The notes below the pieces were generated by a model. That model did no database searches. It was given only the letters and a program-made list of their open reading frames with translations, and had not been told where the DNA came from. From the NCBI RefSeq assembly GCF_001428435.1, contig NZ_LMSO01000007.1, positions 62,001 through 126,000 on the forward strand: a stretch of 64,000 nt of DNA. The letters run 5' to 3'. This document shows, one piece after another, positions 1 to 64,000 of this stretch. The position numbers and the translations under genes were made by a program. Origin of the DNA: Arthrobacter sp. Soil782. Lineage in GTDB: Bacteria > Actinomycetota > Actinomycetes > Actinomycetales > Micrococcaceae. Positions within the stretch are counted from its first letter, which is position 1. Every line of letters starts with the position of its first letter.

Positions 1-1
1 T

Positions 2-547
2 GTCAATACCTACTCCGAGGATGAGCTGCGGCGCATCATCCGTACTTGGGGCGAGGAAAAGTTCGCAGGACGGATTGCGTCCGGAATCGTCTCGGCACGG
101 AACGCAAAGCCGTTCACCACGACGGGCGAGCTGGTCGAGGCAATCCGCTCAGTTGTTCCCGCGGGCGCGGCCAAGACCGGAGGTCATCCGGCGAAGCGAA
201 CCTTTCAGGCTCTGCGTATTGAGGTCAACGAAGAGCTCACCGTGCTGACGCGTGCTATTCCTGCCGCACTCGAATCGACGGACGTGTTGGGAAGAGTGGT
301 TGTGATGTCCTACCACTCCCTAGAGGACAAGATCGTGAAAGCCGCCTTCTCCGCGGGAACGCGATCGTCCGCACCCGTCGGATTCCCGGTGGAGCTCGAG
401 GAACACACGCCTTACCTCAAGACACTGACCAAGGGCACTGAGGCTCCTACCGACCAGGAGATCGCTGACAACCCGCGCGCAGCATCGGCAAAGCTCAGGG
501 CAGTGGAACGCACCAGATCCAACACAACAGACAGGAACGCGAGATGA
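2..547 (+). CDS. rsmH: 16S rRNA (cytosine1402-N4)-methyltransferase RsmH, 3' part
   Basis: This is the C-terminal 181 residues of RsmH (MraW), an S-adenosylmethionine-dependent enzyme that methylates N4 of C1402 in the 16S rRNA decoding centre. The frame is open from base 2, so the SAM-binding N-terminus lies before the window. Visible family features are the [12 protein letters not shown] stretch, the [12 protein letters not shown] segment and the [14 protein letters not shown] motif, followed by a basic tail. It is the usual first or second gene of the division and cell-wall cluster. Its stop overlaps the next start in an ATGA arrangement, so it is probably translationally coupled to ftsL. 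Confidence 0.95.
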
Positions 548-1215
548 GCCAATCAGTGCAGCAAAGGCCGTCTGTGCGTCACAGCGCTCATGCAGCGGCC
601 GGCGCAGTAGCCGGAAACACCGCCCGCGCGCTGCAGCACCCGGCAGTGTCCAGTCCCGCGGTGCAACCGGGACGGGAACGACGCCGGACCCCACTCTCGG
701 TGGTCCCGGCCGCACCCACGCGTGGCCGGGTCCCATTCGCTGTGTTCTCCATGGCCGCACTGATAGCAGCCCTGGTGGTGGTGCTCATGCTCAACATCTC
801 CGTCTCGAGCAGCCAGTACAAACTGGTCTCACTGCGCGGTGAAGAGGTTGCACTTGCCGAGCGGAACCAGGCGCTGACGCAGCAGCTGGAGAACCTCCGC
901 GCACCGCAGAACCTCGCATCAGCGGCGCACGAACTCGACATGGTGGCCTCCCCGACTTTCGGGACCATTGATGTAAATTCGTTGGCAGTCACCGGAAGCC
1001 CTGAGCCAGCCAAGGAGTCGGATGTACCGCCAGTTCTCGTGCCGGCACCTGCCGTGAACGTGCCGAGCCAGGCCGCCGCGCCGACGCCTTCGAATGAGCC
1101 GGCGGAACCGTCCGCACCGGCGGAACCGTCCGTACCGGACGCGGCCGCCGCACCGGAAGCGACCGTCGACGACGGGACAATCCCCGCACCGGCGCAGACT
1201 ACGCCCGGACAGTAA
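544..1215 (+). CDS. ftsL: FtsL-like septum protein
   Basis: A 223-residue bitopic membrane protein in the position of ftsL. A basic, Ala-rich cytoplasmic N-terminus (about 1-65) is followed by one membrane segment (about 66-90) and a short extracytoplasmic coiled-coil-like stretch rich in Leu, Glu and Gln (about 95-125), as expected for FtsL, which joins FtsQ and FtsB in recruiting FtsW/FtsI to the septum. The tail from about residue 155 is low-complexity Pro/Ala/Glu and longer than in classical FtsL; it contains an 18-bp tandem duplication. Sequence conservation of FtsL is low, so the name rests on position and topology. The start overlaps the rsmH stop. Confidence 0.8.
1101..1136 (+). repeat. 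18-bp tandem duplication in the ftsL tail
   Basis: Two adjacent 18-bp units (1101-1118 and 1119-1136) differ at one base and encode A-E-P-S-A-P and A-E-P-S-V-P. They lie in the low-complexity extracytoplasmic tail of the FtsL-like protein, so copy-number change would be in frame. Confidence 0.85.
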
Positions 1216-1250
1216 GAGACCGCAGTACACCAACGCAGCGAGGAATCACG

Positions 1251-3041
1251 GTGGCACCAGCCGACAACCCCCAACATGAAACATTACGGGTCGCGCTCGG
1301 AGCCGCTAGGCTCAGGGTCGGACTGGCCTTTGTCCTGATTCTGCTGCTGGTCCTTGGGGTTCGCCTATTCCAGGTTCAGGGCCTCGACCCCGACGGAATG
1401 GCGCAGGTCGGCCTGAACAAGCGACTGGTTACCCAGCAGGTGCCGGCACTGCGTGGCAGCATCCTGGATGATGAGGGCAACGAGCTGGCGCACACGGTGC
1501 AGCGCTTCGATATTGTGGTTGACCAGACGCTCAGCGGCGGTGAAACCTTCGACCGGTACAACCGGGAGACCGGTAAGCGGGTTGAGGACATCCCCATGGA
1601 GCAGGGGTTCGAGGAGCTCTCAGCAATCCTTGGAGAGGACGTCGCCACGCTCAAGTCCTCCATCCTCGGAGACGCCAAGTTTGCCTTCGTTGCGCGTTCG
1701 GTGACGCCCGACATCAGGAACCAGGTGCTCGCCGTCGGGATGCCGGGAGTCTACGCCGACCCCACGACACTGCGCACGTACCCATCGGGAGCAGTAGCGG
1801 GCTCGATTCTCGGGTTCATGAGCGGTGACGGGCGCGCCCTGAGTGGAATCGAACTCACCCAGGAGGAACAGCTGACGGGGACACCGGGCAGCCGCACCTT
1901 CGAGATCGGCGGCGACGGTATCCGCATTCCGTACGCGACCAACGAGGACGTGCCCGCACAGGATGGCCAATCGGTGCGCCTGACCATCGATCAGGACCTC
2001 CAGTACTTCGCACAGCAGACCATCGCCGCGCAGGTCGAGGACTACAACGCCGAATGGGGCAATATCGTTGTCGTGGAGGCCAAAACCGGTGCCATCAAAG
2101 CGATGGCAGAGTCAACCACGCCCGACCCCAACGACTATGCGGCGACTGCTCCGGAGTTCTGGAAGCCGCTGTCAGTCACCGCCTCCTTTGAACCGGGTTC
2201 CACCACCAAGCTGATCACCATGGCTGCCGCGCTGGAGGAGGGGATCATCGAACCGACCAGCAGGTTCGAAACACCGCCCACCTATACCGTGGACGGGCAG
2301 ACGTTCAAGGACGCGTTCGAGCACGGGACGGAAAAGCGCACAGCGGCCGGTATTTTCGCCAAGTCCATGAACACCGGAACGGTCATGATCGGTGAGCAGC
2401 TGAGCAAGCAGCAGCGCTATGACTGGCTGCGAAAGTTCGGCATCGGCGAACCTCTCAATGTGGGGCTCAACGGCGAGACGGCAGGGATTCTCCCGACGCC
2501 GGACTCGTGGGATGAACGCCAGCAGTACACCGTCCTCTTCGGTCAGGGACTCGCGCAGACCGCATTGCACACCGCCATGGTGTACCAGGCCGTCGCCAAC
2601 GACGGCGTCCGACTGCAGCCCCGCCTCATCGACGCCTACATCGATGCAGACGGCACCGAGCACGTCGTTCCGCAGGCAGAGGGTACAAGGGTGGTGTCCC
2701 AAGAGACGGCGGATCAGCTTCACACCATGCTGGAAACCGTCACGGTGGAAGGGTCCGGAGCTTCTGGAGCACTCGAGCAGTACCGGGTGGGCTCCAAGAC
2801 GGGTACCGCTGAAGCGCCCAGTCCACAGGGCGGCTATGACGGCTACACTCTCTCCTACGCCGGAATGGCTCCGATGGAGGACCCGGAGTACATTGTCGTC
2901 GTCACCCTTCAGCGGCCTCAGGGTGACCTGTACTATCTGGTTCCGGGGGAGTCCTTCCAAAAGGTCATGAAGTATGTTCTGAACTCGAACAACATCCCAC
3001 CCTCGACCGGTAAGCCCGAGACTTACCCGGTCAAGTACTGA
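1251..3041 (+). CDS. ftsI: Septal transpeptidase FtsI (PBP3, class B PBP)
   Basis: A 596-residue class B penicillin-binding protein that cross-links septal peptidoglycan. One N-terminal membrane anchor (about 22-40) is followed by the PBP dimerisation domain (about 55-220) and the transpeptidase domain. The active-site motifs are complete: S317-T-T-K320 with the nucleophile serine, S372-M-N374, and K516-T-G518. It works with FtsW, encoded downstream, as the septal synthase pair. The GTG start at 1251 is chosen because the hydrophobic anchor follows at the expected distance. It has no PASTA repeats, which separates it from high-molecular-weight PBPs that carry them. Confidence 0.95.
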   Translation: MAPADNPQHETLRVALGAARLRVGLAFVLILLLVLGVRLFQVQGLDPDGMAQVGLNKRLVTQQVPALRGSILDDEGNELAHTVQRFDIVVDQTLSGGETFDRYNRETGKRVEDIPMEQGFEELSAILGEDVATLKSSILGDAKFAFVARSVTPDIRNQVLAVGMPGVYADPTTLRTYPSGAVAGSILGFMSGDGRALSGIELTQEEQLTGTPGSRTFEIGGDGIRIPYATNEDVPAQDGQSVRLTIDQDLQYFAQQTIAAQVEDYNAEWGNIVVVEAKTGAIKAMAESTTPDPNDYAATAPEFWKPLSVTASFEPGSTTKLITMAAALEEGIIEPTSRFETPPTYTVDGQTFKDAFEHGTEKRTAAGIFAKSMNTGTVMIGEQLSKQQRYDWLRKFGIGEPLNVGLNGETAGILPTPDSWDERQQYTVLFGQGLAQTALHTAMVYQAVANDGVRLQPRLIDAYIDADGTEHVVPQAEGTRVVSQETADQLHTMLETVTVEGSGASGALEQYRVGSKTGTAEAPSPQGGYDGYTLSYAGMAPMEDPEYIVVVTLQRPQGDLYYLVPGESFQKVMKYVLNSNNIPPSTGKPETYPVKY

Positions 3042-3062
3042 ACCGCGTAAGCAGGCCCCAAC

Positions 3063-4694
3063 GTGTCCACAAATGAAGAGTCCGCTGCGCTCATGCGTCC
3101 GGACGCCGTCGTCCCGCGCACCATGGATGAGGTGCTTGCCGAGCTCCCGTCGGAGCTCGCCCGCGTGCAGCTAGTAACCGGACCTCACGACGGCGGTGCG
3201 CCCGCTTCGATCACGGGCGTCACCATTGATTCCCGGGAAGTTCGTGCCGGCGACCTCTACATTGCCCTGCCGGGCACGGGTCGCCATGGGGCTGACTTCA
3301 CCGGTCAAGCCGTTGCGGCTGGAGCCACGGCAGTGCTAACGGATGACCAGGGAGTGGCTGTCGCCGAGCCGGCGCTGAGCGGCTCGAGGATTCCGCTGTA
3401 CCGGGCAGCGCCGGTGCGGGATTACGTCGGACCACTTGCCGCCGTCGTTTTCAATAGCCAGCCGGCCGGTAGCCGTCCCGTGCTCTATGGTGTGACCGGC
3501 ACCAATGGGAAGACCACCACGACCTACTTCCTGACTGCACTGGAGTCGGCGCTCGGCAGGAGTACCGGGCTGATCGGAACCATCGAGATCCGGGTAGGGC
3601 AAACGGTCATCCCGTCCGTCCTCACTACGCCCGAATCTCCGCAGGTGCACGGCATCCTGGCGCTGATGAGGGAGCGGGGTATCGAAGCTGCTGCCATGGA
3701 GGTTTCCTCGCATGCCATTGAGTACCGTCGTGTCGACGGAGTGCACTTTGACGTTGCGGGCTTCACCAACCTGACCCAGGACCATCTGGATCTCCACGGA
3801 AGCATGGAAGAGTACTTCGCCGCGAAGGCTGCCCTGTTCCGGCCGAACCGGACCCGCCGCGCCGTCGTCCTGATCGACGATTCCTGGGGGCACCGCATCG
3901 CGGACCAAGCCGGCGTCGAGACGCTTACGGTGTCAGTGACCGGTGCGTCGGAGGCGGATTGGAACGTCTCGGAGATACAGCGCACCGGCCTCGGACATAC
4001 CTTCACACTCATTGGTCCGCAGAGACAGAAGTTGCGGCTTCGCTGCGGCCTCCCCGGCACCTTCAACGTAGCCAACGCCGCTCTGGCTGCGGTGATGGTT
4101 CTGGCTTCGGGCGTTGAGGCGGAAACGCTCCAGCGGGCTGCGGACGCGCACGATCCGTTCACCACCCAGGTACCCGGCCGCATGCAGCTGATTGCTGAGC
4201 GTCCTGCTGCCATTGTTGACTTCGCACACAATCCCGACGCGTTGGAGCTTACGCTCGACTCGGTGCGCGTGCCGGACGCCGGCTCCCGTGTGATCGTGGT
4301 TTTCGGCGCTACCGGGCAGAGGGACGTCTCGAAGCGCCCGATCATGGGCGCCACGGCAGCCAGGCGGGCCGACGTCGTTATCATCACGGATGACGATCCC
4401 CATGATGAGGACGCGGCCAGCATCCGTGCGGACGTGCTTGAGGGTGCTCGCGTTGCACGGGACGGCGAGAACCTGTCGTGCGAAATCATCGAGGTGTTCC
4501 CGCGTGCTGCGGCTATTGATCGAGCGGTGGCTCTTGCCCGGCAAGGCGATGTGGTCCTTGTCGCCGGGCGTGGCCATGAGGTGTGGCAGGAGGTCAAGGG
4601 CGTGAATCTTCCACTCGATGACCGGGTTGAGCTGGCGGCCGCATTGACACGGCACGGATTCTCTGCGCTTTCCGGCAACAGGATAGAGTCCTAG
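3063..4694 (+). CDS. murE: UDP-MurNAc-L-Ala-D-Glu--L-lysine (or diamino acid) ligase MurE
   Basis: A 543-residue Mur ligase that adds the third amino acid to the peptidoglycan stem peptide in the cytoplasm with ATP hydrolysis. The three Mur-ligase domains are present, with the ATP-binding GTNGKTTT loop starting at residue 146. The amino-acid-selecting motif, DNPR in diaminopimelate-adding enzymes, reads D-D-P-H at residues 444-447. Arthrobacter-type organisms have L-lysine at this position, and the changed motif fits lysine rather than meso-diaminopimelate; that substrate call is inference. A GTG start is used 21 bases after ftsI. murF follows after 6 bases. Confidence 0.93.
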   Translation: MSTNEESAALMRPDAVVPRTMDEVLAELPSELARVQLVTGPHDGGAPASITGVTIDSREVRAGDLYIALPGTGRHGADFTGQAVAAGATAVLTDDQGVAVAEPALSGSRIPLYRAAPVRDYVGPLAAVVFNSQPAGSRPVLYGVTGTNGKTTTTYFLTALESALGRSTGLIGTIEIRVGQTVIPSVLTTPESPQVHGILALMRERGIEAAAMEVSSHAIEYRRVDGVHFDVAGFTNLTQDHLDLHGSMEEYFAAKAALFRPNRTRRAVVLIDDSWGHRIADQAGVETLTVSVTGASEADWNVSEIQRTGLGHTFTLIGPQRQKLRLRCGLPGTFNVANAALAAVMVLASGVEAETLQRAADAHDPFTTQVPGRMQLIAERPAAIVDFAHNPDALELTLDSVRVPDAGSRVIVVFGATGQRDVSKRPIMGATAARRADVVIITDDDPHDEDAASIRADVLEGARVARDGENLSCEIIEVFPRAAAIDRAVALARQGDVVLVAGRGHEVWQEVKGVNLPLDDRVELAAALTRHGFSALSGNRIES

Positions 4695-4700
4695 ATCGTC

Positions 4701-6224
4701 ATGATTGAATTCAGCGCAGCCGACATCGCGGCAGTCACAGGCGGAACGCTCTCCCTGTCGGCTCAAGGGGCTCCTTCTTTGGTTGTCCATTCAGCCACCA
4801 CCGACTCTCGGGAAAGCCGCCCGGGTGGTCTCTTCATCGCAAAGCCGGGTGAGTCCACAGACGGCCATCACTTCGTCTCCAGTGCCTTCGCGAACGGTGC
4901 GGTTCTGGCCCTTGTCGAGCGGCCGGTAATGGACGACGCCGGCACTGACTTCCCCGCTGTGGTGGTGCCCGATGCCGTGGAGGCAATGGGCCGACTGGCC
5001 GGAGAGGTGGTGCGCCGCCTCCGTGCGCACTCACCACTGACGGTCATCGGCATCACGGGTTCAGCGGGCAAAACCACCACGAAGGACGTACTTGCGCAGC
5101 TGCTCCGCCAGGAGGGGCCCACCGTTTCCCCCATCGGCTCGTACAACGGTGAGATTGGGGTTCCGCTGACGGTTTTCTCCGCCGAGTACGGCACCCGCTA
5201 CCTGGTCATTGAGATGGGCGCCACCGGCGTCGGGCACATCGAGTACCTTGCCTCCATGGTGCAGCCGGACATCGGAATAGTCCTGTGCGTCGGATCCGCG
5301 CACGCGGGTGAGTTCGGCGGTGTCGACATGATTGCCAAGGCCAAGGGGGAGCTGCCGCGGTCCCTTGGTTCAAACGGTGTGGCCATCCTTAATGGTGATG
5401 ACCGGCGGGTACTGGCGATGGCTGATCAGACCCAGGCACAGACCGTCCTCTTTACGGAGGACCCCACCTTTGACGGGCCGGGCAGCAGTGTCGTCCGTGC
5501 TGCGGACGTAACGCTGTCCGTCGAAGGTAATCCGTGTTTCACCCTGCACCTCCCGGACGGTGGTCGTCACGAGGTTCGGCCGCTGCTGATCGGACGGCAT
5601 CATGTCGCCAACCTCCTCGCGGCCGCTTCCGCTGCCCACCTCCTCGGAATTCCGGGGGATCGAATCGCTGCCGGACTGTCTACCGCCCGGGCGGTCAGCC
5701 GCTGGCGGATGGAGCGTACCGACAGGCCGGACGGCGTGACGGTGATCAATGACGCCTACAATGCCAACCCGGAGTCGATGCGTGCGGCGCTTGCGACGCT
5801 CGCCGAGCTGGGGCGCGGCCGTCGCACCTGGGCAGTACTCGGTGAGATGCTAGAGCTGGGCGAGGACTCCATCACTGCCCACGATGCACTTGGCAGGGTG
5901 GTTGTCCGGCTCAATATCTCCAAGCTGCTGGTTGTCGGGTCCGGGGCCAAAGCACTCCACACCGGAGCAGTGCTGGAAGGATCATGGGGAGACGAAGCGG
6001 TCTTCGTTCAAGATGTCTCCCAGGCCGAGGAAATCCTCGATCGGGAACTGCAGCCGGGTGACCTTGTCCTCGTGAAATCCTCGAATGGTGCCGGTCTCCG
6101 CCATCTGGGTGATCGGCTAGCATTGGCGTCAGACAACTCGTCGGCGGTGCCCGAAGCAGCCCCGGGATCACAGGCTGAATTGAATGGACCCGGTCCAATG
6201 AACCAAGGGGGGCACTCGCTGTGA
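4701..6224 (+). CDS. murF: UDP-MurNAc-tripeptide--D-Ala-D-Ala ligase MurF
   Basis: A 507-residue Mur ligase that joins D-alanyl-D-alanine to the UDP-MurNAc tripeptide, completing the soluble precursor. It shows the ATP loop G-S-A-G-K-T-T-T-K (about residues 116-124), a Y-N-G-E-I-G-V-P-L stretch, the E-M-G-A segment and the D-A-Y-N-A-N-P-E-S motif of the C-terminal domain. The last 25 or so residues are a non-conserved Ser/Ala/Gly-rich tail. Its TGA overlaps the GTG of mraY by 4 bases, which implies translational coupling between precursor synthesis and membrane loading. Confidence 0.95.
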   Translation: MIEFSAADIAAVTGGTLSLSAQGAPSLVVHSATTDSRESRPGGLFIAKPGESTDGHHFVSSAFANGAVLALVERPVMDDAGTDFPAVVVPDAVEAMGRLAGEVVRRLRAHSPLTVIGITGSAGKTTTKDVLAQLLRQEGPTVSPIGSYNGEIGVPLTVFSAEYGTRYLVIEMGATGVGHIEYLASMVQPDIGIVLCVGSAHAGEFGGVDMIAKAKGELPRSLGSNGVAILNGDDRRVLAMADQTQAQTVLFTEDPTFDGPGSSVVRAADVTLSVEGNPCFTLHLPDGGRHEVRPLLIGRHHVANLLAAASAAHLLGIPGDRIAAGLSTARAVSRWRMERTDRPDGVTVINDAYNANPESMRAALATLAELGRGRRTWAVLGEMLELGEDSITAHDALGRVVVRLNISKLLVVGSGAKALHTGAVLEGSWGDEAVFVQDVSQAEEILDRELQPGDLVLVKSSNGAGLRHLGDRLALASDNSSAVPEAAPGSQAELNGPGPMNQGGHSL

Positions 6225-7324
6225 TTGCGCTGTTGATTGCCTCCGCCTCCGCATTGCTTCTTGCACTTGTGGGCACACCACTTTTCATCAGGCTCCTCGT
6301 CCGAAAGAGCTACGGCCAGTTCATTCGCGACGACGGCCCAACGGCCCACCATACAAAGCGCGGGACGCCCACCATGGGCGGCGCAGTCATCGTCGGATCG
6401 GTTGTTCTCGCTTACTTCGCCACACACCTGATCATGATGGCGGCGGGTGGCTCCGACGGCCCGACCGTGTCCGGTCTCCTGCTGCTGATGGTCACCGTAG
6501 GCATGGGAGTCGTCGGCTTCTTCGACGACTACATCAAGATTTCAAAGCAGCGAAGCCTGGGACTCAGCGCACCGGCGAAGATCATCGGGCAAACCCTGGT
6601 GGGTGTTTTGTTTGCCGTGCTGGCCCTGAACTTCCCGGATGAGAATGGACGCACGCCGGCGTCGACTGCTATCTCCTTCGTCAGGGATACAGCAGTCGAC
6701 CTGGCATTCGCCGGTTCGATTATCGGCGCCATCCTCTTCGTTCTGTGGTCCATTCTCATCATTACCGCCGCAACGAACGGCGTGAACCTGGCGGACGGCC
6801 TGGACGGACTGGCCACCGGTGCATCAGTCTTTGTCTTCGGCGCTTACATGCTGATGGGCATCTGGCAGTTCAACCAGAGGTGCGCATCGCCGGAGGTTCC
6901 AACCAACATCTGTTACGAGGTCCGCGACCCCCTGGACCTGGCGCTGATCGCCGGTGCGATGTGCGGAGCTCTGGTGGGATTCCTCTGGTGGAACACCTCA
7001 CCGGCCAAAATTTTCATGGGAGACACCGGATCGCTCGCGATCGGCGGAGCAATTGCCGGATTCGCTATTCTCTCCCGCACCCAGCTTCTCTTGGTCATCA
7101 TGGCGGGGCTGTTCGTCATGATCACGCTGTCCGTGATCATCCAGGTGGGCTTCTTCAAACTGTCCGGAGGCAAGCGGGTCTTCAAAATGGCGCCGCTCCA
7201 GCATCACTTCGAGCTCAAGGGGTGGCAGGAAGTCACGGTGGTTGTGCGGTTCTGGATCCTTGCCGGACTGTTCGTCGCTGTCGCGCTCGGTATCTTCTAC
7301 GCTGAATGGGTTGTACTTCTGTGA
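6221..7324 (+). CDS. mraY: Phospho-N-acetylmuramoyl-pentapeptide transferase MraY
   Basis: A 367-residue polytopic membrane enzyme with about ten transmembrane segments that transfers phospho-MurNAc-pentapeptide to undecaprenyl phosphate, making lipid I. Family signatures are seen in order: the T-P-T-M-G-G loop near residue 48, G-F-F-D-D-Y near 105 with the catalytic aspartates, N-L-A-D-G-L-D-G near 190, and F-M-G-D-T-G-S-L-A near 265. The His-rich L-Q-H-H-F-E motif follows near residue 326. The GTG start overlaps the murF stop and the stop overlaps the murD start. Confidence 0.97.
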   Translation: MIALLIASASALLLALVGTPLFIRLLVRKSYGQFIRDDGPTAHHTKRGTPTMGGAVIVGSVVLAYFATHLIMMAAGGSDGPTVSGLLLLMVTVGMGVVGFFDDYIKISKQRSLGLSAPAKIIGQTLVGVLFAVLALNFPDENGRTPASTAISFVRDTAVDLAFAGSIIGAILFVLWSILIITAATNGVNLADGLDGLATGASVFVFGAYMLMGIWQFNQRCASPEVPTNICYEVRDPLDLALIAGAMCGALVGFLWWNTSPAKIFMGDTGSLAIGGAIAGFAILSRTQLLLVIMAGLFVMITLSVIIQVGFFKLSGGKRVFKMAPLQHHFELKGWQEVTVVVRFWILAGLFVAVALGIFYAEWVVLL

Positions 7325-8886
7325 GTGGTACAGGTGCCCAGGAGAACTCTGACCGCCTTGAAAGCCTGACGTCGTGGGACGCTGACTGGGCAGGGCTACG
7401 CGTCGTGGTAACGGGGATCGGCCTGTCCGGTTTCTCTGCCGCTGACACGCTGATCGAACTCGGTGCACGGGTTGTGGTGTGCGACTCCTCGGATTCCGAA
7501 GAGAACAGGGCGAAGGCGGACACCCTTCGCATCGTCGGGGCAGTGGACGTCCTGCTCGGGGCCGAGGCCGCTGCTACGCTCCCACAGGTGGACGGAGAAG
7601 CGCCCGAACTGGTGGTGACCTCTCCCGGTTGGCGTCCTGATCAGCCGCTGCTCGCTGCGGCCGCCGCTGCCGGAATCCCGGTATGGGGTGATGTCGAACT
7701 CGCATGGCGCGTACGAGTGCGCCGGGGCAGGCCCACCGCTGAGTGGTTGACCATCACCGGAACCAATGGCAAGACAACCACTGTCACCTTGGCGGAATCG
7801 ATGCTCCGCGCCGGAGGCCTCCGCGCCATCGCCGCGGGGAACGTCGGCACGCCGCTGCTCGACGCCATCCGGGACCCGCAGGGCTACGATGTGATCGCCG
7901 TCGAACTCTCAAGTTTCCAGCTGCACTGGAGTTCGAGCCTCGCGCCGCTCGCCAGTGTCTGCCTGAATCTGGCCGAAGATCACGTGGACTGGCACGGAGG
8001 ATTCGAAGCCTACCGGGCGGCCAAGGCAATGATCTACGACAACACCCGCGTGGCCTGTGTGTACAACGCCGAAGACGAGGCCACCGAGCGGATGGTGGAG
8101 GATGCTGATGTCCAGGAAGGCTGCCGGGCGATCGGCTTCACCACCAATACCCCTGCCATCAGCATGCTCGGGGTTGTAGACGGTCTGCTGGTGGATCGTG
8201 CGTATATCGAACAGCGGAAGGATTCAGCGGCGGAACTGGCCTCGGTGACGGACCTCGGGGAAGTGGTTCCCCGCCACCTCGTCGCCAACGCCCTGGCAGC
8301 GGCGGCCCTGGTGCGGGCAGCGGGTGTCCCGGCGGCCGCGGTGCGTGAAGGCATCCGTAACTACCAGCCGTCCGGGCATCGAATCGAGCTTGTTGCGGCA
8401 CGGGACGGCGTGCTCTGGATCAACGATTCCAAGGCAACCAATCCGCACGCGGCACACGCAGCCCTGTCCTCCTTCTCCAGTGTCGTCTGGATTGCGGGTG
8501 GGCTTTCCAAGGGCGTCGACTATAACAGCCTGGTCAGGGATAACGCAGCCCGCTTCAAGGCGGCTGTCCTTATCGGCCGCGACAGTTCTGACCTAGCCGC
8601 TGCTCTCAGCCGACACGCGCCCGATGTTCCCGTGATAGTTCCAGCCGCGGGTCACACTGGTAGAGACGAGCTGCCGTCCCAGCACTCGAGTTCAGACGGC
8701 GTTCAGGCAATGCGCGCCGCTGTCACCGAAGCGCTGCGTATCGCCGTTGACGGCGACACTGTTCTCATGGCGCCGGCAGCAGCGTCGATGGACCAGTTCC
8801 CTTCCTACGCTCACCGTGGCACCGCATTCATCGAGGCGGTTCGCGGGATTGTGGAGGGGCAGGGATTCACCGCTAAGGAGTTGTAA
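7321..8886 (+). CDS. murD: UDP-MurNAc-L-alanine--D-glutamate ligase MurD
   Basis: A 521-residue Mur ligase that adds D-glutamate to UDP-MurNAc-L-alanine. An N-terminal Rossmann-like domain begins G-I-G-L-S-G-F-S. The ATP loop T-G-T-N-G-K-T-T-T follows about residue 146, and the Mur-ligase C-terminal domain contains N-D-S-K-A-T-N and G-G-L-S-K-G. I place the start at GTG 7321, which overlaps the mraY stop as GTGA like most junctions in this cluster. An in-frame ATG at 7306 would add five residues and a longer overlap. It ends in a TAATG junction with ftsW. Confidence 0.94.
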   Translation: MSGTGAQENSDRLESLTSWDADWAGLRVVVTGIGLSGFSAADTLIELGARVVVCDSSDSEENRAKADTLRIVGAVDVLLGAEAAATLPQVDGEAPELVVTSPGWRPDQPLLAAAAAAGIPVWGDVELAWRVRVRRGRPTAEWLTITGTNGKTTTVTLAESMLRAGGLRAIAAGNVGTPLLDAIRDPQGYDVIAVELSSFQLHWSSSLAPLASVCLNLAEDHVDWHGGFEAYRAAKAMIYDNTRVACVYNAEDEATERMVEDADVQEGCRAIGFTTNTPAISMLGVVDGLLVDRAYIEQRKDSAAELASVTDLGEVVPRHLVANALAAAALVRAAGVPAAAVREGIRNYQPSGHRIELVAARDGVLWINDSKATNPHAAHAALSSFSSVVWIAGGLSKGVDYNSLVRDNAARFKAAVLIGRDSSDLAAALSRHAPDVPVIVPAAGHTGRDELPSQHSSSDGVQAMRAAVTEALRIAVDGDTVLMAPAAASMDQFPSYAHRGTAFIEAVRGIVEGQGFTAKEL

Positions 8887-10256
8887 TGGTCAGCACGCCC
8901 ACCCGGCATCCGCGCCGGAGGCCGGCGGCGCGGCAACACTCCGGCAGCAGGGGCTCGTCCCGGGTCAACGCTTCTGGCAATCCTCCGGCGGATGCCATTG
9001 CGGCGCGCCCGGAGCGCAAGGGCGTTCTTGGTGCCTTCGGACGCATGTGGCGCTTTCTCGAGGGTTCGGACCGGCAGACCAGCGGCTCCAGCTATTACAT
9101 GATTCTCGGCGCCACGCTGGCGCTGACGGCCATCGGGCTCATGATGGTGCTCTCGGCGTCGTCTGTTGAATCGATCGCCAATGCAGCATCCACGGTCGAG
9201 CCCACTGATGAGGGCGCGATCGTCTTTGACTTCTTCTTCAAACAGAGCATGTATGCGGTGCTCGGCGTGGTGCTGATGCTCGTCCTGTCCAGATTGGGGC
9301 CGCGGGTTTTCAAGTTCCTTGCGTGGCCGGGGCTCGGCGTCGCGATTGTCCTGCTGGTACTGGTGCTGCTCATTGGCGAGAACATCAACGGAAACCAGAA
9401 CTGGATCCGGATCGGCAACCAATCTCTTCAGCCTTCAGAACCCGCAAAGCTCGCACTCGCGTTGTGGTGCGCTACTGTCCTGGAACGCAAGCGCGGCCTG
9501 ATCCGTGACTGGAAGCACGCGCTCATACCTGTAGCACCGCTCGGAGGAGTCATCCTCCTGCTCGTGATGCTGGGCGGTGACCTCGGTACAGCGATCATCC
9601 TCGGAATGATCATGGCAGCAGCGCTGTTTTTTGCCGGCGCACCAATGAAGCTGTTTACGCTGGTCGGCCTCCTCGGAATTGCCGGCGCTTTCGGCGCCAT
9701 CCTGCTCAACAGCACACGAAGTACCCGCATCCAGGCCTGGCTCAGATTGAACTGCGAAAGCGCGACGGATCCCTGTTTTCAAACGAACCAGGGGCTTTTC
9801 GCACTGGCGTCCGGGGGCTGGTGGGGAGTGGGAATCGGCCAGAGCCGGCAGAAGTGGAACTGGATCCCGGAAGCGCACAATGACTTCATCTTCGCCATCA
9901 TCGGTGAAGAGTTCGGGTTGATCGGTACCCTCGTAGTGATCGCGCTTTTCGGAATCCTCGCGGTGGCAACCCTCCGGGTGGCACGGCGTTACACCGACCC
10001 CTTCGTGCGCATCCTCATGGGCTCCATCCTCGTGTGGCTGATCGGCCAGGCCTTTGTGAACATCGGCATGGTCACGGGCGTTCTTCCCGTCATCGGTGTG
10101 CCGCTGCCATTCATCTCCTACGGCGGTTCTGCCCTCACCTTCACGCTTGCCGCCGTCGGTGTGCTCCTTGCCTTTGCGCGGCGGATGCCGCCCGCCGTGC
10201 CTGGCACCCCCGGACCGGCCGTCAGCTCCAACCAGACTTCTGCAAGCGACAAGTGA
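8886..10256 (+). CDS. ftsW: Septal peptidoglycan polymerase FtsW (SEDS family)
   Basis: A 456-residue SEDS-family glycosyltransferase with about ten membrane segments that polymerises lipid II at the septum with FtsI. A basic cytoplasmic N-terminal extension of about 70 residues precedes the first membrane segment. Conserved features include G-N-Q-N-W-I, P-S-E-P-A-K, G-G-D-L-G-T and [18 protein letters not shown], then P-F-I-S-Y-G-G-S near the C-terminus. The start overlaps the murD stop by one base and the stop overlaps the murG GTG. Confidence 0.96.
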
Positions 10257-11389
10257 AAGATCAAGAGAACCCATTGACTGAATCTGCTGCCCTGTCGGTC
10301 GTGCTCGCCGGCGGGGGAACTGCCGGGCACATCAGCCCACTGCTCGCCATTGCACGAGCTCTGGTCGAGGCCCGCCCGGACGCCCGGGTGCTTGCCGTCG
10401 GAACGGCCGCAGGAATGGAGACCCGCCTTGTTCCTGCGGCCGGTTTCCGGCTGGAAACGATTGAACGGGTGCCCATGCCCCGCCGTCCGTCCGTCGATCT
10501 GTTGAAACTGCCGGTCCGTCTGGTCCGGGCCGTGCGGCAGGCGCTGAGGATTATCGACGCGGCGCAGGCTGACGTCGTCGTCGGGGTTGGCGGGTATGTG
10601 TCCACGCCGCTCTATCTTGCGGCCTGGATCCGCCGCGTTCCCGTGGCCATCCATGAAGCTAATGCCCGCCCCGGCCTGGCCAACCGGCTTGGCGCGCGTA
10701 TTGCCCGGAGCGTTGCGGTGGCATTCCGCGGCACCGGACTGCCGGACGAGCAATGGGTGGGCATGCCCATGCGGCGGGAGATTTCCACCCTGGACCGGGC
10801 GGCCGCCCGTCGGAAAGCGCGGGTAAGCCTTGGGCTGGACCCGGATCGTGCAACGCTCATCGTGACCGGCGGTTCCTCCGGCGCTGCGAGCATCAACCGG
10901 GCGGTCGCCGCAGCGGCGCCAAAAATGGTCGACGACGCAGCGCAGGTACAGGTGCTTCATATCACCGGACGCGGCAAGCAGGTTCCCGGCCCCGACGGCG
11001 CGCTCCTTGCTGTCGAGGGGTACCGGCAGGTCGAATATGTGGACGGTATGGAGAACGTCTACGCGGCGGCAGACCTGCTGTTGGCGCGTGCAGGCGCAGC
11101 AACCGTCTGTGAAGTTGCGGCAGTCGGGTTGCCCACTGTGTTCGTGCCCTTGCCGCACGGAAACGGTGAGCAGCGGCGAAACGCTTCGGGGCTGGTGGAC
11201 GCAGGCGCCGCCCTCATGATCGAGGATGCGCAGCTTACTGGTGACTGGCTGCTTACCGAAGCCCTGCCGCTGGTGCAGGACCCTGTGCGTCTCGAGAACA
11301 TGTCCCGCGCCGCGGCGCCGCTCGGTGTGCGCGACGCGGACGTCCGCATGGCGGAGCTCATCATCGACGCCGCGGGAGGCCGCTCATGA
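10253..11389 (+). CDS. murG: UDP-GlcNAc:lipid I transferase MurG
   Basis: A 378-residue GT-B glycosyltransferase, peripheral to the membrane, that adds GlcNAc to lipid I to make lipid II. The Gly-rich loop [12 protein letters not shown] is at the N-terminus, H-E-A-N-A-R-P-G near residue 135, and the donor-binding region V-T-G-G-S-S-G-A near 205. The open frame extends upstream into ftsW, but GTG 10253 overlaps the ftsW stop as GTGA and gives the family length. TTG 10274 is an alternative. The stop overlaps the murC ATG. Confidence 0.94.
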
Positions 11390-12789
11390 ATGCAGTTATC
11401 CAGGATCTCGGCCGGGTCCATTTCATTGGGCTCGGCGGAGCGGGCATGTCCGCTGTGGCGCGGGTCCTCCTCGGCCGCTCAGTAGCGGTGTCAGGGTCCG
11501 ATGCCGCTGACTCGCGCGGTCTGCAGGCTCTCGCCGCGCTGGGCGCAACGGTGCACGTCGGCCACGAGGGAGCGAACGTCGGTGCCGCAGATACCGTGGT
11601 GGTTTCCAGCGCAATCCGGGAGACCAACCCCGAGCTCGTTGAAGCAAAAACGCGCGGCCTGCGCGTCCTGCATCGTTCGGAAGCGCTTGCCGCCGCGATG
11701 GACGGGCGGAAAGTGGTTGCTGTTGCCGGCACGCATGGCAAAACCACGACGACGGCGATGATCACCGTCATGCTGCAGGCCGCCGGAACCCGTCCATCGT
11801 TTGCGATCGGTGGGGACGTCGCGGCGCTTGGAGTCAACGCTGAATGGGCGGATGGGGAAGTCTTCGTGGCGGAGGCAGATGAGTCGGACGGCTCTTTCCT
11901 TAACTACCGTCCTCACGTTGGCGTTGTCACCAACGTGGAGGCGGATCACCTGGACCACTATGGGTCCGCTGCTGCAGTATATGAATCGTTCGATCGGTTC
12001 GCTGCGCTGCTGCCGGCCGACGACGGTGTGTTGGTAGCATGCCGTGACGACGACGGCGCTGCCGCCCTGGCGGCGCGAATCGCCGGATCCCGCCGGGTGC
12101 GGACCTACGGCTACTGTGCCGGCGCAGACGTTCGAATCAGCAACACCCGCGCGCTCGGCAGCACGTCGAACAGCGTCCTTTCCTTCTCTATCGATGGACT
12201 CGACAGCCAGCAGGAACTCCAGCTCGGGGTGCCCGGGCGGCACAATGTCCTGAATGCGGCAGCGGCGTTCAGCGTCGGGTTGGAGTTGGGCGTGGATCCG
12301 GCTGCTGCTGCCGCGGGCCTCGCATCCTTCTCCGGTGCTGCCAGACGGTTCGAGGCTAAGGGTGAAGGAGGCGGTGTGCGCGTCTTCGATGACTACGCCC
12401 ATCACCCCACGGAGGTGGCGGCCGCGCTGGGCGCTGCCCGGACCGTCGCGGGAGACCACCGCGTGCACGTCCTGTTTCAACCGCACCTGTTCTCCCGCAC
12501 TCAGGAGTTTGCCAAGGAGTTCGCCGGCGCTCTGTCACTGGCTGATACGGTGCGCGTGCTTGACATCTATGCCGCAAGGGAAGACCCGGTGAAGGGAGTG
12601 ACGAGCCGGCTCATCAGCGACCGGCTCACGGTTCCGGGCGGGTACGCGCCCGATGCAGACGAGGCACTGCGGGAGATGGTCGTTACGGCGCAGAGCGGTG
12701 ACATCATCCTGACGGTCGGAGCAGGCGACGTTACCCGCTTCGGTCCGCTGCTGGTTGACCTCCTTGCAGGAAAGGGGCATCCACAGTGA
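11386..12789 (+). CDS. murC: UDP-N-acetylmuramate--L-alanine ligase MurC
   Basis: A 467-residue Mur ligase that adds the first amino acid, L-alanine, to UDP-MurNAc. Signatures are the N-terminal [11 protein letters not shown] nucleotide fold, the ATP loop [10 protein letters not shown], the E-A-D-E-S-D-G-S-F segment and the D-D-Y-A-H-H-P-T-E motif of the C-terminal domain. It sits between murG and ftsQ and overlaps both by 4 bases. No ddl gene lies between murC and ftsQ here. Confidence 0.96.
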
Positions 12790-13688
12790 CAGCACGTCCT
12801 CCGCGGAAGCCGGGCAGGGCATCCACGCCGGCCAACACAGCGTCGGGAAATGAAACCATCACCGCTGAGAAGCAGGTGTACCCTCCTCAGTCCAGCAGAA
12901 TGCGGGGAAGCAGAATATCCGCATCGAAAGAAGCACCTGTTGCCCTGTTGGACCGCGAAGACGACGACGGCACTGTCATCGCCTTTCCGGAACCTCCCGG
13001 CCGCCGGCGCAGGAGGTGGTGGCTGACGGGCATCATCTCGACGGTGCTGATCGTCGCGGGCGTAATCGCCTATCTGGTGTTCTCACCGGCGCTTGCAGTA
13101 CGTTCCCTCGAGGTGCAGGGGAACCAATTGGTACCGGAGGACCAGATCACGGCGGCACTGGAGCCCCTGATGGGAACGTCTCTGACCCAGATCGGGGACG
13201 ACGACGTGCGCACACTGCTAAAAGGGTTCGCTCCGATCGAGAATATCTCCGTGGCCGCGGCACCACCGTCCACCCTGAGGGTGACTGTCACAGAGCGCAC
13301 CCCTGTTGCAATCCTTGAGAGCGGCGGTAAGTACATCCTCATAGACGCAGAAGGCCGGCAGCTCACCACGGTCACTGACAGGAAGTCCGTTGCCTTGCCC
13401 CTCATTGACGGAGGTACGAATGCCGTCAACAGTGCAGTCTTCTCGTCAATTACCGATGTTCTTGCCGCGCTGCCCGCAGCTATCCGGGAGCGCCTGGTCC
13501 ACGCATCGGCAAAGTCAATCGACTCCGTTGAGCTGAAGCTGACGGACGGAAAAACAATTTTCTGGGGGAGTGCCGAGGAGAACGAGGCAAAGGCCCGTGT
13601 CATCGCCGCGCTGCTTACTCTTCCGCAGCAGGATGCGCCGGTGAGCGTCTACGACGTAAGCACGCCATCGAGGCCGGTAACCCGATGA
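12786..13688 (+). CDS. ftsQ: Division protein FtsQ
   Basis: A 300-residue bitopic divisome protein. A long, basic and disordered cytoplasmic N-terminus (about 1-75) ends in an R-R-R-R-W patch. One membrane segment follows (about 78-98), then an extracytoplasmic POTRA domain beginning A-V-R-S-L-E-V-Q-G-N (about 103-172) and the beta domain. FtsQ bridges FtsL/FtsB to the rest of the divisome. The start overlaps the murC stop. It is the last gene of the tightly coupled series: 178 non-coding bases with promoter-like features separate it from ftsZ. Confidence 0.93.
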   Translation: MTARPPRKPGRASTPANTASGNETITAEKQVYPPQSSRMRGSRISASKEAPVALLDREDDDGTVIAFPEPPGRRRRRWWLTGIISTVLIVAGVIAYLVFSPALAVRSLEVQGNQLVPEDQITAALEPLMGTSLTQIGDDDVRTLLKGFAPIENISVAAAPPSTLRVTVTERTPVAILESGGKYILIDAEGRQLTTVTDRKSVALPLIDGGTNAVNSAVFSSITDVLAALPAAIRERLVHASAKSIDSVELKLTDGKTIFWGSAEENEAKARVIAALLTLPQQDAPVSVYDVSTPSRPVTR

Positions 13689-13758
13689 GTTTTCCGACAC
13701 GCGGGAGTGGTCATTGCATGCCGGTGGCCGGGCACCTAGCGTCTCAATAAGAAACTAC

Positions 13759-13811
13759 TTGACATAACATTAACTTTCAACCTGAAGGTGAATGTTAGCA
13801 AGTTGAAGGTT
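13759..13811 (+). promoter_or_regulatory. AT-rich ftsZ leader with interleaved dyads
   Basis: In the ftsQ-ftsZ gap a TTGACA hexamer (13759-13764) is followed at once by two dyads: TAACATT (13765-13771) with AATGTTA (13791-13797), and 13772-13781 with 13802-13811 (10 pairs, one G-U in RNA). Each dyad encloses one arm of the other, so as RNA they would be a pseudoknot or mutually exclusive; as DNA they could be an operator. I see no clear -10 hexamer at 16-18 bases from the TTGACA. Confidence 0.5.
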
Positions 13812-13866
13812 GGAACCTCCAGCCCATAACCCAACCAGCGCACAGATCGAACAAGGGACACAGGAC

Positions 13867-15066
13867 GTGGCAGCACCGCAGAATTACTTGGCCGTCATCA
13901 AGGTCGTCGGCATCGGCGGCGGTGGCGTGAACGCCGTCAACCGAATGATCGAGGTTGGCCTGCGCGGCGTGGAGTTCATCGCCATCAACACTGACGCGCA
14001 GGCACTACTCATGAGCGACGCCGATGTGAAGCTCGACGTCGGACGCGAACTCACCCGTGGACTGGGCGCCGGAGCTGATCCGGAAGTGGGCCGGAAGGCG
14101 GCCGAAGATCACGCCGAGGAGATTGAGGAAGTCATCCGCGGCGCGGACATGGTGTTCGTGACCGCAGGAGAAGGCGGCGGCACCGGTACCGGCGGCGCAC
14201 CCGTCGTCGCGCGGATTGCGCGTTCCCTTGGTGCGTTGACCATCGGCGTAGTGACCCGGCCGTTCACGTTCGAAGGTCGCCGGCGCTCCAACCAGGCAGA
14301 AACCGGTATCGACACACTTCGAGATGAAGTCGACACGCTGATCGTCATTCCGAATGACCGTCTTCTGTCCATCAGCGACCGCAACGTTTCCATGCTTGAC
14401 GCGTTCCGCTCAGCGGACCAGGTGCTGCTCTCGGGTGTCCAGGGCATCACGGACCTCATCACTACGCCGGGCCTGATCAACCTCGACTTCGCAGACGTGA
14501 AGTCGGTCATGCAGGGCGCAGGTTCGGCTCTCATGGGCATTGGCTCCGCCCGCGGTGAGGATCGTGCAGTCAAGGCAGCGGAACTGGCGATCGCCTCGCC
14601 GCTCCTCGAAGCTTCCATCGACGGCGCCCACGGCGTTCTGCTGTCCATTCAGGGCGGATCGGATCTCGGGCTGTTCGAAATCAACGAGGCAGCGCGCCTC
14701 GTGCAGGAAGTTGCGCACCCGGAGGCAAACATCATCTTCGGTGCCGTGATCGACGACGCGCTGGGAGACGAGGCGCGGGTCACGGTTATCGCAGCAGGTT
14801 TCGATCAGGTAGATGCCACGTCGCAACCAGCAGCGCCCGCGGCAAAGCCGGCCTCAGCTCCCGCCATCGGGCGCGAGTCCGCACCGGCTCCGCAGACCGT
14901 CGCGGCAGGAGCAGGCTACGGTTCGTGGTCGCAGCACTCGTCCAACGGACGAGGCAACGATGTTCCGGGTGACGCCGGGTTCGATGTGGACCTGCCGGCC
15001 GTCGTCGAGCCTGACTACTCGACCGGACGTTCCGATGACCTGGACGTTCCCGATTTCCTGAAGTAG
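13867..15066 (+). CDS. ftsZ: Cell division GTPase FtsZ
   Basis: A 399-residue tubulin-like GTPase that polymerises into the Z ring. The N-terminal nucleotide-binding glycines ([10 protein letters not shown]) and the tubulin signature G-G-G-T-G-T-G at residues 103-109 are intact. The T7 loop (N-L-D-F-A-D-V-K) supplies catalytic aspartate. A variable linker of about 80 residues leads to the C-terminal peptide [10 protein letters not shown], which docks SepF and other anchors. GTG 13867 gives the standard actinobacterial start A-A-P-Q-N-Y-L; an upstream in-frame TTG at 13810 would add 19 unlikely residues. Confidence 0.97.
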
Positions 15067-15069
15067 ACG

Positions 15070-15786
15070 TTGTTCTTCTGGACATCGCTCGTAGCGCCCG
15101 GCATCCGGGTTGCCTTCACTGATCGTGGCGCGGGAAACCTCGCTCCGCGAATCGGGGGCAACCCGGATGCCGCCGTTCGTTCCAGGCAGGCGCTGGAGCT
15201 TGAACTCGGAACTGGTCCTGGTTCACTCCATTTCATGAACCAGAGCCACTCGACCGTCGTAGCAGAGGCAGAAACCGGCATTGTGCCCGACGCTGATGCT
15301 CTGGTGAGCCCGACCGGCACGGACCCACTTGCCGTCCTCGTTGCCGACTGCGTACCGGTGGTGCTCGTCGGGTTCGGGGCTCAAAGTGACCACGTGACGG
15401 CGGTCATCCACGCCGGCCGACGAGGCGTTGAAGGAAACATAGCAGCACGAACGGTCGCTGAACTGCAGCGTCACGGGGCAGAATCAATCTCCGCGTGGAT
15501 CGGCCCATCCGTGTGTGGCCAGTGCTACGAGGTGCCGGAGGACATGCGCGAGGAGGTAGTCAAGGCTGTGCCGCTGACTTTTTGCAGCACACGCCGGGGG
15601 ACGCCTGCTCTCAACCTCGCTGCCGGTGTGGGCGGTCAACTTGAGGCACTGGGGGTCTCCGTGAAGGATCTTGGCGGGGGCGGCAATCCATGCACGCTTG
15701 AGAACGAACGACTGTTCTCTCATCGTGCCGTGAGGGAAGGCAGGCCCGCGGGCCGTCTGGCGGGGTTGGTGTGGCGGGATGCCTGA
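15070..15786 (+). CDS. pgeF: YfiH/PgeF family multicopper-type polyphenol oxidase or purine nucleosidase
   Basis: A 238-residue protein of the YfiH (DUF152) family. The zinc or copper ligands are present: His in N-Q-S-H-S (near residue 59), Cys in A-D-C-V-P (near 95) and His in V-I-H-A-G-R-R-G (near 117). E. coli YfiH has been linked to peptidoglycan editing, and related proteins act on adenosine and other purine nucleosides, so the true substrate here is open. The TTG start lies 3 bases after ftsZ, and this ftsZ-adjacent position is common in actinobacteria. It overlaps yggS by 8 bases. Confidence 0.88.
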   Translation: MFFWTSLVAPGIRVAFTDRGAGNLAPRIGGNPDAAVRSRQALELELGTGPGSLHFMNQSHSTVVAEAETGIVPDADALVSPTGTDPLAVLVADCVPVVLVGFGAQSDHVTAVIHAGRRGVEGNIAARTVAELQRHGAESISAWIGPSVCGQCYEVPEDMREEVVKAVPLTFCSTRRGTPALNLAAGVGGQLEALGVSVKDLGGGGNPCTLENERLFSHRAVREGRPAGRLAGLVWRDA

Positions 15787-16528
15787 CACCACGGGAAGGC
15801 GCGCCGAACTGGAGGCCAACCTCAGGCGGGTCAACAAACGGATTGATGACGCTATCGCGGCATGCGGAGGCAGGAACAGGCCCACGCTCATTGTCGTGAC
15901 CAAGTTCTTCCCGCCCGAGGACCTTCTCCTGCTCCGTGAGCTCGGGGTTCGGGACGTCGGTGAGAACCGCGACCAGGAGGCTGCTGTCAAAGCCCGGGAG
16001 GTTCCGGATCCAGAACTGCGCTGGCACTTCATCGGCCAACTGCAGACCAACAAGGCCCGCTCGGTTGCGGGCTACGCCCACTCCGTGCACTCCGTCGACC
16101 GCAGCTCCCTCGTGCGCGCTCTGGAAAAAGCGATGGCAGGTCGCGCCGAACATCCAAATTCGTCTGCGGGAGGAACTAGGCGCGGCCGTCCTGCAGTGCT
16201 GGACTGCTTCGTCCAGGTCAACCTGTCAGCCGAGGGCACCGGTCGCGGAGGAGCCCATCCTTCTGATGCGCTTGAAGTTGCCGCGCGGATTCATGACAGC
16301 AATCACTTGCGCTTGGCGGGAGTGATGGCCGTTGCGCCGCTTGGCGGGGACCCCCGCGAGGCCTTCAGTCGGCTCGCTGACCTATCCTCGGAGCTCGTCT
16401 CCCGTTATCCGGCGGCAAGCGGCATCTCGGCTGGGATGAGCGGTGACCTTGAACATGCTGTCGCGGCCGGTGCGACACACCTTCGCATCGGCTCAGATGT
16501 CCTCGGTGCCCGCCCGCCCGTGGGGTAG
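15779..16528 (+). CDS. yggS: YggS/YlmE family PLP homeostasis protein
   Basis: A 249-residue TIM-barrel protein that carries pyridoxal phosphate without known catalytic activity and buffers PLP and amino-acid pools. The PLP lysine lies in L-I-V-V-T-K-F-F near residue 42. Other signatures are G-E-N-R-D-Q-E, W-H-F-I-G-Q-L-Q-T-N-K near 82 and G-M-S-G-D-L-E-H-A near the C-terminus, with phosphate-binding R-I-G-S. It overlaps pgeF and precedes sepF in the conserved ftsZ-downstream block. Confidence 0.92.
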   Translation: MPDTTGRRAELEANLRRVNKRIDDAIAACGGRNRPTLIVVTKFFPPEDLLLLRELGVRDVGENRDQEAAVKAREVPDPELRWHFIGQLQTNKARSVAGYAHSVHSVDRSSLVRALEKAMAGRAEHPNSSAGGTRRGRPAVLDCFVQVNLSAEGTGRGGAHPSDALEVAARIHDSNHLRLAGVMAVAPLGGDPREAFSRLADLSSELVSRYPAASGISAGMSGDLEHAVAAGATHLRIGSDVLGARPPVG

Positions 16529-16640
16529 CGTCAACGCTGTAACCGCGGGGAATCTCAGGAGGTGCCTGGGCGGTGTTGAATCACACCTTGCTTTACATTC
16601 TGCATGACGGATGCAGGACGAAGGACTGACAGGAGCAACC

Positions 16641-17156
16641 ATGGCTGGCGCACTGCGCAAGACAATGATTTACCTTGGGCTCGCCGACGGTGACGAGCAC
16701 TACGAGCCCGAGCCAAAGACATCCCACAGCAGGAATGAGGACTACTCCGTGGACTACGACCGTGACGAGCGCCATGTCGAGGCCGCGCCGGCAGCAAAGG
16801 CGGCTCCGGATGAGTATCGTGCTCCGGTCACGCCTATCAAGCGGGCGCAGTCTGCACGCGAGGACGCTTCATCGCTTCGCCAGATCACCACGGTGCACCC
16901 GCGCTCCTACAATGACGCGAAGATCATCGGAGAAAGCTTCCGCGACGGCATTCCTGTGATCATGAACGTCACGGACATGGGCGAGGGAGACGCCAAGCGG
17001 CTGGTGGACTTCTCGGCCGGACTCGTCTTCGGCCTTCATGGGTCGATCGAGCGTGTCACCAACAAGGTATTCCTGCTGTCGCCGTCCTACATCGAGGTCC
17101 TCGGGGAGGATCAGAAGACCAGCGACGGTCAAGCGAGTTTCTTCAATCAAAGCTGA
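16641..17156 (+). CDS. sepF: SepF, membrane anchor of FtsZ
   Basis: A 171-residue division protein. The N-terminus ([14 protein letters not shown]) is an amphipathic membrane-binding helix. An acidic, His-containing linker (about 20-75) leads to the SepF core (about 80-160), including V-I-M-N-V-T-D-M and [11 protein letters not shown]. SepF ties the FtsZ C-terminal peptide to the membrane; actinobacteria lack FtsA, which fits its absence here. ATG 16641 is chosen for the AGGAG ribosome site 5 bases upstream; an upstream in-frame start at 16611 lacks this. Confidence 0.95.
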
Positions 17157-17213
17157 CACTGTTTACTGGTACTCGTAACTATTCCGTTCATGCCAGAGGA
17201 CTGTGACTGACAC

Positions 17214-17507
17214 GTGAGCTTGGTCTTCGCCCTGATCTACTTGGTGCTGATGCTGTTCCAGCTCGCGCTGATCATTCGTATTGTTTATGACGCCGTTCAA
17301 ATGTTTGCCCGCAACTGGCGCCCCAGACGGCTGGCGCTTGTTCTTGCATCCATGGTGTACGCGGTGACGGATCCGCCTATCCGGCTTTTTCGCCGGCTCA
17401 TCCCCCCGCTCCGGTTGGGTGGCGTTTCGCTCGACCTCGCATTCATCGTGGTGTTCCTGGGGGCTACTATCCTCAAGGCAATTGCAGGTTCATTGGCAAC
17501 GGCTTGA
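17214..17507 (+). CDS. YggT family membrane protein
   Basis: A 97-residue protein with two strongly hydrophobic segments (about 1-25 and 72-95) separated by a basic region with the conserved V-T-D-P-P-I-R-L-F-R-R-L-I-P-P motif. Members sit between sepF and divIVA in many actinobacteria, where they are thought to help divisome or envelope function; the molecular role is unproven. A GTG start is used. The 57 bases after sepF hold no clear terminator, so it is likely co-transcribed. Confidence 0.9.
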   Translation: MSLVFALIYLVLMLFQLALIIRIVYDAVQMFARNWRPRRLALVLASMVYAVTDPPIRLFRRLIPPLRLGGVSLDLAFIVVFLGATILKAIAGSLATA

Positions 17508-17659
17508 TCCGGTTAGTTTTCGAGACCTAAAAGATATACGCTGAATCACATATTGGTGTGAAGCAGGAGGTTTTGCCTCCACAAGCATGTCCACAATTCG
17601 GTAACGTTGTCAGGTCTGCTCGACAGGCGGCTTCGACTAAATCCATATGAGGTGACCAG

Positions 17660-18316
17660 ATGGCCCTGACGCCAGAAGATGTTGTCAACAAGCGGTTTCA
17701 GCCCACCAAGTTCCGTGAAGGCTATGACCAGGACGAGGTGGACGACTTCCTCGACGAGATCGTCGTGGAACTGCGTCGTCTGAACCAGGAAAACGACGAT
17801 CTTCGCCGCCAGCTCTCGGAAGTTTCCACGGGCACAGCGCAGAACGCCGCTGTCCCTGCTCCGGTGGCCGCCAGCACCGCTACCGAAGAGGTCCGCGAGG
17901 AGGAAAAGCCTGAGGAGCCCAAGGTGGAGGCACCGAAGGCTGAGGAGCGCCCGGCTGCCCAGCCGGTTGCCGCCGCTGCACCTGTCCAGCAGGGCGGCAC
18001 CGCGGAATCTGCGGCGGGTGTCCTCGCGATGGCGCAGAAGCTTCATGACGAGTACGTCAACGCCGGCGTTGAGCAGCGCGACAAAATCATCGCCGAAGCG
18101 CAGATCGAAGCCAGTGGCCTCGTCAATGACGCTCAGGAAAAGAGCCGCAAGGTACTCGGCGCGCTGGAGCAGCAGAAGGCAGTCCTCGAGCGCAAGGTCG
18201 AGCAGCTGCGTAGCTTCGAGCGTGACTACCGGTCCCGTCTGAAGGCATACATCGAAGGTCAGCTACGGGACCTTGATTCCCGCGGTTCCGTTGCATCTGA
18301 AACTGCAGACGCCTAA
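17660..18316 (+). CDS. divIVA: DivIVA/Wag31 polar scaffold
   Basis: A 218-residue coiled-coil protein that binds negatively curved membrane at poles and septa and organises polar growth and chromosome anchoring in actinobacteria. The conserved N-terminal domain (about 1-60: T-P-E-D-V-V-N-K-R-F, then F-R-E-G-Y-D-Q-D-E-V-D-D-F-L) is followed by an Ala/Pro/Glu-rich linker (about 65-115) and a long coiled coil (about 125-205). A GAGGTGA ribosome site lies 6-7 bases before ATG 17660. The 152 bases upstream contain a small GGAGG/CCTCC hairpin (17566-17580). A strong hairpin follows the gene. Confidence 0.95.
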   Translation: MALTPEDVVNKRFQPTKFREGYDQDEVDDFLDEIVVELRRLNQENDDLRRQLSEVSTGTAQNAAVPAPVAASTATEEVREEEKPEEPKVEAPKAEERPAAQPVAAAAPVQQGGTAESAAGVLAMAQKLHDEYVNAGVEQRDKIIAEAQIEASGLVNDAQEKSRKVLGALEQQKAVLERKVEQLRSFERDYRSRLKAYIEGQLRDLDSRGSVASETADA

Positions 18317-18334
18317 GCAGGATCCTAAGCTCAC

Positions 18335-18369
18335 GAGGCCAGTCGCCGGTTTATCCGGCGGCTGGCCTC
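18335..18369 (+). terminator. Terminator hairpin after divIVA
   Basis: A 15-bp stem (18335-18349 with 18355-18369, one G-U pair) and a 5-base loop follow divIVA by 18 bases. There is no T-run, as is common in high-GC actinobacteria. It probably ends the division-cluster transcript before lspA. Confidence 0.75.
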
Positions 18370-18394
18370 TGCCGTACCCTGAGTAGAGAGCCAA

Positions 18395-19039
18395 GTGTCC
18401 ACTGCCGCCTCTTCGGCGCGTACAACTGAAAGCACCATGACCGAGCACCCTTCCGTCTCAGGCCCCGATTCGGGCCGGTCGCACCGCAAGCACGGCAAAC
18501 GCATCGGAGCCCGCTACGCGCTGCTTCTGGTTGCATTCGCACTGGTCGCCTACATCATCGATCAGCTGACCAAAATCTGGGTCGTTTCCACCATGGTGGA
18601 GGGTCAGATCACCGAGGTGCTGCCGCCCGTGCTGAGCTGGCATTTCATTCGCAATTCCGGGGCGGCGTTTTCCATCGGAACAGAGATCACTTGGGTCTTC
18701 ACCATCATTCAGGCCCTCGTATCCATTGCGATCATCACGCAGATCGGTAAGGTCGCTTCAAAAGGCTGGGCTGTTGCACTGGGATTGGTATTGGGCGGCG
18801 CCGTAGGGAACCTCACGGACCGGTTGTTTCGTGAGCCCACATTTGGTCAGGGGCATGTCGTCGACTTCATCGCGCTGCCGAATTTCGCTATTTTCAACAT
18901 CGCGGACATCGCCGTGGTCAGTGGAGTCATTCTCATTTGTCTGCTGACACTGCGGGGCATCGGCATGGACGGCCTACGCAGCAACGAGGAGCGGGAGGAC
19001 CCGGACACTGCCGAGGTGGCTGATGATGAGCGCCCGTAG
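18395..19039 (+). CDS. lspA: Signal peptidase II (lipoprotein) LspA
   Basis: A 214-residue membrane aspartyl protease that removes the signal peptide from diacylated prolipoproteins. Four membrane segments lie between about 45 and 195. The catalytic aspartates are in G-N-L-T-D-R-L-F and [11 protein letters not shown], and R-N-S-G-A-A-F-S is also conserved. GTG 18395 gives a 40-residue Ser/His-rich N-terminal extension; ATG 18437 (M-T-E-H-P-S) is a plausible shorter start. It overlaps rluD by 17 bases, so the two are likely one unit. Confidence 0.95.
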
Positions 19040-19961
19040 TACTACGTTCGACATTCCGGAGCCTGCTGCGGGTCAACGCATCGATGCGGTGTTGGCAGGG
19101 TTGACCGGGGTATCCCGTTCGGTCGCTGCCGGATGGTGCAGCGGCGGGAACGTCACCATGGACGGTGCACCCGTCCAGAAGTCAACCCGTGCCGTCGCGG
19201 GCGGATCACTCACCGTCGTCGTACCGGAGGAAATCGATCCCTTGCGGATCGTGGCCGAGCCGGTTGACGGAATGGGCATCCTTTTTGACGACGATGACCT
19301 GGTGGTCATCGATAAGCCGGTGGGAGTTGCGGCTCACCCGTCCCCTGGATGGGTGGGACCCACTGTCGTGGGAGCGTTGGCGGCTGCCGGGTACCGGATT
19401 TCCACGACAGGTGCACCGGAGCGGGTAGGTATAGTCCACAGACTCGACGTTGGGACATCCGGAGCGATGGTGGTTGCCAAGAGTGAGCATGCCTATACCG
19501 TGCTCAAGCAGGCTTTCCGGGAGCGGACCGTGGACAAGCAGTATCACGCGCTGGTCCAGGGGCTGCCGGATCCGCTCCAGGGAACTATCGAGGCGCCCAT
19601 CGGCCGCCACCCGGCGCACGACTGGAAGTTCGCCGTCATGGAGGACGGCCGTCCATCGGTGACCCACTACGCGGTGGAGGAAGCGTTCGGGAAGGCAAGT
19701 CTCGTCAAGGTCCGCCTGGAGACCGGGCGTACGCATCAGATCCGCGTGCACTTCTCCGCTCTGCGCCACCCATGCGCCGGTGATCTGACGTATGGGGCGG
19801 ACCCCCGGCTGGCGGCGGAACTCGGACTCACCCGGCAATGGCTGCACGCCAGCATGCTTTCGTTTGATCATCCGCGCAGCGGCGAACGGGTAGCCGTTGA
19901 AAGCGGGTTCCCCATGGACCTCCAATATGCACTCGATGCGCTGACCGGCGGAACGGTCTGA
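19023..19961 (+). CDS. rluD: RluA-family 23S rRNA pseudouridine synthase (RluD-like)
   Basis: A 312-residue enzyme that isomerises uridine to pseudouridine in rRNA. An N-terminal S4 RNA-binding domain (about 10-75) precedes the catalytic domain with the H-R-L-D-V-G-T-S-G motif near residue 140, whose aspartate is the catalytic nucleophile. R-T-H-Q-I-R-V-H-F lies near 240. S4 plus RluA architecture and the lspA-adjacent position suit RluD, but RluA-family target sites are not predictable from sequence alone. Two consecutive ATG codons (19023, 19026) could start it. Confidence 0.9.
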
Positions 19962-20008
19962 GACCGACACCCGCTTGCGGGCGCGCGGGAAGCGTCCCCG
20001 GTGCTCGC

Positions 20009-20014
20009 TAGAAT
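20009..20014 (+). promoter_or_regulatory. -10 element for a probable leaderless dnaE transcript
   Basis: TAGAAT ends 6 bases before GTG 20021. A -10 at this distance puts the transcription start at or next to the start codon. No ribosome-binding sequence is present in the gap, and no clear -35 is seen. Confidence 0.6.
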
Positions 20015-20020
20015 GAGTTG

Positions 20021-23000
20021 GTGGTTTCCTCAGCTCCGTCCTCCTCCCCAGTGGCCCCGGCTTCGTCCCGGGACTCCTTCGTCCACCTTCACAACCACAC
20101 CGAGTACTCGATGCTCGATGGCGCTGCCCGCCTGAGTGATCTCTTCAGCCATACGGCGGAGCTCGGCATGAACGCGTTGGCCACGACCGACCACGGGTTC
20201 GTGTTTGGGGCCTTCGACTTCTGGAACAAGGCCCGTGATGCGGGAGTGAAGCCGATTGTCGGAGTCGAGGCCTACCTGACGCCCGGCACCGCCCGCGCGG
20301 ACAAGACCCGTGTCAAGTGGGGAGGAGGCGGACGCGATGACGTATCGGGTGCGGGCGCGTACACCCACATGACCCTGTGGTCGGAATCCACCGAGGGCAT
20401 GCACAATCTCTTCCGGATGTCCTCGCTGGCTTCGCTGGAGGGCTATCTGTACAAGCCGCGAATGGACCGCGACCTGCTGCAGACCTACGGCAAAGGGCTG
20501 ATTGGAACCACCGGTTGCCCCTCGGGAGAAGTCCAGACGAAGCTGCGCCTCGGCCTGTATCGGGAGGCAGTTCAGGCGGCATCCGACTTCCGCGACATCT
20601 TCGGTCGCGAAAACTTCTTCTGTGAACTCATGGACCATGGGCTGGATATTGAGCGGAACGTCCAGGCGGACCTCATCAAGCTCGCCCGTGAACTGGGCCT
20701 TCCCCTCGTGGCCACCAATGACCTCCACTACACTCATGCAGAAGATGCCAAGGCGCACGCGGCGCTGCTGTGCGTGCAGTCTGGTTCCACCATGGCGGAC
20801 CCCAAGCGTTTCAAGTTCGACGCCGATGAGTTCTACCTCAAGTCGCCGGCCGAGATGCGGGCAATTTTCCGTGACTTTCCTGACGCCTGCGACAACACGC
20901 TGCTTATCGCCGAGCGGTGTGACGTCGAGTTCAACACCAAGGCGAACTACATGCCGCGCTTTCCGGTTCCCGAGGGTGAGAACGAGCAGTCCTGGTTCGT
21001 CAAGGAAGTCGAGACGGGCCTGCAGTACCGCTACCCGGCCGGCGTACCGGATGACGTCCGGAAGCAGGCGGAGTTCGAGGTCGGCGTCATCACGCAGATG
21101 GGCTTCCCGGGCTACTTCCTGGTTGTGGCGGACTTCATCAACTGGGCCAAGAACAACGGCATCCGGGTGGGTCCCGGGCGCGGATCCGGTGCCGGTTCCA
21201 TGGTGGCGTACGCCATGCGCATCACCGACCTGGACCCCCTGAAGCACGGCCTCATCTTCGAGCGGTTCCTCAACCCCGAGCGCGTCTCCATGCCGGACTT
21301 CGACGTGGACTTTGACGATCGCCGCCGTTCCGAGGTCATCCGGTACGTAACTGAAAAGTATGGCGACGAGCGCGTCGCCATGATCGTCACTTACGGCACC
21401 ATCAAGGCCAAGCAGGCACTCAAGGACTCCTCGCGTGTGATGGGCTATCCGTTCTCCACGGGGGAGCGCCTCACCAAGGCCATGCCGCCGGACGTCATGG
21501 GCAAGGGCCTCGCACTGGCGGACGTGCACAACAAGGACGCCAAGCGGTTCTCGGAGGCCGAGGAACTGCGGGAACTCCTGAAGACCGATGCCGAGTCTGC
21601 GAAGGTATTCGAGACAGCCCTGGGACTGGAGGGGCTGAAACGCCAGTGGGGTGTGCACGCGGCCGGGGTCATCATGTCCTCCGACCCGCTGATCGACATC
21701 ATTCCGATCATGCGTCGTGATCAGGACGGCCAGATCATCACGCAGTTCGATTACCCCACGTGCGAGGGCCTCGGCCTGATCAAAATGGACTTCCTCGGTC
21801 TGAGGAACCTGACGATCATCACCGACGCCGTTGAGAACATCAAGGCCAACCAGGGCGAGGACCTCGTTCTGGAAGACCTCGAACTCGACGACCGGGAGTC
21901 TTATGAGCTGCTGGCGCGTGGCGACACCCTTGGCGTCTTCCAGCTCGACGGCGGGCCCATGCGTTCGCTTCTGAAGCTCATGCGCCCCGACAACTTCGAA
22001 GACATTTCCGCGGTCCTCGCTCTCTACCGCCCTGGTCCCATGGGCGTGAATTCACATACGAACTACGCCCTGCGCAAAAACGGAATGCAGGAGATCGAGC
22101 CGATCCACCCAGAACTCGAGGGACCACTGGAGGAGATTCTCGGCGGCACCTACGGCCTGATCGTGTACCAGGAGCAAGTCATGTCGGCCGCGCAGAAGCT
22201 GGCGAACTTCACCTTGGGCCAGGCGGATATGCTGCGCCGCGCCATGGGCAAGAAGAAGAAGTCCGAGCTGGACAAGCAGCAAGCGGACTTCTTCGCCGGA
22301 ATGAAGGCCAACGGTTATTCACAATCGGCTATGGACAAGCTCTGGATCGTGCTTGAGTCGTTCTCCGACTACGCCTTCAACAAGGCTCATACCGCGGCCT
22401 ACGGACTGGTGTCCTACTGGACCGCGTTCCTCAAGGCGCACTACCCTGCCGAATACATGGCCGCCCTGCTGACCAGTGTCGGCGATGATAAGGACAAGCT
22501 GGCCATCTACCTCAACGAGTGCCGACGGATGGGCATTACAGTGCTGCCCCCGGACGTCAACGAGTCGAGCGTCAACTTCACTCCGGTCGGGACTGATATC
22601 CGCTTCGGGATGGGCGCAATTCGCAACGTCGGCGCAAACGTGGTCGGCGGGATGGTGGCTGCTCGGGAGGAGAAGGGCGCGTTTGAATCCTTCTCCGACT
22701 TCCTGCAGAAGGTGCCCGCCGTCGTCTGCAATAAGCGGACAATCGAGTCGCTTATCAAGGCCGGTGCCTTCGACTCACTGGGTCATCCCCGCCGCGCACT
22801 GGCGATGATCCACGAGGAAGCCGTGGATTCCGTCGTCGTGCTCAAGCGTAATGAAGCCGCCAACCAGTTCGATCTCTTCAGCGCCTTCGATGATCCGGGC
22901 GTCGGAACCGGGCTTTCGGTCGAGGTTCCGGACCTGCCGGAATGGGCAAAAAAGGACAAGCTCGCTTTCGAGCGGGACATGCTGGGCCTTTATGTATCCG

Positions 23001-23587
23001 ACCATCCCCTCCAGGGCCTGGAAGGCTTGCTCAGCCAACATGCTGATTCCGCCATCACTTCCGTTATCGGCGAAGACGGCCCCGCCGACGGCGCCCCCGT
23101 GACCATTGCCGGAATGATCACCTCGCTCCAGCGCCGCATCGCCAAGAACAGCGGAAACGCCTACGCCAGGGCGGAAATTGAAGATCTTGGCGGATCGATG
23201 GAAGTGATGTTCTTCGGACAGGTCTACGGACCGATCGCGTCCGTACTCGAGGAGGATTTGATCGTGGTGGTCCGCGGACGCCTGCAACGGCGCGACGACG
23301 GCGCGGTCACCCTCAACGCGCAGGAACTCTCCGTTCCGGATCTGACGGAGGGCCACTCCGGCCCGGTGGTCATTTCCATGCTGCACCACAGGGCTACCGA
23401 ACCTGTAATCCATGAACTCGGCTCAGTGCTGAGACAGCACCGTGGCAACTCGGAGGTGCGGCTGCATGTCCGCAAGGAACGCCAGATGTCAGTGCTATCG
23501 CTGCCTGTTGACCTTCGGGTCAACCCGACGCCGGCGTTGTTCGGGGACCTCAAAGTGCTGCTTGGACCAACGTGCCTCGATGCATGA
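20021..23587 (+). CDS. dnaE: DNA polymerase III alpha subunit DnaE
   Basis: A 1188-residue replicative polymerase. The N-terminal PHP domain (about 20-290) keeps H-L-H-N-H-T-E-Y-S and T-T-D-H-G metal-binding motifs; in mycobacterial DnaE1 this domain proofreads, so it may here as well. The polymerase core has P-G-R-G-S-G-A-G-S and P-D-F-D-V-D-F-D with catalytic aspartates. The beta-binding Q-F-D-L-F-S-A-F peptide lies near residue 948, followed by an OB fold. GTG 20021 fits the leaderless -10; TTG 20018 would add one residue. The length fits DnaE1 rather than the shorter error-prone DnaE2. Confidence 0.96.
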   Translation: MVSSAPSSSPVAPASSRDSFVHLHNHTEYSMLDGAARLSDLFSHTAELGMNALATTDHGFVFGAFDFWNKARDAGVKPIVGVEAYLTPGTARADKTRVKWGGGGRDDVSGAGAYTHMTLWSESTEGMHNLFRMSSLASLEGYLYKPRMDRDLLQTYGKGLIGTTGCPSGEVQTKLRLGLYREAVQAASDFRDIFGRENFFCELMDHGLDIERNVQADLIKLARELGLPLVATNDLHYTHAEDAKAHAALLCVQSGSTMADPKRFKFDADEFYLKSPAEMRAIFRDFPDACDNTLLIAERCDVEFNTKANYMPRFPVPEGENEQSWFVKEVETGLQYRYPAGVPDDVRKQAEFEVGVITQMGFPGYFLVVADFINWAKNNGIRVGPGRGSGAGSMVAYAMRITDLDPLKHGLIFERFLNPERVSMPDFDVDFDDRRRSEVIRYVTEKYGDERVAMIVTYGTIKAKQALKDSSRVMGYPFSTGERLTKAMPPDVMGKGLALADVHNKDAKRFSEAEELRELLKTDAESAKVFETALGLEGLKRQWGVHAAGVIMSSDPLIDIIPIMRRDQDGQIITQFDYPTCEGLGLIKMDFLGLRNLTIITDAVENIKANQGEDLVLEDLELDDRESYELLARGDTLGVFQLDGGPMRSLLKLMRPDNFEDISAVLALYRPGPMGVNSHTNYALRKNGMQEIEPIHPELEGPLEEILGGTYGLIVYQEQVMSAAQKLANFTLGQADMLRRAMGKKKKSELDKQQADFFAGMKANGYSQSAMDKLWIVLESFSDYAFNKAHTAAYGLVSYWTAFLKAHYPAEYMAALLTSVGDDKDKLAIYLNECRRMGITVLPPDVNESSVNFTPVGTDIRFGMGAIRNVGANVVGGMVAAREEKGAFESFSDFLQKVPAVVCNKRTIESLIKAGAFDSLGHPRRALAMIHEEAVDSVVVLKRNEAANQFDLFSAFDDPGVGTGLSVEVPDLPEWAKKDKLAFERDMLGLYVSDHPLQGLEGLLSQHADSAITSVIGEDGPADGAPVTIAGMITSLQRRIAKNSGNAYARAEIEDLGGSMEVMFFGQVYGPIASVLEEDLIVVVRGRLQRRDDGAVTLNAQELSVPDLTEGHSGPVVISMLHHRATEPVIHELGSVLRQHRGNSEVRLHVRKERQMSVLSLPVDLRVNPTPALFGDLKVLLGPTCLDA

Positions 23588-23612
23588 GTTCGTACAGATG
23601 AGGAACGGTTAG

Positions 23613-24134
23613 ATGAAACGTATGCAGGAATCAGCGGCGGAGCCCGGTACGTATCCACCAGCGGTCTATGCCGGTCCCGCCGCGGAGACGGCGGTGCCGC
23701 CGTCGTCGTTGCTCTGGTGGGCCGCGGCAACGACTGTGCTCGGACCGGTGCTCGGCGTCCTCTGGTGGTTCGCATCCCCGGGCGGGGGACTCTATGGCGA
23801 CCGGGCCAACGCTGAGTCCTGGCTGATCCGGGACCTTGTGCTCGGCGGCCTGCAGTTGCTGGCCGGCGTCGTCGTGGGGTGGCTCCTGACAAACCGCATC
23901 GACCTGCCGGGTGCGTGGCAGCGTGTGTGCGCCGCCGTGGGGGGAAGCATGCTGGGATCCGTCCTTGCTGTATTGGTTGGGCAAGGGCTGGGAGCCCTGT
24001 TCTCCGGCGGCGACGGCGAGTTTCCGTTTGTGCTGCGTTCGCTCGGTGTGGCGCTGGTCTGGCCTGCAGCCGCAGCGTTGGTGGTTTTCCTGGCCTCGCT
24101 GCTTGGGCTCCTGCTCATCCGTCGGAATCGTTAG
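23613..24134 (+). CDS. Four-segment membrane protein of unknown function
   Basis: A 173-residue protein I cannot place in a family with confidence. About 30 polar N-terminal residues are followed by four hydrophobic segments (about 32-53, 72-92, 102-128 and 143-168). The first loop contains G-G-G-L-Y-G-D and a Trp-rich turn; the last segment ends in R-R-N-R, suggesting a cytoplasmic C-terminus. It starts 25 bases after dnaE with a GAGGA site upstream of ATG 23613, so it may be co-transcribed with dnaE. Actinobacterial DUF2567-type proteins have a similar layout, but this is only a guess. Confidence 0.75.
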
Positions 24135-24176
24135 CGTCACCTTTCCGTCGTGGGCAGGAGCCCTGGCAGCCGCCGG

Positions 24177-24182
24177 TAGAAT
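24177..24182 (+). promoter_or_regulatory. -10 element for a probable leaderless hisD transcript
   Basis: TAGAAT lies 7 bases upstream of GTG 24190 with no ribosome-binding sequence between. This supports both the GTG as start and leaderless initiation. Confidence 0.6.
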
Positions 24183-24189
24183 TGCGGCT

Positions 24190-25557
24190 GTGACTGCTCA
24201 AACCGCCCCCGGATCATTCGACGCCTTCCGCACGATCGACCTGCGCGGGACGGATCTATCCACTGCGGCACTCCGTGCCGCGATGCCGCGGAGCACCACG
24301 TCTTCGTTTGATTCGGTCGCCTCGCGCGTCGAAGAGATCATTGCTGCTGTCCGGACGCGCGGATTCGACGCACTCAGCGAACTGGCGCAGCGGTTCGACG
24401 GCGTTGAACAGTTCCACCCGCGGGTGCCGGCTGAGGCATTGAGTGAATCACTTCGGACGCTTTCGCCCGACGTGCGCGCGGCATTGGAGGAGTCCATCGA
24501 CCGCGCCCGCGTCTTTGCCCTTGCGCAGAGACCGCAGGATGTCGTCGTCGACATCCGCCCTGGAGCTGCCCTCACCCAGCGGTGGGTGCCGGTTGGCAGG
24601 GTGGGGCTCTATGTCCCCGGGGGGCTCGCGGTCCTCGCCTCGTCGGTCATCATGAATGTGGTGCCGGCACAGGCGGCCGGTGTTCAGTCCATTGCACTGG
24701 CATCGCCGCCGCAGAAGGAATTCGGTGGACTGCCGCACCCGGTGATTCTTGCAGCGGCGGAGCTGCTGGGCGTCAAGGAGGTCTATGGCATCGGCGGTGC
24801 CCAGGCGATTGCCGCATTCGCACACGGTGTGTCGTGTGAGGAGGATCGTGCCGCGATTGAGCCGGTTGATGTTGTCACCGGCCCGGGGAACATTTACGTC
24901 GCCACAGCGAAGCGGCTGGTCAAGGGCATTGTCGGAATCGACGCTGAGGCCGGCACCACGGAGATCGCTGTGCTGGCAGACGGGACGGCGCAGCCGCGAC
25001 TGGTTGCCGCGGACCTGATCAGCCAGGCCGAACACGACCCGAATGCAGCCTCGGTACTGATCACGCCTTCGGTTGAACTGGCCGCTGCCGTCCGGGCGGA
25101 GCTGTCGATTCAGGCCGGGTCCACCCGGCACCGCGAGCGGGTCGAAACTGCGTTGGGCGGGCCTCAATCGGGCACCATTCTCGTGGACGACATCGACCAC
25201 GGTATTGCGGTATGTGACGCGTATGCCGCGGAGCACCTGGAGATCCACACGGATCAGGCGTCAGCGGTAGCGGCGCGTATCCAGAACGCGGGCGCGATCT
25301 TCGTGGGCGACTACAGTCCCGTAAGCCTGGGCGATTACTGTGCGGGCTCGAATCACGTCCTGCCCACAGCCGGCACGGCGGCGTTCGCTTCAGGGTTGAG
25401 CGTGTTCACCTTCCTGCGGGCCATGCAGGTAATCGACTACAGCGCGGACGCCCTGCGGGAGGTCAGTGAGCACGTTGTTCAGCTTGCTCAGGCTGAGGAT
25501 CTGCCGGGACACGGCGATGCGGTGCAGGTGCGCTTTCCTGACGGTTACTCCGGCTGA
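24190..25557 (+). CDS. hisD: Histidinol dehydrogenase HisD
   Basis: A 455-residue zinc enzyme that oxidises L-histidinol to L-histidine in two NAD-dependent steps, the end of histidine synthesis. Family motifs include [26 protein letters not shown], the S-Q-A-E-H-D-P segment and the catalytic A-E-H-L-E-I-H. The reading frame is open far upstream (to 23911), but that part overlaps the preceding gene. GTG 24190 with a TAGAAT element 7 bases before it is the better start. No other his gene follows in the window. Confidence 0.96.
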
Positions 25558-25581
25558 CCGCTCGTGTCCCTGAACGCCAAA

Positions 25582-25597
25582 CCACCACATCTAGTAA
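25582..25597 (+). promoter_or_regulatory. NrdR box 1
   Basis: The core C-A-C-A-T-C-T-A-G-T-A within this 16-bp site resembles the conserved NrdR box (CwAtATaTwG). It lies exactly 32 bp, about three helical turns, upstream of a second matching site. Tandem boxes at this spacing are the known NrdR arrangement. Confidence 0.65.
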
Positions 25598-25605
25598 TGA
25601 CATGG

Positions 25606-25635
25606 TTGTAGTTTCACTACATCTAGTTCTAGAAT
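25606..25635 (+). promoter_or_regulatory. nrdR promoter overlapping NrdR box 2
   Basis: TTGTAG (25606-25611) and TAGAAT (25630-25635) are separated by 18 bases and fit a SigA promoter. The second NrdR box (25614-25629, core C-T-A-C-A-T-C-T-A-G-T) fills the spacer, so a bound repressor would block RNA polymerase. This predicts autoregulation of nrdR. Confidence 0.65.
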
Positions 25636-25709
25636 GGTTCCCGGCGCCTTTGAAAAGTTGCGTCGTATCCGATGAAAACGCTGTTCGTCAGAGTTGAAAC
25701 GAGGGTGGA

Positions 25710-26210
25710 GTGCACTGTCCGTTCTGCCGCAGTTCCGACTCGCGTGTCGTTGACAGCCGTCTCACCGATGATGGATCAGCGATCCGCCGTCGGCGCCAGT
25801 GTCCTGAATGCGGCAAGCGATTCACTACCGTGGAAACCACCAGCCTGTCGGTCATCAAACGGTCCGGCGTTGCCGAGCCCTTCAGCCGCAGCAAGGTCAT
25901 CAGCGGCGTGCGCAAGGCCTGCCAGGGGCGGCCTGTCACTGAGGATGACCTCGCGCTGTTGGCGCAGGACGTCGAGGAGGCTGTTCGTGCAAGCGGCGTC
26001 GCTGAAATCGACGCGCACGAGGTTGGGCTGGCTATTCTTGGGCCGCTCCAGAAGCTGGACCAGGTAGCCTACCTTCGCTTCGCCAGCGTGTACCAGGGCT
26101 TCGACTCCCTCGAGGACTTCGAAAAGGCTATCGAGAAGCTCCGCCTCGAAGCGGACAATGCGGCGGCCCGGGTCCCGACGGGTACGCAGCGGCCGCTCAC
26201 CGCCACATAA
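25710..26210 (+). CDS. nrdR: Transcriptional repressor NrdR
   Basis: A 166-residue repressor of ribonucleotide reductase genes. The N-terminal zinc ribbon uses C3, C6, C31 and C34 (M-H-C-P-F-C and C-P-E-C-G). The ATP-cone domain (about 48-138) senses ATP and dATP and sets oligomeric state and DNA binding. A short Ala/Thr-rich tail follows. GTG 25710 gives the invariant family start. No ribonucleotide reductase gene is in the window, so its targets lie elsewhere, but two NrdR-like boxes precede its own gene. Confidence 0.96.
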
Positions 26211-26213
26211 TCT

Positions 26214-26253
26214 CCGGTGGTGGCTGCGGAGGGGAAGCCGCCGCCACCACCGG
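26214..26253. terminator. Bidirectional terminator between nrdR and ppgK
   Basis: An 11-bp perfect stem (26214-26224 with 26243-26253) encloses an 18-base loop that can form four more pairs (26226-26229 with 26238-26241). It lies between two convergent genes and starts 4 bases after nrdR. Confidence 0.7.
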
Positions 26254-26262
26254 CACCACCTG

Positions 26263-27090
26263 CTATTCCGCTTCGACCGGCTGGCTCTTGAAGTGAAGCG
26301 CCGCTTGAAGCGCTGCTCCCACAATGCCGGCGTGATTCCGGAGCTCGGCAGGAATGATGGGCGTTCGCAGGGAAAGATTGGGAAGGAAGTCCTTGCTTCG
26401 CTTCGAAATGCCGCCGCCCACAATGAAGAGTTCAGGCGAGAACAGGAATTCGACGTGGGAGAAGTAGCGCTGCAGCTTGACGGAGTACTCATCCCAACTC
26501 AGTCCCAGTCGTTCGCGGGCTACGGCTGAAGCCTGGGTCTCGGCGTCGTGCCCGTCTATTTCAAGGTGGCCAAGCTCTGCGTTCGGAACCAGCTTGCCGT
26601 CGAAGATGAAAGCGGAACCAATCCCGGTACCGAGTGTGATGACAAGGACCGTACCGTTGACGCCCTTGCCCGCGCCGTACTGAACCTCTGCGAGGCCGGC
26701 GGCGTCAGCATCATTGATAACGTGCACGTCGCGTCCAAGCACTTTGGTAAACAGTGCGTCCACATCGGTGTCGATCCAGCTCTCATCGACATTCGCAGCC
26801 GAGCGCGCCACACCGTGCTGGATGATGGCCGGGAACGTCACCCCGATCGGTAGGCCTGCAGGCGGCGCTCCCTCGCGGACGGACAGTTCAGCAACAATGT
26901 CGGCGACGACGACGGCGACAGCCTCCGGTGTAGCCGGCTGGGGAGTCTCCACCCGGAACCGCTCACCGACGATGGCCCCGGCGGCGAGGTCAACAATGCC
27001 GCCCTTGATGCCGGTGCCACCGATGTCGATTCCGATGACCGTGGCAGGCAGGTTCCTGCCGCCCTTCGTCTTGCCGCTGTTCTTGCCCAT
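26263..27090 (-). CDS. ppgK: Polyphosphate glucokinase PpgK
   Basis: A 275-residue ROK-type sugar kinase that phosphorylates glucose with inorganic polyphosphate, and often ATP, as donor. Motifs seen are the phosphate loop I-D-I-G-G-T-G-I-K-G near residue 22, N-D-A-D-A-A-G with the catalytic aspartate near 125, and L-G-T-G-I-G-S-A and E-L-G-H-L-E-I-D-G near 165. It lacks the zinc-binding Cys cluster of ROK repressors. Arthrobacter enzymes of this family can also use mannose, so glucomannokinase activity is possible. A GGAG site precedes the ATG. It is convergent with nrdR. Confidence 0.93.
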   Translation of the reverse strand: MGKNSGKTKGGRNLPATVIGIDIGGTGIKGGIVDLAAGAIVGERFRVETPQPATPEAVAVVVADIVAELSVREGAPPAGLPIGVTFPAIIQHGVARSAANVDESWIDTDVDALFTKVLGRDVHVINDADAAGLAEVQYGAGKGVNGTVLVITLGTGIGSAFIFDGKLVPNAELGHLEIDGHDAETQASAVARERLGLSWDEYSVKLQRYFSHVEFLFSPELFIVGGGISKRSKDFLPNLSLRTPIIPAELRNHAGIVGAALQAALHFKSQPVEAE

Positions 27091-27166
27091 ATTTCTCCAG
27101 AAATTCTCTCGGGTGTGTTTTGGTCCGCGCCTTGCCGGTAATGCGCGGAGGTCGTGCTTGGTCTTG

Positions 27167-28045
27167 CTAGGGAAGCGTCAGGACTTCGGCGCCGGTCTCA
27201 GTCACCACCAGCGTGTGCTCGAACTGAGCGGTGCGCTGACGATCCCGAGTGACCACAGTCCAGTCATCAGGCCACATATCCCACTCAATGGTTCCGAGCG
27301 TGAGCATCGGTTCGATCGTAAATACCATCCCGGGCTCGATGATGCGGTTGTAGGCCGGCGCAGCATCATAATGCGGGATGATCAGCCCGGTGTGAAAAGC
27401 CTCTCCGACTCCGTGACCCGTGAAGTCCCGCACAACACCGTAGCCGAATCTCTTCGCGTAGGACTCAATGGCACGGCCGATGACGTTTATTTCCCGTCCC
27501 GGGGCAACCACCTTGATAGCCCTGTTCAGAGCCTCCCGGGTGCGCTCCACCAGCAGGCGGGACTCTTCGTCGACGTCGCCGACGAGGAAGGTGTAGTTGG
27601 TATCCCCGTGCACACCGTCGATGTAGGCGGTGATGTCGATGTTGATGATGTCTCCGTCGCGGAGCTCGGTGGAGTCAGGTATGCCGTGACAGATGACCTC
27701 GTTGAGCGACGAGCACAAAGACTTCGGGAATCCGCGGTAACCGAGGGTCGAAGGGTACGCCTTGTGCTCGATCAGGAACCGGTGCCCGACGGCGTCGAGC
27801 TCGTCAGTGGTGACGCCGGGGGTAATGTGCCGGCCGACTTCCTGGATGGCTTGCGCGGCTATCTTTCCTGCCCGGCGGATTTTCTCGATGGTGTCAGCCG
27901 ACTTGACCTCGGATCCCTCGAACCGGGCAGGTCCGGGGCGGCCGACATACTCCGGACGCTCAATTGACCGCGGCACTTTACGGGGAGGACTGATAGTCCC
28001 CCCGATGAGCGTGCCGACGGGTGCGGAGGAGGAATGCTGGGACAT
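27167..28045 (-). CDS. map: Type I methionine aminopeptidase
   Basis: A 292-residue metalloprotease that removes the initiator methionine from nascent proteins. An N-terminal extension of about 40 residues (Ser/Pro-rich, with [12 protein letters not shown]) precedes the catalytic domain. The metal ligands fit the family: N-I-D-I-T near 143, D-T-N-Y-T-F-L near 154, F-T-G-H-G-V-G near 215, the T-I-E-P-M segment near 248 and the last E in A-Q-F-E-H-T-L. The extension matches MetAP1c-type actinobacterial enzymes. A TAGGAT -10 element lies 7 bases before the ATG, suggesting a leaderless mRNA. Confidence 0.95.
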
Positions 28046-28052
28046 ACTCTTG

Positions 28053-28058
28053 ATCCTA
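28053..28058 (-). promoter_or_regulatory. -10 element for a probable leaderless map transcript
   Basis: On the minus strand TAGGAT is followed by 7 bases and the map ATG (28045). There is no ribosome-binding sequence between them. Confidence 0.6.
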
Positions 28059-28110
28059 TCGGTGTGGAACCACCGAAGCCGAAAGTGAAGGCAAGACCAA
28101 GGAGGCCGCG

Positions 28111-28275
28111 ATGGTGCAGTATTGGTACAACGTTCGGACCCACGAGGTTGAAGAAGATGCCCAGTCCGACTGGAGCCAACTCATTGGTCCCTATCCCACG
28201 CGAGCAGAAGCGGAACGCGCGCCGGAAAAGGTTCAGGAGCGCAACCGTGCGTGGGACGCACAGGACGAGGAGTAG
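28111..28275 (+). CDS. Small SPOR-like protein, 54 residues
   Basis: A short gene with an AAGGAG-type ribosome site (AAGGAGG at 28098-28104) ahead of ATG 28111. The product begins [15 protein letters not shown] and contains [19 protein letters not shown]. This resembles the small cytosolic proteins annotated as SPOR-domain-containing in Arthrobacter relatives. It has no signal peptide or membrane segment, so peptidoglycan binding is doubtful. It is divergent from map and convergent with panB, whose stop is 15 bases away. The function is unknown. Confidence 0.8.
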
Positions 28276-28290
28276 CTTCTGCGGAAGCTG

Positions 28291-29154
28291 CTAGAAGCTG
28301 TGCTCGGGACCGGGGAAGCTTCCGTCACGGACCTGATCGCCGTAGGCGCGAGCGGCATCGGAAAGCACGGATCGGACATCTGCGAACTGCTTGACGAACT
28401 TGGCCTGCTTGCCCGAGCGCAGGCCCGCCATGTCCTGCCATACCAGTACCTGGCCGGTGGTCGCCGAGCCTGCACCGATGCCAATGGTGGGCACGCTGAC
28501 AGCCCGGTCCACCTCAGCCGCTACATCCGCCGGCACCATCTCCATGAGAATGCAGAAGGCGCCGGCCTCCTCGAGTGCTACGGCGTCGTCAATTACCTGC
28601 CGCCCGGCGTCGCCCCTGCCCTGGACCCGATAGCCGCCCAGGGAGTGCTCGCTTTGCGGTGTGAAGCCGACGTGAGCCATGACGGGGATGCCCGCGCGCA
28701 CAATAGCGCGGACTGTTTCCGCATAGTGCGCTCCGCCCTCCATTTTCACCGCATGAACCAGTCCCTCTTTCATCAGACGGACGGAGGATTCCACGCCCTG
28801 GGCGGGCGAGACCTCATAGCTGCCGAAAGGTAGGTCCGCAACCACTAGAGCTCGGCTCGCTCCCCGCGTGACGGCGCGGGAGAACAGGATCATTTCGTCG
28901 AGCGTGATCGGCAGTGTGGTGGCGTGTCCGAGCACATTATTCGCAGCGGAATCTCCAATAAGCAGCACTTCGATGCCTGCAGCATCGAAGATTTCTGCTG
29001 CGTACTGGTCGTACGCGGTCAGCATGGCGAATCGTCGGCCGCTGTCTTTCGCCGACTGGAGATGGTGTGTCCGGATCCGCGGCACCGGCTGGGACGGTGC
29101 GCCACCGGCCTGTGATCCGGTTCCATAGGGGGCTGGAGTTTCCGCGGAATTCAT
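28291..29154 (-). CDS. panB: 3-Methyl-2-oxobutanoate hydroxymethyltransferase PanB
   Basis: A 287-residue TIM-barrel enzyme that makes ketopantoate from ketoisovalerate and methylene-tetrahydrofolate, the first pantothenate/CoA step. Seen are L-T-A-Y-D-Q-Y-A-A, L-I-G-D-S-A-A-N-N-V-L-G-H with metal-binding Asp, V-K-M-E-G-G, H-V-G-F-T-P-Q-S and T-I-G-I-G-A-G. Roughly 30 low-complexity residues precede the barrel. I choose ATG 29154 because a TAGGCT element ends 7 bases upstream. An in-frame GTG at 29160 is the alternative. No panC or panD is adjacent. Confidence 0.95.
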   Translation of the reverse strand: MNSAETPAPYGTGSQAGGAPSQPVPRIRTHHLQSAKDSGRRFAMLTAYDQYAAEIFDAAGIEVLLIGDSAANNVLGHATTLPITLDEMILFSRAVTRGASRALVVADLPFGSYEVSPAQGVESSVRLMKEGLVHAVKMEGGAHYAETVRAIVRAGIPVMAHVGFTPQSEHSLGGYRVQGRGDAGRQVIDDAVALEEAGAFCILMEMVPADVAAEVDRAVSVPTIGIGAGSATTGQVLVWQDMAGLRSGKQAKFVKQFADVRSVLSDAARAYGDQVRDGSFPGPEHSF

Positions 29155-29161
29155 GACCACG

Positions 29162-29167
29162 AGCCTA
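29162..29167 (-). promoter_or_regulatory. -10 element for a probable leaderless panB transcript
   Basis: On the minus strand TAGGCT is followed by 7 bases and ATG 29154, with no ribosome-binding sequence between. Confidence 0.55.
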
Positions 29168-29344
29168 CTTCACGGGTAACGCCGTCGTAACACAAGCCGG
29201 ACATACTGTACGGGTGCGGTTCTACGCACGCCGGTGCCCGCGCTGACGGTCCATTGTCAGTAAAGTGGGCAGCGGACCGGGGAGTAGGCTCCCGGTTGTG
29301 CGGGAGGTCGTGAAGACAACGGGATGAGTGGGAAAGAGGTTGGA

Positions 29345-30685
29345 ATGGATCGGCAGCAGGAGTTCGTCCTACGCACCATCGAGGAACGCGACGTCCGTTT
29401 TGTCCGGCTGTGGTTCACCGACGTCGTCGGCTCGTTGAAGTCGGTTGCTCTTGCTCCCGCGGAAGTCGAGGGTGCTTTCGAGGAAGGCCTCGGCTTCGAC
29501 GGTTCCTCGATTGAGGGCCTCGCCCGGGTTTTCGAGTCTGACATGCTTGCCCAGCCGGATCCCTCGACGTTTCAGATCCTGCCCTGGCGCGGTGAAAAAG
29601 AGCAGACATCCAGGATGTTCTGCGACATACTGACTCCGGATGGCCAGCCGTCATCAGCTGACCCGCGCGGCGTGCTGAAACGGACTCTCGCTAAAGCGGC
29701 GGACATGGGATTCACTTGCTACACCCATCCGGAAATCGAGTTCTACCTTCTCAAGTCTGACGAGCTCGGCGCGGACGGTCAGCCTGTTCCGGTGGACCAG
29801 GCGGGTTACTTCGACCACGTACCGGGCGGCGTGGCGCAGGATTTCCGGCGGACCGCGGTTGCGATGCTCGAATCTGTCGGAATCTCGGTCGAGTTCAGCC
29901 ACCACGAGGCCGGTCCGGGACAAAATGAGATAGACCTGCGTTACGCCGATGCGCTGCAGACTGCCGACAACATCATGACATTCCGCACAGTCATCAAAGA
30001 GGTAGCGCTGACGCAGGACAGTTACGCCACCTTCATGCCCAAGCCTTTTTCCGATCACCCGGGCTCCGGGATGCATACGCACTTTTCGCTCTTCGAGGGG
30101 GACACCAATGCGTTTTTCGAAGCCGGCGCCGAGTTCCAGTTGTCCAAAACGGCACGCCAGTTCATCGCAGGCATCCTTCGCCACGCACCGGAATTCACGG
30201 CAGTCACCAATCAGTTCGTCAACTCCTACAAGCGTCTCTGGGGCGGCGGCGAAGCACCAAGCTACCTTTCCTGGGGTCACAACAACCGTTCCGCGCTGGT
30301 GCGCGTTCCGCTGTACAAGCCGAACAAGGGGCAATCCGCCCGCATCGAATACCGGGGTATCGACTCCGCCACAAACCCCTACCTTGCTTACTCCGTGCTA
30401 CTGGGTGCCGGTCTGAAGGGAATCGAGGAGGGCTACGAACTGCCGCCGGGAGCAGAGGATGACGTCTGGAGCCTGACAGCCGCGGAGCGGCGCGCCATGG
30501 GTCACGATCCGTTGCCGGCGAGCCTTCACGACGCCGTGCGGGCCATGGAGGATTCGGAACTTGTGGCTGAGATCCTCGGCGAGCAGGTCTACGAGAATTT
30601 CCTCCGCAACAAGCGTGCGGAGTGGCATGACTATCGAATCCAGGTAACCCCCTACGAGCTCAGGCGCAACCTCGGCATCCTCTAG
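29345..30685 (+). CDS. glnA2: Glutamine synthetase GlnA2-type (GSI-alpha)
   Basis: A 446-residue type I glutamine synthetase. The catalytic E-I-E-F-Y motif, the H-H-E-A-G-P-G-Q-N-E-I-D metal site, the K-P-F-S-D-H-P-G-S-G-M-H-T-H nucleotide loop and R-I-E-Y-R are present. The tyrosine loop adenylylated in beta-type enzymes (L-Y-x-L-P) is replaced by V-W-S-L-T, so it should escape control by GlnE next door. ATG 29345 has an AGAGG site 6 bases upstream; ATG 29324 would add seven residues. Some GlnA2-like actinobacterial enzymes glutamylate polyamines or other amines instead of ammonia, so the substrate is open. Confidence 0.92.
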   Translation: MDRQQEFVLRTIEERDVRFVRLWFTDVVGSLKSVALAPAEVEGAFEEGLGFDGSSIEGLARVFESDMLAQPDPSTFQILPWRGEKEQTSRMFCDILTPDGQPSSADPRGVLKRTLAKAADMGFTCYTHPEIEFYLLKSDELGADGQPVPVDQAGYFDHVPGGVAQDFRRTAVAMLESVGISVEFSHHEAGPGQNEIDLRYADALQTADNIMTFRTVIKEVALTQDSYATFMPKPFSDHPGSGMHTHFSLFEGDTNAFFEAGAEFQLSKTARQFIAGILRHAPEFTAVTNQFVNSYKRLWGGGEAPSYLSWGHNNRSALVRVPLYKPNKGQSARIEYRGIDSATNPYLAYSVLLGAGLKGIEEGYELPPGAEDDVWSLTAAERRAMGHDPLPASLHDAVRAMEDSELVAEILGEQVYENFLRNKRAEWHDYRIQVTPYELRRNLGIL

Positions 30686-30703
30686 GCACAAAGGAAGTTG
30701 TCC

Positions 30704-33700
30704 ATGAGCCTGAACAGGGAACTGATCAGCAGGGGTTTCACGGACCTCGACAAGAGCACCCGGTTTCTGGCTGCGGCAGAACTTGCCGATATACCGGAGG
30801 ACCGGCTCTTCAACGGGTTCACTGTCGCGGCTAATCCGGACCTGGCACTTCAGTCCCTCGTTCGCCTTCTCGCGGTCCAACCCGAACTGGCCGACCTCGT
30901 GCGGCTTGGTGGCTCCGGCGCTGAGTCCCTCTTCCGGTTGCTCGGGGCCTCTGAAGCGCTCGCTGAATTCCTCATGCGCCATCCGGAGCACTCCGATGTG
31001 GTCCGGGTTAGGACAAGTGCAGAGCCCGGGCGGGTGGACGCGGCGGTGCTGCGGCAATCGCTTTTGCGGTCTGTCGGTGCTGACGCGGGAGATGCCAATC
31101 CCGTCGCGGCGGTATCCGGCGAGGACGCATACCGCGCCCTGCGCACGGTCTATCGCCGGCACCTTACCGAGCTGGCCATACGGGACCTCGGTGCGGCATC
31201 ACCCACCGATTTTCTCCCCACGGTCGGCCAGGAGCTGTCCGACCTTGCCGCAGCGGCACTCGAGGCAGCCCTGGCGGTCTCGCGCGCGGAACTGGCGACA
31301 ACCTTCCCGACTGCACACGTGGCGGCCGTCAAGTTATCGGTGATCGGAATGGGTAAATGCGGAGCCGGAGAGCTGAACTACATCTCGGATGTCGATGTCA
31401 TCTACGTCATCGACGCTGAGGGCCTTGAGGAAGAAACCGCCGTGCGCATCGGGACCGCATTGGCCGCCGGCATTTCTCGGGCAGTGACGTCGGCAGGACG
31501 GGAACCCGGACTGTGGGAGGTGGATGCAAATCTTCGCCCTGAGGGAAAGGACGGCCCGCTTGTCCGCACCTTGGACTCCCACCTGACCTACTATGCGCGC
31601 TGGGCCCGGACCTGGGAGTTCCAGGCGTTGCTCAAGGCACGTCCAATCGCGGGGGATCCGGCATTGGGTGAGCGTTATGCCCAGGCGGTGTCCGACCTCG
31701 TCTGGACCTCATCGGAACGCGATGAGTTTGTTGAATCCGTTCAGGCGATGCGCCGGCGGGTCACCGACAACATCCCCTCCCACGAGGTCAACCGGCAGCT
31801 GAAGCTCGGGGCAGGAGGACTGCGCGACGTTGAGTTCACGGTGCAGTTGCTCCAGCTGGTCCACGGGAAAGTTGACGAAACGCTCAGGACCCGCGCCACC
31901 ACGTCGGCCATCGCGGCACTGAGCTCAGCCGGCTATATCGGCCGGCGGGATGCCCAGCAGTTCGACCAGGCCTACCGCTTCCTGCGCGTCCTCGAGCACC
32001 GCATCCAACTGGTTCAGATGCGCCGCACCCATCTCATGCCCGACGACGAAGCGAGCCTGAAGGCGCTCGCCAAGTCATCAGCCAGCTCTCTGCTGGAGAC
32101 CCGGCCCACCGCAGCTGCGCTCACCGAAGAATGGCAGCAGACCAAACGCCTGGTACGACGCCTGCATGAGGCCATCTTCTACCGGCCGCTGCTCAACGCG
32201 GCGGCGAATCTCAGCGCTGACGAGGTCCGGTTGACTTCGGAGGCAGCCAGCGCTCGTCTTGCTGCCCTCGGTTACCTGGATCCACGCGGGGCCCTGCGTC
32301 ATATTGAAGCACTAACAACGGGAATCAGCCGAAGATCGGCATTGCAGCGGCAACTGTTGCCCGTCCTGCTCGATTGGCTCGCTGACGGTGTGGATCCGGA
32401 TGCAGGGCTGTTGGGTTTCCGACGCCTGAGCGAAGCACTGGGGGAGACGCACTGGTACCTCGGAATGCTTCGGGACTCCAAGGCAGCGGCGGAGCGGTTG
32501 TGCCACATCCTGTCCTCCAGCAGATTCATCACCGATCTGCTGGAGGTCTCTCCTGAATCAACGAAATGGCTCGGCTCGGACAAGGAGCTGATGCCCGTTG
32601 CGTTCGAAACACAATGGCAGGAGATCCAATCAAAGATGTCCCGCCACCCCGCACCAAAGGAGGCGATGCGCCTCATCCGCTTGATCCGCCGTCGTGAAAT
32701 TCTGCGGATCGCCATCGCGGACAGTTCAGGGTTGCTCAAGCAGGAGGACGTCGGGCCTGCACTTGCCGATGCGGACCGGGCCGCCGTTCTTGGCGCTCTC
32801 AACGTAGCGGAGGCGGAGGTGTATGCCGGGGAGCAGGCGCTGACGGACGTCGTCGTTATTGCTATGGGTCGCCAGGGCGGACGGGAGATCACTTATGGCT
32901 CCGACGCCGACGTCATGTATGTCCACCGGCCGCGGGATGGAGCTGATCCAGCTGCTGCGCAGCGGCAGGCCGAGCAGATCGTCGGCAGGCTGCGGCAGTT
33001 CCTGCAGCAGCCCTGCTCGCCTCCGATCATGGCGGAGCGTGTTTTGGAGATCGATGCGGACCTGCGCCCGGAGGGTAGGCAGGGCCCGATCGTTCGTTCC
33101 CTCGAATCGTTCCGCGAGTACTACCGGCGATGGTCCCTGGTCTGGGAATCTCAGGCGCTGCTGCGGGCCTCGCCGATGGCGGGAAACGACAGGCTGGCAT
33201 CGGATTTCCTGCAGCTGATAGATCCTCTTCGCTACGAACGGGACGTGACAGAGGGTGACCTGCGGGAGATACGCCGCCTCAAAGCGCGGATGGAATCGGA
33301 ACGGCTGCCGCGCGGTGCCGATCCATCACGCCAGGTCAAGCTGGGCAGGGGCGGCCTCAGCGATGTTGAGTGGCTCATTCAGCTCTTGCAACTGCAGCAC
33401 GCGCACGGCTCGCCGTCCCTGAGGACAACCTCGACGCTCGAGGCGATGGACGCGGTCGAGGAGCAGGGGCTTCTGCCTGCCGACGACGTCGCCACTCTCC
33501 GATCAAGCTGGCGGCTCGCCTCACGTGTGAGGGCTGCAAACACGGTGTGGGGCGGCAGGCAATCGGACCTGCTGCCCTCCTCCCGCCGAGACCTTGAAGC
33601 CGTTGCGCGCTGGTGTGGTTACGGTCCGGGGCAGGGGACGGAGCTTGAGGAGGACTACCTGCGGATTACCCGACGGAGCCGTGCGATCTTCGAGCGCTCT

Positions 33701-33721
33701 TTCTATGGCTACGGCGATTGA
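30704..33721 (+). CDS. glnE: Glutamine synthetase adenylyltransferase/adenylyl-removase GlnE
   Basis: A 1005-residue bifunctional enzyme that adenylylates and deadenylylates glutamine synthetase according to nitrogen status. Two nucleotidyltransferase domains are seen: G-K-C-G-A-G-E-L-N-Y-I-S-D-V-D-V near residue 222 and R-Q-G-G-R-E-I-T-Y-G-S-D-A-D-V near 725, each followed by a R-P-E-G-K/R segment and a helical regulatory domain. Its target is GlnA1, encoded convergently, which keeps the modifiable tyrosine. An AAGGAAG site 6 bases before ATG 30704 favours this start over TTG 30698. It begins 18 bases after glnA2. Confidence 0.95.
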   Translation: MSLNRELISRGFTDLDKSTRFLAAAELADIPEDRLFNGFTVAANPDLALQSLVRLLAVQPELADLVRLGGSGAESLFRLLGASEALAEFLMRHPEHSDVVRVRTSAEPGRVDAAVLRQSLLRSVGADAGDANPVAAVSGEDAYRALRTVYRRHLTELAIRDLGAASPTDFLPTVGQELSDLAAAALEAALAVSRAELATTFPTAHVAAVKLSVIGMGKCGAGELNYISDVDVIYVIDAEGLEEETAVRIGTALAAGISRAVTSAGREPGLWEVDANLRPEGKDGPLVRTLDSHLTYYARWARTWEFQALLKARPIAGDPALGERYAQAVSDLVWTSSERDEFVESVQAMRRRVTDNIPSHEVNRQLKLGAGGLRDVEFTVQLLQLVHGKVDETLRTRATTSAIAALSSAGYIGRRDAQQFDQAYRFLRVLEHRIQLVQMRRTHLMPDDEASLKALAKSSASSLLETRPTAAALTEEWQQTKRLVRRLHEAIFYRPLLNAAANLSADEVRLTSEAASARLAALGYLDPRGALRHIEALTTGISRRSALQRQLLPVLLDWLADGVDPDAGLLGFRRLSEALGETHWYLGMLRDSKAAAERLCHILSSSRFITDLLEVSPESTKWLGSDKELMPVAFETQWQEIQSKMSRHPAPKEAMRLIRLIRRREILRIAIADSSGLLKQEDVGPALADADRAAVLGALNVAEAEVYAGEQALTDVVVIAMGRQGGREITYGSDADVMYVHRPRDGADPAAAQRQAEQIVGRLRQFLQQPCSPPIMAERVLEIDADLRPEGRQGPIVRSLESFREYYRRWSLVWESQALLRASPMAGNDRLASDFLQLIDPLRYERDVTEGDLREIRRLKARMESERLPRGADPSRQVKLGRGGLSDVEWLIQLLQLQHAHGSPSLRTTSTLEAMDAVEEQGLLPADDVATLRSSWRLASRVRAANTVWGGRQSDLLPSSRRDLEAVARWCGYGPGQGTELEEDYLRITRRSRAIFERSFYGYGD

Positions 33722-33751
33722 CGTCAAATGACGCTTAAACGGGAGCAGTCA

Positions 33752-33793
33752 AACAGCAGCAGGGCCGCACCGGAGTGCGGCCCTGCTGCTGTT
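33752..33793. terminator. Bidirectional terminator between glnE and glnA1
   Basis: A perfect 19-bp inverted repeat (33752-33770 with 33775-33793) has a 4-base loop. It lies between the convergent glnE and glnA1 genes and can end both transcripts. Confidence 0.88.
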
Positions 33794-33808
33794 CACGGTG
33801 TGTGGTGA

Positions 33809-35233
33809 CTAGACGCCGTAGTACAGCTCGAACTCATAGGGGTTCGGGCGTGCAGCAAGCGGGGCGATCTCGACTTCACGCTTGTAGCTGATCCAGGTGT
33901 CGATCAGATCCTGGGTGAAGACACCTCCGGCCTGCAGGAACTCGTTGTCGGCTTCCAGCGCCAGCAGCGCTTCCTCAAGGGAGCCGGGAGCCTTCTGGAT
34001 ATCCTTGGCCTCCTCGGCAGGGAGCTCGTAGAGATCCTTGTCGATGGGATCGGCGGGTTCGATCCGGTTCTTGATTCCGTCCAGGCCGGCCATCAGCTGT
34101 GCGGCGAAGGCGAGGTACGGGTTGGACGACGGGTCCGGAGCGCGGAACTCGATGCGCTTGGCCTTCGGGTTGGAACCGGTGATGGGGATGCGGATACCTG
34201 CGGAGCGGTTGCCCTGCGAGTACACCATGTTGACGGGAGCTTCGAACCCCTTCACCAGACGGCGGTACGAGTTCACGGTCGGGTTGGTGAACGCGAGCAC
34301 AGCCGATGCATGCTTCAGGACACCGCCGATGTACCAGCGCGCAAGGTCCGACAGGCCGGCATATCCGCGCTCATCGTAGAACAGCGGCTCGCCGTTGCTC
34401 CACAGCGACTGATGGCAGTGCATGCCGGAACCGTTGTCACCGAAAATGGGCTTGGGCATGAAGGTTGCGGACTTCCCCCAGGCATTCGCAACGTTCTTGA
34501 CGATGTACTTGAACTTCTGCAGGTCATCGGCCGCATGGACCATCGTCGTGAACTTGTAATTGATTTCCGCCTGTCCCGCGCCGCCCACTTCATGGTGCGA
34601 ACGCTCAACCTCGAGACCCACAGCGTCCAGCTCGACGCACATCGCGTCGCGGAGGTCGGCCTGCTTGTCGACGGGAGCAACAGGGAAATAACCGCCCTTG
34701 AAGGGGGTCTTGTTGCCGAGGTTTCCGCCAACTTCCTCACGGCCGCTGTTCCACGGGGCTTCGATCGAGTCAACCTTGTAGAAGCTGCCCTGAGGGCTGG
34801 ATTCATACTGGATGTTCTCGAAAATGTAGAACTCTGCCTCCGACGCGAAGAACGCGGTGTCTGCGATGCCTGTGGAGGTCAGGTAGGCTTCGGCGCGCTC
34901 TGCAACCCCTCGCGGATCGCGATGGTACGGATCGCCCGTGCGTGGGTTGACGATGGAGAAATTCAGCGCAAGCGTCTTCTCAATCCGGAACGGATCGATG
35001 AATGCGGTGGTGACGTCGGGAATCAGCTGCATGTCGGATTCGGCGATGCCCTGGAATCCACGGATCGAGGATCCGTCGAACAGCTGGCCGTGGACGAAGA
35101 AGTCGGCGTCAACCGACTTCGCCGGGACGTTGAAGTGCTGCTGCACGCCCGGGAGATCGGTGAAACGGACGTCGACGAACTTCACATCTTCGTCGGCGAT
35201 GTACTTGAGGACTTCGTCCGCATTCTTGAACAT
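33809..35233 (-). CDS. glnA: Glutamine synthetase GlnA1 (GSI-beta)
   Basis: A 474-residue dodecameric type I glutamine synthetase, the main ammonium-assimilating enzyme. Seen are F-D-G-S-S-I-R-G, the E-A-E-F-Y-I-F metal site, [13 protein letters not shown], the [14 protein letters not shown] loop and the adenylylation loop D-L-Y402-E-L-P. Tyr402 should be the GlnE target. ATG 35233 (M-F-K-N-A-D-E) follows an AAGGAG site by 9 bases; an upstream extension to 35299 is unlikely. A predicted GlnR operator lies upstream. Confidence 0.96.
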
Positions 35234-35348
35234 CGGATTATGCTCCTTACGCATATTCGGGAAGAGCGACCGGGGCCGGCAGCGCGGGGGAGACGCCACA
35301 AGGGTTGACCTGCTGCGGTCGCAACAGCCTCCACACTATGAATGCGCA

Positions 35349-35386
35349 GTTACCCACTGGTGTCGCAAATGTTTCCGGCATGTAAC
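35349..35386 (-). promoter_or_regulatory. GlnR-type operator upstream of glnA1
   Basis: Read on the minus strand, four pentamers follow each other with exact 6-base gaps: GTTAC-n6-GAAAC-n6-GACAC-n6-GTAAC. The first pair is a perfect match to the GlnR box gTnAC-n6-GaAAC known from Streptomyces, and the second pair is degenerate. This a1-b1-a2-b2 layout with 11-bp phasing is that of the Streptomyces glnA operator. A possible -10 (CATAGT, 35340-35335) lies just downstream, in keeping with activation by a nitrogen-status OmpR-type regulator. Confidence 0.7.
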
Positions 35387-35527
35387 TTAAGCCGGCAGCT
35401 ACGCATACGTGCTCTTGTTCCACCCTAGTCGGTAGCGCCCCCGCGCTACGAGTAGAACTGTATCGGGGGACTGCATCCAGTTGGACAGAGCAGGTCCACA
35501 GAGCCGGAATGCCCGAGTGATGCAGGA

Positions 35528-35533
35528 TAGAGT
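35528..35533 (+). promoter_or_regulatory. -10 element for a probable leaderless RDD-gene transcript
   Basis: TAGAGT is followed by 6 bases and GTG 35540, with no clear ribosome site. Confidence 0.5.
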
Positions 35534-35539
35534 GGAGCG

Positions 35540-35977
35540 GTGGTTGACCGCAGAGACATCAGTTCGTGGCTTGAAGGACCGCCGTCGCGGGGTGATGGCC
35601 ACTGGCCAGGTCAGCGCCTGGGCCGGCCACGGAACGGCGCAGGTTCAATCGCCCGACCTGGGCGGCGGCTAGGCGCTCTCGCTATTGACTGGGCGCTGTG
35701 CAGCCTGATCTCGGCGGCATTTTTCGGATACGACGGTACTGCAACGCTCGGCATCTTCGCACTCGAACAGATGCTGCTCGTCGGGACACTGGGATATAGC
35801 GTGGGACACCGCGTCTTCGGCATGCAGGTCCAACGGCTGGAGGGCACGCCCGCAGGGCTGGGAGCAGCGATTGTGCGCACCCTGCTCATTTGCCTGGTGA
35901 TTCCGGCAGTTGTCTTCGATGAGGATCAGCGCGGCTTGCATGACAGAGCCGTTCGAACCGCCTTGGTACGGATCTAG
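35540..35977 (+). CDS. RDD family membrane protein
   Basis: A 145-residue protein. The N-terminal third (about 1-40) is Gly/Arg/Pro-rich and polar; the RDD domain follows with R-P-G-R-R-L-G-A-L-A-I-D-W near residue 40 and two or three membrane segments (about 46-63, 70-85, 108-125). The conserved final aspartate-containing stretch is G-L-H-D-R-A-V. RDD proteins are poorly defined membrane proteins, some linked to sodium or proton transport. It is convergent with the DUF4191 gene and overlaps it by 4 bases. Confidence 0.85.
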   Translation: MVDRRDISSWLEGPPSRGDGHWPGQRLGRPRNGAGSIARPGRRLGALAIDWALCSLISAAFFGYDGTATLGIFALEQMLLVGTLGYSVGHRVFGMQVQRLEGTPAGLGAAIVRTLLICLVIPAVVFDEDQRGLHDRAVRTALVRI

Positions 35978-36747
35978 CGGCCCCGCATCGCCTTGCGATC
36001 CGGACGGGCCTTGAACGGGTCTACTCCCTTGGGAATCGGCATCCGGGTACCCAGCGCGCTCAGCCGCTTGTCAACGGCAGAGACTTCCTGACGCGTGAGG
36101 TTCTTCTTCATCTTCTGCAGTTTCTTCGAGATGCGCTGAAGCGGAACCTGCCCCTCTCCGTTGCCGGCATGGACAACCTGAACCGGCACACCGGGCACAA
36201 TCCTGTTCATTTTGACCCGTTCCGCGTTGACCAGCGGTTTGACGCGATTCACTGGCCCCTCCGCCACGAGGACGATGCCGGGCCGCCCGATCGCACGGAA
36301 AACGGCATCCTGGGTACGAGCGTTCACTGCGACCGGCTCATCCTTCAGGATCCAGCCCCGGCGCAGGACACTGAGGGCCGCTCCTGATGCGCCGGGTTTC
36401 CCTTCGATCTGCGAGAACGCAGCGCGTTCAGCCCGTCTCGACAGGATGAAGAGTGCCGCGAGGAATGCCAGTGGGATGGCAATGATAAGCATGGTCACGA
36501 CGTTGCGGATCAGGAAACCGATGAGCAGCCCGACGGCAACAACCGCCAGGAACGCCAGCACCATAATCCAGATAACGTTTGGATCGTTGCGCCGCGTCAT
36601 CGCGAAGACCTCGCCGATACGCTTCAGCGTTCCCGGCTTCTTGGCCGGCTTGGCGGCCTTCGGCTTTCGTGAGAAGAGGCGGCGCCGCGAGCCCGATCCG
36701 TCTGGGTCCGGGGTGGCGTTTGAGCTGTTGTCAGTACTGTTGGCCAT
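35974..36747 (-). CDS. DUF4191 family membrane protein
   Basis: A 257-residue protein. A basic N-terminus (about 1-50, rich in Lys and Arg) precedes two close membrane segments (about 58-80 and 83-103) and a cytoplasmic domain of about 150 residues that ends in many basic residues. The layout and sequence match the actinobacterial DUF4191 family found next to lipA and the RDD gene. Its role is unknown, though the fixed linkage to lipA suggests membrane or lipoate-related work. A TAGACT element lies 9 bases before the ATG. Confidence 0.88.
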   Translation of the reverse strand: MANSTDNSSNATPDPDGSGSRRRLFSRKPKAAKPAKKPGTLKRIGEVFAMTRRNDPNVIWIMVLAFLAVVAVGLLIGFLIRNVVTMLIIAIPLAFLAALFILSRRAERAAFSQIEGKPGASGAALSVLRRGWILKDEPVAVNARTQDAVFRAIGRPGIVLVAEGPVNRVKPLVNAERVKMNRIVPGVPVQVVHAGNGEGQVPLQRISKKLQKMKKNLTRQEVSAVDKRLSALGTRMPIPKGVDPFKARPDRKAMRGR

Positions 36748-36776
36748 AGTGCATTAAGTCTACGGGATACCTAACG

Positions 36777-36811
36777 CCTCGGACGTCCGCGCGCAGCGCG
36801 AACGTCCGAGG
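36777..36811 (-). terminator. Hairpin between lipA and the DUF4191 gene
   Basis: A 10-bp perfect stem (36777-36786 with 36802-36811) holds a GC-rich loop with further pairing potential. It is immediately downstream of lipA on the minus strand and probably ends lipBA transcription. Confidence 0.65.
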
Positions 36812-36837
36812 GAAGGTTTGCGTCTCGTGACGCTACG

Positions 36838-37839
36838 TCAGCCGGGAATGAGACTCGAAGCTTCCTGCAGAGTGCTTCCCGAATCCTCAATGTGAGCAAG
36901 CTCAGGAGGTAATTCAAGGCCCTTCTTTCGCATCGCCCGTGCCCAGAGACGGCCGGCACGGTAGGAAGACCGCACAAGCGGACCGCTCATGACGCCGAGG
37001 AAGCCGATCTCGTCAGCCTCCTGCTGAAGTTCCACAAACTCCTGCGGCTTGACCCAGCGATCCACCGGAAGGTGCCGCTCACTGGGACGCAGGTACTGGG
37101 TGATTGTAATCAGGTCGCAACCTGCGGAATGAAGGTCGCGCAGTGCTTCCGAGATTTCCGCGCGGGTTTCACCCATCCCGAGGATCAGGTTCGACTTGGT
37201 CACCATGCCGTGGTCCCTGCCCTGCGTGATGACGTCCATCGACCGTTCATAGCGGAAGGCTGGACGGATGCGCTTGAAGATGCGCGGGACCGTCTCCACG
37301 TTGTGGGCGAAAACCTCCGGACGGGCGTCGCAAATTCCGGCGATGTGTTCCGGTTTGCCGGAGAAGTCAGGAATCAGGATCTCGACGCCGGTTCCCGGGT
37401 TGAGCGAGTGGATCTGACGAATAGTTTCCGCATAGAGCCACACCCCCTCATCTTCGAGGTCATCGCGTGCCACCCCCGTAACGGTGGCGTAGCGCAGGTT
37501 CATGGTCTGTACCGACTGCGCGACCTTGAAGGGCTCGCTGCGGTCCAGCGGTGCAGGCCGGCCTGTGTCGATCTGACAGAAATCGCACCGCCGGGTGCAC
37601 TCTGAACCGCCGATCAGGAATGTTGCCTCCCGGTCCTCCCAACACTCGAAAATGTTGGGGCAACCTGCTTCCTCGCAAACGGTGTGCAGGCCTTCCTTCT
37701 TCACGAGGTTCTTCATTCCCACGAACTCGGGACCGATGTTGACCTTAGCCTTGATCCAGTCCGGCTTGCGCTCCACCGGGACTGCGGCGTTCCGTGCTTC
37801 GACGCGCAGCAGGCGCCTTCCCTCGGGGGCCAGGCTCAC
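36838..37839 (-). CDS. lipA: Lipoyl synthase LipA
   Basis: A 333-residue radical-SAM enzyme that inserts two sulfurs into protein-bound octanoate to give lipoate. The auxiliary iron-sulfur cluster motif [12 protein letters not shown] (near residue 55) and the radical-SAM motif C-T-R-R-C-D-F-C (near 82) are both intact, and the conserved C-terminal R-S-S-Y-R-A is present. A GTG start overlaps the lipB stop by 4 bases. It supplies cofactor for the E2 protein encoded at 44559-46352. Confidence 0.97.
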
Positions 37840-38558
37840 AGTAAGACTCCTTCCGGCCGGTCGTTGCCGACGGCCTGTGCTGTCTCGGTTAGCTGGAGAT
37901 TGCCCTCGGGACCGAGCACCAGCGACGCCTCATTGTTGCGCAGTTCCTCTTCAATGCGCGAAACGATGTCGACCGGTGATACGGAGCGGCCGATCTCCTT
38001 GGAGATGCTCGTGACACCGGCGTCAGTAATACCGCAGGGCACGATCTGCGCAAAAGGCGCGAGATCGTTGCTGCAATTGATCGCGAATCCGTGCATGGTT
38101 ACCCGCCGGTTGATGCGGATGCCGATAGCAGCAATCTTCCGTGCCGGTCGTTGGGAATCACCTGATAACCAGACCCCGGACCTGCCTTCGATTCGAATTC
38201 CGATGATCCCGTAGTCGCTGAGGACCGCGATGATGACGTCCTCGAGAATTCCGACATAGTCGGCAACGCGGGTGGGCTCCGGAAGGGCGAGGATGGGGTA
38301 GCCCACCAATTGACCCGGGCCATGCCAGGTAAGTTTGCCTCCCCGGTCAACCGGTACCACAGGGGTCCCATCGAACGGCTTTTCGTTTTCCTCGGTCCGT
38401 TTTCCTGCGGTGTAGACCGGCGAGTGTTCGAGGAGGAGAACAGTGCTGGGCGACGTACCGGCAATCACTGATTCATGCAGCGTCTTTTGTCGGTCCCATC
38501 CGTCCCGGTAGTCGACGAAATGGGGATCGAATCCGATTCGGGAGAACTCCAGCGTCAT
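37836..38558 (-). CDS. lipB: Octanoyl-[acyl-carrier-protein]:protein transferase LipB
   Basis: A 240-residue enzyme that moves octanoate from acyl-carrier protein to lipoyl domains, the step before LipA. Seen are the [17 protein letters not shown] motif with conserved His, the active-site lysine region A-R-K-I-A-A-I-G and the catalytic cysteine in I-V-P-C-G-I-T. On the minus strand a GAGGA stretch sits directly before the ATG and TACGCT lies 6 bases before it, so a leaderless start is possible. It diverges from the kinase gene. Confidence 0.96.
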
Positions 38559-38591
38559 TCCTCAAGCGTAGACCCGGGTGGGCGGTCATCT

Positions 38592-38607
38592 CACATTCGT
38601 GAATGTG
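38592..38607. promoter_or_regulatory. 16-bp palindrome in the lipB/kinase intergenic region
   Basis: CACATTC-GT-GAATGTG is a perfect 7+7 inverted repeat between the divergent lipB and kinase genes. Its place 34 bases before lipB and 56 before the kinase gene suits an operator. No regulator is known for it. Confidence 0.45.
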
Positions 38608-38662
38608 GACAGGGTGTGGATAACTTCTGCGCCGGGAGCGCGAGTAGCCAAGACTTGTCACC

Positions 38663-40453
38663 ATGGACAACTTTCGACGCCAGACGGCCGCAGCATGGGG
38701 AGCGACATCTACTGAACGTCCAGAGGCGCAGCAGCCGCCCAGGCTCAGCGGGTACCGCACGGGAAGGCTACTGGGCGTCGGCAGTAGCGCTCATGTCTGG
38801 CTGGTCGAGGATCAACGCACGGGTATTCTCAGCGCTCTCAAAGTGTTCCCCACAACTACACCTCTTTCACGAGCAGAGCTTGAAGGCTGGGATGGGTCCC
38901 TAACCCCACTTGATCGGGAGCTCGCTGTTCTGGGCACGCTGAAGCACCCTCATCTCCTGGGAATCCGCGAAGTCGTCAGTACAGACAGTGGTCCGGGACT
39001 CCTGATGGACTATGCCGGCGGAGGATCACTCCTCAATCTGGTGACGGCCCGCGGTCGGTTGAGCATCGGTGAATGCATCACTGTCCTTGGGCCGATTGCA
39101 CAGGCACTGGCATACCTGCACTCCTCCGCCATTCAGCATGGCGATGTATCGCCGGGCAACGTGCTGTTCACGGCCGAAGGAAAGCCGCTACTTGCTGATC
39201 TCGGCGTTGGACGCATGCGGGGGGAATCGGCAGATCATCCTCGCGGCACGGCGGGCTTCGCCGACGCGGGCCTGCTGCCGAGTCTCTCCGCCGGTTTTGC
39301 TTCGGACGTGTTCTCAGCTGCCGCGGTCGGGTGGTACTCCCTGACCGGCAACCCACCCGACCGGGCCAGGGATCGGGCGCCGCTGAGCCTGCTCGTGCCT
39401 GACGTGCCGGGCGAATTGCTCCATATCCTTGAAGCCGCACTGCACGACGACCACGGCGAGCGCCCGAGCGCCAATGAGTTGGCGGATGCCGTGCTGCGAG
39501 CGGCGCCAGCACAGCCGCTGGACCTCGTCGCAGCCGTGCACCCTTCTGTGTTGCCCCAGCTGCTCACCAGGCGCGCCACTGCCGATTCCACGAAGGGGAC
39601 CCGGCGCCGGCTGCCCGAAGCCCTCGCGCGGATATACGCGACGAAGATCCCGACGACGCTCCGGAAACCGACAAAGTCCGCACACCCATCAACCCGCGCG
39701 GAGCGGTCGCGTCGCGCGGACGGTTCTCGCGGGAAGCTGAACCGACAACCTTCCAGGGCCCGGCGCCGGAGCGCGCGTAACTCGGGAGGAACGAGGATGG
39801 GTTCTGTCATCCGGGGCGCCGCCGCACTGCTGGTGCTGTGTGGAGTTCTGCTGCTCGGTCCGCAACTTCTGGACACCTTGGGCAGCAGTGTTTCTCATTC
39901 AGAACGTGGGTCTGCTGAATTCAAGGACACGCTGGATGCGCCCGCGGGTGTTCCGGCAAAGCCTGCAGCGGGAGGCGCTCCGGCGGACTCCAGAAGAGGG
40001 AATGCTCCAGCGAAGGACACGGCACTCACTGACGAGATGACGCAGCGTCTGGCAGACGAAAACCCGGTAACAGCTCTGTCCGCCCTCGTTGCCGTGAGAG
40101 CTATGTTCCTCGCAACAGGGGAAGCGGGCCTCCTGCCGGTTGTGAACGTCAAGGATTCGGACGCTATGGCCGCCGACCGGCGGATCATGGCCGGGTTGCA
40201 GGAACGTGGCCACGTCTTCAATGGGTTGAGTATCCGTCTGGAGAAGGTCGCGCCGGCGGAGTCATTCCCCGTTCCGGAGGGCGCCACAGCGGTCACCGCG
40301 ACGGCCGTCATGTCCGGCTACACCGAAATGGACGCTTCAGGTGCTGCCGTGCGCGAGGTCGCGGAATCGACGCTGCAGGACCTCGTTTTCGTCCTGGTGA
40401 GAGAGGAAGGACTATGGAGAATCGCCAGTGTGCACAATAGCGACGCCGTCTGA
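38663..40453 (+). CDS. Atypical membrane Ser/Thr protein kinase
   Basis: A 596-residue protein with an N-terminal kinase domain (about 30-285), a basic stretch (about 340-378), one membrane segment (384-402) and an extracytoplasmic domain of about 190 residues. Catalytic residues are mostly kept: glycine loop L-G-V-G-S-S-A-H-V (37-45), K60, E86, D161 and N166. HRD reads H-G-D (159-161), DFG reads D-L-G (179-181), and the usual APE motif is not seen after the activation segment (G-T-A-G-F-A-D-A-G). The external part has an Ala/Pro linker and an NTF2-like-looking C-terminal domain that may sense a ligand. It lacks PASTA repeats, so it is not PknB. Confidence 0.85.
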   Translation: MDNFRRQTAAAWGATSTERPEAQQPPRLSGYRTGRLLGVGSSAHVWLVEDQRTGILSALKVFPTTTPLSRAELEGWDGSLTPLDRELAVLGTLKHPHLLGIREVVSTDSGPGLLMDYAGGGSLLNLVTARGRLSIGECITVLGPIAQALAYLHSSAIQHGDVSPGNVLFTAEGKPLLADLGVGRMRGESADHPRGTAGFADAGLLPSLSAGFASDVFSAAAVGWYSLTGNPPDRARDRAPLSLLVPDVPGELLHILEAALHDDHGERPSANELADAVLRAAPAQPLDLVAAVHPSVLPQLLTRRATADSTKGTRRRLPEALARIYATKIPTTLRKPTKSAHPSTRAERSRRADGSRGKLNRQPSRARRRSARNSGGTRMGSVIRGAAALLVLCGVLLLGPQLLDTLGSSVSHSERGSAEFKDTLDAPAGVPAKPAAGGAPADSRRGNAPAKDTALTDEMTQRLADENPVTALSALVAVRAMFLATGEAGLLPVVNVKDSDAMAADRRIMAGLQERGHVFNGLSIRLEKVAPAESFPVPEGATAVTATAVMSGYTEMDASGAAVREVAESTLQDLVFVLVREEGLWRIASVHNSDAV

Positions 40454-40473
40454 GCGGGCGGTGCGGGAGTGGT

Positions 40474-40479
40474 TATGAT
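40474..40479 (+). promoter_or_regulatory. -10 element for a probable leaderless tricorn transcript
   Basis: TATGAT lies 6 bases before ATG 40486. This favours the second of two consecutive ATG codons and a leaderless mRNA. Confidence 0.55.
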
Positions 40480-40485
40480 CGGATG

Positions 40486-43400
40486 ATGGCTTCCTCTCAC
40501 TACCTACGCTATCCGCATCTGTCCGGAGATCTCCTCACTTTCGGAGCGGAGAACGATGTCTGGGTTGTCCCGGTCTCGGGCGGGCGCGCGTGGAGAATAT
40601 CGTCGCTCCAACAGCCGGTACGGAACCCGCGATTCTCCCCCGATGGCTCCACCATCGCTTGGACAGTGGTACAGGGCGCCGCACCGGAGGTAGTTGCTGC
40701 TGATGCAAACGGGGGGAACTTCCGTCGGCTTACCTACTGGGGGCATCAGAGCACCAGAGTGAAGGGCTTCACTGCAGACGGTCAAGTCATCGCGACGAGC
40801 GCTTTCCGGCACGAGGATCCCCGGCATACCTGGGCGTACACGCTTCCCGTGGATGGTTCCCCGGGTAACGTCGTGCCTTACGGACCGCTTGACGCCATTG
40901 TTCATGGGGAAGCTGTCGGGGACGAGCGCCCCGTTGTCATCGGCAGCGTCATGACTCGCGAACAGGCCTGGTGGAAGCGGTATCGGGGAGGTACCGCGGG
41001 CAAGCTCTGGATTGATCCGGATGGTTCCGGTGATTTTCGGCGCTTCCTGCCTGAACTCAACGGCAACCTGGCCGATCCGATGTGGGTCAGTGGCCGTCTT
41101 GCTTTCCTTTCGGACCACGAGGGATACGGGAACCTCTACTCTGTGACGGCAAGTGGTCAGGATCTGAGGCGCCACACAGATAACGAGGCCTTTTATGTCC
41201 GTCATGCGAGCACGGACGGAAGCCGCGTAGTCTACGAATCGGCAGGGAAACTTTGGCTGCTCGAAGCCCTTGATGCGGAAGCGCGGCCACTCGATATCCA
41301 GCTTGGCTCAGCCTCCACCGGCAGGCGCCCGCAGCCGCTCAACGTAGCGCGGCATCTCGCGGCCGCTGTTCCCGTCAAAGACGGCCGCGCCAGCGTAGTT
41401 GAATCTCACGGGACCCTGCATCTTCTGAGCCACAGGGATGGGCCCTCCCGCGTTGTGGATGCAACTGCGGGTGTGCGGGCACGGCTCGGCCGTCCGGTTG
41501 GCGAAGACCGGATTGCCTACATTGCCGACCATGAGGGTGAGGAAGCGCTGTACATCCGCAGCGCGTTCGACGTCGATGTCCCTGTCACCACCGGTTCAAC
41601 CCGCCCGGAAACTTTGGCAGCGGATGATGGTCTGCCCGCGCCGGTGCCGGCAGCGAAGCCGCACAGCACGAGCGAAGATCAGAGGTCGGGCGAAGCTGAG
41701 CCTGTTGAGCGTGGGGCGCCAGACGCCGCCGTCTTTGCCCAGGACCAGGCGGGCAGCACAGTTGTTTCCTGCATCCGGTTTGGAGACCGTTTCAGGGCAA
41801 GCAACCTCGCAGTGAGTCCCGACGCGAAAATCATCGCGGTTGCAGGTGAAATGGGCGAGATACTGATTCACGAGATTGGTACTGAAGGATTCTTCACCCT
41901 GTCCACCACCGCCCACGGCGCAATCGACGACGTGACGTTTTCACCCGACTCAGCCTGGCTTGTCTGGGCGGAGCCCGTCACGGGTGAAGGGGCGCGCACG
42001 CGCGTCCGGCTGAGCCGCGTACTTCAGAATACCGAGATCCTGAACGTCACCGATGGCCGCTTTCGGGACCATGCTCCGTCATTCACCCCGGACTGCAAAT
42101 TCATTGCCTTTCTGTCCGACCGTAGCTTCGACCCGGTGTATGACACTCATCGTTTCGATCTCAGCTTCCCGGCCTCGACGAAACCGTTCCTGGTGGCTCT
42201 CGCGGCTGACACAGCGTCACCGTTCGGGCCTGCTGTGTACGATCGGCCGGCGCCGGCCGAGGAAAAAAAATCTCCCTCGCTGGTTGTCGAGGTTGATGCG
42301 GACCGCCTTGCCGAACGCATCATTCCCGTGCCGGTGACGCAGGGATCCTATGAGGGTATGCGGGCAGTGGAGAACGCGCTGCTCTGGACGGCAGCTGACA
42401 CGATTGGGATCACCGGCGACGGCCGCGCCACCACGGATGCCAAAGAGCCGGCGAGGCGGCTCGAACGCTTCGATATGGCCAAGCGTGAGACCTCCACACT
42501 CGTTCAGGAGGTGGACTCCTTCGAAGTCAGCGGCGACGGCAAACGTGCGGTAATAGTCCACGCCGGAGCCGTTACAGCAGTGCCCACCTCCGGTCCTGCG
42601 GAACCGGACTCTGCTGAGCGGGTAACGGTGGATCTCAACCGGATCCGTGTACTGCTTGATCCTCCCAGCGTTTGGCGGCAGGCGTTTGAGGATGCGTGGC
42701 GTCTGCAACGCGACTTTTTCTGGGCCGAAGACATGGGCGGCCTGGACTGGGAGGGCGTGCGCGAGCGTTACCGACCGCTGCTGGACAGTATCGGCTCGCA
42801 CGATGATCTGGTCGACATCCTGTGGGAGCTGCACGGCGAACTCGGGACGTCCCACGCCTACGTCACTCCGGCCCTACCCAGCGAGGCGGGCGCGGGCGCC
42901 CAGGGTTTCCTCGGAGCCGAGCTCAGTCGAGCCGAGCGTGGTTGGAGGGTAGACCGTATCTTCGTCGGCGAGTCCTCCGACCCGCAGGCAGCTGCGCCGT
43001 TGGCAGCGCCAGGAGTGGCTGTGGAGCCTGGAGACATCATTCAGGCGGTGGACGGCGTGCCCGTGCCTCCGGAATTTGGTCCGGCCGTACTCCTTACAGG
43101 GGCAGGGGGGCGGCCCGTCGAACTCACCGTGGCACGGTACAACGATGACGGCGGCCAACCCGCCGTTCGCCGGGTCGCGGTTGTACCGTTGCGCAGTGAG
43201 GAACGGCTCCGCTACCAGAACTGGGTCAGCGCGAACCGTACGATCGTCCACGAAGCTTCGGATAGCCGGTTCGGCTACCTGCACGTTCCGGACATGGTGG
43301 CCAGGGGATGGGCGCAACTGCATAGGGACCTCGACCGCGAGACTGCCCGCGACGGTCTCATCATCGACGTGCGCCGCAATCGCGGCGGTCACACTTCACA

Positions 43401-43896
43401 ACTGGTAGCCGAACTCATCGGCCGTAAAGTGACTGCCTGGTCACTCCCGCGAGGTGAGCAGCCGGGTACCTATCCGGCACATGCACCGAGGGGTCCGGTC
43501 GTTGTCCTCACTGATGAGTTCGCGGGTTCCGACGGCGACATCATCACCCAGGTGGCGAAGCTTCGGGGGATCGGGCCGGTCATCGGCACCCGGACGTGGG
43601 GCGGTGTCGTCGGCATCGACGGTCGGTTCAGCCTCGCCGACGGAACCGGAGTCACACAGCCGCGCTACGCGTTCTGGATGACCGGAGGCATTGAGTGGGG
43701 CGTGGAAAACTACGGCGTGGACCCCGACATTGAGGTGCAGTTTCCGCCACACGCGTACGCCGCACAGGAAGATCCTCAGCTAGAGCACGCCGTCGGAATT
43801 CTGCGCGAGATGCTTGAAGAACTGCCCACGGACGTACCGCCGGCACGCAGGAACCATCCGCAGCTTGCACCGCTGCCACTGCCGCCGCGCAGCTGA
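40486..43896 (+). CDS. Tricorn protease homologue (S41 family)
   Basis: A 1136-residue protein with tricorn architecture: beta-propeller repeats (about 1-680), a helical/core region, a PDZ domain (about 800-900) and a C-terminal S41-type catalytic domain. By comparison with Thermoplasma tricorn, the tetrad appears to be S789-H790 (G-T-S-H), nucleophile S1015 in F-A-G-S-D-G-D-I and E1074 in V-E-N-Y-G. Tricorn cuts peptides from upstream proteases into di- and tripeptides in the cytosol. There is no signal peptide. It may act with the aminopeptidase encoded at 48036-49586. An Asp/Pro/Glu-rich insert near 390-425 is non-conserved. Confidence 0.92.
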   Translation: MASSHYLRYPHLSGDLLTFGAENDVWVVPVSGGRAWRISSLQQPVRNPRFSPDGSTIAWTVVQGAAPEVVAADANGGNFRRLTYWGHQSTRVKGFTADGQVIATSAFRHEDPRHTWAYTLPVDGSPGNVVPYGPLDAIVHGEAVGDERPVVIGSVMTREQAWWKRYRGGTAGKLWIDPDGSGDFRRFLPELNGNLADPMWVSGRLAFLSDHEGYGNLYSVTASGQDLRRHTDNEAFYVRHASTDGSRVVYESAGKLWLLEALDAEARPLDIQLGSASTGRRPQPLNVARHLAAAVPVKDGRASVVESHGTLHLLSHRDGPSRVVDATAGVRARLGRPVGEDRIAYIADHEGEEALYIRSAFDVDVPVTTGSTRPETLAADDGLPAPVPAAKPHSTSEDQRSGEAEPVERGAPDAAVFAQDQAGSTVVSCIRFGDRFRASNLAVSPDAKIIAVAGEMGEILIHEIGTEGFFTLSTTAHGAIDDVTFSPDSAWLVWAEPVTGEGARTRVRLSRVLQNTEILNVTDGRFRDHAPSFTPDCKFIAFLSDRSFDPVYDTHRFDLSFPASTKPFLVALAADTASPFGPAVYDRPAPAEEKKSPSLVVEVDADRLAERIIPVPVTQGSYEGMRAVENALLWTAADTIGITGDGRATTDAKEPARRLERFDMAKRETSTLVQEVDSFEVSGDGKRAVIVHAGAVTAVPTSGPAEPDSAERVTVDLNRIRVLLDPPSVWRQAFEDAWRLQRDFFWAEDMGGLDWEGVRERYRPLLDSIGSHDDLVDILWELHGELGTSHAYVTPALPSEAGAGAQGFLGAELSRAERGWRVDRIFVGESSDPQAAAPLAAPGVAVEPGDIIQAVDGVPVPPEFGPAVLLTGAGGRPVELTVARYNDDGGQPAVRRVAVVPLRSEERLRYQNWVSANRTIVHEASDSRFGYLHVPDMVARGWAQLHRDLDRETARDGLIIDVRRNRGGHTSQLVAELIGRKVTAWSLPRGEQPGTYPAHAPRGPVVVLTDEFAGSDGDIITQVAKLRGIGPVIGTRTWGGVVGIDGRFSLADGTGVTQPRYAFWMTGGIEWGVENYGVDPDIEVQFPPHAYAAQEDPQLEHAVGILREMLEELPTDVPPARRNHPQLAPLPLPPRS

Positions 43897-43905
43897 TCTG
43901 CCGCT

Positions 43906-43957
43906 GGTAGCACTGTGCCCCGGTCACTGTAGTTGGTGACCGGGGCACAGTGCTACC
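43906..43957. terminator. Bidirectional terminator between tricorn and osmC genes
   Basis: A perfect 22-bp inverted repeat (43906-43927 with 43936-43957) with an 8-base loop separates two convergent genes. It starts 10 bases after the tricorn stop. Confidence 0.88.
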
Positions 43958-43972
43958 GGATGAAAGCAGGTA

Positions 43973-44404
43973 TCAGGACTCCAGAGTTGCATCCAGCGAG
44001 ATGTCCTTGACGCCGGCGAGTGCCTGGGAGACAGGGCACCCCGTCTTCGCTTCGTTGGCAAGGCGCTGGAAATCCTCCTCGTTCAGATCCGGCACCGATG
44101 CCTTCAGGGTGAGCCGGATGGCGGTGATGCCAACGCCTGGCTGGAAATCCACCTCGGCCTTGGTCTCGACGCGGTCCGGAGTCTTTCCTTCTCCGCCAAG
44201 GGCATGGCTGAAGGCCATGGAGAAGCATGCCGAGTGTGCTGCGGCGATGAGTTCTTCGGGGCTGGTCTTTCCTTCAGCCTCCTCTGCCCGCGCCTTCCAG
44301 GTGACGTCGTAGGTCCCAAGTCCGGAGGTGTCCAGAGAAACCTGTCCTGATCCGCTGGGCAGGTCTCCACTCCAGACGGTATGTGCTGAGCGTACTGTAG
44401 CCAT
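43973..44404 (-). CDS. osmC: OsmC family peroxiredoxin-like protein
   Basis: A 143-residue protein of the OsmC/Ohr family, which reduces organic hydroperoxides. The two redox cysteines are in A-H-S-A-C-F-S-M-A (near residue 60) and T-G-C-P-V-S (near 124), and the catalytic Glu is in S-P-E-E-L. The sequence fits the OsmC subgroup better than Ohr. An AAGAGGAG ribosome site precedes the ATG. OsmC and Ohr enzymes can be recharged by lipoyl proteins and dihydrolipoyl dehydrogenase, and the genes for those lie just beyond in the same direction. Confidence 0.93.
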   Translation of the reverse strand: MATVRSAHTVWSGDLPSGSGQVSLDTSGLGTYDVTWKARAEEAEGKTSPEELIAAAHSACFSMAFSHALGGEGKTPDRVETKAEVDFQPGVGITAIRLTLKASVPDLNEEDFQRLANEAKTGCPVSQALAGVKDISLDATLES

Positions 44405-44505
44405 CAGTTCTCCTCTTAAATGATTGAATCACGTGCACCGGACGGGCGTCCGGGTGTCTTGCGCATCAGGTGATGCGGAAGCATTCTGCTGGTGCATTCT
44501 CAAAG

Positions 44506-44547
44506 GCAGAAGGCAGCGCACCCGGTCGTCGGAGCGCTGCCTTCTGC
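44506..44547 (-). terminator. Terminator after the sucB-type gene
   Basis: A perfect 14-bp stem (44506-44519 with 44534-44547) with a 14-base loop starts 12 bases past the E2 stop on the minus strand. Confidence 0.8.
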
Positions 44548-44558
44548 ATCTGTGTGAA

Positions 44559-46352
44559 CTACAGGCCGAGGTCGGCCTCGAAAGCGCCTTCCTCCAGGCG
44601 GGACTTCAAAGCCTGAAGGAACCTACCTGCGTCCGCGCCATCCACCAACCGGTGATCGTACGTGAGGGACAGGTACATCATGGAGCGGATCGCGATGGTG
44701 TCATCGCCATCTGCATCGGTGACCACTACGGGACGCTTCACGATTGCCCCGGTTCCCAGAATGCCGACCTGGGGCTGGTTGATGATCGGAGTGTCGAACA
44801 GGGCGCCGACCGAGCCGATGTTGGTGATCGTGAAGGTGCCGCCCGAAAGTTCGTCCGGTCCGATCTTGCCGCTGCGCGTACGCGCACCGACATCGGCGAT
44901 CTTCTTGGCAAGGCCCGCCAAATTGAGGTTGCCGGCATCGTTGATTACCGGAACCAGCAGGCCCTTTTCGGTGTCCACCGCGATAGCAAGGTGCTCGGCG
45001 TCGTGGTAGGTGACTTCCTTGGCTTCCTCGTCGAAGGACGCGTTCAGCTTGGCGTGCTGCTTCAGGGCCTCTGTCACTGCCTTGGCAATGAACGGCAGGA
45101 AGGTCAGCTTCGCGCTGTTCTGCGCCTGGAAAGTTTCCTTCGCCTTCGCACGGAGCCGCGCGACGCGGGTCATATCAACTTCGATGACCTGCGTAAGCTG
45201 CGCTGAAACCTCCAGCGACTCCCGCATGCGCCGCGCAATCGTCTGGCGGATGCGCGGGGCCTTCTCCACGGTCCCGCGCAGCTTCGAAGCTGCAGGCGCG
45301 GATGCGGGTGCGGGGGCAGGAGCGGAAGGAGCAGCACTCGGAGCGTCCTGCTGTGAAGCCTTCGAGGATTCGGCCCCATCAAGCACGTCCTGCTTGCGGA
45401 TGCGTCCACCCACGCCGGTACCCTTGATGGAGCTCAGGTCCACGCCATGCTGGTTGGCGAGTTTGCGGACCAGGGGAGTGACGTATACGGAATCTGAGCC
45501 TGTTGCTTCGTCGCTCGGTGACTTTGCGGGAGCCGGCGCTTCCTTTGCCTCAGTGGGCTCAGTGCTACCGGACGGTTCCGGCTGTGGTTCGGACTCCGGC
45601 CGGCCTGCCTCCGGTTCTGCAGTAGGCTCTTCGCGCTCAGCCGACGGCGCCGCAGCGACTGGTTCGGCGCTCTTCGGCTCCGCCTGTGCAGGAGCCGCGC
45701 CGGCAGATCCAATGACAGCCAGTACGGAGCCGACTTCTGCGGTCTCATCTTCGTTGACCCGGATCTCCTGCAGGGTGCCGGCGACGGGGGAAGGGATTTC
45801 CGTATCTACCTTGTCGGTGGACACCTCGAGAAGCGGCTCGTCCACCTCCACGTCATCGCCGACTGCTTTGAGCCAACGCGTTACTGTCCCCTCCGTCACA
45901 CTTTCCCCGAGGGCCGGCAGAGTGACTTCGGTTCCCTGACCGCCGCCCGCGGCTTCCGTGGAGCCCTCGGCTTCCTTGGACTCCTGCGTGGGAGGGGTTT
46001 CTGCTTCTTCTTCGCTCTGTTCGACAGGCTGGTCCCCACCAGCATTTTCAGCTGCATCGCCCGAAGATGGCTCCACGCCTGAATCCCCACTGTCGGAACT
46101 GTCCGAGCCGCCTGAGCCGTCTCCGATCCTTACCAGCGGAGCGCCAACCTCGGCGGTCTCGTCTTCGGCGACCAGGATCTCCTCGATAACTCCGGCGATG
46201 GGGGAGGGGATCTCTGTGTCGACCTTGTCCGTTGATACCTCGAGCAACGGCTCATCGACTTCGACGCGGTCGCCGACCTGCTTGAGCCAACGGGTGACGG
46301 TACCCTCGGTAACGCTTTCGCCGAGGGCCGGTAAGTTCACGGATTCAGACAT
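44559..46352 (-). CDS. sucB: Dihydrolipoamide acyltransferase E2 (SucB-type) with two lipoyl domains
   Basis: A 597-residue E2 core of a 2-oxo-acid dehydrogenase. Two N-terminal lipoyl domains carry their lipoyl lysines at K43 and K181 in near-identical T-D-K-V-D-T-E contexts. They are joined by acidic and Pro/Ala-rich linkers to an E3-binding domain (about 293-325) and the acyltransferase domain with D-H567-R-L-V-D-G. Actinobacterial proteins annotated SucB often serve as the shared E2 of pyruvate and 2-oxoglutarate complexes, so the substrate is not certain. An AAGGAG site lies upstream. lpdA precedes it by 128 bases. Confidence 0.93.
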
Positions 46353-46480
46353 GGTGTCCGGTTCTCCTTGTTCGTTCTACCTTCGACCGCCGGTACCGGG
46401 AACAGCCGGTCGGTTTGAGGTTGCCAGTGATGCTTTATGTGGAGTGTGATGCAGCGGTGCAGCAGAGGGGCCGGAGCCGG

Positions 46481-47863
46481 TCAGCCGTGGAGCGGTTTGC
46501 CGGCGAGAGCAAGATGCGCTTCGCCCAGCGACTCGTTTTGCGTTGGGTGCGCGTGGACCAGTTGGGCCACATCTTCGGGGTAGGCTTCCCAATTCACGAT
46601 GAGTTGGGCCTCGCCGATCTGCTCACCCATGCGGGTACCGATCATGTGGACGCCGACCACCGGGCCGTCCTTCTCACGCACCAGTTTGACGATTCCGCCA
46701 GTGCCCAGAATGGAGCTCTTTCCATTACCTGCGAGGTTGTACTCCTGGGTCTCGACCTTGTCATCACCGAGCTTCTCGCGGGCAGCCTTCTCGGTCAGCC
46801 CGACAGAGGCGATCTCGGGTTCCGAGTAGGTTACCTTGGGGATGTTGACGTCCTCGACGACGACCGGCTTGAGTCCGGCGATTTCCTCGGCCACAAAGAT
46901 GCCCTGCTGGTACCCGCGGTGTGCAAGTTGAAGTCCGGGAACGATGTCGCCGACAGCGTAGATATTCCCAACGCCGGTATGCAGTCGTTCGTTGGTGATG
47001 ACGAATCCACGATCGAGCGTGATCCCGGCTTCGTCATACCCGAGGCCGTCCGTAACGGGCCCACGGCCGACTGCGACCAGCATCAGGTCCGCCTCAAAGG
47101 TCTTGCCGTCGACGAGAGTCACCTTGACGCCGTCGTCGTTCTGCTCGACCTTGTCAAAGAAGGTGCCGGTGTTGAACTTGATGCCGCGCTTTTTGAAGGC
47201 ACGTTCGAAGTTCTTGACGATGGAGGCATCCTCATTGGGAACCAGGGAGGGCAGTCCTTCGATGATCGTGACGTCGACGCCGAACGACTTCCACACGGAG
47301 GCGAACTCGCATCCGATCACGCCGCCGCCAAGAACGATTGCGCTGGAGGGAATCGTTTCCATGGTGAGGGCGTGATCAGAGGTGATGACCTTTCCGCCGA
47401 TGTCGAGTCCGGGGAGGGACCGCGAATATGAGCCGGTCGCGAGAACGATGTTCTTGCCGGTGTACGTGGTGCCGTTGACCTCAACCGTGTTCTCACCGGT
47501 CAGCTTGCCTGCACCCTCGATCACGGTGATGCCCTTGGCTTTGATGAGTCCCTGGAGGCCCTTGAACTTGCCGGCGACGATGCCGTCCTTGTAGGCGTTC
47601 ACGGCGCTCAGGTCGATCGACTCGAATGTTGCCTTGACGCCGTACTTCTCCGCGGAGCGTGCGCTGTCCGCGACCTCGGCTGAGTGCAGCAGCGCCTTGG
47701 TGGGAATACACCCGTTGTGGAGGCAGGTTCCTCCGAGCTTCCCCTTTTCGATGAGCCCTACAGTGAAGCCGAGCTGAACGGCGCGAAGAGCGGCGGCGTA
47801 GCCCCCGCTGCCTCCGCCCAATACCAGTATGTCGAACTCTTGCGCAGTTGCCGTATCGGCCAC
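46481..47863 (-). CDS. lpdA: Dihydrolipoyl dehydrogenase E3
   Basis: A 460-residue FAD flavoprotein that reoxidises dihydrolipoamide with NAD. The FAD fold begins V-L-G-G-G-S-G-G; the redox disulfide is C47-C52 in G-G-T-C-L-H-N-G-C; the NAD fold lies near residue 185; the C-terminal H-A-H-P-T-Q-N-E supplies the catalytic base. GTG 47863 is chosen because a GAGGGAG site sits 7 bases upstream and the FAD motif follows at normal distance; the frame is open to 47950. It is paired with the E2 gene and served by lipA/lipB. Confidence 0.96.
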   Translation of the reverse strand: MADTATAQEFDILVLGGGSGGYAAALRAVQLGFTVGLIEKGKLGGTCLHNGCIPTKALLHSAEVADSARSAEKYGVKATFESIDLSAVNAYKDGIVAGKFKGLQGLIKAKGITVIEGAGKLTGENTVEVNGTTYTGKNIVLATGSYSRSLPGLDIGGKVITSDHALTMETIPSSAIVLGGGVIGCEFASVWKSFGVDVTIIEGLPSLVPNEDASIVKNFERAFKKRGIKFNTGTFFDKVEQNDDGVKVTLVDGKTFEADLMLVAVGRGPVTDGLGYDEAGITLDRGFVITNERLHTGVGNIYAVGDIVPGLQLAHRGYQQGIFVAEEIAGLKPVVVEDVNIPKVTYSEPEIASVGLTEKAAREKLGDDKVETQEYNLAGNGKSSILGTGGIVKLVREKDGPVVGVHMIGTRMGEQIGEAQLIVNWEAYPEDVAQLVHAHPTQNESLGEAHLALAGKPLHG

Positions 47864-47932
47864 GTGGACGCTCCCTCGCGTAATCGGTGACGCACTTAGG
47901 TTCGCGCGTCGATTGAGTCTGGCGGAATGCTT

Positions 47933-47969
47933 GGTGTGATCTGGGTTCACCCTATCGCCAGATCACACC
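47933..47969 (-). terminator. Hairpin between pepA and lpdA
   Basis: A perfect 12-bp inverted repeat (47933-47944 with 47958-47969) with a 13-base loop lies between the pepA stop and the lpdA start, both on the minus strand. It is likely the pepA terminator, though an operator for lpdA is possible. Confidence 0.6.
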
Positions 47970-48035
47970 ATCAGCCACTTGATGAAGGCTGTTGCACACC
48001 CTTGTGTGTCGAGTGTCACCTCGTGACGGACACGT

Positions 48036-49586
48036 TCAGGCTGAGTGCTTCTCGGCGCGCTCGATGACGTCTTCCACGTAGGCCAGGAGAGTTCGGACAC
48101 CTACGCCGGTGGCACCTTTGGGGGTGTAGCCGTACGCGCCACCCTCGTTGAAGGCTGGGCCGGCAATATCCAGGTGTGCCCACGGAATCTTCTTCCCATC
48201 CATTTCTCCGACGAATTCACGGAGGAATACTGCAGCCGTCATCATGCCGCCGAACTTCTCTCCGATGTTCGCGATGTCGGCAACGGTGGAATCGAGGCTT
48301 GGACGCAGTTCCTCGGGCAGCGGCATGGGCCAGAACTGTTCGCCCACGCGATCTGCAGCTGCTTTCACGGCGTCCCTTACCCCGTCGTCGCCCATGACAC
48401 CGGACACGCGCTTGCCAAGCGCAACCATCTGTGCACCGGTGAGCGTCGCGATGTCGATGATCGCGTCTGGATATTCCTGGCTCGCCGCAACCAGGGCGTC
48501 GGCCATGACCAGCCGGCCCTCGGCATCGGTATTAAGAACTTCCACAGTGCGCCCGCCGAATGTGGTCAGTACATCCGAGGGCCGCTGCGCTGTCCCTGAG
48601 GGCATATTCTCCGCGAGACAGAGCCAACCGCTGACGCTGACCGGAAGACCCAGCCGCGCAATCGCCGCAACGGCAGCAAGCACGACGGCGGCGCCTGCCA
48701 TGTCGAGCTTCATCGTCTGCATCCCGGCGCCCGGCTTGAGGGACAAACCGCCGGAGTCGAAGGTAATGCCCTTGCCGACCAGTGCGAGGTTGATTTTTGA
48801 CTTGGCGGGGGAGTACTCGAGCTTCACGAGCCTTGGCGGACGGGAAGATCCCTTCCCCACCCCAAGAATCCCGCCGTACCCGTCCTTCTCCAGTCTTTTT
48901 TCATCCAACACGGTTACTTTCACCGGTAGTCCCTTGACATGTTCCCGGGCGAATTGCGCGAACGATTCCGGGTAGAGGTGGCTCGGCGGCTGGTTGACAA
49001 GCGTGCGAGTCACATTGACTCCGCGTCCAAGTGTCTGTGCACGCTCAAGTGCCGCCTTCAGCGTCCGGTCCTGCGCGGCGGGAGTGAGTAACACGACTCG
49101 CGAGAGAACGGCGGCGGAGGGCCGCGGCGCCTTGCCGCCAACTGCCGAATAGTGCTCTGTGTAGGTGTAGCTTCCCAAGAGTATGCCCTCGGCCACCGCG
49201 GCGGCCTGTGCAACTGTGGCGGCGGGGAGGGCAACAGCCAGGCTCTCAACTCCGCCCAGCTGACGCGCAGCGGCTCCTGCTGCCCGGCGTAGCGTCTCCT
49301 CTGACAGCGGGGTCCCGGCGACGGTGCGTCCCGTACCGGAAAGAACGAGTACGTCTGCGCCGGTTTCAGGTAGGCCGGGGAATCGACGCACTTCGTCAGC
49401 GGCTCCGGTTACTCCCAGCGAGGGGAGACTGTCGGTGAGGGCGCGGGCAGATTTAGCCGAGAGCGGGTTTTCCAGAAGCACGGGACCATCCGGGCTTTGG
49501 CCGGTGCCGATCACCAGCACCTCGCACACGGATTTCTTGATGTCCCGGGAGACTGCGGTCAGGTGAATATCGCTGGTGTTGCTCAC
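48036..49586 (-). CDS. pepA: Leucyl aminopeptidase (M17)
   Basis: A 516-residue cytosolic dizinc aminopeptidase that trims N-terminal residues from peptides. The N-terminal macro-like domain (about 1-170) is variable. The catalytic domain has V-G-K-G-I-T-F-D-S-G-G, M-K-L-D-M-A-G-A and the family signature N-T-D-A-E-G-R with zinc ligands, then the final H-L-D-I-A-G-P-A. It could finish degrading the short peptides released by the tricorn protease encoded upstream; that link is inference. Confidence 0.96.
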   Translation of the reverse strand: MSNTSDIHLTAVSRDIKKSVCEVLVIGTGQSPDGPVLLENPLSAKSARALTDSLPSLGVTGAADEVRRFPGLPETGADVLVLSGTGRTVAGTPLSEETLRRAAGAAARQLGGVESLAVALPAATVAQAAAVAEGILLGSYTYTEHYSAVGGKAPRPSAAVLSRVVLLTPAAQDRTLKAALERAQTLGRGVNVTRTLVNQPPSHLYPESFAQFAREHVKGLPVKVTVLDEKRLEKDGYGGILGVGKGSSRPPRLVKLEYSPAKSKINLALVGKGITFDSGGLSLKPGAGMQTMKLDMAGAAVVLAAVAAIARLGLPVSVSGWLCLAENMPSGTAQRPSDVLTTFGGRTVEVLNTDAEGRLVMADALVAASQEYPDAIIDIATLTGAQMVALGKRVSGVMGDDGVRDAVKAAADRVGEQFWPMPLPEELRPSLDSTVADIANIGEKFGGMMTAAVFLREFVGEMDGKKIPWAHLDIAGPAFNEGGAYGYTPKGATGVGVRTLLAYVEDVIERAEKHSA

Positions 49587-49834
49587 GAAGGTTCTTCCTC
49601 GCTTCCGATGGCTGGGCAGTGCTGCAGCGGGCGTGCGGGTCTGGTGACGCCCATGCTTTCCTATCGATCGTAGTCGCAGCCTGTGACATGCGTCCTACGG
49701 ACAGGCCGCGGGGAATGAGGGGAGCGAGCTGGGGTGTTACACACACCGGGCATGCGATGGTGCATCAACTAGGGTTGACGCAACGACGCAGCGCTGGAGT
49801 GAACACTGAAAAAGCCGCCGGGATGACGCGCGCT

Positions 49835-49850
49835 ACACTGCACGCAGTGT
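49835..49850. promoter_or_regulatory. 16-bp palindrome upstream of the PAC2 gene
   Basis: ACACTGC-AC-GCAGTGT is a perfect inverted repeat that overlaps a possible -10 hexamer (TACACT, 49834-49839) and ends 13 bases before the ribosome site. It suits an operator, but the regulator is unknown. Confidence 0.4.
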
Positions 49851-49875
49851 CTTGATACGAATTGAGGAGGATGAA

Positions 49876-50934
49876 ATGTTGGAGCCGCAAAGCCTGTACA
49901 ACATCAGCAGCTCGATTCGTCATGATCCTTCCCTTCGGGGGCTACCCCTTATTGCAGGTTTCACCGGATTCGTCGATGCGGGGCAGGTGGTTGCGCAGGT
50001 GCGCGATGAGCTGCTCGGAACGCTTGACCACGAAGTCCTGGCGGTGTTCGACGTTGACCAGCTCATCGATTACCGGAGCCGTCGGCCCCGAATCACGTTC
50101 GAACAGGATCATCTGCGGGATTACCAGCCGCCTGCCCTTGAGCTCCGGGTTCTCCAGGACGGTCTGGGCGAAAAATTCCTCTTCCTGAGCGGAATGGAAC
50201 CGGACCTGCAGTGGGAAAGGTTCTGCTCCGCCGTCGCACAACTCGTTTCCCTGTTAGAAGTGCCGTTGGTTTCCTGGGTCCACTCGCTCCCGATGCCCGT
50301 CCCACACACGCGTCCGCTCGGTGTAACCGTTCACGGAAACCGGGGAGACCTGATCGAAGGGATGGGTTCCACCTGGAGGCCCACCGCGGAACTGCAGGCC
50401 TCCGTCGGGCACCTGCTGGAGTTGCGTCTCTCACAGTCCGGGCACGACGTCGTCGCATACGTGGTGCACGTTCCCCACTACTTGGCGGAAGCGGAGTATC
50501 CGCCCGCCGCAGTGACGGCGCTGGAGTACCTCGGCGCATCCATCGGCCGTGTTCTGCCTACTGACCGGCTGCGGGAAGCAGGCCGTGACGTGGAGCGGCA
50601 AATAGCGCGTCAAGTGGACAACTCGGCTGAGGTGCAGGGCGTCGTGTCATCGCTGGAGAAGCGCTACGACGAGCACTCCGACGGCTCGCGTCGGTCACTG
50701 CTCGTCAAGCAAAACATGGAGCTGGCCGATGCCGAGGAGCTGGGTTCCGCCGTGGAGGCCTTTCTCGCGGGACCGCACGCAGCCGACGAGCTCGCCGCTA
50801 CCCTGAACGAGGACGCCCCCCAGAGTGACGCAGCGGGCGACGAAAGCGGCACGTCCGGCGGTACGGGCTCTGCACGTAATGGTGACGGGGCGACGGGGGA
50901 CACCGAAGACGGAGGCAAACAGGCTGGGCGCTGA
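49876..50934 (+). CDS. PAC2 family protein
   Basis: A 352-residue protein of the PAC2 (proteasome assembly chaperone 2) family common in actinobacteria. The PAC2 domain (about 20-225) contains L-I-A-G-F-T-G-F-V-D-A-G, the F-D-V-D-Q-L-I-D-Y segment and P-H-Y-L-A-E-A-E-Y-P. A helical part follows, then a Gly/Asp/Thr-rich tail. ATG 49876 has a GAGGAGG site 5 bases upstream, making it better than the in-frame start at 49852. Its bacterial role is unproven; a link to proteasome assembly is by analogy only. Confidence 0.9.
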   Translation: MLEPQSLYNISSSIRHDPSLRGLPLIAGFTGFVDAGQVVAQVRDELLGTLDHEVLAVFDVDQLIDYRSRRPRITFEQDHLRDYQPPALELRVLQDGLGEKFLFLSGMEPDLQWERFCSAVAQLVSLLEVPLVSWVHSLPMPVPHTRPLGVTVHGNRGDLIEGMGSTWRPTAELQASVGHLLELRLSQSGHDVVAYVVHVPHYLAEAEYPPAAVTALEYLGASIGRVLPTDRLREAGRDVERQIARQVDNSAEVQGVVSSLEKRYDEHSDGSRRSLLVKQNMELADAEELGSAVEAFLAGPHAADELAATLNEDAPQSDAAGDESGTSGGTGSARNGDGATGDTEDGGKQAGR

Positions 50935-52267
50935 TCCGGTTGCCGGAACGGACCGGCGCGCCTGGCTGGTATGGGGCGCCGGCGTACTGGCGTACCTCAT
51001 CGCAGTTACGCAGCGCACGTCTTTCGGTGTTGCGGGAGTCGAGGCGACCGAGCGGTTCGATGCGACAGCGTCGGCTTTGGCTGTCTTCACTGTGGCGCAG
51101 CTCGTGGTCTACGCCGGACTGCAGATTCCGGTGGGCGTCCTGGTCGACAGATTTGGCCCGCGCGTCATGATTGTCAGCGGTGCGGTTCTGATGGCGCTGG
51201 GGCAGACCCAGCTTGCATTCGCCGAGTCCATCACGGCCGGAATAGTCGGCAGGCTGCTGGTAGGCGGCGGTGACGCCATGACTTTCGTCGCAGTTCTCAG
51301 GTTGCTTCCGGCATGGTTCGAGACCCGGAAGATCCCGGTGCTGACCCAGCTCACGGGCATTCTTGGGCAGCTCGGCCAGATTCTCAGCGTCATCCCGTTC
51401 CTGGCCATCCTGCACCTAGCCGGCTGGAGCACCGCTTTTCTGTCAGCGGCCAGTCTGGGAGTCCTGTCGGCCGTTCTGGCTCTTGCCTTGATCCGTGATC
51501 ATCCGGAAGGGAACCGCCAGCGAAGCCGTGCCTCGCTGCGCCAGACCGGAGTTTCCCTAGCCGAGGCGTGGAAGCAACCCGGGACCCGCCTCGGCCTCTG
51601 GTGCCACTTCACCACGCAGTTCTCAGGCACGGTCTTCGTTCTGATGTGGGGCTACCCCTATCTGGTGAGTGCTGAGAAACTCGCCCCAGGGACGGCTTCA
51701 GTGCTGATGACCCTTTTTGTCGTAGTGGGCATGATCTGTGGACCGCTCCTGGGCGTGTATGTCGCTCGGCACCCGCTGCGGCGCTCGACCATGGTTCTTG
51801 CAATCACGGCGGCGACTGCGCTCGCGTGGTTGGTGGTGCTGTCCTATCCGGGGAAGGCGCCCGTCTGGCTGCTCGTGCTGCTGGTCGTGACGCTTGCTGT
51901 CGGCGGACCGGGGTCGATGATCGGTTTCGACTTCGCCCGCACCTTCAATCCGGCCTCCCGGCTCGGTACCGCGACCGGGATCGTCAACATTGGCGGATTC
52001 ACGGCAGCGCTTCTCACCATGTTCGCCGTAGGCCTGATTCTGGACCTGCTCCTGGCGACCGGATTCTCCAACGGTGACTTGTATGCGCTCGAATCATTCA
52101 GGATTGCTTTTGCTGTGCAGTTTGTGGTTCTCGGAATCGGAACCGTTGCAGTCCTGGTGCTCCGGCGCCGGGTGCGTGCGCAGTTGGCTCGTCAATCGAT
52201 CATTGTGCCGCCACTGCGGCAGGCAATTGCAAGGGAATTGCGACGGCGGCGCGTAGCACGCAGGTAG
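50879..52267 (+). CDS. MFS transporter
   Basis: A 462-residue major facilitator protein with about twelve membrane segments from residue 30 to 430. The segment 2-3 loop carries a V-D-R-F-G-P-R motif, typical of the family. The substrate cannot be told from sequence. The start is uncertain: ATG 50879 overlaps the PAC2 gene by 56 bases, and the frame is open further up to 50825. No ribosome site clearly decides. The strong overlap suggests translational coupling with the PAC2 gene. Confidence 0.85.
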   Translation: MVTGRRGTPKTEANRLGADPVAGTDRRAWLVWGAGVLAYLIAVTQRTSFGVAGVEATERFDATASALAVFTVAQLVVYAGLQIPVGVLVDRFGPRVMIVSGAVLMALGQTQLAFAESITAGIVGRLLVGGGDAMTFVAVLRLLPAWFETRKIPVLTQLTGILGQLGQILSVIPFLAILHLAGWSTAFLSAASLGVLSAVLALALIRDHPEGNRQRSRASLRQTGVSLAEAWKQPGTRLGLWCHFTTQFSGTVFVLMWGYPYLVSAEKLAPGTASVLMTLFVVVGMICGPLLGVYVARHPLRRSTMVLAITAATALAWLVVLSYPGKAPVWLLVLLVVTLAVGGPGSMIGFDFARTFNPASRLGTATGIVNIGGFTAALLTMFAVGLILDLLLATGFSNGDLYALESFRIAFAVQFVVLGIGTVAVLVLRRRVRAQLARQSIIVPPLRQAIARELRRRRVARR

Positions 52268-52375
52268 TACCATCAGGTAGCAACCGTTCCTCCACATGCA
52301 GCTGAATGATGCGCTTTACCCACATAGCGCCTTCGGCGGATCACAGACGGGTGCTTCGACGTCACAGTCGTATTC

Positions 52376-53629
52376 ATGACAGCAAACGCACCCCGTCCCG
52401 AAGCCCCCATCAAGGTCAGCACGCCAGCCGATATTCTCAGCTACGTTCCCCACATCCTTGGTTTCCAGCCGAAGGAGAGTCTCGTCTTCCTTACGATGTC
52501 GGGCAAACGCGTGGGCGCCACCCTGCGCCTCGACCTTCCGCTGACAACCTCTGATCCGCTGGACTATGCATCTACGGTGCGGGACTACCTGGAATCTGAC
52601 TCCTCGGCCGACGGAGTGCTGATGGCGGTGTACACCGACGCCGAGTGGGCGGAGCCCGGCTCCCCGCCGTACGCTCCGTTGATCCACTGCCTTGACCTGG
52701 TGCTCGATGCCGCAGGTCTGCCCCTCTTGGACGGATGGCTCGTCAGCTCCAGTCATTGGCGGGACTACTTCTGCGAGGATGCGTCCTGCTGTCCCTGGCC
52801 GGGCCACCCGCTTGCCCGGATCACCGAAAGTGTCCTCAACGCGGAACTGGTCTATCAGGGGAGCACCTACGCCGCTTCCCTGGCAGCAGCGGTCGGGACA
52901 CCCGACCCCGGGCACAGCGAAGAAATCAATCAACTGGCAGCCTCCTACGTGGAACAGTGGTGTGGAAGGTGGGACAAGACAAGCCTTGGCCGTGATTCCC
53001 TCATCCTCTGGGACGCGTTTCTTTCACGCACGGCAGATCCGCCGGAACCGGCAGTTTCGCCGCAGGTTGTTGCTTTCCTTCTGGCCGGTCTGACTAGCGC
53101 GCCCCTGCGGGACAGCCTCATCGTGCTGGCAGCCGCGGGTTCCGACGCTGCACAGGAAGCCGCAGTCGCAGCCGGCGTGCTGCCGGCGGATCCGGAGGAG
53201 GAGCAACTTCCGTACGCCTGCGACGCCCTGATGACGGGCCTGCAGGCTCTGCGACCGACGGGAGGTCTTCCGCGACCCGCAGACCGGGAGGACAACGAGG
53301 ATCCCTCAACACTCTTTCGGGATGTCTTCCTTGCCACGCTCAGCGTGCCGGACTGGGATCGCCTTGATGCAGCGCACACCCGCTTTCTCGGGTTGACCGC
53401 AGTGGCGAGCGGGGAGCCGCGGGCGGCTCTTCTCAGCATTCTGGGTTGGCTCGAATGGGCACGCGGCAGGGGGTCGCGTGCCCACTACTATCTGCAGGAG
53501 GCTTTGGACGAAGCTCCGGGATACACCCTCGCTGAACTCCTGATGACGCTGGTCGGAACCGGTTCCCTTGCACCGTGGGCTCGCCGGCGCGAGACCGCCT
53601 GGACCTCCGAATCCCGCAGCGCGGCCTGA
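52376..53629 (+). CDS. DUF4192 family protein
   Basis: A 417-residue cytosolic protein of the actinobacterial DUF4192 family. The N-terminus has the family stretch I-L-S-Y-V-P-H-I-L-G-F-Q-P near residue 22 and a V-F-L-T-M block. A Trp/Cys-rich part (D-Y-F-C-E-D-A-S-C-C, about 140) could bind metal. The C-terminal half is helical and resembles TPR-like repeats, ending in a W-A-R-G-R-G-S-R-A stretch. The function is unknown. No ribosome site is clear at ATG 52376. Confidence 0.85.
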   Translation: MTANAPRPEAPIKVSTPADILSYVPHILGFQPKESLVFLTMSGKRVGATLRLDLPLTTSDPLDYASTVRDYLESDSSADGVLMAVYTDAEWAEPGSPPYAPLIHCLDLVLDAAGLPLLDGWLVSSSHWRDYFCEDASCCPWPGHPLARITESVLNAELVYQGSTYAASLAAAVGTPDPGHSEEINQLAASYVEQWCGRWDKTSLGRDSLILWDAFLSRTADPPEPAVSPQVVAFLLAGLTSAPLRDSLIVLAAAGSDAAQEAAVAAGVLPADPEEEQLPYACDALMTGLQALRPTGGLPRPADREDNEDPSTLFRDVFLATLSVPDWDRLDAAHTRFLGLTAVASGEPRAALLSILGWLEWARGRGSRAHYYLQEALDEAPGYTLAELLMTLVGTGSLAPWARRRETAWTSESRSAA

Positions 53630-53945
53630 ACCGTACACGGAGTCGTTGAGGGATTCACCGGAAGCACCGGCTGTCGGTTCGGAATTTACGTGAGGTTCGC
53701 AAAGCGTGCGACAATGGAAACGAGACCCGGTTGGGTTCGTGTTTCAGATCGACGCGTTTCAGGCACTTCGGATGTTGGTATTCACACCACCACACGTCCG
53801 CAAGGGGAATAGCGCACTCGGCAGAGCTGTTGTACGTACGAACAGTTCCCGTTGATAGGTCTGATTTCAAACACGGACTTGACAGGGTCATAGTGGTGTT
53901 GCCCTCCTTGGCGGCGCCGCAAACCGCCGTATGAAAGGTTCTTGA
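53630..53945 (+). other. Non-coding region upstream of sigA
   Basis: These 316 bases hold no convincing gene. They contain a TTGACA (53879-53884) without a good -10, a weak pair TTTACG (53685-53690) and GACAAT (53710-53715) with a 19-base spacer, and a GTACGTAC repeat (53832-53839). A long leader or several promoters for sigA are likely. The AAAGG ribosome site is at about 53934-53938. Confidence 0.55.
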
Positions 53946-55190
53946 GTGTCGGCCAAGAAGACAACAGCACCGGTGTTAACAGAACCCGGTACAACTGCAA
54001 CCAAGCGCAAGACCGCCGCTGCTAAGCCGGCATCGAAGGCCGCTACTGCTCGTGGCGCCAAGACCGCGGCAGCCGAAGGCAGCGTAGACACGAAGGCCGC
54101 TGAGGGCAGCCCCGCAAAGGTTCCTGCAGAGCAGGAGACCGCGCCGGGTGCCGCAGAAGTCGAAGGTGCAGACACTGAGGCCGCGGAGCCGGAGGCGGCT
54201 GAAGCTTCGACTGGGAGCGGGTTTGTCTACTCGGATGCTGACGACGACGATGCACCGGCACAGCAGGTCGTTTCTGCAGGCGCTACTGCGGACCCGGTCA
54301 AGGACTACCTGAAGCAGATCGGCAAGGTCGCCCTTCTCAACGCCGAACAGGAAGTGGATCTCGCTCTGCGCATTGAGGCCGGCCTGTTCGCCGAGGAGAA
54401 GCTGGCGGCGAATGAGAACATCGATCCCAAGCTGCGTCGGGAACTTGAGTGGGTCATCCATGACGGGAAGCGCGCCAAGAACCATCTTCTCGAGGCAAAC
54501 CTCCGCCTCGTGGTGTCGCTGGCCAAGCGCTACACCGGCCGCGGCATGCTCTTCCTGGACTTGATTCAGGAAGGCAACCTGGGTCTGATCCGTGCTGTAG
54601 AGAAGTTCGACTACACCAAGGGTTTCAAGTTCTCCACCTACGCAACGTGGTGGATCCGCCAGGCCATCACCCGTGCCATGGCGGACCAGGCCCGCACCAT
54701 CCGTATTCCGGTACATATGGTCGAAGTCATCAACAAACTGGCCCGCGTCCAGCGGCAGATGCTGCAGGACCTCGGCCGGGAACCCACACCGGAAGAACTG
54801 GCACTTGAACTCGATATGACGCCTGAAAAGGTCGTCGAAGTTCAAAAGTACGGACGCGAGCCCATCTCCCTGCACACTCCGCTCGGCGAAGATGGTGATT
54901 CCGAGTTTGGCGACCTGATCGAGGACTCGGAAGCAGTCGTCCCCGCGGATGCGGTGAGTTTCACACTTCTTCAGGAGCAGCTTCACTCCGTCCTGGATAC
55001 GTTGTCGGAGCGGGAAGCAGGTGTGGTCGCCATGCGGTTCGGTCTTACTGACGGCCAGCCGAAGACCCTCGATGAAATTGGCAAGGTGTACGGGGTCACC
55101 CGTGAGCGCATCCGCCAGATAGAGTCCAAGACCATGTCTAAGTTGCGGCACCCGTCACGTTCGCAGGTACTTCGGGACTACCTCGACTAG
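53946..55190 (+). CDS. sigA: Principal sigma factor SigA (RpoD/HrdB)
   Basis: A 414-residue group 1 sigma factor. A low-complexity Ala/Lys/Glu N-terminus (about 1-95) takes the place of a region 1.1. Region 1.2 ([11 protein letters not shown]), region 2 with the [14 protein letters not shown] and [10 protein letters not shown] signatures, region 3 and region 4 with [11 protein letters not shown] are all complete. It directs most housekeeping transcription. GTG 53946 follows AAAGG by 7 bases. A 56-bp palindrome follows the gene. Confidence 0.97.
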
Positions 55191-55204
55191 GAACGGCGGC
55201 AGCA

Positions 55205-55260
55205 GGCACATAAATAGGAAGAACCCCCTCCGCGGAGGGGGTTCTTCCTATTTATGTGCC
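55205..55260. terminator. 56-bp perfect palindrome, bidirectional terminator
   Basis: Two 28-base arms (55205-55232 and 55233-55260) are exact reverse complements with no spacer. The site lies between sigA and the convergent DUF7455 gene. The core is GC-rich and the flanks AT-rich, so each strand reads as a stem followed by T/A-rich sequence, a good terminator both ways. Confidence 0.9.
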
Positions 55261-55314
55261 ATCCATTCAGGAGGCTCCAATTATGCTGCGCTTCGGCGGA
55301 CGGCCTGTGCGCGG

Positions 55315-55539
55315 CTATGCCTCTACAGTGCTCTGCGCCTTTTCGGTCAGCCGGGCGGTTTCATCCTGCCACTCTGACGTCTGCGGCCGGAGAGTGCTCT
55401 CAACGGCGCGGGCGTGGTGCCCGCAGAAGAGAAGCTCACCACCGGAGGACTGAAGGACTGCGCGCACATAGGCCTGGGCCCCGCACCGGTCACAACGGTG
55501 CAAAGCGGTCAGCTCACGGGTTGCTGTAGCTGTTGTCAT
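55315..55539 (-). CDS. DUF7455 family small zinc-ribbon-like protein
   Basis: A 74-residue protein with a C-x2-C pair (R-C-D-R-C-G-A-Q-A-Y, near residue 18) and F-C-G-H-H-A-R near 40, together a likely zinc site. The rest is a short helical tail rich in Glu and Thr. It matches the actinobacterial DUF7455 family that sits between sigA and a type II topoisomerase subunit. The function is unknown. A GGAGG site 5 bases before the ATG is preceded by an inverted repeat. Confidence 0.9.
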   Translation of the reverse strand: MTTATATRELTALHRCDRCGAQAYVRAVLQSSGGELLFCGHHARAVESTLRPQTSEWQDETARLTEKAQSTVEA

Positions 55540-55550
55540 GGATGCCTCCT

Positions 55551-55580
55551 TAGTGGTTCCTGTAGTTCATATAACCACTA
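55551..55580 (-). promoter_or_regulatory. Inverted repeat in the DUF7455 gene leader
   Basis: TAGTGGTT (55551-55558) and AACCACTA (55573-55580) form an 8-bp stem with a 14-base loop. On the minus strand the stem ends against the GGAGG ribosome site, so folding could affect translation, or the dyad could be an operator. Confidence 0.45.
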
Positions 55581-55790
55581 TTCGTTGCCGTTTCTTCGCA
55601 AGCTGGGTGTGCTTTCGCTGAGCGCGTACGCTCGCGGGGAGGCATCCGGCAGGGACGAACCGCGCGCCCGAGGGCCCGGCATGCCTGCCATCCACAGCGG
55701 GGACAAGGGAATATGCTTGGGAGGGTGCGCCGCTCCCGGCTCGCCGACGCTCGCCGAGATAGACCGCAATCCCAAGGAGTTTCCAAGGAA

Positions 55791-57887
55791 GTGGCACCCC
55801 GCTCTGAATACACAGCCCGCCATCTTTCCGTCCTCGAGGGGCTTGAGGCGGTTCGCAAACGTCCCGGCATGTACATTGGCTCCACTGATTCCAGGGGGCT
55901 CATGCACTGCCTTTGGGAGATCATCGACAACTCGGTGGATGAAGCACTTGCGGGACACGGCCAGAGCATCAAGGTCATCCTCCATGCCGACGGTTCCGTT
56001 GAGGTGCATGACGATGGGCGCGGCATTCCGGTAGACGCCGAACCCAAGACCGGGCTGAGCGGCGTGGAAGTCGTCTTCACGAAACTGCACGCCGGCGGCA
56101 AGTTCGGCGGGGGCTCCTACACCGCGTCCGGTGGGCTCCACGGCGTCGGCGCCAGCGTGGTCAATGCGCTGTCCGCGCGCCTCGACGTCCAGGTTGACCG
56201 TGGGGGCAAGACGTACCAGATGTCCTTCCGGAGAGGTGAGCCCGGGCGGTTTGCCGATGAGCGCAAGCCGTTGCCTACAGCGGAGTTCTCCCCCTTCGTC
56301 GACAGCTCCCGCCTCGAGGTCGTCGGGAGCACGAAACGCGGAGTCACGGGAACGAGGATCCGGTACTGGGCGGACCGGCAGATTTTCACTCCTGATGCCA
56401 AGTTCTCCTACGAAGAGCTGCAGGCTCGTGCGCGGCAGACTTCATTCCTGGTACCGGGACTAAGCATTACGCTTCGCGATGAGCGTGCCTTACCCGGCAC
56501 GGACGGGGTAGTCGAAGAAGTCTTCCATCACGACGGCGGAATTTCCGAGTTCGCTGAGTTCCTGGCGATTGACCACGCCGTCACTGATGTGTGGCGCCTG
56601 CATGGGTCCGGCCGTTTCAAGGAGTCCGTTCCCGTCCTCGATGATCAGGGGCACAGCCGGATCGCCGAGGTCGAGCGTGACTGCGAAGTGGATATCGCGC
56701 TGCGCTGGGGGATTGGCTATGACACCACGGTAAAAAGTTTCGTCAACATCATTGCTACGCCGAAGGGCGGAACCCACCAGTCGGGCTTCGAGCAAGCGCT
56801 TCTGAAAACCTTCCGGAAAGTGGTCGAGGCCAATGCACGCAAGCTCAAGGCGGGCAGCGACAAGCTGGAGAAAGACGACGTCTTTGCGGGTCTCACCGCG
56901 GTTCTGACCGTGCGGCTCGCGGAGCCGCAGTTCGAAGGCCAAACCAAGGAGATCCTCGGAACGTCCGCCGTCCGCGCCATCGTCGGCAAGGTGGTGGAAA
57001 CGCAGATCCTTGCGAAACTGAATTCATCGGCCCGCGCAGACAAAGCGCAGTCTGCGCTGCTGTTGGAGAAGGTTGTCGCCGAGATGAAGTCCCGCGTATC
57101 GGCGCGCGTTCACAAGGAAACCCAGCGCCGAAAGAACGCGCTGGAGACATCATCCATGCCAACCAAGCTTGCAGACTGCCGCATTGACGATTCCGAGCGT
57201 TCCGAGCTATTCATCGTTGAGGGTGACAGCGCGCTGGGGACCGCGAAGCTGGCGAGGTCCTCCGACTACCAGGCGCTGCTGCCCATTCGGGGAAAGATCC
57301 TCAACGTGCAGAAGGCCTCGGTGGGTGACATGCTCTCCAACGCCGAGTGCGCCGCGCTGATTCAGGTTGTCGGCGCAGGGTCGGGCCGCAGCTTCTCTCT
57401 TGATGCGGCCCGCTATGGCAAGGTCATCCTGATGACGGACGCCGATGTCGACGGCGCGCATATCCGTACCCTGCTGCTCACGCTGTTCTTCCGGTACATG
57501 CGTCCGCTGGTTGATGCCGGGCGGGTCTTCGCGGCCGTTCCGCCGCTGCACCGGGTGGAAATACTCAACCCCGGCAGTAAAGCGAATGAAACCGTCTATA
57601 CCTATTCCGACCAGGAGCTTCACCGGCTGCTCGCCGCCCTCGAACGGGAGGGCAGGCGCTACAAGGAACCCATTCAGCGGTACAAGGGACTGGGGGAAAT
57701 GGATGCCGGGCAGTTGGCAGAAACCACCATGGATCCGCGCCATCGCACCCTGCGTCGAGTACGGATTCAGGAGGCCGAATCGGCTGAGCGGGTCTTCGAC
57801 CTTCTCATGGGCAGTGACGTTGCACCGCGCAAGGACTTTATTGTGGCCGGCGCCGCGTCGCTGGATCGCGAACGCATCGACGCCTAA
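55791..57887 (+). CDS. parE: DNA topoisomerase IV (or gyrase-type) subunit B
   Basis: A 698-residue GHKL ATPase subunit of a type II topoisomerase. The ATPase domain has R-K-R-P-G-M-Y-I-G, E-I-I-D-N-S-V-D-E-A and G-R-G-I-P-V; the transducer domain follows; the Toprim domain has the E-G-D-S-A motif near residue 483 and D-A-D-V-D-G-A-H near 560. Position away from dnaA/recF, next to sigA, suggests ParE rather than GyrB. GTG 55791 (A-P-R-S-E-Y-T-A-R-H-L) is chosen from homology; AAGGAG lies 11 bases and AAGGAA directly upstream. parC is not in the window. Confidence 0.93.
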   Translation: MAPRSEYTARHLSVLEGLEAVRKRPGMYIGSTDSRGLMHCLWEIIDNSVDEALAGHGQSIKVILHADGSVEVHDDGRGIPVDAEPKTGLSGVEVVFTKLHAGGKFGGGSYTASGGLHGVGASVVNALSARLDVQVDRGGKTYQMSFRRGEPGRFADERKPLPTAEFSPFVDSSRLEVVGSTKRGVTGTRIRYWADRQIFTPDAKFSYEELQARARQTSFLVPGLSITLRDERALPGTDGVVEEVFHHDGGISEFAEFLAIDHAVTDVWRLHGSGRFKESVPVLDDQGHSRIAEVERDCEVDIALRWGIGYDTTVKSFVNIIATPKGGTHQSGFEQALLKTFRKVVEANARKLKAGSDKLEKDDVFAGLTAVLTVRLAEPQFEGQTKEILGTSAVRAIVGKVVETQILAKLNSSARADKAQSALLLEKVVAEMKSRVSARVHKETQRRKNALETSSMPTKLADCRIDDSERSELFIVEGDSALGTAKLARSSDYQALLPIRGKILNVQKASVGDMLSNAECAALIQVVGAGSGRSFSLDAARYGKVILMTDADVDGAHIRTLLLTLFFRYMRPLVDAGRVFAAVPPLHRVEILNPGSKANETVYTYSDQELHRLLAALEREGRRYKEPIQRYKGLGEMDAGQLAETTMDPRHRTLRRVRIQEAESAERVFDLLMGSDVAPRKDFIVAGAASLDRERIDA

Positions 57888-57956
57888 TACAGGGTCATCG
57901 TCTACACAGCCAGCTTGCGCAGGAGCTGAAGCAGGGAGCCCTGGAAGCCCGGCGCG

Positions 57957-58949
57957 TCAGCCCAGGAAACCGGGCGCGATCAGCAGGGCGGTAGGCACGG
58001 TCAGCAGCAGCGCCGATGTGGCGAGGGCCGCGAAGGTCTGTGCGGGGGTGAGCGGCGCCTGCGGCTCGAGCAGGCGGCGCAGCCGGTGAACCGTTGAGAG
58101 CGAGGCATCATCCTGCTCGGGATCTTGCGTTGCTGCGGCATCGGCCAGTACATGATCCTGTGTCTCGCCCGAATGCCCGTGTGAAACAGACGGACCGTGC
58201 GAGCCCGTCGCCACAATGGCTATTGCTCCTACAAGGGTCTCCTGGTCCACTTCCTTGACGGCCTCGTCGTCCGCGAGCATCTCGATCAGCTCATTGACCG
58301 ACCGCTGCGCCAGGCGCGACGTCGGCAGCCACGGGAGCGCTGAACGCCAGGCCGCAAAAGCCCAGAGCAGCAGGTGATGCCGCTGGCTCAGATGGGCACG
58401 CTCATGCACGAGAACGGCCCGCAGTTCATCTTCGGAGAGCAGCCCCATCAGGCCGTCGGAGAGGACCGTAACGGAGCGTGCGCCGCCGGGCAGGCAATAG
58501 GCAACCGGGGCCGGGTGCTTGATCACCAGCGTGGAGGGGTTGGTGCGTGAGGGTGAACTCAGCAGATTCAGCAGGTTGCGGTGCCGTCGTCGTTGGCCCT
58601 TGATCCGCGCATAGGTGATCAGCAGGGTGAACACGAGGTGCGCGGTCAGGAGGCTTGCGGCGCTGAGTGCGAAGACGTGGACGAGGCCGAGAGTGTCTGC
58701 CGGGCGGTTATTCACCAGGATGTCCCAGAGGCCGTGCAACGCTTCGAGCAGATTATCTCCCAGCGGTTCCAGTCCCCACACCAGCATGGCGCCGATCATT
58801 GAAAGACCTCCGGCGAGCGCAATTGCCTGCCACAGGATCATCGCGGTGAACGGCGAGCGTGAGGGCCACTGTGCGCGGGAAAGGGCGATCGGTGCGGGCC
58901 ATGCCAGAATCACGGCCAGCGCCGCCAGGAAGTGGGAGACCCAGAACAT
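57957..58949 (-). CDS. M56 family (BlaR1-like) membrane metalloprotease
   Basis: A 330-residue membrane protein with about four N-terminal and central hydrophobic segments and one at the C-terminus (about 305-328). The zinc protease motif H182-E-R-A-H186 lies in a cytoplasmic domain. It has no C-terminal penicillin-binding sensor domain, unlike BlaR1, so beta-lactams are unlikely to be its direct signal. It follows blaI by 5 bases and would cut or inactivate that repressor on an unknown membrane or redox signal. Confidence 0.92.
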   Translation of the reverse strand: MFWVSHFLAALAVILAWPAPIALSRAQWPSRSPFTAMILWQAIALAGGLSMIGAMLVWGLEPLGDNLLEALHGLWDILVNNRPADTLGLVHVFALSAASLLTAHLVFTLLITYARIKGQRRRHRNLLNLLSSPSRTNPSTLVIKHPAPVAYCLPGGARSVTVLSDGLMGLLSEDELRAVLVHERAHLSQRHHLLLWAFAAWRSALPWLPTSRLAQRSVNELIEMLADDEAVKEVDQETLVGAIAIVATGSHGPSVSHGHSGETQDHVLADAAATQDPEQDDASLSTVHRLRRLLEPQAPLTPAQTFAALATSALLLTVPTALLIAPGFLG

Positions 58950-58954
58950 GGCGG

Positions 58955-59326
58955 CTAGTTGCTGCCCAGGAGCCGCCGGAGTGTGCGGGCCTCGCTCTCA
59001 GAGACACTGCCGATGAAGCGGGCCAGTACAGCTTCGCGGTCGGGAGCGGTTACCAGTACCTCATGCATGAGCTCCGCCGTGTGGTCTTCGCGGCTGGTCA
59101 CGGCGCGGTAGCGGTGAGGGCGGGTGTCGCGTTCACGCTCAACCAGGCCCTTCTTCTCGAGCCGGGACAGGACGGTCAACACCGTGGTGACCGCGAGTTC
59201 CTTGCCTTCCGCCGTACCTTCAGGAGCTAGCGCCAATGCATCACGAAGAGTGTTCGCGGTCATGGCCTCCTGGGTGCCCCACAGTAGGTCCATCACTGTG
59301 CGTTCGAGTTCACCGAGCGTGGCCAT
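58955..59326 (-). CDS. blaI: BlaI/MecI/CopY family repressor
   Basis: A 123-residue winged-helix repressor. The DNA-binding domain (about 1-80) includes L-G-E-L-E-R-T-V-M-D-L-L-W and T-V-L-T-V-L-S-R-L-E-K-K-G-L-V; the C-terminal part (about 85-123) is helical and dimerises. ATG 59326 has an AAAGGA site 6 bases upstream, better than the longer frame to 59392. Three matching palindromes lie in its divergent promoter region with cydA, so it probably controls both itself and the cyd genes. Confidence 0.93.
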   Translation of the reverse strand: MATLGELERTVMDLLWGTQEAMTANTLRDALALAPEGTAEGKELAVTTVLTVLSRLEKKGLVERERDTRPHRYRAVTSREDHTAELMHEVLVTAPDREAVLARFIGSVSESEARTLRRLLGSN

Positions 59327-59424
59327 TCTTATTCCTTTGTTGATCCTGATCTGCGGCTGGACGGACTGATTGCGGTGCAATACCACTTCCAACCCGTCTT
59401 AATCTACAGCTTTTTCGCGCAAGG

Positions 59425-59441
59425 TTCTACGTCATGTAGAA
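59425..59441. promoter_or_regulatory. BlaI operator-like palindrome 1
   Basis: TTCTAC-gtcat-GTAGAA, a 17-bp site nearest blaI (99 bases from its start). It shares both arms exactly with two further copies and resembles the TAC-ATGTA type sites of BlaI-family repressors. Confidence 0.75.
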
Positions 59442-59457
59442 GTGTGCGGGAAAGTTG

Positions 59458-59474
59458 TTCTACGATATGTAGAA
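59458..59474. promoter_or_regulatory. BlaI operator-like palindrome 2
   Basis: TTCTAC-gatat-GTAGAA, with arms identical to site 1 and starting 33 bp from it. It overlaps a possible -10 hexamer TAGAAT (59470-59475). Confidence 0.75.
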
Positions 59475-59480
59475 TATCTT

Positions 59481-59497
59481 TTCTACAGAGCGTAGAA
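59481..59497. promoter_or_regulatory. BlaI operator-like palindrome 3
   Basis: TTCTAC-agagc-GTAGAA, with arms identical to sites 1 and 2 and 23 bp from site 2. It is the copy nearest cydA, 40 bases before its GTG. Confidence 0.75.
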
Positions 59498-59537
59498 GTC
59501 GCTCAAACATCGCCAGTGCTTGAGGAATTGAGGACCT

Positions 59538-61112
59538 GTGGAGGCACTTGAAATTGCACGGTGGCAGTTCGGTATCACCACCGTGTACCACTTTCTGATG
59601 GTGCCGCTGACGATAGGGCTTGGCCTCGTTGTCGCTGTCATGCAGACCCTCTGGTACCGGACGGGCAAGGACCATTACCTGCGGATGACGAAGTTCTGGG
59701 GGAAGCTCTTCCTCATCAACTTCATCATGGGGGTTGCAACTGGACTGGTGCAGGAGTTCCAGTTCGGGCTCGCGTGGAGCGAGTACAGCCGGTTCGTAGG
59801 CGATGTCTTCGGTGCGCCGCTTGCCATGGAAGCGCTGCTTGCGTTCTTCGTCGAATCGACCTTCCTGGGCCTGTGGATCTTCGGTTGGCAGCGGCTGCCG
59901 AAGGTGCTGCACCTTGGAGCGCTGTGGGCCGCAGTCGTGGCGTCGGTATTCTCTGCCTACTTCATCATCGTTGCGAACTCCTGGATGCAGCATCCCGTGG
60001 GCGTCGAGCTCGTGGACGGCCGTGCCCGCATGGTGGACGCCTGGGCAGTGTTCACGAACAACACCGCCCTCGTCGCCTTCACCCACACCATCTTCGGTGC
60101 CCTCGCTGTTGCGGGCGGCTTCCTGCTCGGTATTGCCTGGTACCACCTCTGGAAGCGGCGCCGTGACGGGCTGGACACGGTCGACGGCGACGGGAAGGTC
60201 GTCGTCGGAACTGACACTTTCGGTTCCCGCGGAGTGATTGACCACCAGGTGTGGCTGCGCTCAGCGCGGATCGGCGCCGTCGTCGCGTTGATTTCCTTCG
60301 CCGGAACCGCAGTGTCAGGTGATCTGCAGGCAAAGCTGATGTTTGAGCAGCAGCCCATGAAGATGGCGGCAGCGGAAGCCGCCTGCCACGATGGAACCGG
60401 CTTCTCGGTCCTCTCGGTCGGCAACCTGGGATCGCAGGACTGCGACGACATCGTTGCGGTTTTCGAGGTTCCGGGCCTGCTGTCCTTCCTTGCGAACGGT
60501 GACTTCACTACCGAAGTGAAAGGCGTGAACACGCTCCTGCCCGAGTACAAGGAGCAGTACGGACAGACCCTGCCGGACGATCCGATGTACGGCGAGCGCG
60601 CCGGCATGAGCATTGACTACCTGCCGGTCATGGAAGTCACCTATTGGGGCTTCCGCATCATGATCGGCTTCGGCGCACTCGCCGCCTTCGCTGCCCTGGT
60701 AGCCCTGTGGATTCTGCGGAAGGGGACGGTCCCTGAGTCCCGCTGGCTGATGCGGCTTGCGGTGTTCGGAATCCTCGCGCCTTTCGGGGCCAACTCCGCG
60801 GGCTGGATCTTCACGGAAATGGGCCGCCAGCCGTTTGTCGTGGCGCCCAACCCTGACCCCAGCGGCATCGACGGCGTCTTCATGTTCACGGCCGCCGCAG
60901 TGTCGCCGGGGGTATCGCTCGCCGAACTCGTCTTCTCGCTGGTCGCGCTCACTCTGGTCTATGCCGTCCTGCTGGTCGTCGAAGTGAAGCTGCTCTTCAC
61001 CTACGTGCGTGGTGGGGTTGCCTCCGCCATGCCGGAGTTGGCTGCCAGGCACGATGACGACAGTTCCTCACGCGGAAAGGACGACGACGATGTGCTCTCC
61101 TTTGCCTACTGA
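59538..61112 (+). CDS. cydA: Cytochrome bd quinol oxidase subunit I CydA
   Basis: A 524-residue membrane subunit that binds hemes b558, b595 and d and oxidises quinol with reduction of oxygen to water. His18 (T-T-V-Y-H) corresponds to the E. coli b595 ligand His19, and H-T-I-F-G-A supplies another heme ligand. The conserved G-R-Q-P motif is followed by Phe where E. coli has Trp. About nine membrane segments are present and the Q loop is of the short type. A GAGGA site precedes GTG 59538. It is the first gene of cydA-cydB-cydDC and diverges from blaI. Confidence 0.96.
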   Translation: MEALEIARWQFGITTVYHFLMVPLTIGLGLVVAVMQTLWYRTGKDHYLRMTKFWGKLFLINFIMGVATGLVQEFQFGLAWSEYSRFVGDVFGAPLAMEALLAFFVESTFLGLWIFGWQRLPKVLHLGALWAAVVASVFSAYFIIVANSWMQHPVGVELVDGRARMVDAWAVFTNNTALVAFTHTIFGALAVAGGFLLGIAWYHLWKRRRDGLDTVDGDGKVVVGTDTFGSRGVIDHQVWLRSARIGAVVALISFAGTAVSGDLQAKLMFEQQPMKMAAAEAACHDGTGFSVLSVGNLGSQDCDDIVAVFEVPGLLSFLANGDFTTEVKGVNTLLPEYKEQYGQTLPDDPMYGERAGMSIDYLPVMEVTYWGFRIMIGFGALAAFAALVALWILRKGTVPESRWLMRLAVFGILAPFGANSAGWIFTEMGRQPFVVAPNPDPSGIDGVFMFTAAAVSPGVSLAELVFSLVALTLVYAVLLVVEVKLLFTYVRGGVASAMPELAARHDDDSSSRGKDDDDVLSFAY

Positions 61113-61151
61113 GCCGATCTCCACTGCGCCGCGCGGAAAGGAACCACGCAC

Positions 61152-62174
61152 ATGACCGAGCTCCTGCCCACGATCTGGTTCATCCTGATCAGCGTGTTGT
61201 GGACCGGCTTTCTCTTCCTTGAGGGGTTCGACCTCGGCGTCGGAATGCTGATGAAGCTGTTCGCGCGAACCGACCGGGAACGGAGGGTCCTCCTCAACAC
61301 GGTTGGGCCGGTCTGGGACGGCAACGAGGTCTGGCTCGTCACCGCGGTAGGTGCAACTCTCGCCGCCTTTCCGCTCTGGTATGCCTCGCTGCTTTCCACG
61401 CTCTACCTGCCCTTCATCCTGGTGCTCCTCGCACTCATTTTCCGGGCAGTCGCCTTCGAGTACCGCGGAAAGATGAACAGCGACCAGTGGCGCCGCCGCT
61501 GGGATTTGGCGATCTTCCTCGGCTCCTTCACCGCAGCGGCTGGAATCGGCGCCGCACTCGCCTTGACCACCTCCGGACTTCCGCTCAACGAGAACGGTGA
61601 CCGGGTGGGCGGGCCATTCGTCTGGGTTACGTTTGACGCCTTCCTTGGCGCGGCCGCCGTCGTCCTCTTCTGCCTCGCCCACGCTCTGGCGTTCCTGGTG
61701 CTGAAGACCGACGGGCCCATCCGGGAACGAGCGAGAAAGCTCCTGATACGGCTGCTGCCGCTCGCCGTCGTGCCGTTGCTGCTTTGGGCAGCGACAGTGC
61801 ACCTGGCCGGCGGAACCGTGTGGACCGGTCTTATCCTTGCCGTCGCCGTAGCTGCGGCGGCTGCATCCTGGTTTGCCGAGTGGTCCTCACATGATGGCTG
61901 GGGTTTCATCTGGCTGGGTGCCGCGCTGGCGGCTTCGCTGGCATGCATCTTCGGCTCGGCCTATCCGGTCGTGTTGCCGTCAACGCTCAGCGACGCCTTC
62001 AACCTCACGGTGGAGAACGCTTCGAGCTCGCCATACACCCTCGGATTGATGAGCATCGTCGCCGCTGTCGGGGTGCCCCTCGTGCTCGCCTACCAGGGCT
62101 GGACCTACTGGGTCTTCCGGAAGCGCGTCACCGAAAAGAGCATCCCCGACGCACACTCGGTGAGCCCCCTGTGA
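61152..62174 (+). CDS. cydB: Cytochrome bd quinol oxidase subunit II CydB
   Basis: A 340-residue subunit with about eight or nine membrane segments, the partner of CydA. The N-terminus has F-L-E-G-F-D-L-G-V-G-M-L, followed by G-P-V-W-D-G-N-E-V-W-L, which are the hallmark CydB stretches. The gene starts 39 bases after cydA, and its TGA overlaps the GTG of the transporter gene by 4 bases. Confidence 0.96.
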   Translation: MTELLPTIWFILISVLWTGFLFLEGFDLGVGMLMKLFARTDRERRVLLNTVGPVWDGNEVWLVTAVGATLAAFPLWYASLLSTLYLPFILVLLALIFRAVAFEYRGKMNSDQWRRRWDLAIFLGSFTAAAGIGAALALTTSGLPLNENGDRVGGPFVWVTFDAFLGAAAVVLFCLAHALAFLVLKTDGPIRERARKLLIRLLPLAVVPLLLWAATVHLAGGTVWTGLILAVAVAAAAASWFAEWSSHDGWGFIWLGAALAASLACIFGSAYPVVLPSTLSDAFNLTVENASSSPYTLGLMSIVAAVGVPLVLAYQGWTYWVFRKRVTEKSIPDAHSVSPL

Positions 62175-64000
62175 TCGACCGGCTCCTGGCCCGCGGCCCC
62201 GCCGGCATGTCCGTTCCGGTTCGTCCCGTGTACCTCCTCGGTGTTCTTGCTGCGGTCAAGGCAGTGGGGCTGGTCTTGGTCGCGGAAGCGATCGCCCGCG
62301 GCGTCGCGGCTCTCGCCGGCGGTGCCCTGCCCTCGAGCGACCTGTTGGAGCTCGGGGTGGCGGGTGCAGTGCTGCGCGCAGGCGCTGCCTGGGCGCAGCA
62401 GGGAACCGCTCAGCGCCTGGCATACGGCGTGAAGGAGCGGCTGCGGCGTGAGGCGCTTGAGCGCGTGCTTTCCGACGGCGGAACCACGAGTGGGAAGCAG
62501 GGTACGGGCGCGCTCAGCGTGCTCCTCACCCGCGGGTTGGACGGCCTCGACAAGTACCACACGCAATACCTCCCCGCGCTTGTCACCTGCGCGGTGGTTC
62601 CTCTCCTGATCGGCGCGCGCATTCTGGCTGCGGATTGGGTGAGCGCCGCGGTGATCGTCCTGACCATCCCGCTGATCCCCGTCTTCATGGTGTTGATCGG
62701 TTGGCACACGCAGGACAGGACAGCTGAGGCGAGAGCGTCGCTCGATCGGCTCTCGGACCATCTGCTGGAACTCGCAAAAGGGCTGCCCGCCCTCGTTGGA
62801 CTCGGCAGGGCAAGTGCCCAGACGCGGGCGCTGGAGGACATCGGCACCGGCTACTCCCGCCGGACCATGGAGACACTGCGCATCGCCTTCCTGTCATCCC
62901 TCGCGCTCGAACTGATCAGCACGATTTCAGTGGCGGTCGTGGCCGTGTTCGTGGGCGTGCGGCTGATCCACGGCGAGGTGGGGCTTGAAGTGGGCCTGCT
63001 CGCCCTGATCCTCGCGCCGGAGTGCTACCTGCCGCTGCGGGACCTGGGGGCCGCGCACCATGCGAGCGACGACGGGCTGGAGGCAGGACGGGCGGTGCGG
63101 CACATCATCGATGCGCCACGGACGTCCGCCGCCGTGCCGGTCGGCCGCCCGGAAAACGCCGACGACGGTGCGTCCGGCGCCGAAGGCCTCACCCTGCGCT
63201 TCGAAGGCTCAGAGGCACCGATCGTTGAGAATCTCACCTTCCGCCTGTCCCCGGGGATCACTGCGCTGAGGGGTCCCAGCGGTTCCGGCAAGTCAACGCT
63301 GATGGGGCTACTGGCAGGAGTTCCCCAGCCCGGCCTTCACATTGATGGCGCGGTCAGGCCGCTCAGCGGCCCGCTCGGTTGGGTGCCGCAGCATCCCGAG
63401 CCGCTGATGGACACCGTTCGTGAAGAACTTGCCTTCTACGCGGAGTCACCGCTGGAAGACCAGGCGCTTCTTGGGCTGCTTGCGGCAGTGGACGGAAGCC
63501 AGTTGCTGGAGAAGTCCACCGGAGAACTGAGCCCGGGCGAACTCCGGAGGGTTGCGCTGGCCAGGGCCCTGCTGCGCACCGGGCCCGCCGGGGGAACATT
63601 GCTGCTCGATGAACCCACCGCCCACGTGGATGAGAACAGCTCGGCGGTTATCCGCCGAACAGTACGAAACCTGCCGTCAACGGTAACTGTTGTGCTGATC
63701 GCCCATGATGAACAGACCGCACGCCTCGCCGACCGCACGGTCGACCTCGGGTCAGCCCGAAGCCTGGCTACAGCGCCGCACACCGCGCACACCCAGAATC
63801 GAACGGGCGGAAATAACCCCGACCTGCGCGAAACCTCGCCATCTGCGCCTGCTCGATCCGGGTTGGCCGAGCCCATGATGGGCCACGGGACCGTTCGGAC
63901 AGCCCTGCGAGCGCTCGCACTGGTGCGCCCATGGTCCCCCCGGTTCCTCGCAGCACTCGCTTTCGGTACGGGCTCGTCTGTTTTCGCCGTGGCCCTCACA
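62171..64000 (+). CDS. cydDC: CydD-CydC fused ABC exporter, 5' part
   Basis: An open frame of 610 codons runs from GTG 62171 to the window end. The CydD half has an ABC membrane domain (about 15-310) and an ATPase domain with Walker A G-P-S-G-S-G-K-S-T (368-376), signature L-S-P-G-E (453-457) and Walker B L-L-L-D-E (477-481). The frame then continues without a stop through a linker and into a second membrane domain (R-P-W near residue 587), the expected start of CydC. The CydDC exporter moves thiols needed for cytochrome bd assembly. The GTG overlaps the cydB stop. Confidence 0.9.
   Translation, partial: MIDRLLARGPAGMSVPVRPVYLLGVLAAVKAVGLVLVAEAIARGVAALAGGALPSSDLLELGVAGAVLRAGAAWAQQGTAQRLAYGVKERLRREALERVLSDGGTTSGKQGTGALSVLLTRGLDGLDKYHTQYLPALVTCAVVPLLIGARILAADWVSAAVIVLTIPLIPVFMVLIGWHTQDRTAEARASLDRLSDHLLELAKGLPALVGLGRASAQTRALEDIGTGYSRRTMETLRIAFLSSLALELISTISVAVVAVFVGVRLIHGEVGLEVGLLALILAPECYLPLRDLGAAHHASDDGLEAGRAVRHIIDAPRTSAAVPVGRPENADDGASGAEGLTLRFEGSEAPIVENLTFRLSPGITALRGPSGSGKSTLMGLLAGVPQPGLHIDGAVRPLSGPLGWVPQHPEPLMDTVREELAFYAESPLEDQALLGLLAAVDGSQLLEKSTGELSPGELRRVALARALLRTGPAGGTLLLDEPTAHVDENSSAVIRRTVRNLPSTVTVVLIAHDEQTARLADRTVDLGSARSLATAPHTAHTQNRTGGNNPDLRETSPSAPARSGLAEPMMGHGTVRTALRALALVRPWSPRFLAALAFGTGSSVFAVALT

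Follow-up and report, generated by a model that had tools for sequence, protein, structure and literature searches.

In Arthrobacter sp. Soil782, genes for a BlaI-family repressor and a membrane metalloprotease lie beside the cytochrome bd oxidase genes. Very probably, to judge from comparison of related genomes, BlaI acts through a compact palindromic operator on itself, on cydA, and on a wider respiratory gene set. The sites, their architecture, the genes they precede, and, within the family, their dependence on the presence of blaI all emerge at the level of such comparisons. The window analyzed here is the whole stretch of 64,000 nucleotides that contains the locus.

The blaI ATG (position 59326, minus strand) and the cydA GTG (position 59538) delimit a divergent gap of 211 bp. 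The protease gene is located downstream of blaI, while cydB, and then a fused cydDC-type frame, are located downstream of cydA (Table 1). BlaI scores above the Pfam cut-off for PF03965 (Penicillinase_R; 78.3 versus 22.6 bits), and a PDB sequence comparison at E <= 0.001 matched it to M. tuberculosis BlaI, 2G9W, alone (66.6 bits). Among the matches listed, the closest named relatives of BlaI are from an uncultured Arthrobacter isolate and Arthrobacter subterraneus (98%), and the closest named relative of the protease is from Arthrobacter tumbae (94%). A CopY/TcrY identity for BlaI is ruled out: its score against the NCBIfam CopY_TcrY model (TIGR02698), 29.6 bits, falls far under the cut-off of 121.95 bits. 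The cydDC frame presumably starts at a GTG overlapping the cydB stop; a 1127-aa frame in locus L216, similar to fused cydDC, contains two ABC_tran matches. Elsewhere in the genome, a 174-aa open frame (L022, C1:1116674-1116823) yields a second, partial PF03965 match of 27.2 bits and is a possible further BlaI/MarR-like regulator.

Table 1. Genes, operators, and probable promoter element of the blaI–cydA locus, in window coordinates.
Feature	Position	Strand	Remarks
M56/M48-like, BlaR1-like membrane metalloprotease gene	57957..58949	-	330 aa; HERAH zinc motif; 4 hydropathy-predicted membrane helices
blaI, CopY/BlaI-family winged-helix repressor	58955..59326	-	123 aa; PF03965 78.3 bits
Probable blaI -10 box, TAGATT	59401..59406	-	Placed by hand, inferred; 17 bp from TAGAAC inside operator 1
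Operator 1, blaI-proximal single site	59425..59441	.	Exact match; overlaps probable blaI -35 box
Operator 2, distal member of cydA tandem pair	59458..59474	.	Exact match
Operator 3, proximal member of cydA pair	59481..59497	.	Exact match; centre 49 bp upstream of cydA start
cydA, cytochrome bd oxidase subunit I	59538..61112	+	PF01654 503.5 bits
cydB, cytochrome bd oxidase subunit II	61152..62174	+	PF02322 326 bits; TIGR00203 266.1 bits (cut-off 117.3)
Fused cydDC-type ABC transporter gene	62171..64000	+	Open frame, continues past window end; identity by eye

A first-pass annotation of this DNA had reported three TTCTAC-N5-GTAGAA palindromes with six identical arms between blaI and cydA, and all three are indeed exact matches. 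The 13 other matches in the window each carry two or three mismatches. Genome-wide, 8 exact sites are present versus 2 for a reversed control pattern, and 18 versus 6 when one mismatch is allowed; at up to two mismatches the excess disappears (63 versus 124). Exact sites occur in all 24 same-genus genomes, our own among them, at 3-11 per genome (0-2 for the reversed control), and 14 genomes belonging to other families of the order contain none. An intergenic alignment of 11 rows, 10 of them distinct (L048 is identical to L125), comprising the window and relatives picked from the loci in hand, reveals where conservation is concentrated: the arm columns are invariant (36/36), compared with 1/15 spacer columns and 17/168 remaining columns. 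This alignment allowed no confident placement of the cydA promoter. The half site TCTAC, also remarked on in the first-pass annotation, is present at 59403-59407, but a role as an operator half did not hold up. At this position related species read GTACGTT or GGTATCC; thus, the half site is not retained. It probably lies mostly inside the blaI -10 box, and, as it varies in the alignment like such a box, it is ruled out as a fourth operator.

The three palindromes divide into one operator for blaI and two for cydA. An exact site adjoins blaI in the 30 best-scoring loci of the family, our own among them, and in all 80 named blaI loci, which are the best 80 of 568 and all close relatives from the same family; the protease gene is likewise present in 80 of 80. 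In 74 of the named loci, cydA lies upstream of and divergent from blaI, and the site count there is three (62 loci), two (11 loci), or one (L165, in which cydA is 3.8 kb distant). The 6 named loci that lack cydA have exactly one site each. In all 62 three-site loci, the cydA-proximal pair is spaced by 23-26 bp, and the blaI-proximal site is separated from that pair by 21-244 bp and from the blaI start by 70-124 bp. Where blaI and cydA have been separated (genomes G001, G016, G041, and G071), blaI keeps one site and cydA keeps two, 24-25 bp apart. Thus, the sites are correctly placed beside blaI and cydA in the earlier description, but rather than a single array they form a 1 + 2 arrangement. 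A TAC/GTA dyad is present at the apparent promoter of blaI itself in the loci of the family.

The protease exceeds the cut-off for PF01435 (M48; 42.9 versus 20.3 bits) and falls below that for PF05569 (M56; 20.8 versus 31 bits); its relatives are named M56 family metallopeptidase in Arthrobacter records, and some close ones are labelled PF05569. It possesses a HERAH (HEXXH) motif at 182 and four hydropathy helices. There is no SxxK motif and no PBP-like sensor region, and the chain stops 6 residues past the fourth helix, which confirms at the sequence level the earlier remark that a beta-lactam sensor domain is missing. The protein may therefore work like BlaR1, but it is not BlaR1 in the strict sense. 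We consider it probable that this adjacent protease relieves BlaI repression. Alternatively, the protease could handle another envelope substrate, with BlaI released by a ligand, a redox change, or another protein, an arrangement compatible with BlaI owning the operators. That alternative is in keeping with the lack of a sensor domain and with the standing of BlaI cleavage as a prediction, and a passage of PMC5473688 describes WhiB4 or kinases as proposed upstream factors in M. tuberculosis. Against it stands the tight co-conservation of the protease gene with blaI, which extends from the 80 named loci to all 20 of the loci drawn from other families. We regard release without cleavage as unlikely, yet as an alternative to be taken seriously.

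The sites reach well beyond the cyd locus. Every exact site was examined in 12 same-genus genomes (G000, G001, G002, G005, G006, G008, G015, G016, G018, G020, G021, and G023), and all 74 lie near the start of recurrent genes: 36 at blaI/cydA, 12 at qcrC of the bcc complex (NF050122 above cut-off), 12 at hemQ (NF042928 above cut-off), and 5 at hmp, whose products in other genomes are 44-47% identical to the flavohaemoglobin of our genome. The remaining 9 belong to gene sets that were defined from their own sites: hyp111 (4), a group III truncated haemoglobin (2; PDB match 2IG3, no Pfam match), mem199, a membrane protein gene that precedes a YcnI/DUF1775 gene (2), and a rhodopsin gene (1). In our genome, one-mismatch sites additionally precede ctaE, resA-ccdA-resB-ccsA, a CtaG/CopD gene, ctaB, an ABC-ctaA operon, the ATP synthase operon, and sucCD; an exact site lies upstream of resA elsewhere in the genus (L038). 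Three of the 18 sites in our genome at up to one mismatch appear chance-like, two residing inside open frames and one near genes named by eye as toxin-antitoxin-like.

Several individual sites deserve mention. The bacteriorhodopsin-like gene (PF01036; L076:3131-4012, genome G002) has its exact operator roughly 100 bp upstream of the start, which suggests BlaI control of a light-driven pump. The 111-aa protein hyp111 (L007:4111-4443, C1 of our genome), which matches no Pfam or NCBIfam model, has an exact operator upstream here and in further same-genus loci (L080, L095, L235, L039, L040, and L045). The qcrC operator carries the spacer TTCTACTAGAGGTAGAA in identical form in 11 of the 16 same-genus genomes in which a qcrC site was seen (e.g., L077:3031-3047), unlike the other operators, whose spacers vary. 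Finally, hmp (L008:4376-6100, C1 of our genome) combines a BlaI-type operator with an adjacent Rrf2/NsrR-like regulator gene, and thus may be under double control.

The first-pass annotation had named blaI and the cyd genes as targets. Those two targets are strongly supported, but the distribution of sites points to a much wider set. One could maintain that BlaI controls only itself and cydABDC, and that the distal sites are decoys or weak, leaving the wider regulon non-functional. Indeed, three sites are found at the cyd locus only, and the site at the ATP synthase operon is inconsistent, appearing at up to one mismatch in 10 of 23 same-genus genomes, with one locus unscored. However, all 12 of the fully examined genomes have qcrC and hemQ sites, placed at comparable distances from the start of the gene, and the ctaB site (TTCTAC-N5-GTAAAA) and the sucC site (TTCTAC-N5-ATAGAA) are conserved in 24 of 24 same-genus genomes with variable spacers and fixed arms. 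The reversed pattern gives 0 matches at ctaB, sucC, and atp. So narrow a regulon has only a small chance of being the right description. The ctaB site is flanked on its other side by the divergent gene tkt, and either gene may be its target.

A further possibility is that the system responds to beta-lactams and affects respiration as well. Membership of the BlaI/BlaR family is in keeping with this, and a passage of PMC5473688 reports increased blaI-blaR and cydAB transcript levels in M. tuberculosis exposed to amoxicillin-clavulanate. The prospects of this reading are slim, given that the protease carries neither a PBP-like sensor region nor SxxK and that none of the 74 exact sites in the 12 same-genus genomes precedes a beta-lactamase gene. 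As there is no BlaR1-type sensor, and no beta-lactamase among the exact-site targets, the signal most likely originates within the membrane or the respiratory chain. That the cue of the system is respiratory or membrane-related is a reading that we favor with some reserve.

A profile search found BlaI in 108 of 120 genomes of the family. We looked for cydA in 30 chosen genomes, including all 12 without a BlaI match; 23 matched, one of them a fragment that was dropped (G069), leaving 22 cydA promoters. An exact site lies within 450 bp upstream of cydA in 15 of 15 genomes with a BlaI match (one weak, G048), and in 7 of 7 genomes without one, no site is found upstream of cydA even at two mismatches. 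These seven comprise five genomes of genus g17, one of g20, and one of g29, and thus, coming from only three genera, they are not seven independent events; more generally, the genomes compared are related, so the associations between BlaI and site are not independent. Genus g29 provides the presence/absence contrast inside one genus (G080 versus G141). In family f17, all 9 genomes that have blaI carry sites between blaI and cydA, and none of the 4 that lack blaI carries any; genus g50 of that family contributes three genomes against four to the same contrast. The f17 genomes contain 1-3 sites each, fewer than the reversed control gives, and the weight of this evidence lies in their location between blaI and cydA.

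A looser pattern, TNCTAC-N5-GTAGNA, was found in 14 of 16 genomes with a BlaI-profile match versus 2 of 11 without, in a tally that covers 27 genomes from the family and the same order within a 296-genome sample of the class and in which the counts are mostly below the reversed control. Many of the 269 genomes outside that tally have BlaI matches and no such site, including most of family f34. The tie between exact operator and BlaI is thus firm in this family and in f17 and looser beyond, as far as sequence comparison can speak to it. This comparative evidence strongly supports the view that these sites belong to BlaI and that it acts on its own gene and on cydA, and conservation of the motif upstream of cydA in genomes with the blaI–cydA arrangement was checked and held. 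It is hardly credible that a different respiratory regulator, for example of the Rrf2/NsrR or Rex type, binds the palindromes and merely shares targets with blaI: redox and NO regulators classically act on cyd and hmp, and an Rrf2/NsrR-like gene is located directly upstream of hmp and its operator, but that gene was noticed, by eye, beside hmp only, the cydA sites follow the presence and absence of blaI, and the single site stays beside blaI in loci without cydA.

In more distant families, the linkage of blaI to cydA often persists while the operator changes. A blaI gene beside cydA together with a CTAC/GTAG operator is found in f17 (9 loci, with cydA named by eye), f33 (2), f35 (4), f42 (2), and f50 (1), and one f6 locus has the linkage with a weaker box. 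In f17, a cydDC-like gene has a site of its own in 2 loci. We fetched 20 loci around the best BlaI match of other families (f6, f19, f28, f32, f35, f42, and f50). The protease gene is present in each, cydA is absent from the fetched stretch in 12, and 16 have no TAC-N3..6-GTA palindrome within 260 bp upstream of blaI; among those 16 are four f35 loci with CTAC/GTAG boxes of other spacing, seen by eye, and L327, with one box of spacer 6. Two f42 loci (L322 and L323) carry three CTAC/GTAG palindromes of the TACTAC type between divergent blaI and cydA, with different arms and spacing. In L325 (f50), cydA follows the protease gene in the same orientation rather than diverging from blaI. Distal sites in f33 (L201-L205 and L208) include one at a CopC gene (L201) and otherwise display no clear respiratory pattern, and those in L214 and L217 (f17) and L220 (f16, a TACTAC site) have no clear target.

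Our model is as follows. The palindromes would be operators of the neighboring BlaI-family repressor. Operator 1, overlapping the blaI promoter, would mediate autorepression of blaI and the protease gene, and the tandem pair just upstream of cydABDC would mediate BlaI repression of those genes. Single or imperfect operators would bring under BlaI the ctaE-qcrCAB branch, heme synthesis via hemQ, the assembly of cytochrome c and oxidase via resA-ccdA-resB-ccsA and ctaB, as well as the YcnI/copper-type operon, sucC, and the genes for the flavohaemoglobin and the truncated haemoglobin. ATP synthase would be a less certain addition. The four-helix protease most likely would sense a respiratory, heme/copper, or membrane-energy cue and inactivate BlaI, so that the respiratory genes would be raised together. 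In this scheme, we infer BlaI binding, repression rather than activation, proteolysis, and the signal.

The location of the BlaI pair near oxidase genes, together with the recurring sites at heme, cytochrome, and energy genes, suggests that it tunes respiration in soil bacteria. To our knowledge, bcc-aa3/bd switching in actinobacteria, and the matching of heme, copper, and ATP synthase supply, are incompletely understood. A repressor-protease pair with a compact operator that can be read from sequence, and with a defined target list, provides a regulator in harmless soil organisms that can be tested directly. It also recasts an antibiotic-resistance family as a regulator of respiration and offers a simple model for learning what a sensor-less BlaR-type protease detects. 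We tentatively put forward, as a single proposal with somewhat less than even prospects, that BlaI and a sensor-less protease constitute an old Actinomycetes regulator of the energy-converting membrane, that beta-lactam sensing was a later addition elsewhere, and that the pair reads membrane potential, quinol redox state, or heme/copper supply and coordinates proton movers (both oxidase branches, ATP synthase, and, in one species, a light-driven rhodopsin) together with their cofactors. Linkage of blaI, the protease gene, and cydA in seven families (f1, f6, f17, f33, f35, f42, and f50) fits such an old origin.

How does this system compare with known ones? Rex, NsrR, and other redox regulators act on cydAB and hmp; their target genes overlap with those described here, but they belong to different protein families, and the cydA sites here track blaI. 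CopY/TcrY copper repressors share the fold family and the weak NCBIfam match, whereas BlaI here is protease-linked, and copper is at most one branch of its predicted targets. The staphylococcal BlaR1-BlaI and MecR1-MecI systems similarly pair a repressor with a membrane metalloprotease and a TAC/GTA-type operator. Their targets are beta-lactamase or PBP2a; here, by contrast, the sensor domain is absent and the predicted targets are respiratory. Passages of PMC4549145 give TACA/TGTA as the S. aureus BlaI site, which is compatible with TAC-N5-GTA here.

The closest parallel is M. tuberculosis BlaI (Rv1846c)/BlaR (Rv1845c). No title among the matches listed in the open-licence literature concerns a BlaI regulon in Arthrobacter or a blaI-cydA operator; the passages searched in PMC10581053 mention only a blaIII beta-lactamase, and those of PMC11561320, PMC8265638, and PMC4757040 contained nothing decisive. 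Passages of PMC5473688 (eLife 2017) state that M. tuberculosis BlaI binds the cytochrome bd and ATP synthase promoters, for which they cite Sala 2009, that mycobacterial BlaR has no sensor domain, and that blaC is a BlaI target. Binding and repression of Rv1303 of the atp operon is described in passages of PMC12565901, and passages of PMC5874750 also support atp regulation. Along with the 2G9W match, the two systems thus appear to share a sensor-less protease and a cytochrome bd promoter target. Control of a terminal oxidase by a BlaR1/BlaI-like module, which the first-pass annotation held to be notable, is supported here but, in view of that M. tuberculosis precedent, does not represent a new principle. 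None of the titles and passages searched contains the joined module, the operator plan, or the heme/cytochrome/copper/globin regulon. Beyond the M. tuberculosis targets in those sources, the regulon predicted here takes in qcr, hem, cytochrome c assembly, ctaB, hmp, the truncated haemoglobin, the YcnI operon, and sucC, and, unlike blaC there, no beta-lactamase here has an exact site. Here, the blaI-protease pair is physically joined to cydABDC, with a 1 + 2 operator plan.
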